This document shows positions 1-64,000 of a stretch of 64,000 nucleotides of DNA, piece after piece. The stretch's first letter is position 1. Each line of letters begins with the position of its first letter. A model generated the notes under the pieces. That model had not been told where the DNA came from, did no database searches, and worked only from the letters and a program-made list of their open reading frames with translations. The DNA is from Halovenus carboxidivorans (GTDB lineage Archaea > Halobacteriota > Halobacteria > Halobacteriales > Haloarculaceae): NCBI RefSeq assembly GCF_009831575.1, contig NZ_WUUT01000002.1:1-64000 (forward strand), in the 5' to 3' direction. Both the position numbers and the translations under genes were made by a program.

Positions 1-47
1 GCGGATCGTGGGCAAAGTTAACAGTATCCGGGTGTGTGTAGAGACCT

Positions 48-1256
48 ATGAGCGAACCAGGAGTGAGCTTCGAGCACGACGAAGAGACACGGATGATCGT
101 CGACAATCTCGAACGGTTCATCGAACAGGAGGTGAAACCGATCCAGGAGGAGTTGGGAGAGACCTACGAGAATCCGCGTCTCCGTCACGAGACCGACGGC
201 CGACTGGTTCCCGAGGTCGTCGAGGCGATCCAGGAGGTGCGACGGCGAAGCGCCGAAGCGGGTTATTACGCGATGAACCTCCCGGAAGATGTCGGGGGAG
301 GCGGGGTCTCGAACGTGACGTGGTACGAGGCGAAGAAGGCCGTCGCCGCTTCCGGGGTCGAGATGGCGGAACACGTGCTCGCCGGTCCCGAGGGGCCGAA
401 ACCGCTGTTGTTGCTCGCAGAGGGAGAACAGATCGAGCGCTATCTCGAACCGGCGGTGCGCGCCGAGAAATCGACGGCGTTCGCACAGACCGAACCGGGG
501 GTCGGTTCGGACTCGCCGAACATGTCGACGACGGCCGAGAAAGACGGCGACGAGTGGGTGATCGACGGGCGGAAACAGTGGATCACGAACGGTCCCTACG
601 CCGACTTCGTGCAGGTGTTCGCGCGGACGACCCCCCAGGAGGAGGCCGGTCGGTACGGTGGAATCACCTGCTTCATCGTGGAGGCAGACGAGTACGAGGT
701 GAGTTCGCTGAACAACGCCGTCGGTGCCGAGGGTATGCAGGCCGAACTCGTGTTCGACGGGGTGCGCGTCCCGGAGGAACGGGTACTCGGAGAGGTCGAC
801 GGCGCGTTCTACCAGGCCATGGACTTTCTCTCGCTGGGACGACTGGAACTCGGGGCCGAAGCGATCGGATACGCCGAGTACCTGCTCGAACGCGGGGTCG
901 AGTACGCCACCGACCGTGAGGCCTTCGGGCGACCGATCGGAAAGTTCCAGCAGATTTCGTCGAAACTGGCCGAGGGTCGGGCGAAGACCTACGCGGCGGA
1001 CGCCGCCGGTCTCCGGTGCGCCTGGAAGATGGATCAGGGAGAAAGCGTCGTCGAGGACGCGTCGATCCTGAAATACTACGGGACGAACGTCTTCTGGGAC
1101 GTCGTCGACGATGTCGTCCAGATACACGGTGGAAACGGGCTCTCCGAGGACAACCCCTTCATGCGGCATCTCCACATGGCCCGGATACTCCGGATCGTCG
1201 AGGGAACCGACGAGATCCAACTGAACACAATCGCCTCGGAGTTCGCCGGGATCTGA
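48..1256 (+). CDS. acyl-CoA dehydrogenase
   Basis: FAD-dependent alpha,beta-dehydrogenation of an acyl-CoA thioester; cytoplasmic. The 402-residue length is close to the family norm. A flavin/substrate-binding stretch AQTEPGVGSD lies at residues 146-155, WITNG at 178-182, and the C-terminal VEGTDEIQ segment around 384-391 holds the position of the usual catalytic Glu (about E385). The ATG at 48 is the first start that leaves the whole N-terminal helical domain intact. The gene stands alone, followed by a 493-bp gap and a branched-chain amino-acid-type importer, so a role in branched-chain or short-chain acyl-CoA breakdown is an inference. The acyl chain specificity cannot be read from the sequence. 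Confidence 0.93.
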   Translation: MSEPGVSFEHDEETRMIVDNLERFIEQEVKPIQEELGETYENPRLRHETDGRLVPEVVEAIQEVRRRSAEAGYYAMNLPEDVGGGGVSNVTWYEAKKAVAASGVEMAEHVLAGPEGPKPLLLLAEGEQIERYLEPAVRAEKSTAFAQTEPGVGSDSPNMSTTAEKDGDEWVIDGRKQWITNGPYADFVQVFARTTPQEEAGRYGGITCFIVEADEYEVSSLNNAVGAEGMQAELVFDGVRVPEERVLGEVDGAFYQAMDFLSLGRLELGAEAIGYAEYLLERGVEYATDREAFGRPIGKFQQISSKLAEGRAKTYAADAAGLRCAWKMDQGESVVEDASILKYYGTNVFWDVVDDVVQIHGGNGLSEDNPFMRHLHMARILRIVEGTDEIQLNTIASEFAGI

Positions 1257-1749
1257 TCCCGAGTGAACGACGTAACCACGGTCAGGCGAGAGGGAGTTGC
1301 ACGTACAGGAGTGAGACGGGTGTGAAAGCACCGCTCACGGATCATCGAAACCGCACCTTAGGTCTGTTACAGCCTCTCTAGCACCGAATTAGGACGGTGT
1401 AATCGGGTTTGCGATTTACAGTTTATACGCACGAATCCGGTTTTTTGAACGTCGTATCGTTTCGGCGGTGGTGGCTGCCCAATTGTGCTAGATACACCCA
1501 CACATAGTTTGGAAACCAGGCAGCGGACCGCGTATTTACGGAAATCTCGCGCGCGGCCCGATTATTCCGCCGTGAGACGGAACGGATATGCGGACCCCGT
1601 ATTGACATCAAGCTATTAAATTAACTGTTCAGTGGGAGAATTAATTATGCCCCCTCCCGAAGGCGAAGATGTAAACGTCCCCTTATAAACAAGGCCTTAC
1701 ACACGACAATAATCGTTATATATGTCGAAGTAGATTACACTGACAGACC
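1257..1749. other. 493-bp non-coding gap with livJ promoter
   Basis: No convincing gene is seen here. The right half (about 1600-1740) is clearly more A+T-rich than the surrounding coding DNA, with repeated TTAA and ATTAATTA motifs. It ends in a strong TATA box just before livJ. The left half has short T runs (for example 1440-1446) that could end transcription from the acyl-CoA dehydrogenase gene. A 62-codon minus-strand frame at 1423-1611 lacks haloarchaeal codon bias and is not accepted. Confidence 0.6.
1716..1723 (+). promoter_or_regulatory. TATA box of the liv operon
   Basis: TTATATAT sits 27-34 bp before the livJ ATG at 1750. That spacing predicts transcription starting within a few bases of the start codon, as in the leaderless or near-leaderless mRNAs common in haloarchaea. 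Confidence 0.65.
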
Positions 1750-3165
1750 ATGTCGAAAGACACAACGGGTACCTACGAGGGAACTTCGCGACGTAAAGTG
1801 ATTCAGACGATTGGTGCCGGAGCGGTTGGGACGGCACTCGCCGGATGTGGGGACCTGCTCGGCGTCGAAGAACCGGGAGAGGGGCAACTCACGATCGGTC
1901 ACATCGCACCGCTCGGAAGCGTCCTGGGGGTCGGTTCCGAGCGAGCCGCCGAGATGGCCAAAGAGACCGTCAACAACAACGGTGGGGTCATGGACTCCGA
2001 TGTTGAGGTCGTGACAAAAGACACCCTCGTCCAAGCGAGCGAGGCAGAGGGGGCCGTCGAGGAACTCATCAATCAGGACAACGCCAACGTGATCGTCGGT
2101 GCGTTCCAGTCCGAGGTCGGTCGAGCGATTGTCGACCTGACCTCCGAGTTCGGCGTGCCGTACATCTCCACCGGGCCGGCGGCGCCGGAGTTGACCGCCG
2201 GGTTCGTCGGCGAGGACTACGAACAGTACAAACACTACTTCCGTGTCGGGCCGATCAACTCCGCGCTGCAGGCGGAAGCGATGGCGGATTATCTGACCTA
2301 TCTGTCCGACCGTCACGGCTGGAACTCGTGTGCGTTCTACCGCGACCAGGCGGCCTGGACGGAGGTCTTCGGCAGAGACCTCCCGGGCCTGCTCGACGAG
2401 CAGGGCATCACCGTCGAGAACAACAACGGCAACGGAGAGGCGATCACGATTCAGGACCCCGACCTCGGTCCGGTCGTCTCCTCGGCCGAGGAACTCGGCG
2501 TCGACTACGTGCTCCGGTTCTTCGCACACATCAGTTCGTCGCCGTCGCAGCTACTCGGCCCCTGGAAGCAGGGCCAACTCAACTTCGGTATCGAAGGGAT
2601 TCACGTCCCCGGCATGCACCCCGAGTACGACATCGCGACCGAGGGGCTCAACATCTACGAGACGACCTCCCAGAGTGGTGCCGGGGGCGCGGCGCCGATC
2701 ACCGAGCACACCCAGCCGTTCATCGAAGAGTACGTCTCCAACTACGCCGGAGACAGTTTCGACCCGGGGACGCCGGACGGGTCGCCGATGTACATGGGCT
2801 TCGGAACGTACGACGCGATCTTGCTCCTGCAGAACGTGCTCAACGAGATCGGCACCACCACGCCGGCGGACAGTCTCGACGACTACGTCGACGCGATGCT
2901 CAGCCAGGACGGCAGTGGCATCGAGACGATCTCCGGCGGCATCCAGTTCTACGGACCGGACGAGGAGTATCCGCACGACCTGATGGCCGAACGCGACTCC
3001 GACGGCTCGATCACCAACTTCCCGGTGACGCAGTTCCAGCCGTACGACGGCGGAAACGTCGCAACTGTCGAGTACGACGGTATCGACCGACCCGGCCAGG
3101 TCGAGTGTGTCTTCCCTGAAAGCTTCCGAACTGCAGAACACCAACAGCCAAACTGGATGGCGTAA
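1750..3165 (+). CDS. livJ: branched-chain amino-acid-type ABC transporter substrate-binding lipoprotein
   Basis: Type I periplasmic-binding-fold protein of 471 residues that should capture the substrate outside the membrane. The N-terminus has a twin-arginine signal (R14-R15) followed by a hydrophobic stretch and a lipobox LAGC with C33, as in haloarchaeal Tat lipoproteins. The mature part resembles the LivJ/UrtA/AmiC group (TIGHIAPLGS opening, IVGAFQSEVGRAI). It heads a tight co-directional run with two permeases and two ATPases, which fixes its role as the binding component. LivJ-type proteins bind branched-chain amino acids, but relatives bind urea, short amides or aromatic acids, so the substrate is not settled. 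Confidence 0.9.
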   Translation: MSKDTTGTYEGTSRRKVIQTIGAGAVGTALAGCGDLLGVEEPGEGQLTIGHIAPLGSVLGVGSERAAEMAKETVNNNGGVMDSDVEVVTKDTLVQASEAEGAVEELINQDNANVIVGAFQSEVGRAIVDLTSEFGVPYISTGPAAPELTAGFVGEDYEQYKHYFRVGPINSALQAEAMADYLTYLSDRHGWNSCAFYRDQAAWTEVFGRDLPGLLDEQGITVENNNGNGEAITIQDPDLGPVVSSAEELGVDYVLRFFAHISSSPSQLLGPWKQGQLNFGIEGIHVPGMHPEYDIATEGLNIYETTSQSGAGGAAPITEHTQPFIEEYVSNYAGDSFDPGTPDGSPMYMGFGTYDAILLLQNVLNEIGTTTPADSLDDYVDAMLSQDGSGIETISGGIQFYGPDEEYPHDLMAERDSDGSITNFPVTQFQPYDGGNVATVEYDGIDRPGQVECVFPESFRTAEHQQPNWMA

Positions 3166-3168
3166 AAG

Positions 3169-4050
3169 ATGATAGGCGCAATCGCAACGGCCATTATCCA
3201 GGCCACGTTGGTAAGCGCAGTCTACGCACTGATCGCAATCGGATTCACGATGATCTTCGGAGTCGCCGGTGTGCTGAACCTCGCTCACGGGGCGTTGCTC
3301 ATGGCCGGCGCGTACGTCTACGGTATCGTTGTGATGCGAAACATCGTCCCCTCGATGACGTACCATCCAGCAGTCGGTGTCATCGCGGGAATCGTCGTAG
3401 TCGCGATCCTCTCGCTGCTGCTGTACGAACTGCTCGTCAGGTGGGTCGAGGACAACGTCGTGATTACCTTCCTCTCGACGGTGATCCTCGCCGTCGCCTC
3501 GACGGAGTTTCTGGTCTGGATCTTCGGCGGCCAGAACATCCGAATCTCCCTGATCGAGGGGCAGTTCGCACTCGCAAACGCACGGGTCGCTTACTACGAA
3601 GCCATCGGCTTCGCAGTCTCCTGGATCGCCATCGCTCTGCTGTGGTTCTACGTGACCCAGACAGACGACGGGCGGTCCATCCTCGCCACCTCGATGAGTG
3701 AGCGAGGCGCACAGCTCACGGGAGTCAACATCAGGATGGTCAGGGCCAAGACCTGGATCATCGCCGGGGCGCTCGCCGGACTCGGCGGGATGTTCCTCGG
3801 CTTCGACAGCGGACTGAGCCCGCTGATGTGGCTCAATCCGCTCGCAGTCGCGTTCATCGCCGTCGTCGTCGGCGGCATCGGATCGATCAAAGGCTCCGTG
3901 GCGGGTGCGTACCTGATCGGATTCATCGAACAGATCACCGTCGAACTGATCGGAAACGGATTCCGAGGCATGCCGACGCTCATCCTGCTCGTCGGCTTCC
4001 TGCTGTTCATGCCGCAGGGACTGTTCGGGAGGGAGTTTGCTCATGAGTAG
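3169..4050 (+). CDS. livH: branched-chain amino-acid-type ABC transporter permease (LivH family)
   Basis: Integral membrane permease of 293 residues, the usual LivH length, with about eight hydrophobic segments. The motif NLAHGALLMAGAY near residue 40 and the GGIGSIKGSVAGA segment in the C-terminal half are typical of LivH, the latter being the site that couples to the ATPase. It begins 3 bp after the livJ stop and overlaps livM by the sequence ATGAGTAG, so the two permeases are translationally linked. It should form the membrane heterodimer with LivM. Confidence 0.92.
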   Translation: MIGAIATAIIQATLVSAVYALIAIGFTMIFGVAGVLNLAHGALLMAGAYVYGIVVMRNIVPSMTYHPAVGVIAGIVVVAILSLLLYELLVRWVEDNVVITFLSTVILAVASTEFLVWIFGGQNIRISLIEGQFALANARVAYYEAIGFAVSWIAIALLWFYVTQTDDGRSILATSMSERGAQLTGVNIRMVRAKTWIIAGALAGLGGMFLGFDSGLSPLMWLNPLAVAFIAVVVGGIGSIKGSVAGAYLIGFIEQITVELIGNGFRGMPTLILLVGFLLFMPQGLFGREFAHE

Positions 4051-5224
4051 TCTCACACTGATCTTCACGGTCTTAGCCGCGGCGAGCAGCCGCGCGAGCG
4101 AGGTGTTCGGAACGATCAGACGAACCATCCTCACACCGATCGGGCGAGTGTTCGACTTCCTCCTCGCCCCGGTCGACCGCGCGTTCAGACCGCTAGCGAA
4201 GGTGTTCAACAGAACGCTGGGCAAGTTCCTCGGTACGGTGACCGGGTTGCAACTGGCGTTCGTACTCACCACGTTCCTGCTGCTTCTGACCGGCGGGATC
4301 TGGGGCGCGTCGATCATCGCCTTCGAGCCCGGCGAGGGGCTCATCGCACTCGACATCCGGCGGCCGCTGGCGTACGCCTGCATCTGGGCCGTCTTCGCGA
4401 TGGGCTGGGACATCCAGAGCGGCTACACCGGCTACATTAGCTTCGGGCACTCCGTCCTCTCCGGCGGTGCGGCCTACACCACCGCGGTGTTGCTCAACGA
4501 GGTTAGTTCCACGCTGCCGCTGTACGTCACGGCACCGATTTCGGTGTTCGCGGCGGTCGTGATCGGGCTGCTCATCGCCCTACCGTCGCTTCGGCTGCAG
4601 GGGCCGTACTTCTCGCTGATCACCTTCGCGGCCGTGTTGCTGTTCTTCCAGGCGACGCGAGCGTTCGATATCCTGGGCGGTTCCGCGGGGCTTCGGATCA
4701 CGCGTGTCATCCCGGCAGCGGATTCGTTCACCCGGTATTATCTGCTGTTGATACCGATGTTACTGATCGCGGTCGCACTGACAGTGCTATCGCGGTCGAA
4801 CTACGGGTTGATCTTCACGGCGATCCGAGAGAACGAGGACGCCGTCTCGGCGGCGGGTATCAATCCGACGAAGTTCAAGATCTGGTCGTTCCTGATCAGT
4901 TCGATCGTGATGGGGATCGGCGGCGTGATGCTGACCGCGGCAGTCAGCAACGTCGACCCGACCCAGTTCGTCCAAGTCGACCGGAGTATCGAGATGATCG
5001 CGATGGCCGTCGTCGGCGGCATCGCAACCGTCCTCGGCGCGATGGGCGGAGCATTCGTGTTCTTCCTGCTCAAGGAGGTCGTGCTCAACCTCTTCATCGA
5101 CGAGGCGGCGCTTCGCCTGTTCGTCCTCTTCTTGCTGGTCGTCCTCATTCTCGTGTTCGCGCGGGACGGCCTGTTCAGGAAGCTCTGGCACCGCCTCGGA
5201 CAGATCGGAGGTGAGGAGCCGTGA
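4043..5224 (+). CDS. livM: branched-chain amino-acid-type ABC transporter permease (LivM family)
   Basis: Second permease of the importer, 393 residues. The ATG at 4043 lies inside the livH stop region (overlap of 8 bp); a TTG six bases earlier is also possible. The N-terminal 60 or so residues are a charged, helix-rich extension before the first membrane span. The body carries the LivM hallmarks GYTGYISFGHS near residue 140 and GLIFTAIRENEDAVSAAGI further on. About nine membrane segments are apparent. It ends in an overlap with livG (CCGTGAGC), which supports an operon. Confidence 0.92.
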   Translation: MSSLTLIFTVLAAASSRASEVFGTIRRTILTPIGRVFDFLLAPVDRAFRPLAKVFNRTLGKFLGTVTGLQLAFVLTTFLLLLTGGIWGASIIAFEPGEGLIALDIRRPLAYACIWAVFAMGWDIQSGYTGYISFGHSVLSGGAAYTTAVLLNEVSSTLPLYVTAPISVFAAVVIGLLIALPSLRLQGPYFSLITFAAVLLFFQATRAFDILGGSAGLRITRVIPAADSFTRYYLLLIPMLLIAVALTVLSRSNYGLIFTAIRENEDAVSAAGINPTKFKIWSFLISSIVMGIGGVMLTAAVSNVDPTQFVQVDRSIEMIAMAVVGGIATVLGAMGGAFVFFLLKEVVLNLFIDEAALRLFVLFLLVVLILVFARDGLFRKLWHRLGQIGGEEP

Positions 5225-5949
5225 GCCTGCTAGAAGTCGAGAACCTCACGAAGAAATTCGGCGGCCTCACCGCCGTCGACAACCTCTCTTTCGGCGTCGA
5301 GGAGGGAGAGATCCTCGGCGTGATCGGGCCGAACGGTGCCGGGAAGTCCACCGTGTTCAACTGCGTGATGAGCCGGTACGATGTCACGAGCGGAACGATC
5401 ACGTTCAACGGAGACGATATCACGGATACGAGCACGCACAAGATCGTCAATAAGGGGCTCTCGCGGGTTTCCCAGGAGTCCGATCCGATCGACATCTTCC
5501 CCGTCGCCGGGAATATCAGGCTGTTCACCCTACCGAACAGCCTGCTCTCGCTGTACGGCGGCGCGGATATGGAGGAGATCGCGTCCTACGCGGCGCGGGT
5601 CGATCTCCAGGACAAACTCGAGGAGACTCCCGACGAGCTTCCGCACGCGGACGTGCGACGGCTCGAAATCGCGAAGGCGCTCGCGACGGAGCCGGAACTC
5701 ATGCTGCTCGATGAGCCGTTCGCGGGGATGAACCAGCAGGAGATCCGCAAACTCTCCGAGCAGATCGAGTCGCTTCGTGAGGAGGGAATGACCATGATCG
5801 TCGTCGACCACAACATGAGTGGCCTGATGCAGTTGGTCGACCGCGTGGTCGTCATTCACAACGGTGCGAAACTCGCAGAGGGAACGCCCGACGAGATCGC
5901 GGAGAACGAAGACGTTCAGGACGCCTACCTCTCCGGGGAGGAGATCTGA
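5221..5949 (+). CDS. livG: ABC transporter ATP-binding protein (LivG type) with an atypical signature motif
   Basis: First ATPase of the importer, 242 residues, starting at a GTG that overlaps the livM stop. Walker A is GPNGAGKS (36-43) and Walker B LMLLDEPFAGM (160-170) includes the catalytic Glu. The region where LivG normally carries an LSYGQ-like signature reads LPHADVRR at 140-147, so the signature loop is not recognisable. This matters because the signature of one subunit completes the ATP site of its partner. If LivG pairs with LivF, one of the two sites would be degenerate, as in other asymmetric ABC dimers. The family assignment is still firm from neighbours and the overall match. 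Confidence 0.9.
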   Translation: MSLLEVENLTKKFGGLTAVDNLSFGVEEGEILGVIGPNGAGKSTVFNCVMSRYDVTSGTITFNGDDITDTSTHKIVNKGLSRVSQESDPIDIFPVAGNIRLFTLPNSLLSLYGGADMEEIASYAARVDLQDKLEETPDELPHADVRRLEIAKALATEPELMLLDEPFAGMNQQEIRKLSEQIESLREEGMTMIVVDHNMSGLMQLVDRVVVIHNGAKLAEGTPDEIAENEDVQDAYLSGEEI

Positions 5950-5950
5950 T

Positions 5951-6661
5951 ATGCCAGTACTACAACTCGAAGATGTCGACGTGTCGTACGGGAAGACCCA
6001 GGCGTTGCGAAACGTCTCGCTCGAAGTCGAGGAGGGCGAAATCGTCGGCGTGATCGGCCCGAACGGGGCCGGCAAGACGACGATGCTCGACTCGATTGCA
6101 GGCTACAAGGAGTACAGCGGCTCCATCACCTACGACGGAACCGAGGTCTCCGAAACCAGCAGCGGCAAACTGGTCAACGACGGGCTCGTCTACTGCACGG
6201 AGGATCGGGACCTGTTCCCGTATTTCACCGTCCACGAGAACCTCCAGATGGGCGCGCAGTTCCGGAGCGACGACGGCGCGGTCCAGGAGAGCTTCGACTT
6301 CGTTTACGATCTGTTCCCGCGTCTCGACGAACGGCGGGACCAGGAAGCCCAGACGATGAGCGGCGGCGAGCAGCAGATGCTCGCGCTGGGCCGGGCGCTG
6401 ATGAGTGATCCGGACGTGCTGATGCTCGACGAACCGACGCTGGGGCTGGCCCCGGTCATCATCGACGACATCAGCGAGGCGCTCGAACGACTCCAGGACG
6501 AAGGGCTGACGATTCTGCTCGTCGAGCAGAACTCGACGTTCGCCCTCCGACACGCCGAACGGCTGTACCTGCTCGAACAGGGCTCCATCGAACTCTCGGG
6601 AACCGCCGACGAGCTTCGAGACGACGACTACATCCGCGACGCGTACGTCGGCGTGACGTAA
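5951..6661 (+). CDS. livF: ABC transporter ATP-binding protein (LivF type)
   Basis: Second ATPase of the importer, 236 residues from the ATG at 5951, one base after the livG stop; longer upstream readings would overlap livG and add an unrelated basic stretch. Walker A GPNGAGKT (36-43), canonical signature MSGGEQ (136-141) and Walker B VLMLDEPTLGL are all intact, together with the LivF-type YCTEDRDLFPYFTV segment. With LivG it should power uptake at the cytoplasmic face. A T-tract follows the stop and probably ends the operon. Confidence 0.92.
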   Translation: MPVLQLEDVDVSYGKTQALRNVSLEVEEGEIVGVIGPNGAGKTTMLDSIAGYKEYSGSITYDGTEVSETSSGKLVNDGLVYCTEDRDLFPYFTVHENLQMGAQFRSDDGAVQESFDFVYDLFPRLDERRDQEAQTMSGGEQQMLALGRALMSDPDVLMLDEPTLGLAPVIIDDISEALERLQDEGLTILLVEQNSTFALRHAERLYLLEQGSIELSGTADELRDDDYIRDAYVGVT

Positions 6662-6671
6662 CTCCGCTGAC

Positions 6672-6677
6672 TTTTTT
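6672..6677 (+). terminator. T-tract after the liv operon
   Basis: Six consecutive T residues lie 11 bp after the livF stop, with no strong stem before them. Short T-tracts of this kind are the normal archaeal termination signal. The next gene has its own TATA box. Confidence 0.45.
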
Positions 6678-6707
6678 CGACTGCGCGGCGGTGTCGCTTC
6701 GCAACCG

Positions 6708-6714
6708 TTATATG
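6708..6714 (+). promoter_or_regulatory. TATA box of the cold-shock gene
   Basis: TTATATG lies 26-32 bp before the ATG at 6740, the spacing expected for haloarchaeal transcription starting close to the start codon. Confidence 0.55.
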
Positions 6715-6739
6715 TTGGCCCACACTCTGTCCAGAGGCA

Positions 6740-6934
6740 ATGGCAGAAGGAACGGTTGATTTCTTCAACGACACAGGCGGTTACGGTTTCATCGAGACTG
6801 AGGATGCGGACGAAGACGTGTTCTTCCACATGGAAGACGTCGGCGGCCCGGATCTCGAAGAAGGTCAGGATGTAGAGTTCGAAATTGAGGACGCACCGAA
6901 AGGGCCGCGGGCGACGAATCTTACCCGATTGTAA
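6740..6934 (+). CDS. cspA: cold-shock domain protein (CspA family)
   Basis: A 64-residue single cold-shock domain that binds single-stranded RNA or DNA and acts as an RNA chaperone. RNP1 is seen as GGYGFIE (13-19) and RNP2 as VFFHM (27-31), with the closing GPRATNL segment. It is more acidic than bacterial homologues, as expected in a high-salt cytoplasm. It is monocistronic, with its own TATA box upstream and an A+T-rich segment after the stop. Confidence 0.93.
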   Translation: MAEGTVDFFNDTGGYGFIETEDADEDVFFHMEDVGGPDLEEGQDVEFEIEDAPKGPRATNLTRL

Positions 6935-7034
6935 GCTCGTTTACTGACGTCCTATATTTTCAGTTTATTTGACCGCGCCCGAGCGACAGCGCTGTCGGGG
7001 GTACACTCAAGTCGATTCTCCCCGAACCACGGGT

Positions 7035-7907
7035 ATGTCGATCGATCCGGTTGCCGGCTGTCCCGATATCTACGCCCTCGACACCGAGATGCTCGGTATG
7101 CGGCGGGTGAACTCGCCGTATATCCTCGACGGGCCCGAGCCAGCGATCATCGATACCGGGACGGCCGAGGCCGACAGGGATATTCTGGCAGGGCTGTCCG
7201 AACTCGGTATCGACGCCGTGGACGTTGCGTACATCGTCCCGACACACGCACACCTAGACCACGCCGGGAGCGCTGGCTCGCTCGCGAGCGCGTGTCCGAA
7301 CGCGACGGTGCTCTGCCACGAGCGCGGAGTCGAATACCTGACCGACGAGGACAGACTCGAAAGACTGACCGAAAGCGTCGAGCGCGCAATCGGGATGGAA
7401 TCGCCGTACGGCGAGCCGGAAGTGATCGACCCCGACCGCTGTGAGTCTCTGGGTGGCGGCGAGGTGGTTGAGTGCGGCGAGCGCGCGCTCGATGTAATCG
7501 ACGCGCCCGGGCACGCCCCACACCAGTTTTGCCTGTACGACCGCGACACGGGGGCGTTGTTCGGCGCCGACGCCGCCGGGATGAATTTCCCAGACGTGGG
7601 CCACCGCCCGACCACCCCGCCGCCGAATTTCGATCTGGAAGCGGCCCTGGGGACGATAGACCGACTGCTGGAGCACGAGCCAGAGACCCTGCTGTACGCT
7701 CACTACGGGCCCGGCGAGCGGGGGGCGGCCGTCGAGGAACTCCGACGGTACCGGGAGATGCTCCCGGATTACGTCGAGCGCATCGACAGCCTGCGGGCGG
7801 AGCACGGCGACGACGTAGGTGCAATCGCCGCGGCGATGGAAGACGAGTGGGGTCACTGGTCGCTGCCGACGGACGTTGCGGGCGTGTTGCGACACCTGAG
7901 CGAGTGA
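7035..7907 (+). CDS. MBL-fold metallo-hydrolase
   Basis: A 290-residue metallo-beta-lactamase-fold enzyme, probably a cytoplasmic thioester or ester hydrolase. The metal motif HxHxDH is at residues 71-76 (HAHLDH), with further ligands likely at H174-like positions in the DAPGHAPHQ segment, the FGADAAG segment (Asp) and YAHYGPG (His). A C-terminal helical tail follows the fold. The ATG at 7035 gives a sensible N-terminus; a longer reading begins in the intergenic region. Substrate unknown; glyoxalase II-like and lactonase-like members share these motifs. Confidence 0.85.
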   Translation: MSIDPVAGCPDIYALDTEMLGMRRVNSPYILDGPEPAIIDTGTAEADRDILAGLSELGIDAVDVAYIVPTHAHLDHAGSAGSLASACPNATVLCHERGVEYLTDEDRLERLTESVERAIGMESPYGEPEVIDPDRCESLGGGEVVECGERALDVIDAPGHAPHQFCLYDRDTGALFGADAAGMNFPDVGHRPTTPPPNFDLEAALGTIDRLLEHEPETLLYAHYGPGERGAAVEELRRYREMLPDYVERIDSLRAEHGDDVGAIAAAMEDEWGHWSLPTDVAGVLRHLSE

Positions 7908-7961
7908 AGAGGTAGCGAGCGAAAGCGAGTCGTTGATATGCGGAGCGGGAAACACATAGAC

Positions 7962-8123
7962 ATGTTCGAGACAGCGCTGCACCTCGGAACCGAACATCCG
8001 TCGCTTCTGGTGCTCGGCGCGAGCGGCGTGCTCGCGTTCGGGGCCGGGGCGGGACTGGGACTGTACGGACGTATCAAAGCGAGAGACCGACCGGAATCTG
8101 TCTCGGAACCGACCGAACAGTGA
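7962..8123 (+). CDS. small single-span membrane protein
   Basis: A 53-residue protein from the ATG at 7962 (61 residues from an ATG at 7938). It has one glycine- and alanine-rich membrane segment (LLVLGASGVLAFGAGAGLGLYG) written here only to show its character, followed by a short polar tail. A GATATG sequence about 25 bp before 7962 favours the inner start. It lies 54 bp after the MBL gene and 50 bp before the acyltransferase. No family is recognised, and no function is proposed. Confidence 0.5.
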   Translation: MFETALHLGTEHPSLLVLGASGVLAFGAGAGLGLYGRIKARDRPESVSEPTEQ

Positions 8124-8173
8124 CACCGGCCGAACCGAACGCTGATGTAAGCTCACGGGGGAAGTACTAACAC

Positions 8174-9082
8174 ATGACAAAGCGAGCGGTGTCGCTACCC
8201 GACGAGGCAGCAGACGGGATGCGGGAGTTCATCGACGAAGTCGACGAGCGACTCGCGAGCGACGAGGACACCTGTGCGGTCGTCGAGGACGTCCTCGTCG
8301 ACCTGCACGGCGACCGGGCGGCCTACGAACGCTGGCAGGCCGGCGAGGATGTCTCCCCGGCCGAACAGGTCCGCCTCCAGGGGTACGATCCCTGCAACAC
8401 GACCCTGGAGAGCGAGTACTACGCCGAAGTCGACGCACAGAGCGAGCAGTTCAAGCAGTCGAAACACATCCAGTGGCTCTGGCGGCAGTTCGACGCCACG
8501 CCGATGGCCGACAACGTCGAGTTCGCTCTGCAGTTCCGGCGGATGCTCGCGGATCACCTCTTCGCGGAGTGCGGCGATAACTGTCGGTTCTTCAAAGGGA
8601 TCTCGATGACCTACGGCCACAACATCTCCGTCGGCGACAACGTCGTCATCCACGACGACGTACACCTAGACGACCGCGGTAAACTCACCATCGGGGACCG
8701 GGTGTCGATCTCGGACGGGGCGCACATCTACAGTCACGAACACGACGTCGTCGACCAGACCGAAGTGACGAACTACCACACCGTTCTCGAAGACGACGTT
8801 CGGATCACCTACGACTCGATGGTCCAGGCGGGGGTCAAAGTCGGGCGCAACGCAATCCTGGCCGCCAAATCCGTCGCCGGTGCGGATATTCCGGCACACC
8901 ACATCGCCGCCGGGACGCCGGCCGAGTCGGTCGCTGTCAAATCCGGCTGGGAGTCCGTCGCGGAACCGGCCGGCACCGACCTCGCCGACAACCGCGACCA
9001 GCGACAGATCTCCTACGAGATTCCGGACGACGTGGAGACGTTCGACGAGTTCGGCCGCGACCTCTCACCGCCGGACAGCTAA
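8174..9082 (+). CDS. acyltransferase with left-handed beta-helix (hexapeptide repeat) domain
   Basis: A 302-residue protein. Residues 1-130 are an acidic, mostly helical N-terminal part that includes the maltose acetyltransferase-like segment around 105-130. Residues 140-240 form hexapeptide repeats (ISVGDNVVIH, LTIGDRVSIS), and SHEHD at 187-191 supplies the His expected to deprotonate the acceptor. These enzymes acetylate sugars or thiols using acetyl-CoA and act as trimers. About 55 extra residues after the helix are acidic and not assigned. The acceptor is unknown. The gene looks monocistronic. Confidence 0.82.
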   Translation: MTKRAVSLPDEAADGMREFIDEVDERLASDEDTCAVVEDVLVDLHGDRAAYERWQAGEDVSPAEQVRLQGYDPCNTTLESEYYAEVDAQSEQFKQSKHIQWLWRQFDATPMADNVEFALQFRRMLADHLFAECGDNCRFFKGISMTYGHNISVGDNVVIHDDVHLDDRGKLTIGDRVSISDGAHIYSHEHDVVDQTEVTNYHTVLEDDVRITYDSMVQAGVKVGRNAILAAKSVAGADIPAHHIAAGTPAESVAVKSGWESVAEPAGTDLADNRDQRQISYEIPDDVETFDEFGRDLSPPDS

Positions 9083-9139
9083 CACCCCTCGACGACCGTT
9101 ACAACAGTAATTTACGTTAAGTTCCCGTTTGACTCTGTC

Positions 9140-9171
9140 TCGGGCTTTTTTATACGGACAGCGTAGCCCGA
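9140..9171. promoter_or_regulatory. inverted repeat spanning a TATA box
   Basis: TCGGGCT (9140-9146) and AGCCCGA (9165-9171) form a perfect 7-bp inverted repeat with an 18-nt spacer. The spacer contains the TTTTTATAC TATA region of the following gene, whose ATG is at 9178. The arrangement suits a repressor site covering the core promoter, although a chance repeat is possible. Confidence 0.4.
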
Positions 9172-9177
9172 ACTGCA

Positions 9178-9687
9178 ATGAGACGCAAAGCAGTCACGCT
9201 GTTGGCGGCCGTCGCAGTCGCGTTCGTCGCCGTCGGCGGCGTCGCCGCGGCCGACCACAGCGCGCCCGCAGAATTGGCCCCCGAAGACGAGAACAGCACC
9301 GGCGGAGATGTCGAGGTCGGCGTCTGCGTCGTCGGTGTCGATTCACCGTGCAACGGCGAGCGTGCCGAGGAGTTCGGCGACGATTCCTCGGAAACGAACG
9401 ACTCAGAACGGAAGATGTGGATTCCGGAGGACCAGAACCGCGACGGAGAGATCGATGATCGCTTCGTCGGTGACGGGGACTCCGAGGAGAGCGGGGACAA
9501 CGCGAACGAGTCCACCCGGATCGTCCATCCGACCCCCGGAACGGACGACCCGGTTCGCGAGGACGGCGGAGCGGAGATGTGGATCCCCGAAGACCAGAAC
9601 AGAGACGGTGAAATCGACGACCGATTCCTCCCGAACAGCCCGGACCCGCTCGGAGGGGTGCTCCTCTACGTGCTCGCGGTGCTCTGA
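9178..9687 (+). CDS. secreted protein with two identical calcium-loop-like repeats
   Basis: A 169-residue protein not matched to a named family. Residues 1-25 look like a Sec signal peptide ending in an AAA region. Cysteines are present at 50 and 58. The 17-residue unit MWIPEDQNRDGEIDDRF occurs at 80-96 and again, without change, at 134-150. Its DQNRDGEID core has the spacing of Asp/Asn ligands in EF-hand, dockerin and thrombospondin type 3 loops. The copies are encoded by different synonymous codons. The rest is low-complexity acidic linker, and the last 11 residues are hydrophobic. Role unknown; an extracellular calcium-binding or matrix protein is a reasonable guess. Confidence 0.72.
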   Translation: MRRKAVTLLAAVAVAFVAVGGVAAADHSAPAELAPEDENSTGGDVEVGVCVVGVDSPCNGERAEEFGDDSSETNDSERKMWIPEDQNRDGEIDDRFVGDGDSEESGDNANESTRIVHPTPGTDDPVREDGGAEMWIPEDQNRDGEIDDRFLPNSPDPLGGVLLYVLAVL

Positions 9688-9714
9688 GCGGGGAGTAGAC
9701 CGGGTTTCGCCGGT

Positions 9715-9737
9715 GCGTTCACCCGCGGGTGGAAACG
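9715..9737. repeat. GC-rich hairpin after the secreted-protein gene
   Basis: CACCCGCGGGTG at 9720-9731 is a perfect 12-bp palindrome, flanked by GCGTT on the left and AAACGC on the right, which nearly extends the stem. It lies about 30 bp after the stop codon, in a 192-bp gap that holds no other feature I can support. There is no T-tract, so calling it a terminator would be weak. Confidence 0.35.
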
Positions 9738-9879
9738 CGGCTGCCCTCCCGTGGATGGTCAGCGCGAACGTGTGGTTGCCGTGTCGAACCGCGCGAGAGT
9801 CTGCCGGACGGCGGAGAGACCGCCGCTGAGTTCCTGTCGGCCGAACGCTGAAGTAGTCGGATTCCTTAGGTTCAGGTGT

Positions 9880-10149
9880 ATGGAGACGTGGGCATGGCTC
9901 ATCGCGTACCTGCTCGGGTTCGCCCTGCTGCAGTTGTATCTCTACCGATATTTCATCGGTGGGGAGTCGACAGCGAACTCCTCCGCGGAGAACGCGACGC
10001 CGGGGTTCGACGGGTCCGCCGGACCGGTCAGCCCGGACGACATCGACTCCGATCCCGACGGAGAGTACGTCAACTGCGCGCAGTGTGGCGGCCACAACGA
10101 GGCCGACGCGGTGTTCACCTACTGCAGACACTGCGGGGCGCGGCTCTGA
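9880..10149 (+). CDS. membrane-anchored zinc-ribbon protein
   Basis: An 89-residue protein from the ATG at 9880; a longer reading from 9751 adds an arginine-rich stretch typical of out-of-frame translation. One N-terminal membrane span (about 5-25) is followed by an acidic linker and a C-terminal zinc ribbon with Cys at 66, 69, 82 and 85. The chain ends CRHCGARL. It has the same length and plan as the protein at 28899-29168. It ends 3 bp before the Nmad3-like gene, so the two may be co-transcribed. Function unknown; such modules often tether partner proteins to the membrane. Confidence 0.75.
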   Translation: METWAWLIAYLLGFALLQLYLYRYFIGGESTANSSAENATPGFDGSAGPVSPDDIDSDPDGEYVNCAQCGGHNEADAVFTYCRHCGARL

Positions 10150-10152
10150 GCG

Positions 10153-10872
10153 ATGCGGGCGGTCGCGATCAACATCGGAGCCAACACGAACGAACCGGGC
10201 TTTCGCGGCCCGGTGTGTCCGGACGGTCGGTTCGAGTACATCCCCATCCCGGAGTCCGAACCGACCAAGGAGCGGGTGCCGACCTACGGCGATCTGGCAC
10301 CCCATCTGGAGACGACGATTCCCGAGAGGCTGACGGAGACACCGGTCCACCTCGACCCGGAGTTCTCCGAGTATCCCCACTGTAGCCGATACACCTACGG
10401 CGACGAACACGGAGTGAAAGCCGGTCCGCTCTCGGAGCTTTCGGCCGGGGACCTGTTGCTGTTCTACGCGACACTCACAGTCGAGGACGGCGCCGACTGG
10501 CTTCCGCCGGAGTGGGGCGCGTTCGTGATCGGGGAGTTCGTCCTCGCCTCGGATCCGCTCACGCCGGATTCCGAGTGGGACCTGCCCGCAGACGAACGGC
10601 AGTACTTCGAGAACAATGCACACACGAAACGGGATCCGCCCGACGCTCGCGTACTCCTCCGTGGTGATCCCGACCGGTCTCGGCTGTACGACCGGGCGGT
10701 CCCACTCAGCACGCCGACGGGCGGGACCGACGCGAACGACATCGTCACGCATCTCTCGGCGGACTCCGGCCGGGGGCCGTGGTGGCGGCGGCCGCTACGG
10801 TTCGACGACGCGGCGACCACACGACTGCGCGACCGAATCGACGACACAGCCCCCAGAGATATCAACGAGTGA
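10153..10872 (+). CDS. Nmad3-like (nucleotide-modification-associated domain 3) protein
   Basis: A 239-residue cytoplasmic protein. The order PDG (23-25), PIPE (31-34), TYGDL (44-48), HLDPEF (66-71) and GDLLLFY (99-105) resembles the Nmad3 family, named from its linkage to modified-nucleotide systems, chiefly in phages and bacteria. The exact biochemical role of the family is not established. No DNA or RNA base-modifying enzyme lies next to it here; the neighbours are a membrane zinc-ribbon gene 3 bp upstream and a KaiC-like ATPase downstream. The assignment rests on remembered motif pattern, so a profile search is needed. Confidence 0.55.
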   Translation: MRAVAINIGANTNEPGFRGPVCPDGRFEYIPIPESEPTKERVPTYGDLAPHLETTIPERLTETPVHLDPEFSEYPHCSRYTYGDEHGVKAGPLSELSAGDLLLFYATLTVEDGADWLPPEWGAFVIGEFVLASDPLTPDSEWDLPADERQYFENNAHTKRDPPDARVLLRGDPDRSRLYDRAVPLSTPTGGTDANDIVTHLSADSGRGPWWRRPLRFDDAATTRLRDRIDDTAPRDINE

Positions 10873-10916
10873 TAACGAGAGCAAACATCTATACGGGGAG
10901 GTGAGTTTGTTAAGGT

Positions 10917-11603
10917 ATGCGCGTTTCGAGTGGTGTCCCCGGGTTCGACGAACTCGTCGAAGGGGGCCTGTTGAGTAATCGGCTGTACGTCGTCAGTGGG
11001 CCGCCGGGCAGTGGGAAGACGACGTTCTGTTCGCAGTTCATCACACAGGGGGCAAAGCAGGGGGAAAACTGCGTCTACGTCACGATGCACGAGACCAAGG
11101 AGGAACTGATGCAGGATATGTCGGGATTCGAGTTCGGCTTCGACCGGGCGATCAAGTCCGACAGCATCCAGTTTCTCAACCTCGTCACCGAGTCCGGAAA
11201 GCGGACCATCACGCAGTTCGGTACCGACGGAGGGCTGACGAACCGACTGCTCGCCTTCCTCGAATCCAACGACGTGGATCGGGCCGTGATCGACTCGACG
11301 ATGCTGTTACAGCATTTCTTCGAGGACATGTCCGACGAGATCACGGGGTTTCTCTCCGCTCTCAAGCAGACTGACGCGACGATTCTGCTGATTTCGGAGA
11401 TGACCGATCCGACGTCCTACTCCGACGAGCACTATCTCGCACACGGCGTTATTTTCTTCCACAACTTCCTCGATTCGGCCGGGATGACCCGCGGCATTCA
11501 GGTCATCAAGATGCGGGGGACGGCTATCGACAGCGACATCCGGGAGCTTTCGTTCTCGGACCAGGGGCTGCGGGTACACACCGGCAAGAAGATACAGCCG
11601 TAA
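10917..11603 (+). CDS. RAD55/KaiC-like RecA-fold ATPase
   Basis: A 228-residue single-domain P-loop ATPase. Walker A is GPPGSGKTT (28-36), the Walker B-like strand is RAVIDSTMLL near 120, and the opening RVSSGVPGFDELVEGGL is the KaiC/RAD55 signature. There is no DNA-binding helix-hairpin-helix, so it is not RadA. Haloarchaeal genomes carry many of these proteins, often near signalling genes, with mostly unknown partners. A GGAGGTGA element 13 nt before the ATG could be a ribosome-binding site. The next gene begins 25 bp on in the same direction. Confidence 0.87.
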   Translation: MRVSSGVPGFDELVEGGLLSNRLYVVSGPPGSGKTTFCSQFITQGAKQGENCVYVTMHETKEELMQDMSGFEFGFDRAIKSDSIQFLNLVTESGKRTITQFGTDGGLTNRLLAFLESNDVDRAVIDSTMLLQHFFEDMSDEITGFLSALKQTDATILLISEMTDPTSYSDEHYLAHGVIFFHNFLDSAGMTRGIQVIKMRGTAIDSDIRELSFSDQGLRVHTGKKIQP

Positions 11604-11628
11604 CCCACGGGGCAAACGGGGATCCATC

Positions 11629-12024
11629 ATGAACAAATACGAAACACAGTACGGGACTGACTGGGAATCGCTCGATCCGGAAGAGGCCGTCGAACGGGGG
11701 TACGCGCTCGGTGTCGCCGCCTCGCTCGGCGAGTATCACCCGGACGAACTGGACGCGATCCGGGGAGAGATGAACTCCGCGTACAACACGAGTATGGTGG
11801 AGTTAGCGTTCCAGGAAGGGAAAAACGAGGGAAAAGAGCTCGACGAGGACGAGAGCGAGCAGGTCTGGAACGAACTCGTCGTCGGTGAACTTCCACTGGA
11901 TCAGGACGACGTTCCGACTGGCGGACGAAACGGGTTGCCGACGGCGATAGATATCACCGACGCCCTCGACCGGCCGGAGCGAGACAGCACCGATGCCGTC
12001 GACCTGCCGGAGTTTCTACAATAG
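11629..12024 (+). CDS. conserved hypothetical acidic protein
   Basis: A 131-residue very acidic cytoplasmic protein without signal peptide or membrane span. Residues 1-85 look like a helical domain, and 90-131 are a low-complexity tail. I recognise no family. It follows the KaiC-like gene by 25 bp in the same orientation and is likely in the same transcript, so it may act with that ATPase. It ends 2 bp from the end of the convergent gene at 12027. Confidence 0.65.
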   Translation: MNKYETQYGTDWESLDPEEAVERGYALGVAASLGEYHPDELDAIRGEMNSAYNTSMVELAFQEGKNEGKELDEDESEQVWNELVVGELPLDQDDVPTGGRNGLPTAIDITDALDRPERDSTDAVDLPEFLQ

Positions 12025-12026
12025 CC

Positions 12027-12326
12027 TCACAGCGAGAGCGGTTCGGAGTCTCGCTCACCCGGTGCGAGCGGATCGCGGTCGCTGTACCCCTTTCGGCCGA
12101 TTGCCTCCTCACCGAGCACGCCGTAGGCGGCCTGAAGCGCCTCCTCGGAGTCTTCGTACTCCTCCTCGGGGAGTCGGGAGAGCACGTCACCGAGCGTGTT
12201 GTCGCCGTTCGGTAGTTCGAGTTCCAGTTCGCCGTACTCGTCGATTAGCTCCTCCGTCGTCGTCGGGAAGGTGTGGGTCGCGAACGAGTCTTCTGCGTCA
12301 CTAACCAATCTCATACCTGTACCCAT
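12027..12326 (-). CDS. DUF5789-like haloarchaeal protein
   Basis: A 99-residue acidic protein resembling the DUF5789 group of short haloarchaeal proteins (MRL start, TTTEELIDEYGELELELP, LGDVLSRLPEEEYEDSEEAL, GEEAIGRKGYSDRD). The role of the group is unknown. The ATG at 12326 sits about 30 bp after a clear TATA box and suits a leaderless message; an ATG at 12314 would start at MRL and is also possible. It is convergent with the gene at 11629. Confidence 0.65.
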   Translation of the reverse strand: MGTGMRLVSDAEDSFATHTFPTTTEELIDEYGELELELPNGDNTLGDVLSRLPEEEYEDSEEALQAAYGVLGEEAIGRKGYSDRDPLAPGERDSEPLSL

Positions 12327-12350
12327 CCGGTCGGGACGGATAAATATTCA

Positions 12351-12360
12351 CTATTTATAA
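12351..12360 (-). promoter_or_regulatory. TATA box of the DUF5789-like gene
   Basis: On the minus strand this reads TTATAAATAG. Its centre is about 29 bp before the ATG at 12326, which supports that start and near-leaderless transcription. Confidence 0.55.
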
Positions 12361-12460
12361 TGTATATTTCTTCTAGGACGAGGTATGCGTATAACCAACA
12401 TGGACGATCATGAGGGATCCGGGGCCAAACGGTCAAAGGTGTCGCGACCAAGCACTCGGT

Positions 12461-13234
12461 ATGGTCGTCGCGGATCTACACGTACACACGACGAACTCGG
12501 ATGGGCAGTTGACACTCGAAACGATTCCGGATGCCGCGGCCGAGGCGGGGGTCGAGGTCGTCGCCGTGACCGACCACGATAGGCTCCATCCGGAGCTTTC
12601 GGAGCCAATCTCCGAGCGAGACGGGACGACAGTCATCCACGGCATCGAACTCCGAGTCGAGGCGGGCCAGCAGCGACTCGACCTGCTCGGCTACGCCGCG
12701 CGACGCACCGAGCGACTCGAAGCGCTGACCGAACGGCTCCAGGAGAACCGTATCGAGCGGGCCAGAGAGATCATCGAGAACGTCGAAGAGGAGACCGGCG
12801 CGTCGCTGTCGGTGGAGCTAACGCCGGGAGTCGGCCGGCCACACATCGCACGAGCGATTGCCGACAGCGACGCGCCGTACGATTACAGAGAGGCCTTCGC
12901 GGATCTGATCGGTGACGACCAGCCCTGCTACGTGCCGCGAGAGATTCCGGCCTTCGAGGAGGGCGTCTCGGTTCTGCGGGAGGCCTGTTCGGTCGTGGGG
13001 CTGGCCCACCCGTTTCGGTACGACGATCCGACAGCGGCGCTCGAACGGGCACGGGAACTCGATGCGGTCGAGGTGCCGTATCCGTACGGCAAGGCGGTCG
13101 ACCGACAGCCCGCAGTGGCGGTAGCCGACGAGGAGGGGTTGCTCGTGACCGGCGGCAGCGACGCCCACGAACTGGAGGTCGGAATCGACGGTCTGGACGC
13201 CGAGCAGTACCGGGCCGTCGAATCGGCGCTGTGA
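12461..13234 (+). CDS. PHP-domain phosphoesterase
   Basis: A 257-residue protein with a PHP (polymerase and histidinol phosphatase) metal fold. HVH at 7-9 and TDHD at 37-40 provide two metal-ligand motifs, and HPFRY near 183 and GSDAHE near 230 provide the others. Family members hydrolyse phosphate esters such as 3',5'-bisphosphates or nucleoside 5'-phosphates, so a nucleotide-recycling role is plausible but unproven. The ATG at 12461 is chosen because upstream sequence in frame does not look coding. A small zinc-binding gene follows after 55 bp. Confidence 0.85.
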   Translation: MVVADLHVHTTNSDGQLTLETIPDAAAEAGVEVVAVTDHDRLHPELSEPISERDGTTVIHGIELRVEAGQQRLDLLGYAARRTERLEALTERLQENRIERAREIIENVEEETGASLSVELTPGVGRPHIARAIADSDAPYDYREAFADLIGDDQPCYVPREIPAFEEGVSVLREACSVVGLAHPFRYDDPTAALERARELDAVEVPYPYGKAVDRQPAVAVADEEGLLVTGGSDAHELEVGIDGLDAEQYRAVESAL

Positions 13235-13289
13235 AGTGGGACTGGCCGGCTTCGGAGCCTTCAACTACCCGGGCCGTCTACGAGCAAAT

Positions 13290-13454
13290 ATGGAATGTCA
13301 CTACTGTGAGGACGGGGCGGACGTCGTCGTCGAGAAAGACGGCATCCGCGTCGGCGTCTGCGAGGAACACTTCCGCGAGCAGATGGACGAGCTCGCGGAG
13401 TCCGAGTGGATCGAGGAGATCCAGGACCAACTCGACGTCGACCGGGCGGAGTAA
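13290..13454 (+). CDS. small zinc-binding protein (CxxC...CxxH)
   Basis: A 54-residue protein from the ATG at 13290. C3 and C6 (CHYC) pair with C24 and H27 (CEEH) as a likely zinc site, followed by an acidic C-terminal helix. Reading from 13236 would add 18 residues with no support. Short proteins with this layout are conserved in haloarchaea, and I do not know a function. Confidence 0.65.
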   Translation: MECHYCEDGADVVVEKDGIRVGVCEEHFREQMDELAESEWIEEIQDQLDVDRAE

Positions 13455-13555
13455 CGCAGTACGACGGTGAGTTCTCAGCGGGGCTGTTGGTTGGTACCGT
13501 GTAGCTACCGCTGTCGACAGGCGAAGTGTCGCCCGGGACGGGCCGTGGGCGTCGG

Positions 13556-13789
13556 CTACTCCTGTTCGCGCTGTTGTGCCCTGGCCATCTCCAGCGACCA
13601 GAAAAAGCCGAAATACGCCGGAATGCCACAGAGCATGAACAGGTAGTACGCCCACGTCGGCGCTGAGACGAAGATGAACTCGAACAGCATGGAGACGAAC
13701 GTGACCCAGGTGAGCGCGAACAGCGCATCGTACAGCATCCCCTGGGAGTTCTCGCTGAGATGTTCCTGCAGGCGGTCACCGAGGCTCAT
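13556..13789 (-). CDS. small two-span membrane protein
   Basis: A 77-residue protein with an amphipathic N-terminus (residues 1-17), two closely spaced hydrophobic spans (about 20-41 and 46-65) and a charged tail. It lies 71 bp after the UspA gene of the acetate module, on the same strand, so it may be the last gene of that transcript. No family or function is recognised. Confidence 0.65.
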   Translation of the reverse strand: MSLGDRLQEHLSENSQGMLYDALFALTWVTFVSMLFEFIFVSAPTWAYYLFMLCGIPAYFGFFWSLEMARAQQREQE

Positions 13790-13860
13790 GCGTTCGCTCC
13801 TCTGATCAGTAGTGTGGGCATTGTAGTGGTTCGTCGGGATACCGGGGGTCGGTGGGTTTG

Positions 13861-14325
13861 TTACTCCTCGGTGCCTCGATAGTCGACCACCAGAACCGGG
13901 ACGTGTGTCGAGCGAAGCGTCCGCTCGGTGACGCTCCCGAGCAGCGCGCGCTTGACGCCCGCGCGGCCGTGGCTCCCCATCACGATGAGGTCGATGTCGT
14001 GGTCGTCGGCGTACTTGCCGATCATCGTGTGGGGTCGGCCGCCTTCGTGGTGTTCGACGACTTCGATGCCGTGTTCAGCCGCGCGGTCTGTCACGTATCC
14101 CGTCGCGGCCTCGGCCTCCTGGCGCAACTCGGTCATCTCGTTGAAGTTGCCCTGTCGGATCCGGTCGACCTGCTCCGTGCCGAGGGTGTACGCGATGGAG
14201 TCGGTATCGGCGACGTACAGCGCGTGAATCTCTGCGCCGTACTTTTCGGCCAGATCGATGGCCTGATCGACCGCCGCCTCGGCCACGTCGCTCCCGTCGG
14301 TCGGAACGAGTATTCGGTCGTACAT
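13861..14325 (-). CDS. universal stress protein (UspA family)
   Basis: A 154-residue alpha/beta nucleotide-binding fold. The opening YDRILVPTDGSD and the MGSHGRAGVKRALLGS segment give the G-2x-G-9x-G(S/T) nucleotide motif, which suggests the ATP-binding subtype. It starts 2 bp after the stop of the SSS symporter gene. UspA proteins are often found next to transporters in archaea and are thought to modulate them, so a regulatory role in substrate uptake is a fair inference. Confidence 0.9.
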   Translation of the reverse strand: MYDRILVPTDGSDVAEAAVDQAIDLAEKYGAEIHALYVADTDSIAYTLGTEQVDRIRQGNFNEMTELRQEAEAATGYVTDRAAEHGIEVVEHHEGGRPHTMIGKYADDHDIDLIVMGSHGRAGVKRALLGSVTERTLRSTHVPVLVVDYRGTEE

Positions 14326-14327
14326 GA

Positions 14328-16055
14328 TCAGTCACCCCCCGGATCGCTCGAATCGTCCGAGTCGACGGCCGTTCCGCCGTCAGTAACCGGCTGGTCGTCG
14401 TCGACGGGTTCGCCGCCGTCGGTCGCCGCGTCGCCGGCGTTGAGTTTCCGTTCGACGACTTCCGCGGCAGTGACGTTTTGGGCCATCTGCTCGGGACTGT
14501 GACACTGCCGGACCATCATCTTGGTCTTCTCGTCCGGTTCGGCAGTCGCGAGCGAGACACCGATCGTGATCAGGAACACGAGCGGCGTACCGGGCAGCGC
14601 CGCGCCGATTGCCGGCACGATGTCGCTGTACAGCGGACTGAACGGCTCGGAGAGAACGACATCGTTGACGACCGCGAGGATCCAGATCGTCAGACCGGTG
14701 AGCATCCCCGCCAGGGCGCCCTGGCGGTTCGTGTTCTCCCACCAGAGACCGAGGAAGAACATCGGGAACAACACAATCGCGGCCAGCGAGAACGCCAGCG
14801 CGACGAGTTCACCGATCAACGCCGGCGGGTTCAGCGCGGTCAGCGTCACCAGCGCGCCGATCCCGACGATGGTCGCACGACCGAGTAGCACCTGCTGGCG
14901 CTGGGTGGCGTCGGGGTTGATTAGCTCCGTGTAGATGTCGTGTGCGACCGCGGAGGAGGCCGTGATGAACAGTCCCGCCGTGGTCGCAATCGCGGCGGCC
15001 ATCGCACCGGCCGCGACGAAACCGACAAGCCACTGCGGCAGGTCGGCGAACTGCGCGGCCAGCACGACGATCACGTCACCTTCGGCACCGGTCATCCCGC
15101 CGTTGGCGACGTCTGCGAACGCGCTGGCTCCCTGCTCGGCGGCGAACAGATCGACACCGAGGGCGGCCATCGCGGGGGCCGACCAGTACAGGAGCATGAT
15201 GAAAAACAGCCCCGAGACGGTCGACCACCGGGCGGTCCGCTCGTTTTGGACCGTGTAGAACCGGACGAGCACGTGCGGCAGCCCGCAAGTACCGAAGATC
15301 AGCGAGAACGCGGTCGCAACCCAGAGGTAATAGCCCGCACCGAGGAACGGCTCCGAGAACTCCGTCGAGAGATCGTCGATCATCGCGCCGTACTCGATCT
15401 GGGGCAGGATCATCCCCTCGTGTACCCAGCCGACGGCGAAGACGCCGACGAGGAAGGCGACGATGAGGATGACGTACTGGACGGCCATGCCTTTGGTCGC
15501 GCCCAGCATGCCCGACAGCGCGAGGTAGCCGACGGTGATGGCCATCATGACGATCACCATCGGAACGAAATCGAGTCCGAAGACGTACTGGCCGACCAGC
15601 CCCATTCCGCTTGCCTGGCCGACCGAGTAGACGTACGCGATCAGAAGCGTCGTGAACGCGGCAATCGCGCGTGCCGTCGAGGAGTTGTACCGATCCCCGA
15701 CGAAGTCCGGCGCGGTGTACTTCCCGAACCGGCGCATCTGCGCGGCCAGGAAGATGAGCAGGACGAAATAGCCCGTCGTCCAGCCGATGACGAACGCCAG
15801 GCCGTAGAAGCCCGACAGGGCGATCAGCCCGGCGAGACCGAGATACGACGCCGCCGACATCCAGTTGGCGGCAATCGCCATCCCGTTTTCGATGTAGCCG
15901 ATGCCACGGCCGGCGACCCACATCCCTTCGGTGTCTGCGACCCGGAAGAAGTATCCGATTCCCAGGAACGACGCCATCATCAGGAAGACGATGGCCGCAC
16001 CGACCGGCTTGAACGAGATGTTCAGCGCGTCTGCCTGCAACAGCACGTCCATCAT
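14328..16055 (-). CDS. sodium:solute symporter (SSS family, acetate/short organic acid type)
   Basis: A 575-residue integral membrane symporter with about 13 hydrophobic segments and an acidic C-terminal tail (about 520-575). It resembles the ActP/VC_2705-type branch of SSS transporters (GYIENGMAIAANWMSAASYLG, FAQ-like segments). It overlaps the DUF4212 gene by four bases (ATGA) and lies downstream of acetyl-CoA synthetase, so sodium-coupled uptake of acetate or a similar monocarboxylate is likely. The substrate could also be propionate, pyruvate or lactate. Confidence 0.87.
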   Translation of the reverse strand: MMDVLLQADALNISFKPVGAAIVFLMMASFLGIGYFFRVADTEGMWVAGRGIGYIENGMAIAANWMSAASYLGLAGLIALSGFYGLAFVIGWTTGYFVLLIFLAAQMRRFGKYTAPDFVGDRYNSSTARAIAAFTTLLIAYVYSVGQASGMGLVGQYVFGLDFVPMVIVMMAITVGYLALSGMLGATKGMAVQYVILIVAFLVGVFAVGWVHEGMILPQIEYGAMIDDLSTEFSEPFLGAGYYLWVATAFSLIFGTCGLPHVLVRFYTVQNERTARWSTVSGLFFIMLLYWSAPAMAALGVDLFAAEQGASAFADVANGGMTGAEGDVIVVLAAQFADLPQWLVGFVAAGAMAAAIATTAGLFITASSAVAHDIYTELINPDATQRQQVLLGRATIVGIGALVTLTALNPPALIGELVALAFSLAAIVLFPMFFLGLWWENTNRQGALAGMLTGLTIWILAVVNDVVLSEPFSPLYSDIVPAIGAALPGTPLVFLITIGVSLATAEPDEKTKMMVRQCHSPEQMAQNVTAAEVVERKLNAGDAATDGGEPVDDDQPVTDGGTAVDSDDSSDPGGD

Positions 16056-16504
16056 TCAGCGACACCTCCGTCGGTCGCGGCCGCCTCTTCGGCCCCGCTG
16101 GGCGTCTCAGCGGTGGACTGACTGCCGATACCGTACTTCTCGTCGAGTTTGTCCCGCCGGTTCGCGTAGATCGCTGCAAGTACGAGCGAACCCGTCGGCG
16201 CCAGGAAGGCGACCGTGAAGTAATGCGCCGGGAAGCCGATGATCGACGCCGAGGTCATCGCGTCCGTGGCGAGCCAGGTGGCCGTCACCGGCCCCCAGGT
16301 CACGATGACCCAGGCGATGAAACTGCCCCAGATGAGCTTCAGGTGATCGCGCATGAAGCCCGTACTGGGCCTGAGCAGGTTGATCTCGACGTCCAGATAA
16401 TCGACGTCCTCGTTGCTCCCGCCGTCGGTTACGACATCCGGATCCCCTCCGGTCGGTTCTGCGTCTGTTCCCCCCGTCGTATCGTGTGACTGTGAATCGC
16501 TCAT
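16052..16504 (-). CDS. DUF4212 small subunit of SSS symporter
   Basis: A 150-residue protein with an acidic N-terminal extension of about 45 residues and then two membrane spans. Proteins of this DUF4212 type are regularly encoded directly before VC_2705-like SSS symporters and are annotated as the small subunit. The four-base overlap with the symporter gene supports translational coupling. It begins 24 bp after the acetyl-CoA synthetase stop. Confidence 0.85.
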   Translation of the reverse strand: MSDSQSHDTTGGTDAEPTGGDPDVVTDGGSNEDVDYLDVEINLLRPSTGFMRDHLKLIWGSFIAWVIVTWGPVTATWLATDAMTSASIIGFPAHYFTVAFLAPTGSLVLAAIYANRRDKLDEKYGIGSQSTAETPSGAEEAAATDGGVAE

Positions 16505-16528
16505 GAGTGTATCCCCCCTACGGGTCAG

Positions 16529-18505
<1,977 letters not shown>

Positions 18506-18558
18506 TGCAATTGAGACTGTACACAGAACCATAATAATGGGACAGGCTAACTATCATA

Positions 18559-18582
18559 ATCGTGCACTTTTTTCAGCACGAT
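18559..18582 (-). promoter_or_regulatory. inverted repeat between the regulator gene and acs copy 1
   Basis: ATCGTGC (18559-18565) and GCACGAT (18576-18582) form a perfect 7-bp inverted repeat with a 10-nt loop containing T6. It lies 54-77 bp before the acs start and 33-56 bp after the regulator stop. It could be an operator above the acs TATA region (about 18535) or a terminator of the regulator message. Confidence 0.4.
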
Positions 18583-18614
18583 AGTGGGGAAATGAAATCG
18601 CCGTGAGCGAGTCG

Positions 18615-20327
18615 TCACTCGTCGAGGATTTCGTCGAGGATGCTCTGTTGGGCGCGACGGAGGTGGTTGTGCAGCGTCGGTGAGGAGATATCCATCGATT
18701 CGGCGAGGTCCTCGGCGGTGCTCTCGCGCGGCCACTCGAAGTAGCCGGCGTGGTAGGCCGTTCGGATCACGTCCCGCTGTTTCTCCGTCAACTGTTCGTC
18801 GAGGAAATCACCGTGGGCGGGAGCAGTGCCGTTCGTCGTCGTCCGCTCCTGTTTGCTGCGGAGGTCGGCGCCGAACGTATCGTGGAGGGAGTCGTGAATC
18901 GCCCGCAGATCTGTTTCCGGCGCGAGTTCGCAGGTGAGCGTCGCCTGGCCGTCCGCTATCGTGAGGGCGGTGACTGTCCCGCCGCGGTCGGTGATCGTCA
19001 ACAGCGGGGAGGCCCGCGAGAGCGCGAGTTCGAGGACACCGCCGGACTCGTCGCTTCGGACCAATCGCGCGCTGTCGATACCGTCGATATCGGTCGCCGC
19101 CTCCAGGGCCTGTTGTGCCGGTGTCTGTTCGAGGTGGACGAAACAGAGCAGTCCCGCGTCGGTCGGTACGGCGCCGTCCAGGGTCAGCGAGGAGGCAAGC
19201 GACTGCGAGAGGTCGACGAGGGCCGCCCTGTGGTCGTCGTACTGGAACGTGACTTCGAGGACGACCCCGCCGAGGAGCAACTGTTTGCGGTCGACTGCGG
19301 TCAGCGCGAATCCGACCTGGCGTCCGAGCATCTCCAGCGCGGTCCGTTCGGGGTCGTCGAAGGCGCTGCTGGACTCGGACTGGACGACGAGCACACCGTG
19401 TTCGGTGTCGCCGTGAGCGATGGGGACGGCGGCCAACAGCCCGGATTCCTCGTAGTCGGCCGCCGGTCCCGGGTCGTTCGGGGCGACGAACGAGCGTCCC
19501 GTCTGGAGGGTTCGTCTGGCGATTCCCGAATCCCCCGCACCCTCGAACCGCTCCGGTGACCCGCCCGCGTGTCTCCGGACGACGACCCGGTCGCGTTTCG
19601 GGTCCGCTTCGAGAATCCAGGCCGCGGCGTACTGGTCGGCGGTCAACTGCTGACAGACCTGCCGTTCGACCGCCGACCGCGAGTTCGCCGGCGCCAGCGA
19701 GTCGACGATGCGGTCGATGCTGTCGACGACCTCGGGAAGCCGCCTGTCGGGGGCTGATTCGTTGTCGAGACGCTCGAAGGCCGCGGTCACCTCGGCCGTC
19801 GAGGGGCGAGAGAGCGCGGAGAGCAGCGAATCGACGCCTTCCCATCCGCCGACCGCGGTCACGACTCGAACGTCGACGCCGTGGTCGACCAGCAGTCTGT
19901 GTGCGAAATACTGCCGGAGAGTCGCCGGCGTCACGTCTTCGAGTTCGGGGAGGTCCGTCTCGGCTCTCGCGCGCTCCGTGATCTCCGCCACGAGCATCTG
20001 CAGTCGCCGCTCGCTCACGTCGATCACGGGGTCGCCCGAGTCGATGTCGTTCGAGTTGACGTACTGCCAGAACTCGCGTGCGAGGTCGGTGAGAAGCGGG
20101 ACTGTCCGCTCGCCGCCGTCGGCCTCTCGGACGGTCAGAAGATAGCGCGGTGTCGCGTCCTCGCCTCGGTCGGTCACATCTGCCGGCCTGATCCGCGTGA
20201 TCTCGCCGGCCCGAACGCCCGCCTCTCCCGCCAGCCGGACGAGCAACTCCTCCCGGTGGGTCCGACACGAGCGGCGTAGCCGTTCGTATCCGCGCGCGGA
20301 CAGTCGCGGGTTGTCCTCCCCATCCAT
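18615..20327 (-). CDS. Bat-type transcriptional regulator with degenerate tyrosine-recombinase N-terminal domain
   Basis: A 570-residue protein in three parts. Residues 1-180 have the tyrosine-recombinase fold pattern: R39 in AGVRAGE and R138 in TPATLRQYFAHRL match the two catalytic arginines, but the usual His before R138 is A135, the LGH His is G161, and no Tyr follows. Catalysis is therefore unlikely. Residues about 190-350 are a GAF domain, about 350-500 the bacterio-opsin-activator domain, and 515-565 an HTH_10 helix-turn-helix (LTEKQRDVIRTAYHAGYFEWPRE). It sits between two acs genes, all on one strand, so control of acetate activation is the likely role. Reading from 20417 adds a stretch without support; the ATG at 20327 is preferred. 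Confidence 0.85.
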   Translation of the reverse strand: MDGEDNPRLSARGYERLRRSCRTHREELLVRLAGEAGVRAGEITRIRPADVTDRGEDATPRYLLTVREADGGERTVPLLTDLAREFWQYVNSNDIDSGDPVIDVSERRLQMLVAEITERARAETDLPELEDVTPATLRQYFAHRLLVDHGVDVRVVTAVGGWEGVDSLLSALSRPSTAEVTAAFERLDNESAPDRRLPEVVDSIDRIVDSLAPANSRSAVERQVCQQLTADQYAAAWILEADPKRDRVVVRRHAGGSPERFEGAGDSGIARRTLQTGRSFVAPNDPGPAADYEESGLLAAVPIAHGDTEHGVLVVQSESSSAFDDPERTALEMLGRQVGFALTAVDRKQLLLGGVVLEVTFQYDDHRAALVDLSQSLASSLTLDGAVPTDAGLLCFVHLEQTPAQQALEAATDIDGIDSARLVRSDESGGVLELALSRASPLLTITDRGGTVTALTIADGQATLTCELAPETDLRAIHDSLHDTFGADLRSKQERTTTNGTAPAHGDFLDEQLTEKQRDVIRTAYHAGYFEWPRESTAEDLAESMDISSPTLHNHLRRAQQSILDEILDE

Positions 20328-20472
20328 TTCGGATCTATTCAACAGCCCGAAACTGAAAAAGTTGACTGACGGGAGTCGGGCCGAACGTGTTCCCGAAACT
20401 CCGCGAGGTGATCTCACAGACGGCGGCAGTGTTTCGCTTCTCTAAACATTACCGAAACGGAGCACGAGATAG

Positions 20473-22416
20473 TCAGTCACTCTGGGTGGCGGATTCGATC
20501 TCTCCGACGACTTCGGGATTTCGCAGCGCGCTCGTGTCACCGAGTTCGTTGCCGTGAGCGATATCGGACAGGAGCCGTCGCATGATCTTCCCGGAACTGG
20601 TCTTCGGAAGCTCCGGGGTGAAGACGATCCGATCCGGCCGGGCGAACGAGCCGATCTGTGTTTCCACGGCCTGATAGATCGCCTCCCGAAGCGCCAGTTC
20701 GTCGGCGGCGTCCGTGTCGGGGTTGGCGTAGGCGTAGATGCCCTGGTCCCGGCCGTCGTAGCCGCTGACAACTGCCGCCTCTGCGATGCCCTCGACGCCG
20801 ACGATCACGGATTCGAGTTCCAGCGTCCCGTATCGCCGCCCCGAGACGTTAATCACGTCGTCGACGCGGCCGAGAATCGTGACGTACCCCTCGTCGTCGA
20901 CGACAGCGCCGTCGCCGGTCATGTACGCCCACTCCGAGTCCGGGAGCACGCCGCTGGTCTCGGCCCACCGCGTCTCCTCGGAGAGTTCCCGGGGCATCCC
21001 GGGCCAGGGCGTCTCGATTGCGAGGTAGCCGCCGGTGTTCGGATCGACTTCCGCCCCGGTTTCGTCGACGACAGTCGCCTCGATGCCGGGGAGGGCCGGT
21101 CCCGCGGTGCCGGGTTGCATCTCGTCGACACCGGGGATGGTGGTGATCAGGTGGCCGCCGGTTTCGGTCTGCCACCAGGTGTCGACGACCGGGCACTCCC
21201 CGCCGCCGACGTGTTCGTACAGCCACTGCCAGACGTCCGGGTTGATCGGTTCGCCGACGGTCCCCAGCAGGCGCAGGCTGGAGAGGTCGTACTCCTCGGG
21301 ATACTCCTCGCCCCACTTCATGAACGTGCGGATCGCCGTCGGCGAGGTGTAGAGGATGTCGACGGCGTGTTTCTCGATCAGTTCCCAGAGTTTCGTCCGC
21401 GGCGGCTGGTCAGCCTCGCCCTCCCGCAGCAGGACCGTCGTCCCCAGCGCGAGCGGGCCGTAGACGATGTACGAGTGGCCGGTGATCCAGCCGAGGTCCG
21501 CGGTGCAGAGGTAGGTGTCACTGGGCTCGATGTCCAGAACGGCGTGACTCGTCCAGGCGGTGTGTGCGAGATACCCACCCGTCGTGTGGGTCACGCGTTT
21601 CGGTTCGCCGGTCGTCCCCGACGTGTAAATCAAAAAGAGTTCGTCGGTCGCGTCTCGGGGGACGGGATCGACCGTCTCGCCGCGGTGGTCGGCAAGCAGC
21701 CGTCGGTACTGGTGTTCGTCCGCGCCGAGGGGGTACTGGTGGTTGTCGCCGAGGCGGTCGACGACGACCGTCGTCACGTCCTGATCGAGTCCGGCGCGGA
21801 CCGTCTCCGCGCGGTTGGTCAGCGAGACGGCGTCACCGCGGCGGTAGTAACCGTCACTGACGACGAGATACGACGAGTTCGACTCCGCCATCCGCGTCGC
21901 CAGCGCCTCCGCCGAGAAACCGGCGTAGACGACAGCGTGGACGGCGCCGATCCGGGCACAGGCGAGCATCGTCACGAGGAGTTCGGGGATGACGGGCATA
22001 TGCAGCGTCACCACGTCGCCCTCCTCGACGCCGAGTTCTCGAAGCCCGGCGGCGACGGCGTTCACCTTCCGGGAGAGTTCGAGGTACGTGTCGGTTCGAG
22101 TCTCGCCGAGTTGCCCCTCCCAGACCAGCGCGCGCTGGTTCTTGCGCTCGTCGAGATGGCGATCCAGACAGTTGACAGAGGCGTTTAGCTGGCCGTCTGG
22201 AAACCAGTCACAGGCTTCGGCGTCGAACACTGTCCGGTACGGACGGTCCCACGTAAGGAGATCACCGGCCATCTCCCACGCGTCGACGCCCTCCTCGGTG
22301 AACCGGCGTAGCTGTCCCGGGGTAACGTTCGCTTGCTCGGCGAACGACTCCGGGACTGCGACCCGATCCGCGGGCAACTCCTCGGTTTCGATCTCGAACT
22401 CCTCACCGCCAAGCAT
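20473..22416 (-). CDS. acs: acetyl-CoA synthetase (AMP-forming), copy 2
   Basis: A full-length AMP-forming acyl-CoA synthetase of 647 residues from the ATG at 22416. YTSGTTGEPKRVTH, DTWWQTETGG and PKTSSGK (K610) are present. A TATAA sequence at 22449-22453 on the opposite strand is about 33 bp before this ATG and favours it over the ATG at 22467, which lies upstream of the box. Several loop differences from copy 1 suggest a different short-chain acid or a different expression window. It is 145 bp upstream of the Bat-type regulator, on the same strand. Confidence 0.9.
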   Translation of the reverse strand: MLGGEEFEIETEELPADRVAVPESFAEQANVTPGQLRRFTEEGVDAWEMAGDLLTWDRPYRTVFDAEACDWFPDGQLNASVNCLDRHLDERKNQRALVWEGQLGETRTDTYLELSRKVNAVAAGLRELGVEEGDVVTLHMPVIPELLVTMLACARIGAVHAVVYAGFSAEALATRMAESNSSYLVVSDGYYRRGDAVSLTNRAETVRAGLDQDVTTVVVDRLGDNHQYPLGADEHQYRRLLADHRGETVDPVPRDATDELFLIYTSGTTGEPKRVTHTTGGYLAHTAWTSHAVLDIEPSDTYLCTADLGWITGHSYIVYGPLALGTTVLLREGEADQPPRTKLWELIEKHAVDILYTSPTAIRTFMKWGEEYPEEYDLSSLRLLGTVGEPINPDVWQWLYEHVGGGECPVVDTWWQTETGGHLITTIPGVDEMQPGTAGPALPGIEATVVDETGAEVDPNTGGYLAIETPWPGMPRELSEETRWAETSGVLPDSEWAYMTGDGAVVDDEGYVTILGRVDDVINVSGRRYGTLELESVIVGVEGIAEAAVVSGYDGRDQGIYAYANPDTDAADELALREAIYQAVETQIGSFARPDRIVFTPELPKTSSGKIMRRLLSDIAHGNELGDTSALRNPEVVGEIESATQSD

Positions 22417-22448
22417 CTGTTCGTATGCGAAAACTACGGCTTCCCCTG

Positions 22449-22453
22449 TATAA
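22449..22453 (-). promoter_or_regulatory. TATA box of acs copy 2
   Basis: The minus strand reads GCTTATACAGG across this site. The position, 33-37 bp before the ATG at 22416, places the transcription start a few bases upstream of that codon. Confidence 0.5.
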
Positions 22454-22535
22454 GCGTTGGCACACATTTGAACTGTCTGATACTGGCTTCCGCGAGCCGC
22501 GGCGGTTTTGTCACCCGAGCACGAACTATCGGCCG

Positions 22536-23348
22536 ATGATCACGCTGAGTTCGGACTTCGGCTCGCCGTATCCGGCCGCGATGAAAGGCGTCATCAGCCA
22601 GTGGACCGACGCTCGGCTGATCGACGTGAGCCACGACCTCCCGCGGCAGGACCTCCGCCAGAGCGCGTTCTGGCTGCGCGAGACGCTGCCGTATTTCCCG
22701 CCGGCGGTCCATCTCGCGGTGATCGACCCCGGCGTCGGGACCGACCGCGACGCCGTCGTGATCCGGGCCGGGGGACACGCGCTGGTCGGCCCCGACAACG
22801 GCGTCCTGCTGCCGGCCGCTCGGGCACTCGGCGGCGAGAGCGTCGAGATCTTCCGCGTCGAGACCCGCGACGAGACCGCCGAGGGGACCGACAGAACCCA
22901 CTGGCCGCCGCGGCTCGCGAGTTCGACCTTTCACGGCCGGGACGTGTTCGCGCCGACCGCCGCGCGCGTCCACGAGATCGGGACCGACGGACTGGACGAC
23001 GACGACGCGTTCACCAGACACGACGGGTACGAGTCGCTCCGGTTCCCGGAGCCGGTCGTCTCGGAGAGCGCAGCGACCGGCACGATTCTCGCGGTCGACG
23101 ACTTCGGGAACGCCATCAGTAACGTCCCGGCGTCGTTCGTCGACGGCGCGTTCGGCGGCGCGATCCAGGTCAACGACGAGACCGCCCCGCTCGCGCGGTC
23201 GTACGCGCACGTCGAGGCCGGACAGCGACTGGTCACGGTCGGGAGCCACGGGAACCTCGAGTTGGCGGTCAACCAGGGGCGGGGAACCGACGCGTTCGGC
23301 CTGGACGCGGGCGATGATGTACATTTCGCGCTGGGGAGTCGGTCGTGA
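22536..23348 (+). CDS. SAM hydroxide adenosyltransferase (DUF62 family)
   Basis: A 270-residue protein of the fluorinase/SAM hydrolase fold. MITLSSDFG at the start, VIDPGVGTDRD, GPDNGVLLPA and the C-terminal IDDFGN-like and GSHGNLELAVN segments fit. Such enzymes convert S-adenosylmethionine to adenosine and methionine using water; the cellular purpose is unclear. The ATG at 22536 gives the standard family start. The gene is divergent from acs copy 2 and followed by a tiny zinc-finger gene. Confidence 0.88.
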   Translation: MITLSSDFGSPYPAAMKGVISQWTDARLIDVSHDLPRQDLRQSAFWLRETLPYFPPAVHLAVIDPGVGTDRDAVVIRAGGHALVGPDNGVLLPAARALGGESVEIFRVETRDETAEGTDRTHWPPRLASSTFHGRDVFAPTAARVHEIGTDGLDDDDAFTRHDGYESLRFPEPVVSESAATGTILAVDDFGNAISNVPASFVDGAFGGAIQVNDETAPLARSYAHVEAGQRLVTVGSHGNLELAVNQGRGTDAFGLDAGDDVHFALGSRS

Positions 23349-23416
23349 GTGAGTAGTTGCGTCGTACTTGCGAGAACCATAATGATTAATAGTCTACGTC
23401 GATTGGATACGGTTGC

Positions 23417-23551
23417 ATGTACGAGATCATGTGCGAAAGTTGCGGTAAGATCGGCTTCCACCCCTCCCGCGTCGCGGCGGAGTCCCGAGCGGAGACTCAC
23501 ATCGACGACACGGGTCACGACTGCTCGATTGTGGAGATGGGCGACGTATAA
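23417..23551 (+). CDS. 44-residue zinc-finger microprotein
   Basis: A short gene with ATG at 23417 and TAA at 23549-23551. C6 and C9 (CESC) are followed by H28, H34 and C36, so a zinc site such as C2HC is plausible. The TTAATAG TATA-like element at 23386-23392 lies 25-31 bp before the ATG, as for a leaderless transcript. Codon use has the G/C-ending third positions of its neighbours. Haloarchaea contain many such small CPxCG-type or related zinc-finger proteins; function unknown. Confidence 0.62.
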   Translation: MYEIMCESCGKIGFHPSRVAAESRAETHIDDTGHDCSIVEMGDV

Positions 23552-23623
23552 GGTCTCGTTTTTCGTCTCAGGTACCGGAGTTCAGTTTCACGCCGGCCAC
23601 AGCGTCGGCTGTACCGTCGACAC

Positions 23624-24637
23624 TCACAGCCGACTCCGAGCACCGGCGACGACCAGCGGCAGCGTGATCGTCGCGTCGGCGTAGACGGAGACGTTTCGCG
23701 CCGACTTCTCCAGTTTCCCCCACGAGCGGGCCTCGTCCAGCGTCGCGCCGGAGAGGCCGCCCGTCTGTGGGGGATCCATCGTCAGTTGAACGGCGTAGTC
23801 GTACGCTCCGGGCACGACGAGCATCGTCTGCAGGACGTAGTTTTTCGGGACGCCGCCGCCGACGATCATCGCCCCCGCCTGGTCGGCCTCGTAGGCCACG
23901 TCGTTCAGCCCCGTCATGTCCGAGAGCGCGTCGAGCGAAAACTCGGAGGTCTGGCTGTACATCCACGCCTGGAGGCCGAGCACGGAGTCCTGCACCGCGG
24001 GGCAGTAGACCGGTACGTCGTGTTCGTAGGCCGCGGCGGCGATGCCGACCCCTTCCTCGATGTCCTCGCTGTCGTTGATCTCGCTGTTGGCCTTCCCGAG
24101 CTGTTCGGTGAAGCGCTGGATGCTGACGACGCCCTCCGACTCCAGAGGCGGGAACACCTCCTCGCGGAGGTGCTCCTCGAACAGCGCGAAGTGCTCCTGC
24201 GGGAGATAGACGTTGTAGATCCGGTCGACCCCCTCGTCGCGGAGCTGTTCGTCGTACTCCGTCGTATCGATCTGTGACTCCCCGAGTTCGCCGTGGTGGT
24301 GCTTGCCACCGATGGCCTCGATGGTGTCGTGGGTGAGGTTCGCGCCCGTCGTGACTAAAGCGTCGATGTGGCCGTCCCGGATCAGATCGGCCACGATCTG
24401 TCGCATCCCCGAGGGGACCATCGCGCCCGCCAGCCCGAACACGTTGGTCACGTCGCCGGAGAGCATCTCCGCGTAGATGTCGACGGCCTCGTTGATCTGG
24501 GCCGCGCCGATGCCGGCGTGGCCGTACTGGTCGATCAGTTCGTCGACGGTCATCGCCCCGTCGACGTCGGCGTGGCCGATCGGATCGTGCTCGAACTCCT
24601 CGCGCTCGGGGTGGTCGTCGGAATCGTCCTCGGTCAT
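23624..24637 (-). CDS. dys: deoxyhypusine synthase
   Basis: Transfers the aminobutyl group of spermidine (in many archaea possibly agmatine-derived) to a lysine of aIF5A, using NAD. The 337-residue length fits. NVFGLAGAMVPSGM, VTTGANLTHD and the EARSWGKLEK segment, which carries the lysine of the enzyme intermediate, are recognisable. A short acidic N-terminal extension of about 20 residues is typical of the halophile. It is monocistronic, with 173 bp to the next gene upstream, where I see only a likely promoter. Confidence 0.93.
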   Translation of the reverse strand: MTEDDSDDHPEREEFEHDPIGHADVDGAMTVDELIDQYGHAGIGAAQINEAVDIYAEMLSGDVTNVFGLAGAMVPSGMRQIVADLIRDGHIDALVTTGANLTHDTIEAIGGKHHHGELGESQIDTTEYDEQLRDEGVDRIYNVYLPQEHFALFEEHLREEVFPPLESEGVVSIQRFTEQLGKANSEINDSEDIEEGVGIAAAAYEHDVPVYCPAVQDSVLGLQAWMYSQTSEFSLDALSDMTGLNDVAYEADQAGAMIVGGGVPKNYVLQTMLVVPGAYDYAVQLTMDPPQTGGLSGATLDEARSWGKLEKSARNVSVYADATITLPLVVAGARSRL

Positions 24638-24810
24638 TGTCTATCTCTGTCGTGGCCGGAGGTTTCAACTGCTCGGTTGCGCCCCGACTGCCGCGGGCGA
24701 GCGTGCCGCTTCTGGCCTCGTAGCTTCGGATACCCCCGCGTCTGCGACACCGATAACCGAATCGAGGAGTCGAGAGCGGAGACGCCGGATCCGGCGTGGG
24801 AGCGTCGGCG

Positions 24811-25578
24811 TTACAGACCCGTCGGGTGGTCGATAAACGCCGTTTCGATATCCCAGTCGGCGACGAGATTCCGGAGCGCGCGGACCCCGAAGGTCTCCGT
24901 CGCGTAGTGGCCGCCGAGCACGACGTTGATCCCCGACTCCCTGGCTTCGTGGTAGACGTTCTGTTTGCCCTCACCGGTGAGCAACAGATCGGCACCGACA
25001 TCGAGGGCCTCGTCCAGCCAGTCGACGCCGCTGCCGGTGACGACCGCCACGTCTCGGATCTCGCTGGGTCCGAATTCGAGCGCCCGTACCTCTTGATCGG
25101 CAGTGTCCAGTTCCGCCGAGAGCATCTCCGTGATCTCCGAGAGCGGTTTCGACTCCGAAAACCGCCCTCGCTGGCCGATGTACTCGCCGCCGTGGGTGCC
25201 GAACGGCTCCCGGTCGGAGAGGCCGAGCAGGTCCGCGATACCGGCGGCATTTCCCAGTTCCTGATGACCGTCCAGCGGGAGGTGTGCCGCGTACAGCGCG
25301 ACGTCGTTGTCGATTGCGGCGCTGATGCGGTCGTACTGTCTGCCGGTGACGCGCTCGATGCCGCCCCACGAGATGCCGTGGTGGACGACCAGCACGTCCG
25401 CGTCTCGGTCGGCCGCGCGCTCGATCGTCTCGACGGCGCCGTCGACGGCGAACGCTGCCCGGTCGACCACTCGGTCGTCGGGGCCGATCTGGAGGCCGTT
25501 TGCGCTGGCGTCCGTGCCGGCGTACGCCTCGACGTCCAGCCGTTCGTTGAGGCGGTCAGCGAACTCCTGTGTGTCCAT
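24811..25578 (-). CDS. Nif3-like dinuclear metal-binding protein
   Basis: A 255-residue member of the Nif3/GTP cyclohydrolase I type 2 (YbgI) family, which forms hexamers with two metals per subunit. Metal-ligand segments VVHHGISWG (near 65) and GGHYATE (near 225) are present. The ATG at 25578 gives the typical family start; the upstream in-frame extension overlaps the next gene. It ends a co-directional run with cofD, a Dus-like, a CitG-like and a DUF447 gene (37-bp gap), so a link to pterin or F420-type cofactor chemistry is possible. The reaction is not established for the family. Confidence 0.87.
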   Translation of the reverse strand: MDTQEFADRLNERLDVEAYAGTDASANGLQIGPDDRVVDRAAFAVDGAVETIERAADRDADVLVVHHGISWGGIERVTGRQYDRISAAIDNDVALYAAHLPLDGHQELGNAAGIADLLGLSDREPFGTHGGEYIGQRGRFSESKPLSEITEMLSAELDTADQEVRALEFGPSEIRDVAVVTGSGVDWLDEALDVGADLLLTGEGKQNVYHEARESGINVVLGGHYATETFGVRALRNLVADWDIETAFIDHPTGL

Positions 25579-25615
25579 ACTCGCCGGATCGGTCGGGAGC
25601 CACGTATGCGTTCGG

Positions 25616-26185
25616 TTACTCCACTGCGTCACGAACCACGTCGAACGCCCTCTCGTGTCGCGGACCACCGCAACGCTCGACGACATCCTCGAAGTACGCG
25701 ATGCGCTCCCGCAGTCGCTCGCTGTCGTACCCCTCGACGCCGAGGCGGGACGCGGCGACGGTCGCCTCGACGACGGCCCCGTACGCCCGCGAGAACGTCG
25801 GGACCACCCGGGACTCGACGGCGGACCGCTCGGCCGGGAGCCGCCAGTCGACCCACTCCGTCCCGCCGTCAGAGCCGCTGTCGAGACGCTCGGGGCGTAC
25901 CTGCACCCACCCCTTGGCGTCGTCAAGCACGGGACTGTCGATTTCTGTGACGGTCAGTGCGGCCTCCGCGAACCGCACCGGATCGGTCGTGAACTGGACG
26001 TACCCCTGGCCGCGCTCGCGGAAGTTTCGCCAGGTGCGAGTACGTCCCCACGTGCGTGCGGTCGGCGCTCCGCCCTCTTCGGGCGCGTGAACGCCGAGCG
26101 CGGCGACGTTCCAGCGGTCGTTCGGTCCGGGCGTCGTCACGAGCGTCTCGGTCACGCCGACGAGTTCGACCGGCCACGTACCCAT
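25616..26185 (-). CDS. DUF447 family protein
   Basis: A 189-residue protein of the DUF447 family, with a flavin-reductase-like split barrel N-terminus (WPVELVGVTETLVTT, NVAALGVHAPE) and a helical C-terminal part. The ATG at 26185 is used; a GTG at 26191 that overlaps the preceding stop is an alternative. From general knowledge, DUF447 genes sit near pterin and one-carbon cofactor genes in methanogens and some methylotrophs. Here the CitG-like gene precedes it with a few bases of separation. Confidence 0.8.
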   Translation of the reverse strand: MGTWPVELVGVTETLVTTPGPNDRWNVAALGVHAPEEGGAPTARTWGRTRTWRNFRERGQGYVQFTTDPVRFAEAALTVTEIDSPVLDDAKGWVQVRPERLDSGSDGGTEWVDWRLPAERSAVESRVVPTFSRAYGAVVEATVAASRLGVEGYDSERLRERIAYFEDVVERCGGPRHERAFDVVRDAVE

Positions 26186-26187
26186 GG

Positions 26188-27042
26188 TCACACCTCCAGA
26201 CCCCGTTCCAGCGCCACGAAGAATCCGCCAGCGATGAGATCCGCCGTCGTCCCGGGATTGATCCCACGGTCGACGAACTCCGCGGCCAGATCCTCCGGGG
26301 TCTCCTCGCCGTCGAGGGCGGCCGCCGCCCGCCGTTTCACCTCGCGGGCCGTCTCGCGGTCGTGTTGCGTGACGACGAACGTATCGATCTCTTCGGCCAG
26401 CAGTTCGAGGAAGACCCTCGCCGCGCGGTCGGTGACGGGGCCGTCTCGGTCTCTGATCCGGCGCGCGGTCTCGAAGGTCCGCTCGAAGCCACCGACGAAC
26501 TCCGCGGCTAGCCCGTCGATCTCAGCGCTGTCGGCCATCACGTCTTCGAGAGTGAGCCCCGCCTCCCGGAGCGCGGGTTCGGCCGCGGCGCCGCGGCGCA
26601 CGTCCGGTGCCGCAAGCTCCTCCGGCGGTTCGTCGACGGCCACGCTCACGTGCTCGAAGGCGCGGTAGAAGCCGACGGCGTCGTCGACAGTCGTCTCGCT
26701 GACGACCTCACCCGCCGCCTCGGGAGTGACGGTTCGCGCCCCCGTCTCCGCCCGGGTTCGGGCCGCAGCGACGACCAGCGGCGTGAGCAGCAGGATCGCC
26801 CCGAACTGCGTGTTGCCGCCGGACTGGCGGCTCATCCCCGCGATTGCCCGCTCGAAGGCCGCTCCGACCGGCCCGCCCTCGGCCGCGCGTTCGAGGCCCT
26901 CGCGCGCCCCCACCGCGCCGGTCACGAAGTGCTCGAACCGGAGGTCCGCGTACTCGTGCTCGCGGTCGACGTTGCCCGGTTTCGGCGTGCTCGACACCTC
27001 GAGCAACAGCGCGAGTTGGGCGTTGTCGGCGATCGACCTCAC
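26188..27042 (-). CDS. triphosphoribosyl-dephospho-CoA synthase-like protein (CitG family)
   Basis: A 284-residue all-helical protein of the CitG/MdcB family, shown by SSTPKPGNVDREHEYADL near the start and RQSGGNTQFGAILLLTPL. CitG makes the prosthetic group of citrate lyase, but no such lyase is seen here, so a different ATP-dependent reaction is likely. The GTG at 27042 overlaps the Dus-like stop (GTGA) and has a GGAGGTGG Shine-Dalgarno 10 nt before it; an upstream GTG at 27069 would place this motif inside the gene. The operon is with cofD, Dus-like and DUF447 genes. Confidence 0.78.
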   Translation of the reverse strand: MRSIADNAQLALLLEVSSTPKPGNVDREHEYADLRFEHFVTGAVGAREGLERAAEGGPVGAAFERAIAGMSRQSGGNTQFGAILLLTPLVVAAARTRAETGARTVTPEAAGEVVSETTVDDAVGFYRAFEHVSVAVDEPPEELAAPDVRRGAAAEPALREAGLTLEDVMADSAEIDGLAAEFVGGFERTFETARRIRDRDGPVTDRAARVFLELLAEEIDTFVVTQHDRETAREVKRRAAAALDGEETPEDLAAEFVDRGINPGTTADLIAGGFFVALERGLEV

Positions 27043-27812
27043 GGCCGGAGTTCCACCTCCTCGAACCACGCCTCCGCGGCGTCACGAACCCGCCCGAGGA
27101 CCCGCGGGTCGTCACTCGGTCGCCCGACACTGACCGCGTCGGCCCCGTAGGAGAGATACTCCTCGACGGATTCGCGCCCTCGCACCTCGTTGTTCGCGAT
27201 GATCGTCGCCGAGGTCGCGTCTGCGAGGTCTGCAATGACTGGCTCGGAGTCCATCGCGTCGACGTGGAGGTACTCCGCGCCGGCCGCTTCGAGCGCCGGG
27301 GCGAGATCCGGCAGCGAGACGCCAGAAACCTCGGCCCGAACTTTGACGCTGACAGCCGCGCCGGTCTCGGCCGCCGTCCGGACCTGTTCCGTCAGTCGCT
27401 GTTCGTCCCGAAGCAGCGTCTCGCCCGCGCCGGCGGCACACATCTCCTCCTGGCGACAGTGGGCGTTGATCTCGACGATAGCCCCGTGGTCGGCGCAGAC
27501 TGACGCGGCCCGGGCGAGCGGATCGAGAGCCGTCGTTCTGACGTTGAACCCCCCTCGCAACGGAGCCGCGTCGAGCGCGGCGAGTTGGTCGTCGACGAAC
27601 GAGACGGGATCCGGCGGGAGAAACTCCGTCCGGTCCCGATCCACGAGGTCCCGAGCGGCCGCTCTGGTCGGTCCGTCGAGGGCGATCCCGCCGAGAAACG
27701 CCGCGCCGACGTACTCCGCACCGTGTTTGGCCCACTCGGCGTCCGCTTTGCCGCTCAGGCTGGCAAGCGCGACCGGCGGGTCGAACGCCGGCTGTCGGTC
27801 CGACTCGGCCAT
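27039..27812 (-). CDS. Dus-like TIM-barrel flavoprotein
   Basis: A 257-residue protein resembling the archaeal group of tRNA-dihydrouridine synthase-like (COG0042) proteins. FNVRTT, INAHCRQEEMCAAGAGE (near 120-136, with Cys in the position of the Dus catalytic Cys), VKVRAE, and the phosphate-binding segment ADAVSVGRP are visible. It is shorter than bacterial Dus enzymes and lacks an obvious tRNA-binding C-terminal domain, so tRNA reduction is not assured. ATG at 27812 overlaps the cofD stop (TGATG). Confidence 0.75.
   Translation of the reverse strand: MAESDRQPAFDPPVALASLSGKADAEWAKHGAEYVGAAFLGGIALDGPTRAAARDLVDRDRTEFLPPDPVSFVDDQLAALDAAPLRGGFNVRTTALDPLARAASVCADHGAIVEINAHCRQEEMCAAGAGETLLRDEQRLTEQVRTAAETGAAVSVKVRAEVSGVSLPDLAPALEAAGAEYLHVDAMDSEPVIADLADATSATIIANNEVRGRESVEEYLSYGADAVSVGRPSDDPRVLGRVRDAAEAWFEEVELRP
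27053..27060 (-). promoter_or_regulatory. Shine-Dalgarno of the CitG-like gene
   Basis: GGAGGTGG on the minus strand lies 10 nt before the GTG at 27042 and within the end of the preceding gene. It decides the start in favour of 27042 over the GTG at 27069. Confidence 0.55.
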
Positions 27813-28804
27813 CACAGCACCTCCGCGAGGGCCTGATCGACCGCGCGGGCGACCCGCGCGGCGTCGTCGTCGGTCTCCATCTCTGTGTCGGTCCGGACGA
27901 CCGGACGGTCGAGTTCCGTCCCGTCGGCGCTGTCGAGTACGAACGCGTCGACGAACGGATACGCCTCCGCGACGCCCGCCGTCGAGGGCTCGTACCCTTC
28001 GGCGGCCATCAGCTCCGCCGCCGGGCCGGAGAAGACCTGGTCCTCGACGAACGGAGAGACCGCGACGACGGTCGTCTCGGCCAGCGCCGTGTGGATCTCC
28101 TCGATTGCCGCGAGCGGCCCGATGCTCGTGATGGGGTTCGACGGCCCGATCACGACCGGATCGGTCAGCGCGTCGACGACGGCGTCCGTCACTGAGGCGT
28201 CCGCCGCGCCGCGGAACTCGACGGATTCGATCGTCGGTTCGCCGTCGCGGGCGACCCAGAACTCCTGGAAGTGCATCATCCCCTCGGGCGTGTGGATCAG
28301 CGTCGCCACCGGGTCGTCACTCATCGGGAGCACTCGCCAGGGCACGTCGAAGGCATCGGCCAACGTCTCCGTCACCTCCGTCAGCGTGTGACCCTCGTCG
28401 AGCAGGCTCGACCGCGTGAGATGGACCGCGCGGTCCCGGTCCCCGATGTACATGAACTCCGCGACGGCGGAGAACCGCCGCCACCGGGCGATCCGCCGGC
28501 CGGCGGTCTGTGCCTCGCTGTCGAGATACCGCGGCCCGGAGTCGAAGCCGGCGGTCTCGGCTATCTCCTGCAGGTGCTCGTGTGTCTCGGCGCTGTCGCC
28601 GTCGATGCCCCACCACGTCTCCCGGTCGAGTTCGTCCCCGCCGAGAAAGAGCACGGTGTCGAGATCCGGACAGACGAGAAAGCCGCCGAGCTCGACGTCG
28701 TCGCCGGTGTTGGCGACGACGGTCGTCCCGGACGGCTCGAACACCTCGTCCGCCCCGGCGAGCAGTTTCGGCGTCCCGGTGCCGCCGGAGAGAAACGTAA
28801 CCAT
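27812..28804 (-). CDS. cofD: 2-phospho-L-lactate transferase (F420 biosynthesis)
   Basis: Joins the lactyl (or phosphoenolpyruvyl) guanosine diphosphate unit to the deazaflavin Fo to give F420-0 or its dehydro form. The 330 residues start [17 protein letters not shown], the nucleotide-binding opening of CofD. GNTGDD-like [26 protein letters not shown] and [12 protein letters not shown] also match. The ATG at 28804 is chosen because earlier in-frame codons lie within the intergenic region. It heads a run of four or five overlapping genes. Confidence 0.93.
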
Positions 28805-28898
28805 ACCCGTGGTTGGTCCCTCCAGTTGAGAAAGCTTTCGAGCATCGGCCGCCTCGGGTCGACAGAACATTTAGTGAGTCTCGGTACCAAACACCACT

Positions 28899-29168
28899 AT
28901 GTACGGCCAACTCTGGCTGCTCATCGCGCTCGCAGCCGGATTCGTCGGGCTCGGACTCGGACTGTACGTCCTCCGGAACATCCTCCGAGAGGCAATCGAA
29001 CGCCAGACAGCTGACGAGCCGACACCGGCCGAGCCAGAGCGGGAGGGACACCCGGAACCAGAGCGTCCGGCACAGGACGAGAGAGCGGGGAGACGCACCT
29101 GTCCGAACTGCCAGACGGTCAACGAGCCCGGCTTCAGATACTGCAGCGAGTGTGCGAGCAGGCTCTAG
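28899..29168 (+). CDS. membrane-anchored zinc-ribbon protein
   Basis: An 89-residue protein with one N-terminal span (about 4-25), a proline- and glutamate-rich linker, and a C-terminal zinc ribbon with Cys at 68, 71, 82 and 85 ending CSECASRL. It matches the length and plan of the protein at 9880-10149 closely, although linkers differ. Its stop overlaps the stop of the convergent gene at 29165 (CTAG). No function is known. Confidence 0.8.
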   Translation: MYGQLWLLIALAAGFVGLGLGLYVLRNILREAIERQTADEPTPAEPEREGHPEPERPAQDERAGRRTCPNCQTVNEPGFRYCSECASRL

Positions 29169-29506
29169 ATCGGGTTCTCGTCCTCGTCGAGGACTTCGAT
29201 CTCGACATCCTCGCGGTCGACGCCGAGGCGGACGAACTGCGTTCTGAGATGTTCCTTGGCGGCCGAAAGCGCCTCCTCGCGGTCCTCGAACCCCCGGGGC
29301 ATCGGCGACTCGAAGGCGACCTGTAGCTCCCGACCGTCGATTGTCTGCGTGCTCCCGCCGCTTTCGACCTCGTAGAACTCGTCACAGATCCAGACGTAGG
29401 GGGCGTCCGTGTCCGGCGAGCCGCTGTACTCCGGGGCGGACTCGCCCTCCTCGAATATCGTCCCCGTCAGCGCGCTGTCGCCGGCCCAACCGCGGACAAG
29501 TAACAT
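29165..29506 (-). CDS. conserved hypothetical haloarchaeal protein
   Basis: A 113-residue acidic cytoplasmic protein with an alternating strand-rich centre (YVWICDEFYEVESGG) and a helical C-terminal third that includes EEALSAAKEHLRTQFVRLGV. I believe it belongs to a small haloarchaea-specific DUF family but cannot name it with confidence. It lies 50 bp after the aminotransferase gene in the same orientation. Function unknown. Confidence 0.68.
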   Translation of the reverse strand: MLLVRGWAGDSALTGTIFEEGESAPEYSGSPDTDAPYVWICDEFYEVESGGSTQTIDGRELQVAFESPMPRGFEDREEALSAAKEHLRTQFVRLGVDREDVEIEVLDEDENPI

Positions 29507-29556
29507 AGCTGGCGGTAGGCTGTCGCGGGCAAAAAGTCGTCCGTTCGGCTCGGAGC

Positions 29557-30714
29557 TTACAGCAGGTCCTCGGCTTCGAGGCGGTCGATGGCTTCCTGTA
29601 GGCGTTCCTTGCTGTTGGCGTAGGAGATGCGGGCGTAGCCGGGCGTGCCGAAGGCGCTGCCCGGAACGGTGGCGACGTGTGCGTCACTGATCGCGGCGTC
29701 ACACCAGGCCTGATCGTCGTCGTCGACGGGCAGCATCATGTAGAAGGCGCCTTTCGGCTCGGAGACCTCGACCCCGCGGGACTCGAACTCCTCGACGAGG
29801 AAGTCCCGACGTTCCTCGAATGCCTCGCACATCTCCTCGACCGCTTCGTCGGTGTTCTCCAGGGCCTCGATACCGGCGTGCTGGACGAAGTTCGTCGCAC
29901 AGGAGACCGAGTGGCCGTGGACCTTCCCTGCCTGATCGACGACCGATTCGGGGGCGGCGAAATAGCCCAGCCGCCAGCCGGTCATCGCGTAGGCCTTCGA
30001 GAAGCCGTTCAGCGTGAGCGTCCGGTCTTCCATCCCGTCGAGGGCGCCGAGGCTCGTCACCTCGACGTCGTCGTAGGTGATCTCCTTGTAGATCTCGTCC
30101 GAGATCACGAGAAAGTCGTGCTCGACGGCCAGATCCCGGACGCCTTCGAGAGCGGCGTCGGAGTAGACCGCACCGTGGGGGTTGCCCGGCGAGTTGACGA
30201 CGAGCAGATCGGTCTCGTCGGAGACCGTCTCCGCGAGATCGTCGAGCGCCGGTTCGAGCTGGAAGTCGTGTGCGGCGGTGTCGACGCGTTCGAGATCCGC
30301 GCCGGCGATTTTCGCCATCGCCTCGTAGGAGACCCACGCCGGATCCAGCAGGACGACCTCGTCGCCCTCCTGGGTCAGCGTCTGGAACAGCTCGAACAGC
30401 GCCTGCTTGCCGCCGGGCGTGACCATGATGTTCTCGGGGCCGTACTGGTCGAGCCCGTCGGCGGCGAGTTTGTCGGCGATCGCGTCTTTCAGCCCGGGGA
30501 TCCCCGAGGAGGGGGTGTAGCCGGTCTCGCCCGCCTCCAGGGCCTTCTCGGCGGCGTCTTTGATGTTCTGCGGGGTGTCGAAGTCGGGCTCGCCGACACT
30601 CAGATCGACGACGTCGACGCCGTCGGCTTCGAGTTCGGCGGCCTTGTTGCTGATAGCGAGCGTTGCGCTCGGCGATACACGTTCGACGCGGTCTGTGAAG
30701 TCGTACTCAGTCAT
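29557..30714 (-). CDS. class I pyridoxal-phosphate aminotransferase (aspartate-type)
   Basis: A 385-residue fold type I aminotransferase. SVGEPDFDTP near 40, GGKQALFELFQ, NSPGNPHG and the PLP-lysine motif NGFSKAYAMTGWRLGY are intact, and PGYARISYAN near the C-terminus supplies the carboxylate-binding Arg. Aspartate or a branched/aromatic amino acid may be the donor. The ATG at 30714 overlaps the end of ribH by 8 bp, so the two are translationally linked. Confidence 0.92.
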   Translation of the reverse strand: MTEYDFTDRVERVSPSATLAISNKAAELEADGVDVVDLSVGEPDFDTPQNIKDAAEKALEAGETGYTPSSGIPGLKDAIADKLAADGLDQYGPENIMVTPGGKQALFELFQTLTQEGDEVVLLDPAWVSYEAMAKIAGADLERVDTAAHDFQLEPALDDLAETVSDETDLLVVNSPGNPHGAVYSDAALEGVRDLAVEHDFLVISDEIYKEITYDDVEVTSLGALDGMEDRTLTLNGFSKAYAMTGWRLGYFAAPESVVDQAGKVHGHSVSCATNFVQHAGIEALENTDEAVEEMCEAFEERRDFLVEEFESRGVEVSEPKGAFYMMLPVDDDDQAWCDAAISDAHVATVPGSAFGTPGYARISYANSKERLQEAIDRLEAEDLL

Positions 30715-31123
30715 TGTTGAGTTCGGAAGCGAGATCGATTGCGCTCTCGACGGCGGTCGCGCCGTAGTCGATGCGGGCGACGGCCTCGTCTTGGCTCATC
30801 CCCGGACCGGTGATGCCCAGCGTAACGGGCGTATCGCGGTCGAGGCTGACGTCAGTCAAGCCCTGTGCGGCGGCGTCGGCGATCACCCGATCGTGATCGG
30901 TGTCGCCGGTGATGATCGCGCCGACGACTGCCACGGCGTCGATATCGTCCCGGCGCGCCAGCCGATCCGCCGCCAGCGGCGTGTCGTACGAGCCCGGCAC
31001 GTCGATGGTCTCGACGATCTCCGCGCCGTGCTCGGCCGCGGCCTCGCGGGCTCGCTCTGCCATCTCCTCCGTGATCGGTCGATCTTTGTTGAACTGCGCG
31101 ACCACCAGCCCGAGGCGTACCAT
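30707..31123 (-). CDS. ribH: 6,7-dimethyl-8-ribityllumazine synthase
   Basis: Penultimate step of riboflavin synthesis, condensing the ribityl-uracil diamine with 3,4-dihydroxybutanone 4-phosphate. The 138-residue length is typical of archaeal RibH. GLVVAQFN near the start, VPGSYDTP, AVVGAIITGDTDHD (with the catalytic His region) and PVTLGITGP are clear. It lies 46 bp after the blh gene on the same strand, so it may be read through from the rhodopsin module. Confidence 0.94.
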   Translation of the reverse strand: MVRLGLVVAQFNKDRPITEEMAERAREAAAEHGAEIVETIDVPGSYDTPLAADRLARRDDIDAVAVVGAIITGDTDHDRVIADAAAQGLTDVSLDRDTPVTLGITGPGMSQDEAVARIDYGATAVESAIDLASELNND

Positions 31124-31169
31124 GTTCCAAAACCGGGTGTGTGCCCTAAAAGAACTACCGTTTCCGGGC

Positions 31170-32198
31170 TCAGAACACCGACTGTTCGCGGTCCAGCCAG
31201 CTGACGATCACGACGTGAGGCAGCGTCAACACCGCGATCAACACGAGATACAGCGCCACCAGCCCGGAGAGATCACCCGGCTCCCGGGGAACGAGCAGGT
31301 ACAGCAGGCCGAGAAAGACGAGCGCGCCCGCGGTCATCGGCGCGGCGTCGCGGGCGAACTGCCGGGCGACCGGAGCGATGTCGGCCCGGTCCAGCGCCGT
31401 CGTCGAGCGGTCGTGTAGCATGACGGTCCTGATGATGTGCCGCAGCGAGTGCCAGAAACAGAAGTAGACGCCCACCGCCAGGATCGGCGGGACGACCAGG
31501 AAAAACACCGACAGCAGCACCATCTCGCCGGCGTCGACGAGCCACGGCTGTCGCTGTCCGGCCCGAACGTAGCCCAGTAGGATCGTCACGACCACCGCGG
31601 TGCCGTAGACTACGCCGACGGCGGTCCGGGGGCCGGGCTCGAACAGCGGCGCGAGCGCCGCGGCCGCGCCGGGATCGAACAGGCCGATGAGCGATGTCGC
31701 GACGAACTCGTACTGGTCGGGAAAGGCCACGAGCGGGACGGCCATCGGCGCGCCGCCGCGTACCAGCACGGTCAGCGCTTGTTGGCTCGGCGCGCGCAGA
31801 TACGTCGCCCCGACGATGTTCAAAAGCGGGTAGAGTTCGCCCTGTCCCCAGTGAAACCACGTCATGAGGATGAAGAAGACGAACGCGGCGACCGGCCAGC
31901 GAAACCAGACCAGCCCGTAGGCGACGCCGAAGACGGCGTAGATCCCGGCGACGAGCGCCAGCCACCGAACGGTGAGTCCCTCCCCGCGCTGGCGGGCGAT
32001 CACGAGGTGGTCGACAGCCCCGTGGGGCAGGCCGAGCAGGACGGCACTGACCACCAGCGGCGCGTACTGGTAGGACAGCGGGATCTCGCCGACGGCGACG
32101 GCGACGACGGCAGCGGCGACGAGCGCCAGCCACCCCGGCCTGATCGAGTACGCCGCGGCCACCCGTCTGGCACGCACGCTCGGGACGCGTGTCGTCAT
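31170..32198 (-). CDS. blh: beta-carotene 15,15'-dioxygenase (Brp/Blh family)
   Basis: Membrane enzyme that cleaves beta-carotene to two retinal molecules for opsins. The 342 residues form about nine membrane spans. Likely iron-ligand histidines are in LPHGAVDHL, TWFHWGQGELY, FWHSLRH and LPHVVIVSWLD. It is directly after lycopene cyclase (37 bp) and in the same orientation as bat and hop, which fits retinal supply for the pump. Confidence 0.93.
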   Translation of the reverse strand: MTTRVPSVRARRVAAAYSIRPGWLALVAAAVVAVAVGEIPLSYQYAPLVVSAVLLGLPHGAVDHLVIARQRGEGLTVRWLALVAGIYAVFGVAYGLVWFRWPVAAFVFFILMTWFHWGQGELYPLLNIVGATYLRAPSQQALTVLVRGGAPMAVPLVAFPDQYEFVATSLIGLFDPGAAAALAPLFEPGPRTAVGVVYGTAVVVTILLGYVRAGQRQPWLVDAGEMVLLSVFFLVVPPILAVGVYFCFWHSLRHIIRTVMLHDRSTTALDRADIAPVARQFARDAAPMTAGALVFLGLLYLLVPREPGDLSGLVALYLVLIAVLTLPHVVIVSWLDREQSVF

Positions 32199-32235
32199 CT
32201 GTCGGCCCCCGTCGGATCGGTCGGTTCGCGGCTCA

Positions 32236-33027
32236 TCAGCCGTCGAGATCCGTCGTCGGCTGGCGGTTCGTGAGCGCGAGCTTCCACTCCTTCAGTTCGC
32301 CCCGGTCGACGCGGTCGAGCAGCCACATGTACATCAGCAGTGTCTGGACGGCGAAGATGCTCGTCATAGTGAAGAAAGCGCCCTCCTCGATCGGCAGCCC
32401 CAGCACGGTGATCCCCGTCGTGTGAGCGTCCGAGAGGATCCAGATCCCCCACTCGATCGCGAGCCGGTCGATGGTACAGAGATACAGCGTGGGGACGGTG
32501 ATGCCGACGAGAAGCGTCTTCCTGACCCGCCAGAGATACGGCCAACCGAAGCCCCAGTGGATCGAGAGGATCGGTCCGGACCAGAACAGGATCGCGCCCA
32601 GGTAGTACAGCGACTGGACGCCGAGCATGGCGTAGCCGACGGCGCTGACGACCAACCCGGCGGCCACCCCCAGCCCGCGTTGCCAGATCGGAATGCGGAC
32701 GAGCGACACGTCCGCGACCGTCGGGAACTGGAACAGCCACAGACAGACCACGATGGGCTGGAAGACGAAAAACAGGTACTCGCCGATCGGTGCCTGCCAG
32801 ATGTACCCGTTGGTCGCCCCGTCGCCGTACCACCAGACGCCCTCCGCGATCAGGAGGTTGTCCCACGGAATCGTGTACACGAGCGCGAGAAAGAGCAGGA
32901 TAGCCAGGCCGCTCAGCGGCCGCGGCCCTGACCACGTGTCCGTGCGGGCGTACGCGAGCGCCCCGAGCAGTAGCATCGGTGGGAGCACGAAAAGCAGGTG
33001 AAACTCTAAGTACGTGAGTGTTGACAT
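32236..33027 (-). CDS. crtY: lycopene cyclase (CrtYcd-type fused membrane cyclase)
   Basis: Converts lycopene to beta-carotene, the precursor of retinal. The protein from the ATG at 33027 is 263 residues (a GTG at 33039 would add four) with six to seven spans in two repeated halves. IPWDNLLIAEGVWWYG in the first half and LPIEEGAFF in the second are the paired cyclase motifs. It is followed after 37 bp by blh. A TTTTTATC sequence about 100 bp upstream could be the TATA element of a separate promoter. Confidence 0.93.
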   Translation of the reverse strand: MSTLTYLEFHLLFVLPPMLLLGALAYARTDTWSGPRPLSGLAILLFLALVYTIPWDNLLIAEGVWWYGDGATNGYIWQAPIGEYLFFVFQPIVVCLWLFQFPTVADVSLVRIPIWQRGLGVAAGLVVSAVGYAMLGVQSLYYLGAILFWSGPILSIHWGFGWPYLWRVRKTLLVGITVPTLYLCTIDRLAIEWGIWILSDAHTTGITVLGLPIEEGAFFTMTSIFAVQTLLMYMWLLDRVDRGELKEWKLALTNRQPTTDLDG

Positions 33028-33173
33028 ATGTGCGATCACCCGAGCTGTGGGCCGGACTGTCTGTCTGCGGCCGGGGCCCGTGGAGCCGTCTTCCGGCTCA
33101 TTACGTTCTCATTGAATGCTTGGACGGGATAGATAAAAACACTGCCAGCATACGTGTCAGGTACCGGAGGCGG

Positions 33174-35177
33174 TCACTCCGTCTCGAAGAACTCCTCGAG
33201 GAGTTTCCGCTGTGCCGCGCGGAGATGCTGGTGGTAGGTCTGTCGCGAGATATCCATCGAAGCGGCGAGTTCCTCGCCGGAGACCGGGCGAGGAAACTCG
33301 AAGTAATCGCTGAGATAGGCGGTCTCCAGAGCGGTGTACTGTCGGTCGGTCAGCCGGTCCGCGACCGCGGCGACGAACTCCGCGGTCGGTCGGGGGTCGC
33401 GCTCGCGTTCGTGCTGTCGGACCAGGTTCACTCCGTCGTAGACCGATTCCAGCTCCGAGAGCACCGAGCGCACGTCCCCTTCGACCGGGAGATCGATATG
33501 CAGTTGTGCGGTGTTCGAGCTCGCGGACACCGACAGGTCACGGAGGGTCGCCCCGTACTCGGCGAGTTCCCGGAAGACGCCGCCCTCGCGGATCTCGACC
33601 GAGGCGGCGAGCGTCTCCTCGCGCTGGGCGATCACGAACCCATCGGTGATCGTCTCGCACTGGGCGAGAATCTCCTCGAACTCGGCTTCACAGCCGGACA
33701 TCGTGACGAAGACCCGGAGGACGCTGTCGTCGGACAGCGTCGACCCGTTGTAGCTGACAGAGCCCTCGGAGACCTGTGCCAACTCGATCAGCGGGAACGA
33801 GTCGTCGGTGATCTCGAAGCCCAGCTCCGTCACCCGGTCCGCGGTGAGCACCTGCTTGGTCTCGACGGCGTTGATGCCGCTCGCGATCATCTGTCCGAGC
33901 GCCTCGAAGATCTTGCACTCTCGGCGGTCGAGAACGTCCGAGCGATCCGCGTAGACCGCGAGCACGCCGTACGTGGCCCGGCGGTAGGTCAGCGGAACGA
34001 CCGCCATCGAGCTCGCGTCGTAGTTCGACGGGGCGAGCGAGGCGGGCAGATCCCCGTCGCCGGAGACGACCTGGACGGTTCCCTGTTCGATCGCCTCCTC
34101 GAAGATGGCCGCGGACCACTCGCCGACCGCCTCCATCTCGACCGCCCCGTTTCGTCCCGTCTCGTCGACCGAGACGGTCGTTCCGGCGCCGGTCGCCCGC
34201 GACTGGCCGATCCAGGCGTGGCTGTAGCCGTCGGTCTGTGCGATCTCCGCGCACACCTCGCGTTCGATCTCCGCGCGGGTGCCGGAGTTGACCAGAATCT
34301 GGCTCGTCTCGTTGACGAGTCCGCTGATCCGGCCGAGGACCCGCTCTAGGGCCTGTCGCTCCTCGCGCAGCGAGTCGGCCCGCTGTGTCGCCACCGCCTC
34401 GGCCTCCTTCCGGTCGGTCACGTCGTTCTGGAAGCCGACGTAGTGGGTCAGGTTACCGTCGTCATCGAACAGCGGCGCAATCGTGACGTGGTTCCAGAAC
34501 GGCGTCCCGTCCTCGCGGTAGTTGACGACCTCCACGTCGACTGACTCCCGGTCCTCGATCGCCTCGCGCATCTCCGCGACCGCTTCCTCCTCGGTGTCCG
34601 GCCCCTGGAGAAACCGGCAGTTGCGCCCGAGCGCCAGTTCGGCGTCGTAGCCGGTCAGTTCCTCGTAGGCCTCGTTGATGTAGACCATCGGGTTGTCCGG
34701 CAGCGACGGATCGGAGATGGTTATCCCGATCGGCGCTTCGTCGACCGCTCGAATGATCGTCTCCGTCGTCGGCGTCGGGAGATCGTCGCTTTTCGCCCCG
34801 GTGATGTCCGCGATGGTGAGTTCGGACACCGTCTCGGCCAGTCGCGACGCCGTCGGAGGCTCGTCTTTCGGGATGTACGACGACACGCCCGCATCGATCG
34901 CCTCACTGGCGACGTGTTCGTCGCCGTGGGCCGTGTACAGAACGACCGGCAACGTCTCGTAGCTCTCCCTGATCTCGGCAAGCAGTTCGAGACCGGAGCC
35001 GTCTGGGAGCTGATACTCCGTCACGACGATGTCGACCCTGTTGTTCCGCAGGTTCACCAGCGCGTCAGAGACAGACTCGACAGCCGTGACTCGGCACTCC
35101 CGGTCCCTGAGTGCCGACACTGTCTCGTCGACGGGTCCGTCGTCGACGAGCAAGACTCGTGCTCGTACCACACACAT
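33174..35177 (-). CDS. bat: Bat-like activator: receiver-type domain, LOV-type PAS, GAF, Bat, HTH_10
   Basis: A 667-residue regulator. Residues 1-120 look like a response-regulator receiver with the DD pair (12-13) and K104, but E54 replaces the Asp normally phosphorylated. Residues 140-260 form a PAS domain with GRNCRFLQG (184-192), the LOV flavin motif whose Cys (C187) forms the photoadduct. A GAF domain (about 300-450), a Bat domain and an HTH_10 (LTDRQYTALETAYLSDYFEFPRP) follow. It lies directly downstream of hop and upstream of crtY. A role as oxygen/light-responsive activator of the rhodopsin genes follows from Halobacterium Bat. The ATG at 35177 has a TATA box 17-26 bp before it. Confidence 0.93.
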   Translation of the reverse strand: MCVVRARVLLVDDGPVDETVSALRDRECRVTAVESVSDALVNLRNNRVDIVVTEYQLPDGSGLELLAEIRESYETLPVVLYTAHGDEHVASEAIDAGVSSYIPKDEPPTASRLAETVSELTIADITGAKSDDLPTPTTETIIRAVDEAPIGITISDPSLPDNPMVYINEAYEELTGYDAELALGRNCRFLQGPDTEEEAVAEMREAIEDRESVDVEVVNYREDGTPFWNHVTIAPLFDDDGNLTHYVGFQNDVTDRKEAEAVATQRADSLREERQALERVLGRISGLVNETSQILVNSGTRAEIEREVCAEIAQTDGYSHAWIGQSRATGAGTTVSVDETGRNGAVEMEAVGEWSAAIFEEAIEQGTVQVVSGDGDLPASLAPSNYDASSMAVVPLTYRRATYGVLAVYADRSDVLDRRECKIFEALGQMIASGINAVETKQVLTADRVTELGFEITDDSFPLIELAQVSEGSVSYNGSTLSDDSVLRVFVTMSGCEAEFEEILAQCETITDGFVIAQREETLAASVEIREGGVFRELAEYGATLRDLSVSASSNTAQLHIDLPVEGDVRSVLSELESVYDGVNLVRQHERERDPRPTAEFVAAVADRLTDRQYTALETAYLSDYFEFPRPVSGEELAASMDISRQTYHQHLRAAQRKLLEEFFETE

Positions 35178-35192
35178 AACCGGAGGAGCGTA

Positions 35193-35203
35193 CATATATA
35201 ATT
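35193..35203 (-). promoter_or_regulatory. TATA box of bat
   Basis: The minus strand reads AATTATATATG. It ends 16 bp before the ATG at 35177, so transcription should start at or very near the start codon. It lies 11 bp after the putative activator site at 35215-35228. Confidence 0.55.
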
Positions 35204-35214
35204 TTGTGGACGGT

Positions 35215-35228
35215 CCCAACAATCAGGT
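35215..35228 (-). promoter_or_regulatory. putative Bat upstream activating sequence of bat
   Basis: The minus strand reads ACCTGATTGTTGGG, 38-51 bp before the bat ATG. By my alignment it matches the Halobacterium bop UAS (ACCTGACTAGTTGG, recalled from the literature) at 10 of 14 positions. Its position agrees with the more similar site before hop, and it suggests auto-regulation. Confidence 0.4.
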
Positions 35229-35276
35229 AACGAGGCACCGACGCGCCCGCGCCGACGCTACGAAAAACAGGGAGAG

Positions 35277-36158
35277 TTAGTCGTCAGCGGGAACGCCGTC
35301 GCCGGTGATACCGTACTCCTCACCCGCGCTGATCGTCTCGACGTTGTTGAGGACGTACCGAATCACCAGAAGCGAGAAGCCGTACTTGGCGACGATATCG
35401 AACGCGCTGTATCCCCAGGAGGTGATCCCGACGTTCTCGATGAGGGCAAGCCCCTCGTTGCCGATGGCCCACCAGACAGTGTAGCCGAACCACAGGACGA
35501 CCGTCAGGATCTTCAGCGTGTTGAAGATGTCCTCGGTCCCGGCGCGTTTGGCGTCTTCCGGCCACTCCACCAGTAGAATGTAGACGACCACGAGGAAGAA
35601 GGTACAGCTAATTCCGTACCACGCCCACCGCATGAGATACGAGGAAGTCGTCAGTGCGGCCGCGAGACCGGTGATCATGATCCCGACATCGAAGATGATC
35701 GCCGTGACGATTTTCGTCAGGTTCGAGCCCGCGATCAGCCCGAGCGCGAGCAGGATGAACGGCGTCGAGAACGCCCACGTCAGATACCGTCCCCACAGGC
35801 TGATCGTCCCGTCGTACGTTCCGCCGCCGCCCGCCAGGTCCGTCGTCGCACCGGCGAGGGCGTGCCCGCTCGGCATCTCGACGACGCCGATCGTCAGGCC
35901 GGAGGCCAGCCCCGTGTAACTCGCGACCGACACCGCCGAGACGGCCATCGTCGAGACGACGATGAGTTTCGCCCGAGGGTCGGTCAGCCCGCGTGCGAGA
36001 AACGCAAACAGGAGCAGCGACAGCCCCGCGAGTGCGATGTTGACGTAGATCGAACTCCCCAGAAGCGGGTCGTTCAGGACGTGTTCGAACAGTTCGGCCT
36101 GTGTCGGCCCCTCCGCCGCGTTCAGTACAACTGCCGTGAGTGTGCCTGCGCCAGTCAT
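35277..36158 (-). CDS. hop: halorhodopsin (light-driven chloride pump)
   Basis: A seven-helix retinal protein of 293 residues that pumps chloride into the cell in light. It is assigned as halorhodopsin and not bacteriorhodopsin because helix C reads RYLTWAFSTPFILLALGL: T127, S131 and A138 occupy the places of D85, T89 and D96 of bacteriorhodopsin, the TSA motif of chloride pumps. The retinal-binding lysine is K258 in FDIVAKYG. A long B-C loop (about 90-118) with SGHALAGATTDLAGG is also halorhodopsin-like. The gene leads the co-directional module hop-bat-crtY-blh. Confidence 0.96.
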   Translation of the reverse strand: MTGAGTLTAVVLNAAEGPTQAELFEHVLNDPLLGSSIYVNIALAGLSLLLFAFLARGLTDPRAKLIVVSTMAVSAVSVASYTGLASGLTIGVVEMPSGHALAGATTDLAGGGGTYDGTISLWGRYLTWAFSTPFILLALGLIAGSNLTKIVTAIIFDVGIMITGLAAALTTSSYLMRWAWYGISCTFFLVVVYILLVEWPEDAKRAGTEDIFNTLKILTVVLWFGYTVWWAIGNEGLALIENVGITSWGYSAFDIVAKYGFSLLVIRYVLNNVETISAGEEYGITGDGVPADD

Positions 36159-36200
36159 ATCCAGTTATCTTTTCGGCCGAGTCAGGCAAGAAAGCAAGTG

Positions 36201-36214
36201 CATACTAGTCAGGG
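36201..36214 (-). promoter_or_regulatory. putative Bat upstream activating sequence of hop
   Basis: The minus strand reads CCCTGACTAGTATG, 43-56 bp before the hop ATG. It matches the recalled Halobacterium bop UAS ACCTGACTAGTTGG at 11 of 14 positions, including the central CTGACTAGT, and lies at about the same distance from the gene as the bop site does from bop. This is the best candidate for a Bat-bound element in the window. Confidence 0.55.
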
Positions 36215-36297
36215 AAACGGGCGAGCGAAATCGGCCACTGTTTTAGTAATTCCCGGAAGTTCTGGACAATGCGAAAACTCGCCGGGAGCTTCGCGTA

Positions 36298-36324
36298 ACT
36301 TGTTCGATAATAATCAGAACAAGT
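36298..36324. repeat. perfect 8-bp inverted repeat between hop and trkA
   Basis: ACTTGTTC (36298-36305) and GAACAAGT (36317-36324) flank an 11-nt A+T-rich centre. It is about 130 bp before trkA and 140 bp before hop. The size suits a dimeric regulator, but a transcript end structure is also possible. Confidence 0.45.
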
Positions 36325-36454
36325 ACTGAACGTCATTTTCGCGACGAGGCGCTCGACGCGAGTTCCGGCCGTAGCGAGGCGACAGCGTGACGCTCGAACA
36401 GCACGGCGAGGCGAGTGGGCAAGCCATTTGTGAGTCGGGGGGGATTGTTGCGAT

Positions 36455-37792
36455 ATGCGCGTTGTGATCATCGGTGCAGGGGAGGTGGGGACCTCGATCG
36501 CCGCGAATCTCTCTAGCGACCACGATGTCGTCGTGATCGAAGAGGACGAGACCCGCGCCGAACAGCTCAAATTCGAGCTCGATGTGCTCGCGATTGCCGG
36601 CGACGGAACCTCGCTGGAAACCCAGGAAGACGCCGGGGTCGACGGGGCAGACATGTTCATCGCCTGCACTGACGACGACCGGACGAATCTCGTCGCCTGT
36701 GGCACGGCGAAGACGCTCGGAGAGCCGTTCACCATCGCTCGGGTCAAATCGATCGAGTACCTCCGCACCTGGGAGCGCAAACACGGTGCCTTCGGGGCGG
36801 ATCACGTCGTCTGCTCCGATCTGCTGACGGCGGAGAACATCGTCCGCGTGATCGGGTTGCCGACGGCGATCGATCTCGATCTGTTCGTCGGCGGCCTCGT
36901 CCACATGGCGGAGTTCGAGGTCGTCGAGGGGAGTCCCGTCGCCGGCCAGACCGTCGCCGAGGCCGACCGATTCGATTCGCTCACCTTCGCGGGACTGTTC
37001 TGCGGGGACGATCTCGTCATCCCGGACGGTGAGACCGTGATCGAGACCGGTAACCGCGCGGTCGTGATCGGGAGTCCGGAGAGTGTCAGAGCCTTCGGGA
37101 CGGATATCGCCCCGGACGACACGACCAGACAGACCAACGATGTCGTGATCGCCGGCGGGACGGAAATCGGCTACCACACCGCGCGGCTGCTCGAAGAGCA
37201 ATCGACGAAGCCACGGCTGATCGAAGCCGATGAGGGCCGGGCGCGGGAACTCGCCGAAGAGCTTCCCAACAGCGTCGTCATGCAACACGACGCGACGGAC
37301 ACTGACTTTCTCGCTCGCGAGCACGTCGACGAGTCAGACGTGATGATCGCCGCGATGAACTCCGACGAGCGCAACCTGTTAGTCGCCGTGCTCGCGAAGC
37401 GACTCGGCGTCAAGCGTGTCATCGCCGTCGTCGACAACACGGAGTACGTGACGCTGTTCGAGGAGGTCGGCATCGACGTGGCGATCAACCCCCGGGACGT
37501 TACCGCGGAGGACATCACCCGGTTCAGTTTCGAGAACGTCGCCGAGAACCTGGCGGTGTTGGAGAACGACCAGGCGGAGGTGCTCGAACTACAGATCGAC
37601 GCCGACAGCGCGCTGGCCGGCAAGACGATCAGGGAACTCGACGCGGAACTCGACGGCCGGTTCGTCGTCGGTGCGATCACCCGCGAAGGCTCGTTGATCA
37701 CGCCGCGAGGGGACACCGAAATCCGGGCCGGCGACAAGGTCGTCATCTTCGTCGAAAGCGAGTTCGCCGACGAGCTAATGGCTGCTGCGTAA
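36455..37792 (+). CDS. trkA: Trk potassium uptake NAD-binding subunit
   Basis: Cytoplasmic gating ring subunit of 445 residues with two RCK units. The first begins RVVIIGAGEVGTSIAANL (intact GxGxxG), the second VVIAGGTEIGYHTARLL (glycine pattern altered as GGTEIG). TrkA_C domains follow each, the last ending in GDKVVIFVESEF. The gene precedes trkH by 10 bp, giving the normal TrkA-TrkH pair. It should sense NAD(H) or ATP and control K+ entry, vital for a salt-in osmotic strategy. Confidence 0.94.
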   Translation: MRVVIIGAGEVGTSIAANLSSDHDVVVIEEDETRAEQLKFELDVLAIAGDGTSLETQEDAGVDGADMFIACTDDDRTNLVACGTAKTLGEPFTIARVKSIEYLRTWERKHGAFGADHVVCSDLLTAENIVRVIGLPTAIDLDLFVGGLVHMAEFEVVEGSPVAGQTVAEADRFDSLTFAGLFCGDDLVIPDGETVIETGNRAVVIGSPESVRAFGTDIAPDDTTRQTNDVVIAGGTEIGYHTARLLEEQSTKPRLIEADEGRARELAEELPNSVVMQHDATDTDFLAREHVDESDVMIAAMNSDERNLLVAVLAKRLGVKRVIAVVDNTEYVTLFEEVGIDVAINPRDVTAEDITRFSFENVAENLAVLENDQAEVLELQIDADSALAGKTIRELDAELDGRFVVGAITREGSLITPRGDTEIRAGDKVVIFVESEFADELMAAA

Positions 37793-37802
37793 CTCAGTAT
37801 TG

Positions 37803-39317
37803 ATGGTTTCAGCCCCTCGAATCCGTGTCGACGTGGATGCCAGTCTGGACTTGACGGGGACCGTCCTCACCTATCTGGCGGTCCCGCTTTGCTTTCCGCT
37901 CGCGGTCGCCGTCTACTACGGCGATCCGATCGGCCCCTTCGCCGCGGCGATTGCGGCGACACTTCTCGTCGGGGGCGGAATGGATCTGCTGGGCGACGAG
38001 GAGACGAATCTCGGGCCGCGGGAGGCATTTCTCGCGGTCGCGTTGATCTGGTTTCTCGTCGCCGCAGTCGGTGCGATTCCGTTCGTCGTCGCCGGCAACG
38101 GGACGACGGCCAGCCCGATCAACGCGCTCTTCGAGTCGATGAGCGGACTGACGACGACCGGCGGGACGGTGTTTCAGGACTTCTCGGTGCACTCCAGGTC
38201 GATCCTGATGTGGCGACAGCTCATCCAGTGGCTCGGCGGGCTGGGAATCCTGATCCTCGCGACGGCGGTGCTCTCCTCTGTCGGCGTCGGTGGGGCACAG
38301 CTGATGGAGACCGAGACACAGACCCACGACATGAACAAGCTGACGCCGAAAATCTCCGAGACGGCGCGGCTCATCTGGGGACTGTACGTCGGGATCACCG
38401 GCCTCGCGATCCTCGTCTACTTCTCGCTCGGGCTGGTCGGTCTCGCCCCGAACATGGATCTGTACAACGCTGTCGCACACGGGTTCACCTCCGTCGCAAC
38501 GGCCGGGTTCTCCCCCGAACCGGACAGCGCCGGGGCTTTCGCGCCGGTCGTCCAGTGGGCGATGATCCCGTTCATGCTCGTCGGATCGACGAACTTCGTG
38601 TTGCTGTATCTGTTCATCAACGGGCAGCCGATGCGGCTGCTGCGCAGCGAGGAGTTTCACTTCTATCTCGGCTCGGTCGCTGTGTTCACCGCCATCGTCG
38701 GGAGTGCGCTGGCCGTCGATCCCACGATCACGTTCACCGCCGAGGCGACGGTTCGACACGCGCTGTTCAACATCGCCTCGATAATCACGACGACGGGCTA
38801 CGCCAGCACCGACTACACCCTCTGGTCGGCGGCGGGCCAACACATGATCTTTCTGGGGATGTTTCTCGGGGGCATGGTCGGGTCGACGACCTGCTCGATC
38901 AAGTCGCTGCGGTGGCTCGTCGCGCTGAAGTCGCTGCGACGGTCGCTGTACACGAGTATCCACCCCGAGGCCGTTCGCCCGGTCCGCATCTCCGACAATC
39001 CCATCGGCGAGGAGACGATCCGAGACATCTACGCGTACCTGCTGTTGAGCCTCGTCATCTTTTTCGCCCTGACCGTTTTCATCGTGGTCGACGCACAGCG
39101 GATCTCCGGGTTCACCGTCTCGGAGTTCGACGCGATGGGGGCGGCGGCCTCGACGTTTCTGAACATCGGTCCGGCCTTCGGCGCGGCCGGCCCGTTCGGC
39201 ACCTACGACATCTTCCCGACGAGCACGAAAGTCGTGATGATCCTGTTGATGTGGATCGGTCGGATCGAGATCATCCCCGTGCTGGTCCTGTTCACGAAGG
39301 CGTTCTGGACCTCCTGA
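37803..39317 (+). CDS. trkH: Trk potassium transporter membrane subunit, copy 1
   Basis: Potassium-translocating subunit of 504 residues from the ATG at 37803 (a TTG 3 bp earlier is possible). Four M1-P-M2 repeats are apparent; GLTTTGGTVF in the first and GFTSVATAGFSPEP, ITTTGYASTDY and FLNIGPAFGAAG in the others supply the filter glycines. It follows trkA directly, so the two encode one uptake system. It is a paralogue of the gene at 40997. Its stop abuts that of the convergent 2TM channel gene. Confidence 0.93.
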   Translation: MVSAPRIRVDVDASLDLTGTVLTYLAVPLCFPLAVAVYYGDPIGPFAAAIAATLLVGGGMDLLGDEETNLGPREAFLAVALIWFLVAAVGAIPFVVAGNGTTASPINALFESMSGLTTTGGTVFQDFSVHSRSILMWRQLIQWLGGLGILILATAVLSSVGVGGAQLMETETQTHDMNKLTPKISETARLIWGLYVGITGLAILVYFSLGLVGLAPNMDLYNAVAHGFTSVATAGFSPEPDSAGAFAPVVQWAMIPFMLVGSTNFVLLYLFINGQPMRLLRSEEFHFYLGSVAVFTAIVGSALAVDPTITFTAEATVRHALFNIASIITTTGYASTDYTLWSAAGQHMIFLGMFLGGMVGSTTCSIKSLRWLVALKSLRRSLYTSIHPEAVRPVRISDNPIGEETIRDIYAYLLLSLVIFFALTVFIVVDAQRISGFTVSEFDAMGAAASTFLNIGPAFGAAGPFGTYDIFPTSTKVVMILLMWIGRIEIIPVLVLFTKAFWTS

Positions 39318-40952
39318 TCAGGTGAACTGGCGCTCGAACTCCCGGAGCGCCTCGCTCGTTCCGACCACGATCAGTTCGTCCCCCCGCGAGATCTCCGTCT
39401 CGGGTCCGAGTTCGGTCCGGGTCTGCTCGCCGCGTTCGAGCGCGATCACGGTACAGCCGGTCCGCTCCCGGACGTTGGCGGCACCGAGCGTCGTCCCGAC
39501 GATACCGGGAGCTTCGAGGCGTCTGATCTCGACCTGTTGGTCGACCGAAATCCGGTCGTGGTCCTCCAGCAGATACGACGAGGAGAGTCGGCCGGTCACG
39601 GTCGCGAGCGAGAGCACGTAGTCAGCGCCCGCACGGTAGGTCTTCGAGACGTTCGCGTCGTCGTTGACCCGAGTGATGATCTCCGTTTCCGGCGCTGTAT
39701 CGCGGATCACGAGCGTCGCGAACTCCGTCATCGTGTCGTTGGGCAGCGCGAGCACGGCGGTCTGAGCCTCCTCGATGCCGGCCGCGTCCAACGTGTCCGT
39801 CTCCGTCGCGTCCCCGACCACGTCTACGGACGCACCCTCTTCGACGTCGATTACCGTGTGTTCGATGTCGGCGTCGGAGAGCGTTTCAGCGACAGTCTGA
39901 CCGACGGCCCCGTAGCCGACGACGACCGTCTTCCCGGTTCGGAACTCCCGGACCGACGACTGTGTCATCTCCACGAGATCCGTGAGCTGGTCCGGGCGAC
40001 CGGAGACGAGCAGAACCGTCCCCGCGGGCAAGGTCGTCTCCGGTGTCGGCGACGGGATGAACTCCCCGCGCATCCACGCCCCGACCACGTTGACCCCGGA
40101 CTGCTCCCGGATGCCGCTGTCGGCCAGGGTCAGACCCGCCAGGTCACTTCCGTGGTGGATCGACACCTCGACGAGTTCGAGGTCGCCGTCGATCTCGACG
40201 GCCTCGTCGACCTCCGAACGCAGTGCCGTCGTAACCTTCTGTGCGAGACTCCGGCCGAGCAGTCGCCGGGGGGAGAGCACGTGATCCGCTCCCGCCAGGC
40301 GGTGGTATTTCGCCCGGTCCGGCTCCTCGACGACGCTGACGACCGGCACCTCCGCTGCGACCTCCTTGGCGGCCAGCACGATACTCGCGTCGACCTGATC
40401 GGAGACGTCCGCGAACAGCGCTCGGGCCTCCGGTAGCCGCGCGGTCCGGAGTCCGGCGGCCGACTCCGGATCCGCTCGTACGACGCGGTGGCCGTCCTCC
40501 GAGAGTTCGTCCGCGCGCTCCCGGTCGGGTTCGACGATCACGTACGGGACGTCCTGTGAGTCGAGTTCGTCGATCAGTTCGTGAGCGCGGGAGGTAGACG
40601 AGCAGATCACGACGTGATCGTCGAGATCCTCATCGAGGGTCGTGGGTGCGGAGGTCGACAGCGCTTCCTCCAACACCGGACCGACGAAGACGGGGAGCGT
40701 CCCGACGAGCAGCGCCATCCCGAGCAGATCCGTCACGGCGATATACAGCTGCATCTCGGGGCTGTTCCAAGGTGCGTCGCCACCGAAGCCGGTCGTCGTG
40801 AACATCTCGACGGCAAACTGGAAGGAGTCGATGAACGTCTTCGGCTCCCCCTCGTAGGTCCGCATCCCGTACTGGTAGCCGAGTGTCGTCAGCAGCAGCG
40901 CTACCCCGACGAATCCGAGATAGCCGAGCGCTCGGCGTTTCCAGCTGTCCAT
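39318..40952 (-). CDS. 2TM potassium channel with tandem RCK domains
   Basis: A 544-residue protein with two membrane spans around a pore loop whose filter reads TTTGFGGD (52-59), a variant of the TxGYGD K+ filter. RCK1 (about 112-250) has VVICSSTSRA where the glycine-rich nucleotide motif should be, so it has probably lost NAD/ATP binding; RCK2 (about 340-460) has an intact GYGAVG (346-351). TrkA_C domains follow each RCK. It is like MthK/GsuK channels, and it sits between two trkH genes. Ion selectivity should be tested, as the filter is not canonical. Confidence 0.86.
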   Translation of the reverse strand: MDSWKRRALGYLGFVGVALLLTTLGYQYGMRTYEGEPKTFIDSFQFAVEMFTTTGFGGDAPWNSPEMQLYIAVTDLLGMALLVGTLPVFVGPVLEEALSTSAPTTLDEDLDDHVVICSSTSRAHELIDELDSQDVPYVIVEPDRERADELSEDGHRVVRADPESAAGLRTARLPEARALFADVSDQVDASIVLAAKEVAAEVPVVSVVEEPDRAKYHRLAGADHVLSPRRLLGRSLAQKVTTALRSEVDEAVEIDGDLELVEVSIHHGSDLAGLTLADSGIREQSGVNVVGAWMRGEFIPSPTPETTLPAGTVLLVSGRPDQLTDLVEMTQSSVREFRTGKTVVVGYGAVGQTVAETLSDADIEHTVIDVEEGASVDVVGDATETDTLDAAGIEEAQTAVLALPNDTMTEFATLVIRDTAPETEIITRVNDDANVSKTYRAGADYVLSLATVTGRLSSSYLLEDHDRISVDQQVEIRRLEAPGIVGTTLGAANVRERTGCTVIALERGEQTRTELGPETEISRGDELIVVGTSEALREFERQFT

Positions 40953-40996
40953 ACCGGCAGGATGCCGTCACGAGGTAAAAGTGTACGACTCTCGGC

Positions 40997-42529
40997 CTAC
41001 CGTCGCCAGAACGCTCCGGTAAAGAGCGCCAGCACGGGGATGATCTCCAGCCGGCCGATCCACATGAAGAAGATCATCAGCAGTTTCGACGTGTTCGGGA
41101 AGGCCAGATAGCTCCCGAACGGGCCGACCGGTCCGAACCCGGGACCGATGTTACCGACCGTCGCGAGACTCGCGCTCAGGGCGTCGATAGGCGCGAGCGA
41201 GAGATCCGCCGTCCGTCCCGCGTCGACGGCGAAGACGACCATTCCGACGGCGACTAAAACGAAGTACAGGAGCGTGAAGGCCAACACCCCTCTGATCGCC
41301 TCCTCGTCCACGATGAACTCCCCGAGACGGATCGGCTGGACGGTGTCGGGGTGGGCGGCCGTGTCCAACTGGCGTTTCGCGGCCTTGGCGACGATCAGCC
41401 AGCGGACGACCTTGATCCCACCGCCGGTCGACCCCGCGGAGCCGCCGATGAACATCGCAAAGAGCAGCAACACCTGCGCGCCGGTGTCCCACCGAGCGAA
41501 ATTACTCGTCGCGTATCCGGTCGAGTTCATCAGCGATCCGATCTGGAACGCCGCCTGTCGCGCCGCGTTTTCGAGGTCGCCGGCAGTCACTCCGCCGAGG
41601 TCGCCCAGCGCCGGTGCGGAGCCGGCATAGAGCAGTCCGGCGAGAACGACCGTGATCGTCACCAGTGCACCGAGATACGTCCGGAACTCGGGGTCGTTCG
41701 TCACGAGACCGAACTGGCCGTTGCGCAGATACCAGAACAGCGCGAAGTTCGTTCCCGCGACGACCATGAACGGGATAACAGCCCACTGAACGACCGGCGA
41801 GAAGGCCGCGATGCTCTGACTCTCCGGCGAGAATCCGCCCGTCGGCAGCGTCGAAAATCCGTGGGCGATAGCGTTGTACAGATCCATGTTCGGGGCGAGA
41901 CCAGCGTAGTGCAGGACGGTCATCAACACCGCGAAGAGGACCGTGAAGCCGAGATAGAACAGCCAGAGGACGCGGGCGGTCTGGGCGATTCGGGGGGTGA
42001 GTTTCTGTAGCTCCGGGCCCGGGGCCTCCTGTTGCATCAATTCCGCGCCGTTGACCGCAATTTCCGGGAGGATGGCGATCATCAGGACGATAATCCCCAT
42101 GCCGCCGAGCCACTGGGTGAGCTGTCGCCAGATCATGATCGCGTGTGAGTGCTGGTCGGTCGAGATTTCGCCAAGCACCGTCGCGCCGGTCGTCGTGAAC
42201 CCACTCATCGACTCGAAAAGGGCGTTGACCGGGTGTGCAATCGTCCCCGTGCCGGCGATGAGGTACGGAACCGCACCGACGATCGCAGCCCCCAGCCACG
42301 CGAGCGCGACGAGCAACAGCGCCTCCGGCGGCTTGATGTCGTCGTCGCTGTCGAGTTGTTCGAGTGCGGTGCCGACGGCGACGGCGACAGCCATCGAAGC
42401 GAGAAAGACCAGCGTATCCTCGCCGTAGACGAGACTCGTAATCAGTGGCACGACCATCGCGACGGCGAGCCACTTGATGACTGTGCCCGTCAGTGCGACG
42501 CTCTGACGCCAGTCGACGTAGGTTACCAC
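40997..42529 (-). CDS. trkH: Trk potassium transporter membrane subunit, copy 2
   Basis: A second TrkH of 510 residues, with about ten spans and four pore repeats (GFTTTGATVLGE, GFSTLPTGGFSPES, STGYATSNF, TVGNIGPGFGPVG). It is diverged from copy 1. No TrkA-like gene is adjacent other than the channel gene 44 bp downstream, and the RCK-bearing trkA on the opposite strand may serve both. Duplicate TrkH subunits are common in haloarchaea, probably with different affinity or regulation. Confidence 0.93.
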   Translation of the reverse strand: MVTYVDWRQSVALTGTVIKWLAVAMVVPLITSLVYGEDTLVFLASMAVAVAVGTALEQLDSDDDIKPPEALLLVALAWLGAAIVGAVPYLIAGTGTIAHPVNALFESMSGFTTTGATVLGEISTDQHSHAIMIWRQLTQWLGGMGIIVLMIAILPEIAVNGAELMQQEAPGPELQKLTPRIAQTARVLWLFYLGFTVLFAVLMTVLHYAGLAPNMDLYNAIAHGFSTLPTGGFSPESQSIAAFSPVVQWAVIPFMVVAGTNFALFWYLRNGQFGLVTNDPEFRTYLGALVTITVVLAGLLYAGSAPALGDLGGVTAGDLENAARQAAFQIGSLMNSTGYATSNFARWDTGAQVLLLFAMFIGGSAGSTGGGIKVVRWLIVAKAAKRQLDTAAHPDTVQPIRLGEFIVDEEAIRGVLAFTLLYFVLVAVGMVVFAVDAGRTADLSLAPIDALSASLATVGNIGPGFGPVGPFGSYLAFPNTSKLLMIFFMWIGRLEIIPVLALFTGAFWRR

Positions 42530-42682
42530 CGGCGATCACCTCGGTCCCCGACTCGGAGCGAAAGTCGCTGCACACCAGATACGGATTTGCCGCTGTACTT
42601 ATTTTTACTCACTCGCGGCGTCCGCGACCCGATCCCTCGCTGAGCGGAATACATTTACGGCGACAGCGAGCCATCGTCAACC

Positions 42683-43111
42683 ATGGCCGACCAGACCCGC
42701 GACCTGCTCGAACACGTGCTCCTCCCGCTCGCGAACGAGGAAGACGCGATCCGAACGGCGAGCGCGCTCGAACCGTACGACCCCGAGAGGGTAACCGCCC
42801 TGCACGTCGTCGAGAAAGGCGGGGGCGTCCCCGACAAGACGCCCGTCGAACAGTCAGAAGAACTGGCAGAAGAGGTCTACGCCGCCGTGCGAACGGTCTT
42901 TCCCGACGCGGTCGAACACACCGCCTACAGCCGCGATGTCGTCGACGCCATCTTCGAGGCGGCCGAACAGGTGGACGCGAGCGCAATCGCCTACCAGTCC
43001 CGCGGCGGAAGCCGTCTCGTGCAGTTTCTCTCCGGCGACCCGTCGCTGAAACTCGTCACCGAGTCCGACCGCCCGGTGATCGCGCTGCCGCGTGTCGAGT
43101 CGGCGGAGTGA
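42683..43111 (+). CDS. universal stress protein (UspA family)
   Basis: A 142-residue Usp-fold protein beginning LEHVLLPLANEEDA and ending VIALPRVESAE. The G-2x-G nucleotide motif is not clear (QSRGGSRLVQFLSGDPS in its place), so ATP binding is uncertain. It is divergent from trkH copy 2 and 60 bp before the L44e gene. Its association with potassium transport genes may be regulatory. Confidence 0.78.
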   Translation: MADQTRDLLEHVLLPLANEEDAIRTASALEPYDPERVTALHVVEKGGGVPDKTPVEQSEELAEEVYAAVRTVFPDAVEHTAYSRDVVDAIFEAAEQVDASAIAYQSRGGSRLVQFLSGDPSLKLVTESDRPVIALPRVESAE

Positions 43112-43171
43112 CCGGGCCGAAACGTGGGGATTTTAAGCGCTCGTATCAAATCGTCCGCAAGGTCGATATCT

Positions 43172-43453
43172 ATGGAGATGCCACGACGGATGAACACGTA
43201 CTGTCCGCACTGTAACGAACACCACGAACACGAGGTCGAGAAGGTCCGCTCCGGTCGCTCGTCGGGGATGAAGAAGGTCAACGACCGCCAGCGCGAGCGC
43301 CAGTCCGGCATCGGGAACGACGGCAAGTTCTCGAAGGTGCCCGGTGGCGACAAGCCGACGAAGAAGACTCAACTGAGCTACCGCTGCAGTGAGTGCGGCA
43401 AAGCTCACCAGCGTGAGGGATGGCGCGCCGGCCGACTCACGTTCCAGGAGTAA
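43172..43453 (+). CDS. rpl44e: 50S ribosomal protein L44e
   Basis: A 93-residue basic ribosomal protein with a zinc ribbon. CPHC near residue 11 and CSEC near 74 are the metal sites. The start [14 protein letters not shown] matches the usual MQMPRR family start, so the ATG at 43172 is used. It leads the conserved archaeal series L44e, S27e, aIF2-alpha, Nop10 and PAC2. Confidence 0.96.
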
Positions 43454-43455
43454 CA

Positions 43456-43629
43456 ATGCCAGGAAGCTTCCACAAAGTCGCGTGTCCGGACTGTGACAAC
43501 GAACAGATCGTCTTCGGGAAAGCCGCGAGCACCGTCGCGTGTGCGGTCTGCGGGCACACGCTCGCCGAACCGACCGGCGGTGAGGCGATACTCGAAGGCG
43601 AGGTCGTCGAGACCGTCGAGGCCCGATGA
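43456..43629 (+). CDS. rps27e: 30S ribosomal protein S27e
   Basis: A 57-residue small-subunit protein with a C4 zinc ribbon (CPDC near 10, CAVC near 29). It starts 2 bp after the L44e stop and overlaps the aIF2-alpha start by four bases (ATGA). This gene order is conserved across archaea. Confidence 0.96.
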
Positions 43630-44426
43630 AATACAGCGGCTGGCCCGAATCCGGCGAACTCGTCGTCGGTCGCGTCGACGAGATCGAGGACTTCGGCGTG
43701 TTCGTCGATCTGCTCGAATACGAGGACAAACGCGGCCTCTGTCACATCAGCGAGGTCGCCTCCGGCTGGATCAAAAACGTCCGCGATCACGTCAACACCG
43801 ACCAGCGCGTCGTCGCGAAGGTGTTGGATGTCGACGAGAGCGCCCAGCAGATCGATCTCTCGATCAAAGACGTCAACGACCACCAGCGCAAGGAGAAGAT
43901 CCAGGAGTGGAAAAACGAGCAGAAAGCGGACAACTGGATGGAGATCGCTTTCGGCGAGGAGATCTCAGACGAGGAGTACTCGGCGGTCGCGAACAGCCTC
44001 CTCGCGGAGTTCGCCTCGCTGTACGACGGCTTCGAGCAGGCCGCGATCCACGGCCGCGAGGCGCTCGAAGACGTGGATCTGGACGACGACCAGATCGACG
44101 CCATCGTCGAGACCGCACGCGAGAACGTCTCCGTCCCGTACGTCACCGTCAGTGGCTACGTCGATCTCACCTGTCCCGCCGGCAACGGCGTCGACGCCGT
44201 CCAGGAGGCGCTCCAGGCCGCCGAGGGCAACGGTGAGATTCCCGAGGAGGTCGATCTGAAGGTCACCTACGTCGGCGCGCCGGAGTACCGCATCGAGGTG
44301 CAAGCGCCCGATTACAAGACCGCCGAGGATCAGCTAGAGGCCAGCGCCGAGCGCGCGAGCGCGCGGATCGCCGAGCACGGCGGCACGGGCGAGTTCCACC
44401 GCGAACGACGCTCCGACGACGAGTAA
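43626..44426 (+). CDS. eif2a: translation initiation factor aIF2 alpha subunit
   Basis: A 266-residue subunit of the archaeal initiator-tRNA-binding factor. Residues 1-85 are an S1/OB fold ([20 protein letters not shown]), the centre is helical, and the C-terminal alpha/beta domain (about 175-262) contacts the gamma subunit. The four-base overlap with S27e links their translation. Family and context are clear. Confidence 0.95.
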
Positions 44427-44450
44427 TCGGATTCAGCGAACGCATCGGAC

Positions 44451-44633
44451 ATGAAATCGGATATTCGCGTCTGTTCTGCCTGGGAGTCGGCCCACGAGCG
44501 GCCGGTGTACACGCTCGGCGAGGAGTGCCCCGACTGCGGTGCGGAGGCCGTCAACAGCGCCCCTGCGCCGTTCTCGCCGGAGGATCCATATGGGGAGTAT
44601 CGACGCGCTCTTAAGCGGCGCAACCGGGAATGA
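44451..44633 (+). CDS. nop10: H/ACA ribonucleoprotein Nop10
   Basis: A 60-residue protein of the box H/ACA RNP that guides RNA pseudouridylation with Cbf5, Gar1 and L7Ae. Only one full CxxC pair remains (CPDCGAE near 26), with a lone Cys at 8 (VCSAW) in place of the first zinc-binding pair seen in other archaeal Nop10. It is 24 bp after aIF2-alpha and 4 bp before the PAC2 gene. Confidence 0.93.
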   Translation: MKSDIRVCSAWESAHERPVYTLGEECPDCGAEAVNSAPAPFSPEDPYGEYRRALKRRNRE

Positions 44634-44637
44634 GTGT

Positions 44638-45390
44638 ATGGACGAATTCGAGGTCGAAGCAGTCGGGGAGCCAGACCTAGCAGATCCAGTGTTCGTCGAG
44701 GGGTTACCGGGTGTCGGTCACGTCGGAAAGCTCGCAGCGGAGCATCTCGTCGAGGAACTCGACGGTGAGTTAGTCCGGCGGATCTACTCGACACACCTGC
44801 CGCCACAGGTCAGCGTCGAGGAGGGCCGGACCCAACTCGCGAGCGCGGAGATTCACGCCGTCTCCGTCGACAACGTGGATCTGCTCGTACTGACCGGCGA
44901 CCACCAGGCACAGGACACCGTCGGCCACTACGGTCTGACCGACGCGGTGCTGGACGTCGCGGAGGAGTTCGGCGCGAGCAGGCTGTTCGCGCTGGGCGGT
45001 GTCCCGACCGGCGAACTCATCGAGGAGTACGACGTCATCGGCGCGATCAACGACGACGACCAGCGCGAGGAACTCGAAGGCGTCGGCGTCGAGTTCCGCG
45101 GCGACGAACCCGCGGGCGGGATCGTCGGCGTCAGCGGACTCCTGCTCGGCCTGGGCGAGCGCCGGGACCTCCCGGCGGCCTGTCTGATGGGCGAAACGAG
45201 CGGCTATCTGGTCGATCCGAAAAGCGCACAGGCGGTGCTGGAAGTGCTACAGGAGATTGCCGGCTTCGAGGTCGATTTCAGTTCGCTAGAGGATCGGGCC
45301 GACGAGATGGAGGAAGTCGTCCGGAAGATTCAGGAGATGGAGCAGGGAACGCCGACGCCGTCGGACGAGGACCTGCGGTACATCGGTTGA
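44638..45390 (+). CDS. proteasome assembly chaperone family (PAC2) protein
   Basis: A 250-residue protein of the PAC2 superfamily, with GLPGVGHVGKLAAEHLVEEL near the start and GLLLGLGERRDLPAACLMGET. The archaeal homologues are proposed to help proteasome assembly by ATP-independent means; direct evidence is limited. The ATG at 44638 lies 4 bp after the Nop10 stop, in the standard archaeal gene order. Confidence 0.9.
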   Translation: MDEFEVEAVGEPDLADPVFVEGLPGVGHVGKLAAEHLVEELDGELVRRIYSTHLPPQVSVEEGRTQLASAEIHAVSVDNVDLLVLTGDHQAQDTVGHYGLTDAVLDVAEEFGASRLFALGGVPTGELIEEYDVIGAINDDDQREELEGVGVEFRGDEPAGGIVGVSGLLLGLGERRDLPAACLMGETSGYLVDPKSAQAVLEVLQEIAGFEVDFSSLEDRADEMEEVVRKIQEMEQGTPTPSDEDLRYIG

Positions 45391-45441
45391 CCGGCGTCGC
45401 GGTGACTGCTCGACGAGGAGAACGGAGAAGACGCCGGGTCG

Positions 45442-45972
45442 TTACGCGACGAGTTCTTCCTGGCCGCGCTCGACTTTGATCCGGCAGGGCGGCGTGATCT
45501 TGTTGTACGCGCGGCGGTAGGCTTCTTTCACGGCCTCGGCCTGATCGACGTCACAGTAGGCCGTGAAGAGTCGCTCGCCGGCCTGGATCCGCGCGGCGGT
45601 GCCGACGATCTTTCCGAAGGCCTGTCGCATCCCGTCGGAGACACGGTCCGCACCCGCACCGGTCGCCTGCTTGTTCTCTCGGAGCACCTGGTGGGGGAAC
45701 TTCCGGAGCACCATCTTGTAGTTGTTCTCGCCGAGTTCCTGGATGAGGTATCGGTTCGCCGACAGACGGGAGGCTTCGAGAGAGCCGTGTCGGATCTGGA
45801 CGGTCTCTTCGACCACCAGCGAGATCTGGACCGGGTAGTCCTCGGGCTCTGTCTGCTTGTCGCCCATCTGGTGCTGTGCGATCTTCGAGCCGGGAATACC
45901 CGTGATGTACTCCCGTCGCGTGTACGCGGGCTTGTCGATGTCCCGGTACATCGAGGCTGGCTTCTCAGACAT
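45442..45972 (-). CDS. rpl10e: 50S ribosomal protein L10e (L16 family)
   Basis: A 176-residue ribosomal protein at the peptidyl-transferase region. It starts [22 protein letters not shown] and includes [17 protein letters not shown], the conserved loop near the A site. It is monocistronic, on the strand opposite to the PAC2 operon. A TTTATCC element about 30 bp before the ATG at 45972 may be its TATA box. Confidence 0.96.
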
Positions 45973-46133
45973 AATTTGCTCTTAACCGAACGTGGCCAAC
46001 AGCGAGGATAAAGCCTTCGGAGTCGGCCCGTCCCCGACGGCGGTTGTGGCGGGCAAATGTCCCCAGAAACGAACATGACGGTGACAGCACACGTACTACC
46101 CACCTTATGTAGGGAGAGCCCTAACACGTAGAT

Positions 46134-47129
46134 ATGAACATGCTCGTCGACGGCGAGTGGCGAACCGACGCCTACGAGACAACGAACGAGGACGGGGAGT
46201 TCGAGCGCCAGGAGACGGCGTTCCGAGACTGGATCCGCGACGACCCCGACGCGCGCTTCCAGCCGGAAGCCGGACGGTATCACCTCTACGTCTGCTACGC
46301 CTGTCCGTGGGCCCATCGGACGCTGTTGATCCGGAAACTGAAGGGGCTGGAAGACGCTATCACCGTCGATTACGTCGACCCGTTCCGCGACGAGGGCGGC
46401 TGGCAGTTCACCCCCGAGAAGGAGGGCTGTACGCCGGACACCGTCAACGGCAGCGACTACCTGCGGGAGGTCTACCAGGCGGCCGACCCGGACATGACCG
46501 GCCGGGTGACCGTCCCGGTGCTGTGGGACAAACAGGGGGAGACGATCGTCAACAACGAGTCCGAGGAGATTCTGCGGATGCTCGACACCGAGTTCGACGA
46601 CGTTGCGAGCCGCGACGTGGACCTCTACCCCGAGGGCTACCAGGAGGAGGTCGACCGGATCATCGACGAGATCTACGAGCCGATCAACAACGGCGTCTAC
46701 CGCACCGGCTTCGCCAAGTCACAGGCGGCCTACGACGAGGCCGTCGAGGAACTGTTCGACGCCCTAGACCACTGGGACGATGTGCTGGCCGACCAGCGCT
46801 ATCTCGCCGGCGACCGCCTCACCGAGGCGGACATCTGCATGTTCACGACGCTGGTCCGGTTCGACCAGGTCTATCACACTCACTTCATGTGCAACAAAAA
46901 ACAGATCCAGCAGTACGACAACCTCTGGCCGTACCTCCGTGACCTGTACCAGACCGACGGCGTCGCCGAGACGGTCAACATGGACCACATCAAGGAGCAC
47001 TACTACACCACCCACCCCGACGTGACGCCGACGCGGATCATCGCCGCCGGGCCGGACCTCGATTTCGAGGCCGACCACGACCGGGACGAACTCCCCGGCG
47101 GCCCCCCGGAATCGCTCCTTCCGGCCTGA
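46134..47129 (+). CDS. Xi-class glutathione S-transferase-like (glutathionyl-hydroquinone reductase family)
   Basis: A 331-residue protein with a thioredoxin-fold N-terminus and an all-helical C-terminus. YACPWAHR near residue 60 includes the catalytic Cys of the S-glutathionyl-hydroquinone reductase family, and the C-terminal Tyr-rich region (FDQVYHTHFMCNKK) is also typical. Haloarchaea use gamma-glutamylcysteine instead of glutathione, so the thiol partner is likely different. A CTTATGTAGG TATA-like element lies about 25-30 bp before the ATG. Confidence 0.9.
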   Translation: MNMLVDGEWRTDAYETTNEDGEFERQETAFRDWIRDDPDARFQPEAGRYHLYVCYACPWAHRTLLIRKLKGLEDAITVDYVDPFRDEGGWQFTPEKEGCTPDTVNGSDYLREVYQAADPDMTGRVTVPVLWDKQGETIVNNESEEILRMLDTEFDDVASRDVDLYPEGYQEEVDRIIDEIYEPINNGVYRTGFAKSQAAYDEAVEELFDALDHWDDVLADQRYLAGDRLTEADICMFTTLVRFDQVYHTHFMCNKKQIQQYDNLWPYLRDLYQTDGVAETVNMDHIKEHYYTTHPDVTPTRIIAAGPDLDFEADHDRDELPGGPPESLLPA

Positions 47130-47130
47130 C

Positions 47131-47649
47131 TCACTCGATCACCGCGCGCAGACTCGATTCTGGGTTCTCGAGGAAGGGAAACACCGTCCCGAGTACCGCC
47201 CCGTAGAGGACGTGCCAGCTCAACAGCGTCCCCGTCACGTACGGCATCGTCGGCGGATCGACCAGTCCGACGAACTGCGCCCACGCCGGCAACACGAACC
47301 CCGTCGCCATCACGGCGAGCAGCAGGCCGAAGATGATCCCTGCGAGGATACTCTTCCACAGCCAGTTCGTGATACCGACGATGCCGGGATCCGAGAGCAC
47401 GCCCGCGAAGACGAGTCCGAACAGCGTGCCGTGGACCACGTGTGCGAACACCCCCGCGACGAGCGAGCCCTCCAGTCCGTACATCCCCGCAATCGTCTGG
47501 CCGAACAGCTCCGGCTCGACGGGCAGAATCACCAGCATCGTCGCGAGCGTCGCGAGAAATCCCGCGAGCGCGCCGCCTCGCCACGCCACCGGGACATCGA
47601 ACTCCGAGTCGCTGTCGATGTCCCGCCCGTAGTGATCGCTGATTGCCAT
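47131..47649 (-). CDS. integral membrane protein of unknown function
   Basis: A 172-residue protein with an acidic 25-residue N-terminus and four to five hydrophobic spans, small-residue rich. The repeated patterns AGVFAHVVHGTLFGLVFAGVL and WHVLYGAVLGTVFPFLEN suggest an internal duplication around a His-containing span, written here only to show this. It ends 1 bp from the stop of the GST-like gene. No family is assigned. Confidence 0.75.
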   Translation of the reverse strand: MAISDHYGRDIDSDSEFDVPVAWRGGALAGFLATLATMLVILPVEPELFGQTIAGMYGLEGSLVAGVFAHVVHGTLFGLVFAGVLSDPGIVGITNWLWKSILAGIIFGLLLAVMATGFVLPAWAQFVGLVDPPTMPYVTGTLLSWHVLYGAVLGTVFPFLENPESSLRAVIE

Positions 47650-47744
47650 GTTGTGACGTGTAGTATGGCCTGGATAACAAAATAATTAATCATGATAGAT
47701 GCGGGAGTACGGCGGGAACCGCCGAGCAGTCCCGACCCTGATCG

Positions 47745-47767
47745 GCGACCGAATTATTACGGGTCGC
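47745..47767. promoter_or_regulatory. inverted repeat around the TATA region of the esterase gene
   Basis: GCGACC (47745-47750) and GGTCGC (47762-47767) flank GAATTATTACG, the probable TATA element, 16-38 bp before the ATG at 47783. A regulator binding here would block the core promoter. Confidence 0.4.
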
Positions 47768-47782
47768 TGCGTGGCCGGAGAC

Positions 47783-48721
47783 ATGAGCGATCGACAGCTC
47801 AATCCACAGACAGAAGCGCTCCTCGAGACGCTGGGTGAGGGAATCACGCCGCCGACGTACACGCTGTCGGTCCCCGAGGGCCGGGAGATGTTGGACGACC
47901 TGTTCGAGGTGACCGACCCGGAGGCGGTCGGCGAGGTAATGGACACGGAGATTCAGGGCCCGGACGGTCCGATTCCGCTCCGGATCTACGCGCCGGAGGG
48001 CTCCGGTCCGTTTCCGGTGCTGGTCTTCTTCCACGGCGGCGGCTGGGTCCGGGGCTCGCTGGACGGGTACGACGGACTCTGTCGGCGGCTGGCGAACCGC
48101 AGCGAGGCGATCGTCGTCTCGGTCGATTACCGGCGTGCGCCGGAACATCCGTTCCCGGCGGGATTCGAGGACTGTTACGCCGCGACGGAGTGGGCCGCCG
48201 AATACGCCGCCGAACTGGGCGGCGATCCGGATCGGATCGCCGTCGGCGGCGACAGCGCCGGGGGCAACCTGACCGCCGCGGTGACGCTCGCGACCCGGGA
48301 CAGAGACGGACCCGACCTCGACCACCAACTGCTGATCTATCCGGCGACGAACTCTCCGCTGGTGCAGTGGTTCGACTCCTACGACGAAAACGAGTCGGGG
48401 TATCTGCTGGAACTGGACAGCGTCGAGTGGTATCTCGACCAGTACGTCGACGACGCCGACCACGGCAACCAGTACGCGTTCCCGTTGCGGGCGCGGGACC
48501 TCTCCGGACTGCCGGAGGCGACGGTCATCACCGCCGGGTTCGATCCGATCCGCGACGAGGGCATCGCCTACGCCGACCGACTCGCAGAGGACGGGGTCGA
48601 CGTCGAACACATGCACTACGAGTCACAGATCCACGCCTTCGTCAGCCTCTACGAACACCTCGACGACGGTGCCGAAGCGATCGACCGGATGGGCGAACGC
48701 CTCCGGTCGGCCTTCGAGTAG
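47783..48721 (+). CDS. alpha/beta-hydrolase (HSL-type esterase)
   Basis: A 312-residue hydrolase of the hormone-sensitive-lipase group. HGGGW near residue 78 forms the oxyanion hole, GDSAGG near 155 holds the nucleophile Ser, and the Asp (DPIRDEG) and His (QIHAF) complete the triad near 255 and 285. Such enzymes hydrolyse short-chain acyl esters. The ATG at 47783 gives a typical start; an earlier in-frame ATG at 47699 spans the promoter. The substrate is unknown. Confidence 0.9.
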   Translation: MSDRQLNPQTEALLETLGEGITPPTYTLSVPEGREMLDDLFEVTDPEAVGEVMDTEIQGPDGPIPLRIYAPEGSGPFPVLVFFHGGGWVRGSLDGYDGLCRRLANRSEAIVVSVDYRRAPEHPFPAGFEDCYAATEWAAEYAAELGGDPDRIAVGGDSAGGNLTAAVTLATRDRDGPDLDHQLLIYPATNSPLVQWFDSYDENESGYLLELDSVEWYLDQYVDDADHGNQYAFPLRARDLSGLPEATVITAGFDPIRDEGIAYADRLAEDGVDVEHMHYESQIHAFVSLYEHLDDGAEAIDRMGERLRSAFE

Positions 48722-48808
48722 CGCCGGGGGTCCGTGACTCTCCGGCCGGGGACCGAATGTAGGCGGCGTTTACTAAAACAGCTACAGAGTATAATCCGGC
48801 TGGAGGAA

Positions 48809-49081
48809 ATGAACGCACAGCCAGGCCGATACCGTTCGACGGGGGATACTGACCGACAGGCGGGACGTACCGAACCCGACAGCAGTCCCGCAGAGGGGGG
48901 ACGGTGCTACGAGTGTCTGGACTGTGGACGAGCGTGTGAGACGTTCACTGAGGGATGTCCCGACTGCGGAGCGTGTCAGTTTCGGACGACGGCTCCGGTA
49001 GCGAGAGACAGGCCTGAGTCGCGGCAGAGCAGGGCGTTCGAGCGGGCGTTAGCGCGGCTCAACCCCTACGTCCCGCGGTAG
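48809..49081 (+). CDS. small double zinc-ribbon-like protein
   Basis: A 90-residue protein from the ATG at 48809. Seven cysteines between residues 33 and 56 (CYECLDCGRACE, GCPDCGACQF) suggest one or two metal sites. The first 30 residues are polar, and the C-terminal 30 are basic and helical, which is unusual beside acidic neighbours. It is convergent with the gene ending at 49082. No function is known. Confidence 0.65.
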   Translation: MNAQPGRYRSTGDTDRQAGRTEPDSSPAEGGRCYECLDCGRACETFTEGCPDCGACQFRTTAPVARDRPESRQSRAFERALARLNPYVPR

Positions 49082-50914
49082 TCAGTCGTCTGCTCGGGCC
49101 TGTTCGAGCAGTTCGTCCGGGGCTACCGACGCGAACCGGACGACAGCGTCGAAGTGTTCCAGCGGGAACCGATCACCGCTGGTGATGCCACGTCCCTGTT
49201 GGTCGGCCAGTTCGCGGTCGATAAACCGCCGCGCGACCAGCGCGAGTCGGCCCTCGCCGTCGGCCAACTGCTTTTGGGCCTGTTCGAGCAGTAACGCGGC
49301 CGTGAACACGTCGAAGATGTAGTTCGACAGCCGCTTGGCCGTGAGTTGTGCGTACTCGCCGTCGGCCGTCGCGAGGTCGCCCAGAGCCATCGTCAACTGC
49401 TGGTACTCCTCCTCGACGAGTTCGGCGTGAGCGTCGAGCGCGGGGTGATCGATCCCGTCGAGACGGTCCTGCATAGCCGCCATGAACGGTTCGTGGGCGT
49501 CCTCGCGTTCGAGTGCCCGCAACACGTCCAGCGCGAGGATGTTCTCGGTCCCCTCCCAGATGGGAAGCACCTGGGCGTCCCGGAGCAGGCGGTTCGTGAC
49601 GAACTCCTCGACGTAGCCGTTGCCGCCCTGAATCTCCATGGCGTATGATGTCGTGTCGATGGCCATCCGCGCCGTGCGAAGCTTCGCAATCGGAATCAGC
49701 AGCCGCATCAGCCGGTAAGTCTCCTCGGCGTCCTCGCCCTCCCGGACGGCCTGTTCGCGCTCGGCAAACAGCCGGGCGGCCTCGAACGTGAAGGCGGTTG
49801 CGGCCTCGTGATCGACGGCCATATCCACCAGGTCGGCGCGCATCAGCGGGTACTGGTCGATAGTGTCCCCGAAGGCCTCGCGGGTCGCGGCGTGGATCTT
49901 GCTCTCCAGCAGGGCCCGGCCCATGATGCCGCAGGCGCCGGTGGCGTTCGAGAGGCGTTCGAGGTTCAGCATCTCCGTCATCTGCTTGAAGCCGTTCTGT
50001 TCCTCTCCGACCAGATACGCCTTCGTGTCCTCGAACTCGACTTCGCCGGTCGGAACCGCCGTCGTTCCGAGTTTGTCCTTCAGCCGCCGGTACAGTTGGT
50101 CGTTGACCGCGTCGACTGGGGGCGGGCCGTCGAAGGCCCGTCGCCTGCCCTTGGTCAACACGCCGTCGTCGGGGTCGCCGTGGGGAACGAGAAACATCGA
50201 GAGCCCCTCGGTGCCGTCCGGAGCGTCCGGCGTGCGGGCGAGTGCGAGCGTCCCCTCGGCGTCGATGTTCGAGCAGAACCACTTCTCGCCGGTGAGTCGC
50301 CAGCAGTCGGCCGCCTCGTCGTACTCCGCGGTCGTCTCGTTCGCGCCCACGTCGCTGCCGCCCTGCTCCTCGGTGAGAAACATCGCCCCCTCGATCATCT
50401 CGTCGTGCTCGCGGCTGGTCAGCGCCTCGTAGTACGCCGAGAGACTCCCGTCGTCGAACAGTTCGAGGACGTGTGCCGCCCCCGCGGTCATCGCAACTGG
50501 ACAGCCAAAGCCGCTGCCCTCGGCGTAGGTGAGCAGGTAGAACATCGAGAGGAAATGCGTCAGCGGCAGTGGCTCCTCCCGCTCCGGCGGAGCCCGGAAA
50601 CAGTCCGCGATGAGCCCCGTCTCGTAGACCAGCCGTTCGTTCTCGAACTGCTCGGCCGGATACCGGACGAAGTTCTGGACGTTGCCGTGTTTGTCGTAGG
50701 TGTGCAGTTCCGGCCCGTGCGTGTCGATGTAATCGGCGTTGTCAGCGACGGTGTTGCCGATGATCGCACCCAACTCCGCCAGTTTCGGTTCGGCGTACGC
50801 GAAGTCCTCGGCGTCGTAGACGCGTTCGATCTCCCGCTGTGCGGTCTCGTCGACCGCCCAGTAGTTCAAGTGGCGACCCTCCTGGAACTGGCTGTAATCT
50901 CGACCGTCCCCCAT
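49082..50914 (-). CDS. acyl-CoA dehydrogenase, AidB-like long form
   Basis: A 610-residue acyl-CoA dehydrogenase-fold flavoprotein, much longer than the 402-residue enzyme at 48. MFLTEEQGGSDVGANET gives the flavin-binding segment, WFCSNIDAEG and QGGNGYVEEF are conserved, and VLPIWEGTENI holds the Glu position. The extra about 150 C-terminal residues are helical, as in AidB and long-chain-type family members. The substrate is not known; roles in fatty acid breakdown or alkylation protection are both possible. Confidence 0.88.
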   Translation of the reverse strand: MGDGRDYSQFQEGRHLNYWAVDETAQREIERVYDAEDFAYAEPKLAELGAIIGNTVADNADYIDTHGPELHTYDKHGNVQNFVRYPAEQFENERLVYETGLIADCFRAPPEREEPLPLTHFLSMFYLLTYAEGSGFGCPVAMTAGAAHVLELFDDGSLSAYYEALTSREHDEMIEGAMFLTEEQGGSDVGANETTAEYDEAADCWRLTGEKWFCSNIDAEGTLALARTPDAPDGTEGLSMFLVPHGDPDDGVLTKGRRRAFDGPPPVDAVNDQLYRRLKDKLGTTAVPTGEVEFEDTKAYLVGEEQNGFKQMTEMLNLERLSNATGACGIMGRALLESKIHAATREAFGDTIDQYPLMRADLVDMAVDHEAATAFTFEAARLFAEREQAVREGEDAEETYRLMRLLIPIAKLRTARMAIDTTSYAMEIQGGNGYVEEFVTNRLLRDAQVLPIWEGTENILALDVLRALEREDAHEPFMAAMQDRLDGIDHPALDAHAELVEEEYQQLTMALGDLATADGEYAQLTAKRLSNYIFDVFTAALLLEQAQKQLADGEGRLALVARRFIDRELADQQGRGITSGDRFPLEHFDAVVRFASVAPDELLEQARADD

Positions 50915-50995
50915 ACCACGTCCATCACGCAGGCGAGAAATAAGTGTTACCGCGCATCACTCCGTCGACTCGGCGTCGACGCGGATCGTCGGGAA

Positions 50996-52861
50996 CTACT
51001 CGGACAGCGCCGACTCCTCGATTTCGGAGACGTACTCCTCGAAGGTGGCTTCGTCGACAGCGAGGTCACGCTCCTCGAACCGCTCGGCGAGCAGCGCCGG
51101 CACGCGGTAATCGTACCGGCCGCGTCCGGCGTGTTCGATCAGCCCCTTGGTACGGAGCCGACGGTTGTGGGCGTAGGCGTCCGTTCGGCTGCCGTCCCCG
51201 CCGGCCGAGAAGTGTGCGTTCAGCGGCGTCTCCGGCCCGGCATCCCGGTAGAATTCGAGCATCTTCCGTGTCTTCGTCCGGAGTCCCGTGATCTCGGCTT
51301 TCAACTCCCGAACGACCAGTTCGGCGTCCTCGGTCTCCGTCGCCGTTTTCGAGCGTTCGCCCGCCGCGTCGAGAAACTCCGTCTCCTCGCGGATCTGTCC
51401 GCCGGCCTCGGTACCCGACTGCATCTCGGTGACGGAGTTGAGCGCTTCGAGCACCGCGTCGGCGCTGAACTCGCTGGCCGCACCGTTGGACTGTGCGACC
51501 GCACCGCCGTCGGTCGATGCGAACTCGGCGTCGGCCGCCCACGCGATCTCAGTCTCCTCGGCCGCTCCGCTCTCGTCGTCGACGGTCGGACTCGGCTCGT
51601 CTGTGTCCTCCGCATCGGCTGACTCCTCGGTCTCGTCCCCGTGGAACGAGCCCTCCTCGACAGGGTCGTCTGTCCTCTCGTCGGCTTCGGAGTCCTCCGT
51701 GTCCGTCTCCCGAGACGGCGTAGCCGGGGATTTGAGATCGGGGCCGCTGTCGAGATCAGGTGCGGTCGTCTTCGCTCTGCCGCGTTCGTGCTCGGTCCGA
51801 CCGGGTTGTGCGCCGTTGACCTCCTCGACCAGCGAGTTGACGAACTGCTCGGCCATGCGGCTGAGATCACGGGCGTCCTGGAGTTCGCGTTCGAGTTCTG
51901 CGATACGGGAGTTCTTCCGGTCCAGTTCCTCGCGGAGTTCCTCGATTCGGTTCTCGCGCTGCTGTTTCTCCTCGGAGATGTCCTGCAGTTCCGAGACGAG
52001 GTCGTCGCTGACACTTTTCAGGTCCGGGCGCTCGAAGTCGTCCAGTCCCGGCGTCGCTCCGGCGTCAAACGTCTGTTTACGGAAGAACTGGACCCGCTGG
52101 ATGGATTCCGCCCAGTCGGTCATCAGAAAGCCCTCGCCGTCGTCGAGGTCTTCGACAGCGTCGGCGTAATCGCCGTCCAGAATCCGCCCGACGACTTTCG
52201 TATCGTTGTTCCAGGTCAGGCGGTGCCAGAGCAGCCAGTCGCACTGCGTGATGAAATCTTTCTTCACGTCTGCGGGCCGCTGGCTGATGCCGCAGATTCC
52301 GAGACCGTGTTTCCGGCCGCGCTTGCCGATTTTGATGAGCATGCGGCCACACTCGCCGACGGAGCCGTTCTCGGGAATGTACTCGTGGACCTCCTCGACC
52401 AGCAGCAGGAAGGGCTGTTTCTGCTTTTTCGCTTTCGCGAAGAGGCTGCGAGCGACCGCGGTCAGCACCTCCTCGGCCTCGGACTCGTCGAGATAACTGG
52501 AGACGTCGAGAATGATCGGCACGTTCTGCTCTAAGGCGAGCGAGGCGAGTTTCTCGGCGTGATCGGCGCTGATCTGGATATCACACTCCTCGTCTGCGCC
52601 CGCGTGCAGAATCTCGTACTCCTCTTTGAGGCCGTAATACTCCCCGTCGATGTCGACGATCAGCAGCCCGAAGCCGTTGTCCAGCAGTTTCTCCGCGATG
52701 ACACTGGCGGAGTTCGATTTGCCGCTCCCGGATTTGCCGGTGACGAACCCGCGCCCGGTCAACAGCTCGACGACAGGCAGAGAGACCTCCGTCCCGGCCT
52801 CGCCGGTGTTGCCGAATCCGCTGCTGCGCTCGGCGACTGTGATCCGCTCCGTCTCGCTCAT
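50996..52861 (-). CDS. HerA-like ATPase with coiled coil and acidic linker
   Basis: A 621-residue protein. Residues 1-270 form a HerA/FtsK-type ATPase with Walker A GKSGSGKSN (42-50) and Walker B LLVEEVHEYIP near 145-155, and a divergent VDIDGEYYGL strand. A coiled coil lies at about 285-350, an acidic low-complexity linker at about 365-480, and a winged-helix-like C-terminus (RTDAYAHNRRLRTKGLIEHAG) at about 560-621. The ATG at 52861 is used; an upstream reading crosses the divergent promoter. No NurA nuclease gene is near. Chromosome handling or repair is a reasonable guess. Confidence 0.85.
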   Translation of the reverse strand: MSETERITVAERSSGFGNTGEAGTEVSLPVVELLTGRGFVTGKSGSGKSNSASVIAEKLLDNGFGLLIVDIDGEYYGLKEEYEILHAGADEECDIQISADHAEKLASLALEQNVPIILDVSSYLDESEAEEVLTAVARSLFAKAKKQKQPFLLLVEEVHEYIPENGSVGECGRMLIKIGKRGRKHGLGICGISQRPADVKKDFITQCDWLLWHRLTWNNDTKVVGRILDGDYADAVEDLDDGEGFLMTDWAESIQRVQFFRKQTFDAGATPGLDDFERPDLKSVSDDLVSELQDISEEKQQRENRIEELREELDRKNSRIAELERELQDARDLSRMAEQFVNSLVEEVNGAQPGRTEHERGRAKTTAPDLDSGPDLKSPATPSRETDTEDSEADERTDDPVEEGSFHGDETEESADAEDTDEPSPTVDDESGAAEETEIAWAADAEFASTDGGAVAQSNGAASEFSADAVLEALNSVTEMQSGTEAGGQIREETEFLDAAGERSKTATETEDAELVVRELKAEITGLRTKTRKMLEFYRDAGPETPLNAHFSAGGDGSRTDAYAHNRRLRTKGLIEHAGRGRYDYRVPALLAERFEERDLAVDEATFEEYVSEIEESALSE

Positions 52862-52966
52862 ACCCCAAGTAGAGAGATCACCGGCCATAACTCTCCGTCA
52901 GACGGACGGCGGACGCTCGGGGCGACCGCCGACGGAACCCGGAAATGAAAACGGTTATGAGGAGAT

Positions 52967-52980
52967 TTAGGCTAACCTAA
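52967..52980. promoter_or_regulatory. DtxR-like operator 1
   Basis: TTAGGCTAACCTAA is a near-perfect inverted repeat (TTAGG/CCTAA) of the type bound by DtxR/IdeR/SirR iron-dependent repressors. It lies upstream of the TTATAT TATA box of the following lipoprotein gene. Confidence 0.7.
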
Positions 52981-52992
52981 GAATAGAAACGG

Positions 52993-52998
52993 TTATAT
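52993..52998 (+). promoter_or_regulatory. TATA box of the iron-type lipoprotein gene
   Basis: TTATAT lies between two DtxR-like palindromes, 24-29 bp before the ATG at 53022, giving a near-leaderless transcript. Confidence 0.6.
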
Positions 52999-53001
52999 AT
53001 G

Positions 53002-53019
53002 TTTTAGGCTAGCCTAAAA
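53002..53019. promoter_or_regulatory. DtxR-like operator 2 (perfect 18-bp palindrome)
   Basis: TTTTAGGCTAGCCTAAAA is perfectly self-complementary over 18 bp and ends 2 bp before the ATG at 53022. It resembles the TTAGGCTAGCCTAA core of metal-dependent repressor sites. Its centre is 37 bp from that of operator 1, so two dimers could flank the TATA box. Confidence 0.75.
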
Positions 53020-53021
53020 AC

Positions 53022-54152
53022 ATGGTATCTAACGCGGACGGACAGACGACAAAGACGCGTCGAACAGTACTGAAATACGGCGGCACACTCGCGGCCGGCG
53101 CCGCGCTGGCGGGCTGTACGGTCGAAGACGACGGTGGCCGGCAGTCCGAGGGAGATATGACGGTGTCGATGCCGCCCGTCGGCGAGGTGAGTTTCGAGGA
53201 GCCTCCGGAAACGTGGGCGGCCAACAACGGCAGTTGGGCCGACATGGGAGTCGCGCTCGGCCAAGAGCCACCGGAAGCGGTGTATCTGGCTCGACGGTAC
53301 CACACCCAGTACTACGACGACATCCCCGGCGTGAGCGTCGACGGAAGCGACATCGACTCGCTGTGGACGAGCGAACTGAGCGTCGAGCAGTTCCTCTCGC
53401 TCGGCGAGGACGTCGACGTGTTCGTCATGGACCCGAACTTCCTGGTCGGCCGCTCGAAAAGTCTGGACGACAGCGACATCGAACAGATCGAATCCGCCGG
53501 AACGCCCTTCTTCGGCAACAGCATCTTCTCCCGCGGATACGAGTGGCACGACTACGAGTATCTCTCGCTGTACGAGGCCTTCGAGCACCTCGCAAAGTTG
53601 TTCCAGGAGACGGAACGCTACGAGGCCTTCGAGAGCCTGCACGAGCAGTTCCAGAGCAATCTCGAATCCGTCCTCCCCCCAGAGGACGAACGGCCCTCCG
53701 TTGCGATCATGTGGCCCCAGCCACTCAACGAACCGACGAAGTTCTCCCCGTATCTCATCGACGAGGGGACGAGTTTCAAGCAGTGGCGGGACCTCGGCGT
53801 CGAGGACGCGTTCGCGACGACCGACGTCAAGGACTTCCACAACAACCGCGGCCGGATCGATTACGAGACCCTGCTCGAAATCGACCCCGACGTGTTGCTG
53901 CTGCGCGGGAACGAGGCGAAGACGGCCACCGAGTTCGAGGAGACTGTCCTCTCGTTCATGCGCAACCACGACGTTGCGAGCCGACTGACCGCCGTCGAGA
54001 ACGGTGATGTCTACCGCGGCGGCTCGCTGTATCAGGGACCGATCACGAACCTCGTCCTCACCGAACGCGCCGCCAGCCAGGTGTACGGCGTCGACGAGGA
54101 GTTGTTCGACCGCCGGCGTGTCGCCGACATCGTCGCCGGCGAGTTCGAGTAA
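53022..54152 (+). CDS. iron-type ABC transporter substrate-binding lipoprotein
   Basis: A 376-residue class III periplasmic-binding protein (BtuF/FhuD/siderophore group). The signal has twin arginine R13-R14 and a lipobox LAGC (C32). The mature protein has the two-domain helix-linked layout, with FFGNSIF, EIDPDVLLLRGNEA and VYRGGSLYQGP. No permease or ATPase gene is adjacent, so it must use components elsewhere. Two DtxR-like operators flank its TATA box, which indicates iron control and supports iron or siderophore binding. Confidence 0.86.
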   Translation: MVSNADGQTTKTRRTVLKYGGTLAAGAALAGCTVEDDGGRQSEGDMTVSMPPVGEVSFEEPPETWAANNGSWADMGVALGQEPPEAVYLARRYHTQYYDDIPGVSVDGSDIDSLWTSELSVEQFLSLGEDVDVFVMDPNFLVGRSKSLDDSDIEQIESAGTPFFGNSIFSRGYEWHDYEYLSLYEAFEHLAKLFQETERYEAFESLHEQFQSNLESVLPPEDERPSVAIMWPQPLNEPTKFSPYLIDEGTSFKQWRDLGVEDAFATTDVKDFHNNRGRIDYETLLEIDPDVLLLRGNEAKTATEFEETVLSFMRNHDVASRLTAVENGDVYRGGSLYQGPITNLVLTERAASQVYGVDEELFDRRRVADIVAGEFE

Positions 54153-54221
54153 CGGGGCGGCCGTCCCGCAGGCAGAAACGCTGAACAATACCTAAGTTCT
54201 CCGAGGAACCAACGGCAAACG

Positions 54222-55112
54222 ATGGATTCCCGGACGCGGAGTGCCCTCCTGATTACCGTCGTTGCCGTGCTCGCGGTCGGCCTTTCGGCCGCGACGCTCA
54301 CCTCTGCCGTCGAGTCGAACGCCGAGGGAAGCGGCGGAGGCGGCGGGGGCGGAGTCCAGAGCGATGCAGGCCCCGTCGACCTCGACATCGAGAACCCCAG
54401 CGGTGGAGACTCGCTGTCCATACTCGAACGAGTCCTCGCCGTACTGCTCGTGCTGGGTGCGCTCGGGGCGTTGGTGTACGCGCTGCTATACCGCAAACGC
54501 GCCGTCGCGTTGCTCGGGATCATCGTCGCCGCGGCCGTCGTCATCTGGCTGTTCACCCAGGCGATCAGTATGCTCTCTGCACCCAGCGGTTCCGGTGGCC
54601 TGTTCGGCGGACTGTCGGGGCTGACCGGCGAGGGCGGCGGTGAGGAAAGCGAGTTGCAGTCGTTCCGGGTGCTCACGGTGATCCTCGTCGGTGCCGGGCT
54701 GGCAGTGCTCGCGGTGTATCTGCTCACCGGGAGCGAGCGGTCGCCGCTGACCCCCGACGAGGACGAGGGCGATGCGACCGAGGAGCGCGGCGACGCGACG
54801 GAGATGGGGCGGATCGCCGGCCGCGTTGCGGACCGGATCGAACGACAGGACGCCGACGAGAGCCTCGAAAATCAGGTGTACGAGGCCTACAGCGAGATGA
54901 CCGCCCAACTCGACGTTCCCAACGACGAGTCGACGACACCGCGGGAGTTCGCCGAGGCGGCCGCCAGCAGGGGGATGGCCGACGACGACGTGTCAGCGCT
55001 CACGTCGCTGTTCGAGGCGGTGCGGTACGGCGGCTACTCGGCGACCGCCGACCGGGAGCAGGAGGCTATCGAGACGCTGCGACGGATCGAACGGAGATAC
55101 ACCGATGAGTAG
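54222..55112 (+). CDS. DUF4129-domain membrane protein
   Basis: A 296-residue protein with an N-terminal span, a glycine-rich outer loop (near 38-45), two or three further spans, and a cytoplasmic C-terminal domain (about 200-290) of the DUF4129 type (ENQVYEAYSEMTAQLDVPN, TTPREFAEAAASRG). DUF4129 domains are found next to DUF58 and MoxR genes in envelope-related systems, as here. It overlaps the DUF58 gene by 8 bp. Confidence 0.85.
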   Translation: MDSRTRSALLITVVAVLAVGLSAATLTSAVESNAEGSGGGGGGGVQSDAGPVDLDIENPSGGDSLSILERVLAVLLVLGALGALVYALLYRKRAVALLGIIVAAAVVIWLFTQAISMLSAPSGSGGLFGGLSGLTGEGGGEESELQSFRVLTVILVGAGLAVLAVYLLTGSERSPLTPDEDEGDATEERGDATEMGRIAGRVADRIERQDADESLENQVYEAYSEMTAQLDVPNDESTTPREFAEAAASRGMADDDVSALTSLFEAVRYGGYSATADREQEAIETLRRIERRYTDE

Positions 55113-56991
55113 GCGCTACTACTACCTCGGTGGGCTGGTGCTGTTCGTGGTTGCGCTGGCCGAACTGTTCGCCCCCGGCGTCCTCGGTCTCCCGTTCGGA
55201 AATATCACCGCGGGACTGGTGGCGGTCGCCGCGCTTCTCTACGGGCTGGTCGTGGTGCAGTCCCGCCGAGACCAGGCGGTGACCCGGACCGAAACGCCGG
55301 ACGTCGAACTGACTCGTCCGACGACCGTCCCCGGCGAACGACTCAGGGACGTGCTCAACACGTTCCCCGGCGTCACGACCTCGCGCCGCTCGGACGCGCG
55401 TATCGGACTCAGAGGTGCCGTCGTCGCCACGCTCACACAGTACGGCGAGTACACGGAAAGCGAGGCGGAAGCCGCCGTCCGCGAGGGGACGTGGACGGAC
55501 GACCCGGTCGCCGCCGAGTTCGTCGCCGGTGTCGACTCCGGGCGACCCGTCCGGGACCGGATCCGGAGCCTGCTCGGCCGCGAGAGCTACGATCAGCACG
55601 AACGGACCGTCGACGCCCTGCTCGGCGTCGCGGGTATCAGAGCCGAGGAGACGACCACCGCCGAGTTTCCCGGCGACTTCGAGGAGACGACGGTCGATCC
55701 CAGTCCGCGGGAGGCCACCGGAGCATTGACCCTCGGGCGGCGACGGCTGACCCGCCACTGGCTCGGCGTCGGCATCGTCGCGCTGGTCTGTCTCGGGGTC
55801 GGCGTCCTCACCCGCTCGCCGGCCGTGCTCCTCGGGTCGGTGGTCGGTATCGGCTACGTCGCCTACGCACGGGCGCACTCGCTCGACGACCCCGGACTCA
55901 CAATCGAGCGGACGGTCGAGGACGCGGATCCGGAACCGGGCGAGGAGGTCGAGGTGACGGTGCGGATTACCAACGACGGCCCCGAACTGCTCGCCGACGT
56001 GCGGCTGATCGACGGCGTGCCCGAGTCCCTGGCGGTGAGCGAGGGCTCTCCTCGGCGGGGGACAGTGCTCCGGCCCGGGGAGTCCGAGACACTCTCCTAC
56101 ACGGTGACCGCGACCCGAGGCCACCACGAGTTCGGTCCGGCGCTGGTACTGGTCAGAAACCTCCCCGGATCGGTCGAGCGGGAGGTGTACCTGCGCGACG
56201 AGACGACCATCGAGTGTTCGCCGTCGACGCGCCCGATTCAACGCTCGGTCCCCGTGAGAAACTCGGTGACCGGGCTGCCCGGTCAGATCGAGACCGAGAC
56301 GGGGGGATCGGGGATCACCTTCCAGACGATCCGGGAGTATCAGCCCGGCGACCCGCTGAGCCGGATCGACTGGAACTACCGGGCGCGGACCGGCGAACTC
56401 GCGACGGTCGACTTCCAGCAGCAGCGAGCGGCCTCGGTCGTGGTGTTGATCGACGTTCGCGAGACGGCGTACGTCGGCCCGTCTCCCGACGCGCCGAACG
56501 CGGTCGAGCGGTCAGTCGCCGGGGCGGCGCAGGTCTTCGAGCGGCTCCTGGACGACGGGAACCTCGTCGGCATCGCGGCGATGGGAGAGGCGGATTGCTG
56601 GCTGGCTCCCGGCACGGGGAACGCACACCGCGAGCGCGCCCGAAAACTGTTCGGCTCGTCGCCGGCGCTGTCCCCGTCGCCGCCGGAGTCGGGTCGAACG
56701 TCGGACTGGCTCAGACAGCTCCGCCAGCAGCTCGATCCCGGGACCCAGCTGCTCGTGTTCTCGCCGCTGTGCGATCCCGGAACGGTCAGGATCATCCGCG
56801 ATCTCGACGCCCGGGGGTTCCCGGTGACCGTTATCAGTCCGGACCCAACCGGATCGCGGACAGCCGCACAGAAACTGTTCACGCTCCGGCGGAGGCTCAC
56901 GCTGACGGCACTTCGCCGTGCGTCGATTCCGGTCATGGACTGGCAGCCCGAGACGCCGCTCGAAGCGCTCTTCCGGGGGCGACAATCATGA
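55105..56991 (+). CDS. DUF58-domain protein
   Basis: A 628-residue protein with membrane spans near the N-terminus and at about 215-255, then a CARDB-like/adhesion-type stretch (about 270-370) and the DUF58 domain, whose signature YQPGDPLSRIDWNYRARTG is at about 415. The distal part has a vWA-like fold (VVVLIDVRETAYVG). DUF58 proteins work with MoxR ATPases, probably in maturation or assembly of surface proteins. It overlaps the next gene by four bases (ATGA). Confidence 0.88.
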   Translation: MSRRYYYLGGLVLFVVALAELFAPGVLGLPFGNITAGLVAVAALLYGLVVVQSRRDQAVTRTETPDVELTRPTTVPGERLRDVLNTFPGVTTSRRSDARIGLRGAVVATLTQYGEYTESEAEAAVREGTWTDDPVAAEFVAGVDSGRPVRDRIRSLLGRESYDQHERTVDALLGVAGIRAEETTTAEFPGDFEETTVDPSPREATGALTLGRRRLTRHWLGVGIVALVCLGVGVLTRSPAVLLGSVVGIGYVAYARAHSLDDPGLTIERTVEDADPEPGEEVEVTVRITNDGPELLADVRLIDGVPESLAVSEGSPRRGTVLRPGESETLSYTVTATRGHHEFGPALVLVRNLPGSVEREVYLRDETTIECSPSTRPIQRSVPVRNSVTGLPGQIETETGGSGITFQTIREYQPGDPLSRIDWNYRARTGELATVDFQQQRAASVVVLIDVRETAYVGPSPDAPNAVERSVAGAAQVFERLLDDGNLVGIAAMGEADCWLAPGTGNAHRERARKLFGSSPALSPSPPESGRTSDWLRQLRQQLDPGTQLLVFSPLCDPGTVRIIRDLDARGFPVTVISPDPTGSRTAAQKLFTLRRRLTLTALRRASIPVMDWQPETPLEALFRGRQS

Positions 56992-57500
56992 GACCGACCA
57001 CCCGGCGTCCGACGCGGCTGTGCAGCGTCGCGGCGCTTGCGGCCGCCCTGGTCTGTGTCGGGGCCGTCGGACCATACGGCGGGCTCGGCACCGCTTTCGC
57101 CGGGCTCGGCGTACTCGCGCTCGCCGCCGGCCTCGGTGTCAACTCCCGGCCGCTGGTGACGCTGGGGCCGCTCGCGCTGTTTGTCGGGGCCGTCGTGGCC
57201 GGAGCCAGGGACGCGCCGGTCCTGGCCACGCTGTTGGCCATCGTCGCGGCCGTGCTCGCGTACGACTTCGCGGCTACGGGTATCGATATCGGCGCACAGC
57301 TCGGGCGAGAGGCCGACACCCGCCGACTCGAACTCGTCCGTCTCGGAACCAGTTCGTTCGTCGGGGTCGCGACCGGAGGCGTAAGCTACCTCGTCTACGT
57401 GCTCGGAACCGGCGGACGCCCGCTGTCGGCGGTCGTCGCGATGCTTCTTGCCGTCATTATCTTGTTCGTCGCACTACGGCGGCAGACGCCGACCGGCTGA
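56988..57500 (+). CDS. small membrane protein in the DUF4129/DUF58 operon
   Basis: A 170-residue protein with five likely membrane spans and short basic loops. Its ATG at 56988 overlaps the DUF58 stop. It has no catalytic motif that I recognise. The position and topology resemble the membrane partner often found with haloarchaeal DUF58 genes. Its stop directly abuts the stop of the convergent MoxR gene. Confidence 0.78.
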   Translation: MRPTTRRPTRLCSVAALAAALVCVGAVGPYGGLGTAFAGLGVLALAAGLGVNSRPLVTLGPLALFVGAVVAGARDAPVLATLLAIVAAVLAYDFAATGIDIGAQLGREADTRRLELVRLGTSSFVGVATGGVSYLVYVLGTGGRPLSAVVAMLLAVIILFVALRRQTPTG

Positions 57501-58451
57501 TTACTCGACGGTCGGCACCGGTACCTCGTCGAGAAGCTCCGCGATGATCGAGCGCTTGTCGACGCTGTCGACCTGCGCTTCTGCGGTCAGGACCAGCCGG
57601 TGGGCGAGCACCGGTTCGGCGATTCGTTTGATCATGTCCGGCGTGACGAACTCCCGGCCCTCCAGCATTGCCCGGGCACGGGCGGCCTCGAACAGCCGCT
57701 GTGAGCCCCGCGGGGAGACGCCAATCGAGACGCGGTGGTCCGAGCGGGTCGCCCGGGTGATATCGAGGATGTACCGCATCAGGTCCTCGTCGACGCGAAT
57801 CTCCTCGGGGCGGGACTGAAGCCCCAGTACGCCGTCGCGTGAGAGGACCGTCTCGACGGTCGGGCTGCGAGTGGTTCGGCCGTCACGGCGTTTGAGCAGG
57901 TCGAGTTCGCCGTCGTACTCGGGATAGCCCAGACTCGTCTTCACCATGAACCGGTCGACCTGCGCCTCCGGGAGCGCGAAGGTACCCTCCTGCTCGACGG
58001 GGTTCTGGGTGGCGATGACGAAAAACGGCTCCGGGAGCTCGTGTGTTTCGCCGTCGACGGTCACCTGCCGCTCCTCCATGGCTTCGAGCAGCGCCGACTG
58101 GGTCTTCGGCGGGGCGCGGTTGATCTCGTCGGCGAGGACGACGTTCGCGAAGATCGGACCGTCCCGGAACTCGAAGTCGGCGCTGTCCTCGTCGAAGACG
58201 TATGTGCCGGTCACGTCCGCGGGGAGAAGATCCGGCGTGAACTGGACGCGGGAGAAGGAGAGTCCGAGCGCCGTCGCCATGCTCCGTGCAGTCAGTGTCT
58301 TGCCCGTCCCCGGAACGTCTTCGAGGAGAACGTGGCCGCGGGCGAGCATCGCCATCAGCACCGTCTCGAGGAATCGGCGGTCGCTGACGACCGCCGCACT
58401 GACCGAGTCGATCACTGCGTTGCACTCCTGGGCTGGATCGTCCGTACTCAT
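57501..58451 (-). CDS. MoxR-type AAA+ ATPase
   Basis: A 316-residue MoxR-group AAA+ ATPase. Walker A is EDVPGTGKT (44-52), Walker B VVLADEINRAPPKTQ and the sensor region VIATQNPVEQEGTF are intact; the C-terminal lid ends in EVPVPTVE. MoxR partners DUF58 proteins as a chaperone. Here it is convergent with the DUF4129/DUF58 operon, sharing no promoter with it, although function is probably joint. The ATG at 58451 is the first with a typical N-terminus. Confidence 0.92.
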   Translation of the reverse strand: MSTDDPAQECNAVIDSVSAAVVSDRRFLETVLMAMLARGHVLLEDVPGTGKTLTARSMATALGLSFSRVQFTPDLLPADVTGTYVFDEDSADFEFRDGPIFANVVLADEINRAPPKTQSALLEAMEERQVTVDGETHELPEPFFVIATQNPVEQEGTFALPEAQVDRFMVKTSLGYPEYDGELDLLKRRDGRTTRSPTVETVLSRDGVLGLQSRPEEIRVDEDLMRYILDITRATRSDHRVSIGVSPRGSQRLFEAARARAMLEGREFVTPDMIKRIAEPVLAHRLVLTAEAQVDSVDKRSIIAELLDEVPVPTVE

Positions 58452-58599
58452 GCGTGTCTCCGGGAACAGCCGTCGCGGGGACCGTTCCGTCTGTCGCGGG
58501 CTTCGGTTGGTCGACACTTCACTGTTGGTGTCCGGTTTCACGCCCGGAGACGCTGCCGGCAAACGACAGACATACATTTGCCAGGTCGAAATGCACAAT

Positions 58600-59646
58600 A
58601 TGAGTACCGGCGTTGCGATGCTGAACTTCGGCGAACCGTCCGAACCGGACCGTGAGCGTGTTCTCGATTATCTCGAACGAATCTTCTTCGCGAACGCCGA
58701 CCTGGAGGACGCCGACTCGGAGGAGGCCGCCCGCGAACGCGCCCGCACCCTCGCCAAGCGACGCCTCCCGGGGCTGATGGAGGAGTACGAGGAGATCGGT
58801 GGCTCCCCACTCAACCCGCAGGCGAAGGCACAGGTCGAGCTCACCGAGGAGGTGCTCCGCGACCGCGGCTACGACGTCCGGACGTACTTCGGGACGCAGT
58901 ACACCGAACCGTTCATCGAGGACGCCGCCGAGCGGGCGATGGAGGACGGCGTGGACCACCTGATCGGACTGCCGATCTACCCCCTCTGTGGCCCGTCGAC
59001 GAACGTCATCTCGCTGGACGAACTCGACGAGGCGGTCGAGGATCTCGGCTGGGACGTCGAGCAGGACGCGATCACCGGCTGGCACAAACACCCGACCTAC
59101 AACCGGGTCCGTGCGGAGAACATCGCCGAGTTCACCGACGAGCACGGCCTCGATCTGAACGACGAGGACACCGCGCTCGTCTTCTCGGCCCACGGCACGC
59201 CGAAACACTACCTCGACGAGGGGAGCCGCTACGACGTCTACGTCGACGAGTTCTGTGACGTGACGACCTCACTGCTCGGCGTCGACGAGTATCACCTCGG
59301 CTTCCAGAACCACTCCAACCGCGACATCCCGTGGACGGAGCCGGAGGTCGAGGATCTGATCGAGGAGATCGACGCCGAGCGGGTCGTCGTCGAGCCGGTG
59401 AGTTTCCTCCACGAGCAGAGCGAGACGCTGTCGGAGCTCGACGTGGAACTCAAAGAGGAGGCCGAAGAGGAGGGACTGGAGTTCTACCGCGTTCCGATTC
59501 CGCACGACGACGAGCGGATCGCAGAGGTCTTCGCGGACCTCGTCGAGCCGTTCATCACGGACTTCGACGCCTCCTACTACCAGTTCCGACAGTGCCAGTG
59601 CCGCGACGAACCGGGGACGATGTGTCTGAACGCCCCGAGAGAATGA
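58600..59646 (+). CDS. hemH: ferrochelatase
   Basis: Inserts iron into a porphyrin. The 348 residues from the ATG at 58600 (or 351 from an ATG at 58591) contain GSPLNPQA, LPIYPLCGPSTN, the metal-site FSAHGTPKHY and QNHSNRDIPWTEP segment. Three cysteines close the chain (CQCRDEPGTMC), perhaps a remnant or variant of the [2Fe-2S] site seen in some ferrochelatases. In a route through coproporphyrin the true substrate would be coproporphyrin III. The stop overlaps the start of the next heme gene (ATGA). Confidence 0.9.
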   Translation: MSTGVAMLNFGEPSEPDRERVLDYLERIFFANADLEDADSEEAARERARTLAKRRLPGLMEEYEEIGGSPLNPQAKAQVELTEEVLRDRGYDVRTYFGTQYTEPFIEDAAERAMEDGVDHLIGLPIYPLCGPSTNVISLDELDEAVEDLGWDVEQDAITGWHKHPTYNRVRAENIAEFTDEHGLDLNDEDTALVFSAHGTPKHYLDEGSRYDVYVDEFCDVTTSLLGVDEYHLGFQNHSNRDIPWTEPEVEDLIEEIDAERVVVEPVSFLHEQSETLSELDVELKEEAEEEGLEFYRVPIPHDDERIAEVFADLVEPFITDFDASYYQFRQCQCRDEPGTMCLNAPRE

Positions 59647-60983
59647 GCATGCGAGTTGGCATCATCGGCGGCGGGATCACGGGACTGGCGCTGACGCATT
59701 ACCTGGCCGAGGAGGGGATCGACTCCACCACCTTCGAGGCCAGCGAGGAGCCGGGCGGCGTGATCCAGACCCGCCACGTCGACGGACGCGTGCTCGAAGC
59801 GGGGCCACAGCGGATGCGCAAGACGCCCGGCGTGGCCGAACTCGCCGAGGCCGCCGGCGTCGGCGACGCCTTCGTCGAGGCCGGCGACGAGAAGTTGTAC
59901 GTCTACGCCGACGGCAAACTCGGCCGCGCGCCGCTGTCGGTCGAGGAGTTCTTCCGAACGGACCTGCTCTCGTGGACGGGCAAGGCCCGCCTGCTCGCCG
60001 AGGTCTTCACCCGGCCAGGGATGGAACAGGAGACGGCTCGTGATCTGTTCGTCCGGAAGTTCGGACGGGAAGCCTACGAGAAGTTCATCGGCCCGCTGTA
60101 CGGCGGGATCTACGGCTCCGATCCGGCAGAGATGCCCGCGGCGTACGCGCTGGACAGCCTCATGGAACGCGAGGAGAAGGCGGGAAGCTTCCTGCAAGCG
60201 TTCCGCAAGCGGGTCGGACAGGGCCAGAAAGCGCCGCCGGCCTCGATGGAGCGGGGGATGCAACAGCTCCCGAACGCCGTCGCCGAGACCTACCGCGACC
60301 GGATCGAGCTATCGACGCCGGTCACCGACATCGAACCGGTCGACGGACCGGAGACCGCCTTCCGGGTCGAGACCGACAGCGGGACCGAGGAGTTCGATCA
60401 CGTCGTCTGCACGACGCCGGCGAGCGTGACCGCCGATCTGCTCGACGGCATCACGACGGGGATCGACGATCTGGACTCGCTGCGGTACAACCCGCTCGCG
60501 CTGGTGTACCTCGAAGCCGACCTCGACCGGGAGGGCTTCGGCTATCAGGTGGGCTACGGCGAGGATCTGCACACGCTGGGGGCCTCCTGGAACGCGAGTA
60601 TGTTCGACCGCGACGGCGTCTACACGGTCTTCCTCGGCGGCATGCACGAGCCCGAGTTGGTCGAGCAATCCGACGAGCGACTGATCGAGATCGCTCGCGA
60701 GGAGTTCGAGACCGTCACCGGCGCAGACTCCTCGGCGATCGACGTGGCGCGACTCGATCCGGGCTTCCCCGCGTGGGATCAGTCCTGGTGGGCGCTCGAA
60801 GATGTCGAGACGCCCGAGGGAGTCGATCTGGCGACGAACTACACCGCCCGGATGGGAATCCCGAGCCGCGTGCGCGAGGCCCGAGAGCTCGCGGACTCGC
60901 TGACCGGGCGGGTCGACCAGCGCGGTTCGGAGTCGGCGGCGAGTACGGACAGCTCCGCCGCGACGGCACAGGCCGACGACTGA
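59643..60983 (+). CDS. hemG: protoporphyrinogen/coproporphyrinogen oxidase (HemY-type flavoprotein)
   Basis: A 446-residue FAD-dependent oxidase with the dinucleotide motif GGGITGLALTHYLAE near the start and GPQRMRK, GPLYGGIYGSDP, MERGMQQLP, and a C-terminal ATNYTARMGIPSRV segment. The ATG at 59643 overlaps the ferrochelatase stop; an ATG at 59649 is a close alternative. With ferrochelatase and UroD it makes a compact heme cluster. The HemY-type enzyme can act on coproporphyrinogen III. Confidence 0.88.
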   Translation: MSMRVGIIGGGITGLALTHYLAEEGIDSTTFEASEEPGGVIQTRHVDGRVLEAGPQRMRKTPGVAELAEAAGVGDAFVEAGDEKLYVYADGKLGRAPLSVEEFFRTDLLSWTGKARLLAEVFTRPGMEQETARDLFVRKFGREAYEKFIGPLYGGIYGSDPAEMPAAYALDSLMEREEKAGSFLQAFRKRVGQGQKAPPASMERGMQQLPNAVAETYRDRIELSTPVTDIEPVDGPETAFRVETDSGTEEFDHVVCTTPASVTADLLDGITTGIDDLDSLRYNPLALVYLEADLDREGFGYQVGYGEDLHTLGASWNASMFDRDGVYTVFLGGMHEPELVEQSDERLIEIAREEFETVTGADSSAIDVARLDPGFPAWDQSWWALEDVETPEGVDLATNYTARMGIPSRVREARELADSLTGRVDQRGSESAASTDSSAATAQADD

Positions 60984-60984
60984 G

Positions 60985-61992
60985 CTACCGCTGGATCTCT
61001 TTTGCCGTCTCGACGAAGGCCCTGACCGACTCGACGGGCGTGTTCTTGTTGACGCCGTGGCCGAGGTTGAGGATGTGTCCCTCCGGACCGGCCTTGTCGA
61101 TGATCTCGCGGGTCTTCTCGCGGACGAACTCGGGGTCGGCGAACAGATACGAGGGGTCGAGATTCCCCTGGACCGGCGTATCGCCGAGTTGCTCGCGCGC
61201 CTCCCCGATGTCGACCGTCCAGTCCAGGCCGACCGCGTCCGCGCCCGACTCCTGCAGGAGATCGAGTCGGCCGTTCATCCGGCGGACGAAGACGATCGTC
61301 GGCGCGTCCAGCGCGTCGAAAATCTCCTGATGCAACGGCAGGACGAACTCCCGGTAGTCCTCGGGCGTGAGCGTGCCGGCGTAGGTGTCGAATAGTTGGA
61401 CGACGTCGGCACCGTTGCCGATCTGGAACTGCAGGTACTCCTTGACGACTGCGGTGAACGATTCGAGCAGGGTGCGGAAGGCCTCGGGATGCTGTGCCCG
61501 GAGCCGTCGGAGCGGCATGTTCGTTCTGCTCGGCCCCCCGGCGACGGCGTAGGAAGCCAGCGTGAACGGGCCGCCGGCGAAGCCGATCACGGCCGTCTCG
61601 TCGCCGACGCGCCGGTTCAGGCGGACGAGCAGTTCGCCGACGTAGTCGAGTTCTCTGGTCACGTCGCCGTGTGATCGGTCGACATCGTCGGGTCCGGTGA
61701 CGGGGTCGTCGACGACCGGGCCGACACCGCTTTCGATGTGATAGGAGAAGCCGAGCGGTTCGAGCACCGTCAGGATGTCGGAGAACATCACGACGCCGTC
61801 GGGCCTGTAGTACTCCCAGGGCAGCAGCGTGATCTCCGCCGCGACTTCCGGGGTTTTGATGGCTTCGAGAAAACTGTACTCCTCGCGGAGGTCGCGGTAC
61901 TCGGGGATGTGACGGCCCGCCTGGCGCATCAGCCAGACCGGCGGCCGCTCGGTCCGTTCCCCACGGGCAGCACGAACGAGGAGGTGATCCAT
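60985..61992 (-). CDS. hemE: uroporphyrinogen decarboxylase
   Basis: Removes four carboxyl groups from uroporphyrinogen III to give coproporphyrinogen III. The 335 residues include PPVWLMRQAGRHIPEYR, the conserved opening with the catalytic Arg region, MFSDILTVLEPLG, FAGGPFTLASY and the C-terminal ILNLGHGVNKNTP. It is convergent with the oxidase gene (1 bp between stops). It is needed for either heme route. Confidence 0.95.
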   Translation of the reverse strand: MDHLLVRAARGERTERPPVWLMRQAGRHIPEYRDLREEYSFLEAIKTPEVAAEITLLPWEYYRPDGVVMFSDILTVLEPLGFSYHIESGVGPVVDDPVTGPDDVDRSHGDVTRELDYVGELLVRLNRRVGDETAVIGFAGGPFTLASYAVAGGPSRTNMPLRRLRAQHPEAFRTLLESFTAVVKEYLQFQIGNGADVVQLFDTYAGTLTPEDYREFVLPLHQEIFDALDAPTIVFVRRMNGRLDLLQESGADAVGLDWTVDIGEAREQLGDTPVQGNLDPSYLFADPEFVREKTREIIDKAGPEGHILNLGHGVNKNTPVESVRAFVETAKEIQR

Positions 61993-62091
61993 TGCTCCCT
62001 GATTCGACTGTGGGGAGTTAAGGGCTTTTGATACCGCGAACCGCCAGCGCATTTGGATAACCATTTAACGACAGCCTCGGAAGGGACACCC

Positions 62092-62742
62092 ATGGGAGCA
62101 CCACGGATTCTCATCATCGGCCCCCCAGGTGCAGGCAAAGGAACACAGAGCAGCAACCTCGTCTCGGAGTACGGCATCGATCACATCACGACCGGTGACG
62201 CGCTGCGAGCGAACAAGGACATGGACCTGAGCCACCTCGACACGGATCGAGACACCCCGCGTGCGTACATGGAGGCGGGCGATCTCGTCCCCGATGTCGT
62301 GGTCAACGAAATCGTCGAGGAGGCGCTGTCGAACGCCGACGGCTTCGTGTTGGACGGCTACCCGCGCAACATCGACCAGGCCGAGGAACTCGAATCTATG
62401 ACCGACCTCGACGTGATCCTCTCGCTGTCGGTCGGCCGCGAGGAACTGATCGACCGGCTCACCGGTCGACGGGTCTGTGACGACTGCGGCGCGAACTACC
62501 ACGTCGAGTTCGACCAGCCCGAGGCCGAGGGCGTCTGTGACGACTGCGGCGGCGAACTGATCCAGCGTGACGACGACACCCGCGAGGCCGTCGAGAACCG
62601 CCTCGACGTCTTCGACGAGGAGACCCAGCCAGTCGTCGAATACTACCAGGATCGCGAGGACTTCGTCGAGATCGACGGCGAGCAGACACCCGACGGCGTC
62701 TGGGACGATATCAAAGCGACCGTCGACGAACACGCGGAGTGA
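62092..62742 (+). CDS. adk: adenylate kinase
   Basis: Phosphotransfer between ATP and AMP, in a 216-residue long-form enzyme. The P-loop is GPPGAGKGT (10-18) and [10 protein letters not shown] the AMP-binding part. The lid has zinc-binding cysteines in CDDCGANYH and CDDCGGEL. The ATG at 62092 follows a stretch of short upstream in-frame codons that overlap hemE and are rejected. The order adk, DUF106, cmk is a conserved archaeal series. Confidence 0.96.
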
Positions 62743-62785
62743 GGAGTAAAAGCTTGATAGTACTCGGTCAGCCTAGAGACAACCA

Positions 62786-63670
62786 ATGCCACGAACAGCA
62801 CAGAAAGTAGACGAACTCGCCGAGGAGGGCGAGCACATGACCGACGCCTTGCAGGCGGTGTTATCGGTCGCCGAGGAGCAGGGCTCGGTCACCTGGAGCG
62901 ACGTCTCCGACGAGATCACCAGCGGCGAGTGGGGACGGCTCATCGAGACGGGGATGCTCACCGACGCCGACGGCGAGGGGTTCGTCATCGAGGACCCCGA
63001 CGGAATCCGGGAGGCACTGGACGAGGCCGATCCGGCCGACCTCTCCGATCAGGACACCTCCTGGACCACCTACGACAAACTGGCGGCGGTGACCGCAGTC
63101 GGGATGTTCGCCGGGTACGCCTTCGATTCGGCCAGACAGGCGATCGGTTCGACGATCGATATCCTCGTCGGGCCGCTCAACGACCTGCTACCGTTCTACG
63201 TCGTCATCCTCGTCCTCGCGGTGATGACCGGGCTCGCATCAGCTATCTTCCAGGACAACCTCGGCAACACGGAAGTGATGAGCGATTACCGCGAACAGAC
63301 AGAGAAGCTCAAAGAGCGGCGTGAGAAGGCCAAAGAGCGCGGCGACGACGAGGCGCTCGAACAGATCCAGCAGGAGCAGATGGAGATGATGTCCGAGAAC
63401 CTCGGAGTGTTCAAGGCACAGTTCCGGCCGATGGTCTGGATCATGCTGTTCACCATCCCGGTGTTCCTCTGGCTGTACTGGATGACCATCGACGTCGGGG
63501 TCGGCGGGAGTTCACCGGCGCTGGTCCTCCCGATCGCAGGCGAGATCAGCTCCTGGCGAACCAAGCTCGTCGGCCCGATGGAGGTCTGGATCGTCTGGTA
63601 TTTCGTCTGTTCGCTCGGGTTCGGCCAGATCATGCGCAAGGCCCTGAACGTCCAGACGACCCCCGGCTGA
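62786..63670 (+). CDS. DUF106/EMC3-type membrane protein
   Basis: A 294-residue membrane protein with an acidic N-terminal domain of about 90 residues, one span near 105, one near 130-155, a coiled coil (about 165-210, TEKLKERREKAKERGDDEAL) and further spans in the C-terminal third. It resembles the archaeal DUF106 family, which is related to the EMC3/TMCO1/Get1 and Oxa1/YidC insertases and is thought to help insert membrane proteins. It lies between adk and cmk, its usual archaeal place. Confidence 0.87.
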   Translation: MPRTAQKVDELAEEGEHMTDALQAVLSVAEEQGSVTWSDVSDEITSGEWGRLIETGMLTDADGEGFVIEDPDGIREALDEADPADLSDQDTSWTTYDKLAAVTAVGMFAGYAFDSARQAIGSTIDILVGPLNDLLPFYVVILVLAVMTGLASAIFQDNLGNTEVMSDYREQTEKLKERREKAKERGDDEALEQIQQEQMEMMSENLGVFKAQFRPMVWIMLFTIPVFLWLYWMTIDVGVGGSSPALVLPIAGEISSWRTKLVGPMEVWIVWYFVCSLGFGQIMRKALNVQTTPG

Positions 63671-63714
63671 TCGAAACACGCAACCTCTTTTAGCCCCACC
63701 ACGTCATATCCCGT

Positions 63715-64000
63715 ATGTTGATTACCGTATCTGGTCCGGCAGGCTCCGGTAAGAGCACACTCGCGGACGCTCTCGCGACGGAGCTCGGCTACGACCACGT
63801 TTCGGGCGGTGATATCTTTCGATCGATCGCGGAGGAGCGCGGACTCACCCCTCTGGAGCTGAACCGCCGCGCGGAGGAAGACGATCAGATCGACCGCGAC
63901 CTGGACCGGCGGCTCCGGTCGACGGCCCGCGAGCGCGACGACCTCGTGCTCGAATCCCGGCTGGCCGGCTGGATGGCCGGCGAGTACGCCGACCTTCGGC
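63715..64000 (+). CDS. cmk: cytidylate kinase (partial, cut by window end)
   Basis: The first 95 residues of an archaeal-type (d)CMP kinase. The P-loop is [10 protein letters not shown] (6-15), followed by [15 protein letters not shown] and LDRRLRS, which fit the CMP-binding region. The reading frame is open to the last base, so the gene continues past the window. It is in the usual place after DUF106. Confidence 0.9.

Follow-up and report, generated by a model that had tools for sequence, protein, structure and literature searches.

Proteins that join a tyrosine-recombinase-like domain (INT) to BAT and HTH_10 domains are already known. The family fam30-04, catalogued in 2021 among the tyrosine recombinases (Badel et al., PMC8371274), displays the Pfam architecture Phage_integrase, BAT and HTH_10, in some members together with GAF_2, and is matched by this architecture to the regulator reported here; in the passages of that paper that were searched, nothing is said of what the family does, of a loss of catalysis, of an acetate locus or of a binding element. 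Bat of Halobacterium, which activates bop and provides the precedent for HTH_10/Bat-type control, resembles the regulator in its GAF domain and C-terminal HTH, in its relation to an adjacent locus, which it activates, and in a promoter UAS (PMC3184054), whereas it differs in its PAS/PAC domains, in the lack of a recombinase fold and in the control of bop by light and oxygen. The recombinase XerA (PDB 5hxy, 4a8e) shares the catalytic-domain fold and the box I and box II arginines, but it possesses a core-binding domain, the lysine, both histidines and the tyrosine, and it recombines DNA. In eukaryotes, domesticated Crypton and ALOG proteins exhibit recombinase-derived domains reused in host proteins, some of them regulators, although these domestications are eukaryotic and independent (PMC3212892, PMC3537659).

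The acetate enzymes and the acetate transporter of Haloferax have already been characterised, but the open literature searched yielded no protein that regulates the acetate operon of haloarchaea. The protein described here is, with high likelihood, a Bat/HTH_10-type activator dedicated to the haloarchaeal locus for acetate uptake and activation, class-wide and built on a dead recombinase. The family-wide loss of Lys and His relative to intact relatives, the class-wide link to the operon and the cis-element together with its co-occurrence with the regulator are new; they provide a candidate regulator, operator and operon for the haloarchaeal acetate switch across the whole class, and very probably exemplify the recruitment of an enzyme fold from mobile DNA to gene regulation, with intact relatives that allow comparison.

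Domain Organization and Recombinase Fold of the Regulator

The regulator gene occupies positions 18615..20327 on the minus strand of the window (the whole 64,000-nucleotide stretch of DNA analysed), begins with an ATG at 20327 by the ORF check and encodes 570 aa arranged as INT(dead)-GAF-BAT-HTH_10, as supported by ORF, Pfam and orthologues. The four domains (Phage_integrase, GAF_2, BAT and HTH_10) each exceed the Pfam cut-off, with Phage_integrase matched at residues 14–165 (35.2 bits against a cut-off of 27.1). The tyrosine-recombinase catalytic-domain fold, catalytically degenerate, encompasses residues 8–186 (19770..20306, minus; Pfam, AlphaFold, PDB 5hxy) and is followed on the same strand by the GAF domain at residues 219–342 (19302..19673; Pfam GAF_2 E 1.5e-13, matching GAF structures), the BAT domain at residues 356–501 (18825..19262; Pfam E 1e-32) and the HTH_10 DNA-binding domain at residues 513–564 (18636..18791; Pfam E 1.5e-22), the last of which is weakly predicted in the full-length regulator model (pLDDT ~50). 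The open reading frame and the GAF, Bat and HTH_10 modules named in the preliminary description were thus recovered, the former on the minus strand and the latter by Pfam. The Bat-like HTH_10 features, BAT then HTH_10 and GAF before BAT, are both present, and no PAS domain was detected by Pfam in the window regulator; the assignment extends only to the HTH_10 regulators at large, since PAS is characteristic of Bat itself rather than of every such regulator. Members from Natrialbaceae and some others (L133, L149) harbor an additional PAS domain between INT and GAF. Elsewhere in the window, the minus strand at 33186-34361 encodes another GAF/BAT/HTH_10-related protein, which shares 27% identity with the C-terminal portion of the regulator.

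XerA was the top PDB sequence match of the N-terminal part. The E-value of the recombinase match was 1.4e-8 for the single protein and, with a family profile, 1.9e-16 to XerA. AlphaFold, run on 81 aligned INT domains, returned a model with a pLDDT of 94.3 and a pTM of 0.88, for which the top Foldseek matches were the XerA 5hxy chains (TM 0.77–0.80 over the query), followed by integron integrase, Cre, XerH, Tn1549 Int and lambda Int. The likeness of the N-domain to tyrosine recombinases far exceeds chance, so that the tyrosine-recombinase pattern reported earlier for residues 1–180 holds by Pfam, XerA match and predicted fold; comparison of a predicted structure with XerA/integrase folds had been set beforehand as a refuting check, and a XerA/integrase fold was predicted. 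Because the protein has only about 8 residues ahead of this domain, it possesses the catalytic domain alone and lacks a core-binding domain. A phage collection yielded no match for the INT domain nor for a free-standing relative, and a viral source of the domain is therefore not claimed. In the tree, a single branch sets the fused INT domains apart, with a bootstrap of only 63 (it recurs in 66% of the bootstrap trees), and a single origin is therefore likely.

Catalytic Residues of the Fused Family and Its Free-Standing Relatives

By sequence, the INT domain is closest to free-standing haloarchaeal integrases of about 200 aa, which are ~30–42% identical to it, single-domain and marked by GGW at the third position, but which differ in having the complete R-K-H-R-W-Y set and in lacking RRxQM. 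Such single-domain integrase relatives are frequent in haloarchaeal genomes; one of them, G000:C4:277844-278398 (L007), is a free-standing tyrosine recombinase of 206 aa that consists of the catalytic domain only and has every catalytic residue. The window domain, XerA, XerD, Cre (P1 record), 127 fused relatives and 30 free-standing integrases were aligned, and further counts were made on 67 relatives whose retrieval did not depend on a motif (the unbiased set). Against Cre, the correspondences in the window protein are R39=R173, E42=E176, A135=H289, R138=R292, W162=W315 and A171=Y324. The box I Arg (R39), the box II Arg (R138) and W162 at the His/Trp-III position are thus retained, and the beta-hairpin Lys is absent, the hairpin being shortened and its Lys loop deleted. 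The catalytic residues are highly conserved in the free-standing integrases (R 30/30, K 28/30, H 30/30, R 30/30, W 29/30 and Y 29/30), whereas the Lys is found in 0/127 and the HxxR His in 2/127 of the fused family. Within the unbiased set, R39 is conserved in 62/67 and R138 in 67/67, the W162 position holds Trp in 58/67 and Tyr in the other 9, and the Tyr nucleophile is retained in 26/67. Tyr loss is thus not general to the fused family, unlike the near-universal loss of Lys and His. The loss of the box I Arg in 5 of the 67 and the Tyr that some members have in place of Trp162 count against the preferred reading.

The earlier reading of the catalytic site was correct in most of its positions: R39 and R138 are retained, A135 stands in place of the catalytic His (aligned with Cre H289), and the nucleophilic Tyr is missing from the window protein, with A171 at that position. 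It was one residue off in assigning a lost second His to G161, since the true position is W162, which aligns with Cre W315 and is not lost, and it overlooked the Lys loss. Homologues with intact catalytic positions had been named as a second refuting observation, and 0 fused homologues with an intact catalytic set were found. With the Lys loop deleted, the HxxR His replaced by Ala135 and the Tyr by Ala171, catalysis is almost certainly lost in the window protein. That the gene encodes a site-specific recombinase or invertase that still works and has gained a regulatory tail is exceedingly improbable, for although the recombinase fold and the partial retention of Tyr (26/67) are in its favor, the Lys hairpin is deleted in essentially all members, the His survives in 2/127, the window Tyr is Ala, the core-binding domain is lacking and the chromosomal position is conserved. 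An active recombinase was thus rejected on the Lys/His/Tyr loss.

Conservation and the Putative Recognition Helix

Differential conservation was observed among the domains of the regulator, with mean majority-residue frequencies of 0.59 for INT, 0.51 for BAT, 0.42 for GAF and 0.81 for HTH_10, and with 35 of the 178 INT columns at ≥90% majority residue. By this measure the catalytically dead INT domain is not decaying but is under strong constraint, and it offers a clear prokaryotic case in which a tyrosine-recombinase catalytic domain has lost its chemistry and been kept by strong selection in a transcription factor. It contains the stretch V104-x-x-R107-R108-x-Q110-M111 (19995..20018, minus); the contig scan used the RRxQM motif, and its invariance was therefore checked in the 67 sequences found without the motif, where V104, R107, R108, Q110 and M111 are invariant (67/67), while being atypical of free-standing relatives. 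The VxxRRxQM region aligns with helix J of Cre (Cre L256, R259, A260, E262 and G263), with R107 and Q110 opposite R259 and E262 on that helix. Helix J is the base-reading helix of Cre. The alignment favours a DNA-reading role of the INT domain, and the INT module probably still grips DNA, because the fold, the paired active-site arginines and the invariant putative recognition helix are kept.

A tentative alternative keeps the locus-specific regulator but places its INT fold off DNA, where it would serve in dimerisation or ligand binding and leave the promoter element described below to HTH_10 alone; in the ligand version, held with equal reserve, the INT Arg pocket would hold a phosphate or carboxylate, such as acetyl phosphate, acetyl-AMP or CoA. 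Both active-site arginines and W162 have outlasted the residues needed for chemistry, the domain stands at the N-terminus, where Bat carries its PAS sensors (PMC3184054), Natrialbaceae-type members add PAS between INT and GAF, and the element is single and compact, readable by one DNA-binding domain, all of which are consistent with such a module; an invariant VxxRRxQM on the counterpart of Cre helix J would nevertheless be odd for a pure sensor. Taken together, the role of the INT fold leans to DNA or phosphate binding as judged from the aligned residues.

Gene Order and Distribution of the Acetate Locus

The regulator lies within a cluster of minus-strand genes, downstream of acsB, a second acetyl-CoA synthetase (20473..22467; Pfam, conserved position), and upstream of acsA, the acs7-type acetyl-CoA synthetase that forms the first gene of the operon (16529..18505; Pfam), which is followed by a DUF4212 protein, the probable symporter partner (16052..16504; Pfam), an actP-like sodium:solute symporter (14328..16055; Pfam SSF, conserved position) and a universal stress protein, usp, the last gene of the conserved cluster (13861..14325; ORF, conserved position). 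The earlier statement that two same-strand acs genes flank the regulator agrees with this arrangement, both being acetyl-CoA synthetases by Pfam. The longest acsA ORF extends over 16529-18532, but its start falls within the TATA-like box, so that the true start is probably 18505, as homologue starts also indicate; this start would suit a leaderless transcript.

Of 391 sampled genomes of the class Halobacteria, 284 have an N-domain match with an E-value of 1e-10 or lower, a count that includes some free-standing relatives, and the order acs-regulator-acs was observed in 70 of 80 named loci. Wherever the sequence continues in these 80 loci, the downstream neighbour is acs, or DUF4212-actP if acsA is missing. 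In two loci (L168 and L178, from a metagenome bin and Halorubrum kocurii), the regulator gene appears split into at least two frames, by pseudogene formation or sequencing error, and its own second piece precedes the next gene. The gene order acs-regulator-acs-DUF4212-actP-usp is conserved across the class Halobacteria, with the full cluster in Haloferax, Natrialbaceae, Halobacterium, Haloarcula and Halorubrum. The same order is found on a plasmid of Haloferax alexandrinus in RefSeq, where the regulator is annotated as 'bacterio-opsin activator domain-containing protein', and in H. volcanii a single gene number separates acs8 (HVO_A0158) from acs7 (HVO_A0156), so that the regulator there is, by position, presumably HVO_A0157. 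Northern analysis of H. volcanii detected the 4.6-kb acs7-A0155-actP-uspA28 transcript on acetate but not on glucose or casamino acids (PMC7746861). In H. mediterranei, both acs genes of the cluster are up only ~3-fold on acetate, which counts against the reading of a dedicated activator (PMC11784441). Nine acs-DUF4212-actP operons without the regulator were observed, in genera g30, g58, g40, g85 and g34, and the acetate genes can thus run without it. Among the regulator-less operons of genus g30 (L266-L270), a different GAF-BAT-HTH_10 protein is encoded ~2.5–4.5 kb upstream, which is a possible replacement regulator.

TATA-Proximal Promoter Element

A putative UAS, TTATGATAGTTAG-N9-TTA, was identified by motif scoring between the regulator and acsA at 18535..18559 (minus), its last bases belonging to the TATA-like box that precedes the acsA operon; its consensus is TTnnnMYARYTAG, N9, then the TTA of the TATA-like box. 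The element model was built by iterative refinement with leave-one-out scoring and with dinucleotide shuffles as control; of 65 non-redundant loci, 63 score above the shuffles' 99th percentile on the forward strand and 0 on the reverse. The window element scores 19.5 bits, whereas the runner-up site in the 64 kb scores 0.4, and it is the sole exact match in its genome. In H. alexandrinus, held out of the model, the element lies 56 bp before acs, and in the loci without acsA (L063, L069, L072 and L074) it precedes DUF4212-actP. Among the 56 exact matches in 145 genomes, at least 37 fall 1–3 kb from the regulator N-domain on the gene's own strand, by a comparison of coordinates made by eye; exact matches over these genomes are not more numerous than those of the reversed-pattern control, only their location being special. 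A genome-wide regulon acting through the element was considered and rejected, there being one exact site in the genome and a 145-genome total within that control, as was autoregulation through the same element, with 0 elements upstream of the regulator in 80 loci.

Of the named loci that have the regulator and could be scored, 74 of 75 contain the element, as against 0 of 9 acs-actP operons that lack the regulator (Fisher p 2.7e-11, kinship ignored), and within-genus contrasts agree (G269 vs G181/G236). This distribution weighs against control of the element and operon by another regulator, either a different HTH_10 protein or a TFB/TBP variant, to which the neighbouring gene would be linked by operon history; the many HTH_10 proteins in the genome supply candidates for it, and we regard it as improbable. 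The regulator is instead very probably the dedicated switch of the acetate genes, because it lies mid-cluster and a matching DNA signal precedes the genes; its earlier proposed control of acetate activation gains support beyond adjacency from the gene order, the regulator-tracking element and the acetate induction in H. volcanii.

The placement of the element bears on whether such a switch would activate or repress. A repressor would sit on the element beside the TATA box and block TFB/TBP until acetate appears, and a protein bound to an element that abuts the TATA-like box could also occlude TFB. The element is, however, on the upstream side of the TATA-like box, an activator position, and the HTH_10 precedent is activation, which make repression unlikely. 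Bat at bop and like activators use the upstream side of TATA. For the preferred reading of a dedicated activator, we infer that GAF senses a metabolic signal, that the predicted element next to the TATA box, on its upstream side, is bound by HTH_10, either alone or together with the recombinase fold, and that the bound regulator activates the acs-DUF4212-actP-usp operon when acetate needs uptake and activation; the recombinase fold would contribute DNA grip or dimerisation. The predicted element may also represent an acetate-responsive promoter part for haloarchaea.

A perfect 7-bp inverted repeat, ATCGTGC-N10-GCACGAT, overlaps the 5' end of the element in the window (18559-18582, minus) and was not common to relatives in the alignments inspected.

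Second Upstream Inverted Repeat

Another inverted repeat, CTARnnnnYTAG, was observed farther upstream. It occurs in 40 of 73 named loci, where 0.4 would be expected, such as L120, L126 and L284:9744, where it sits in the regulator-acsA intergenic region, mostly 108–198 bp upstream of the TATA-proximal element; it is absent from the window, from the Haloarcula loci examined and from Halorubrum. The distances from repeat to element recur at intervals of about 11 bp (p 0.02 when each distance is counted once, kinship ignored), which does no more than suggest helical phasing relative to the first element. From the frequency and the ~11-bp spacing of the repeat, a two-site, same-face arrangement is possible, though not general. 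On this basis the regulator might be a two-handed binder resembling lambda Int, in which the dead INT fold and HTH_10 would each read a site and synapsis of the recombinase kind would have become a looped activation complex for a metabolic operon, a proposal that we consider rather doubtful; the two sites would be CTARnnnnYTAG, present in about half of the loci, and the TATA-proximal element, an assignment held as loosely, with the recurring ~11-bp spacings between them.
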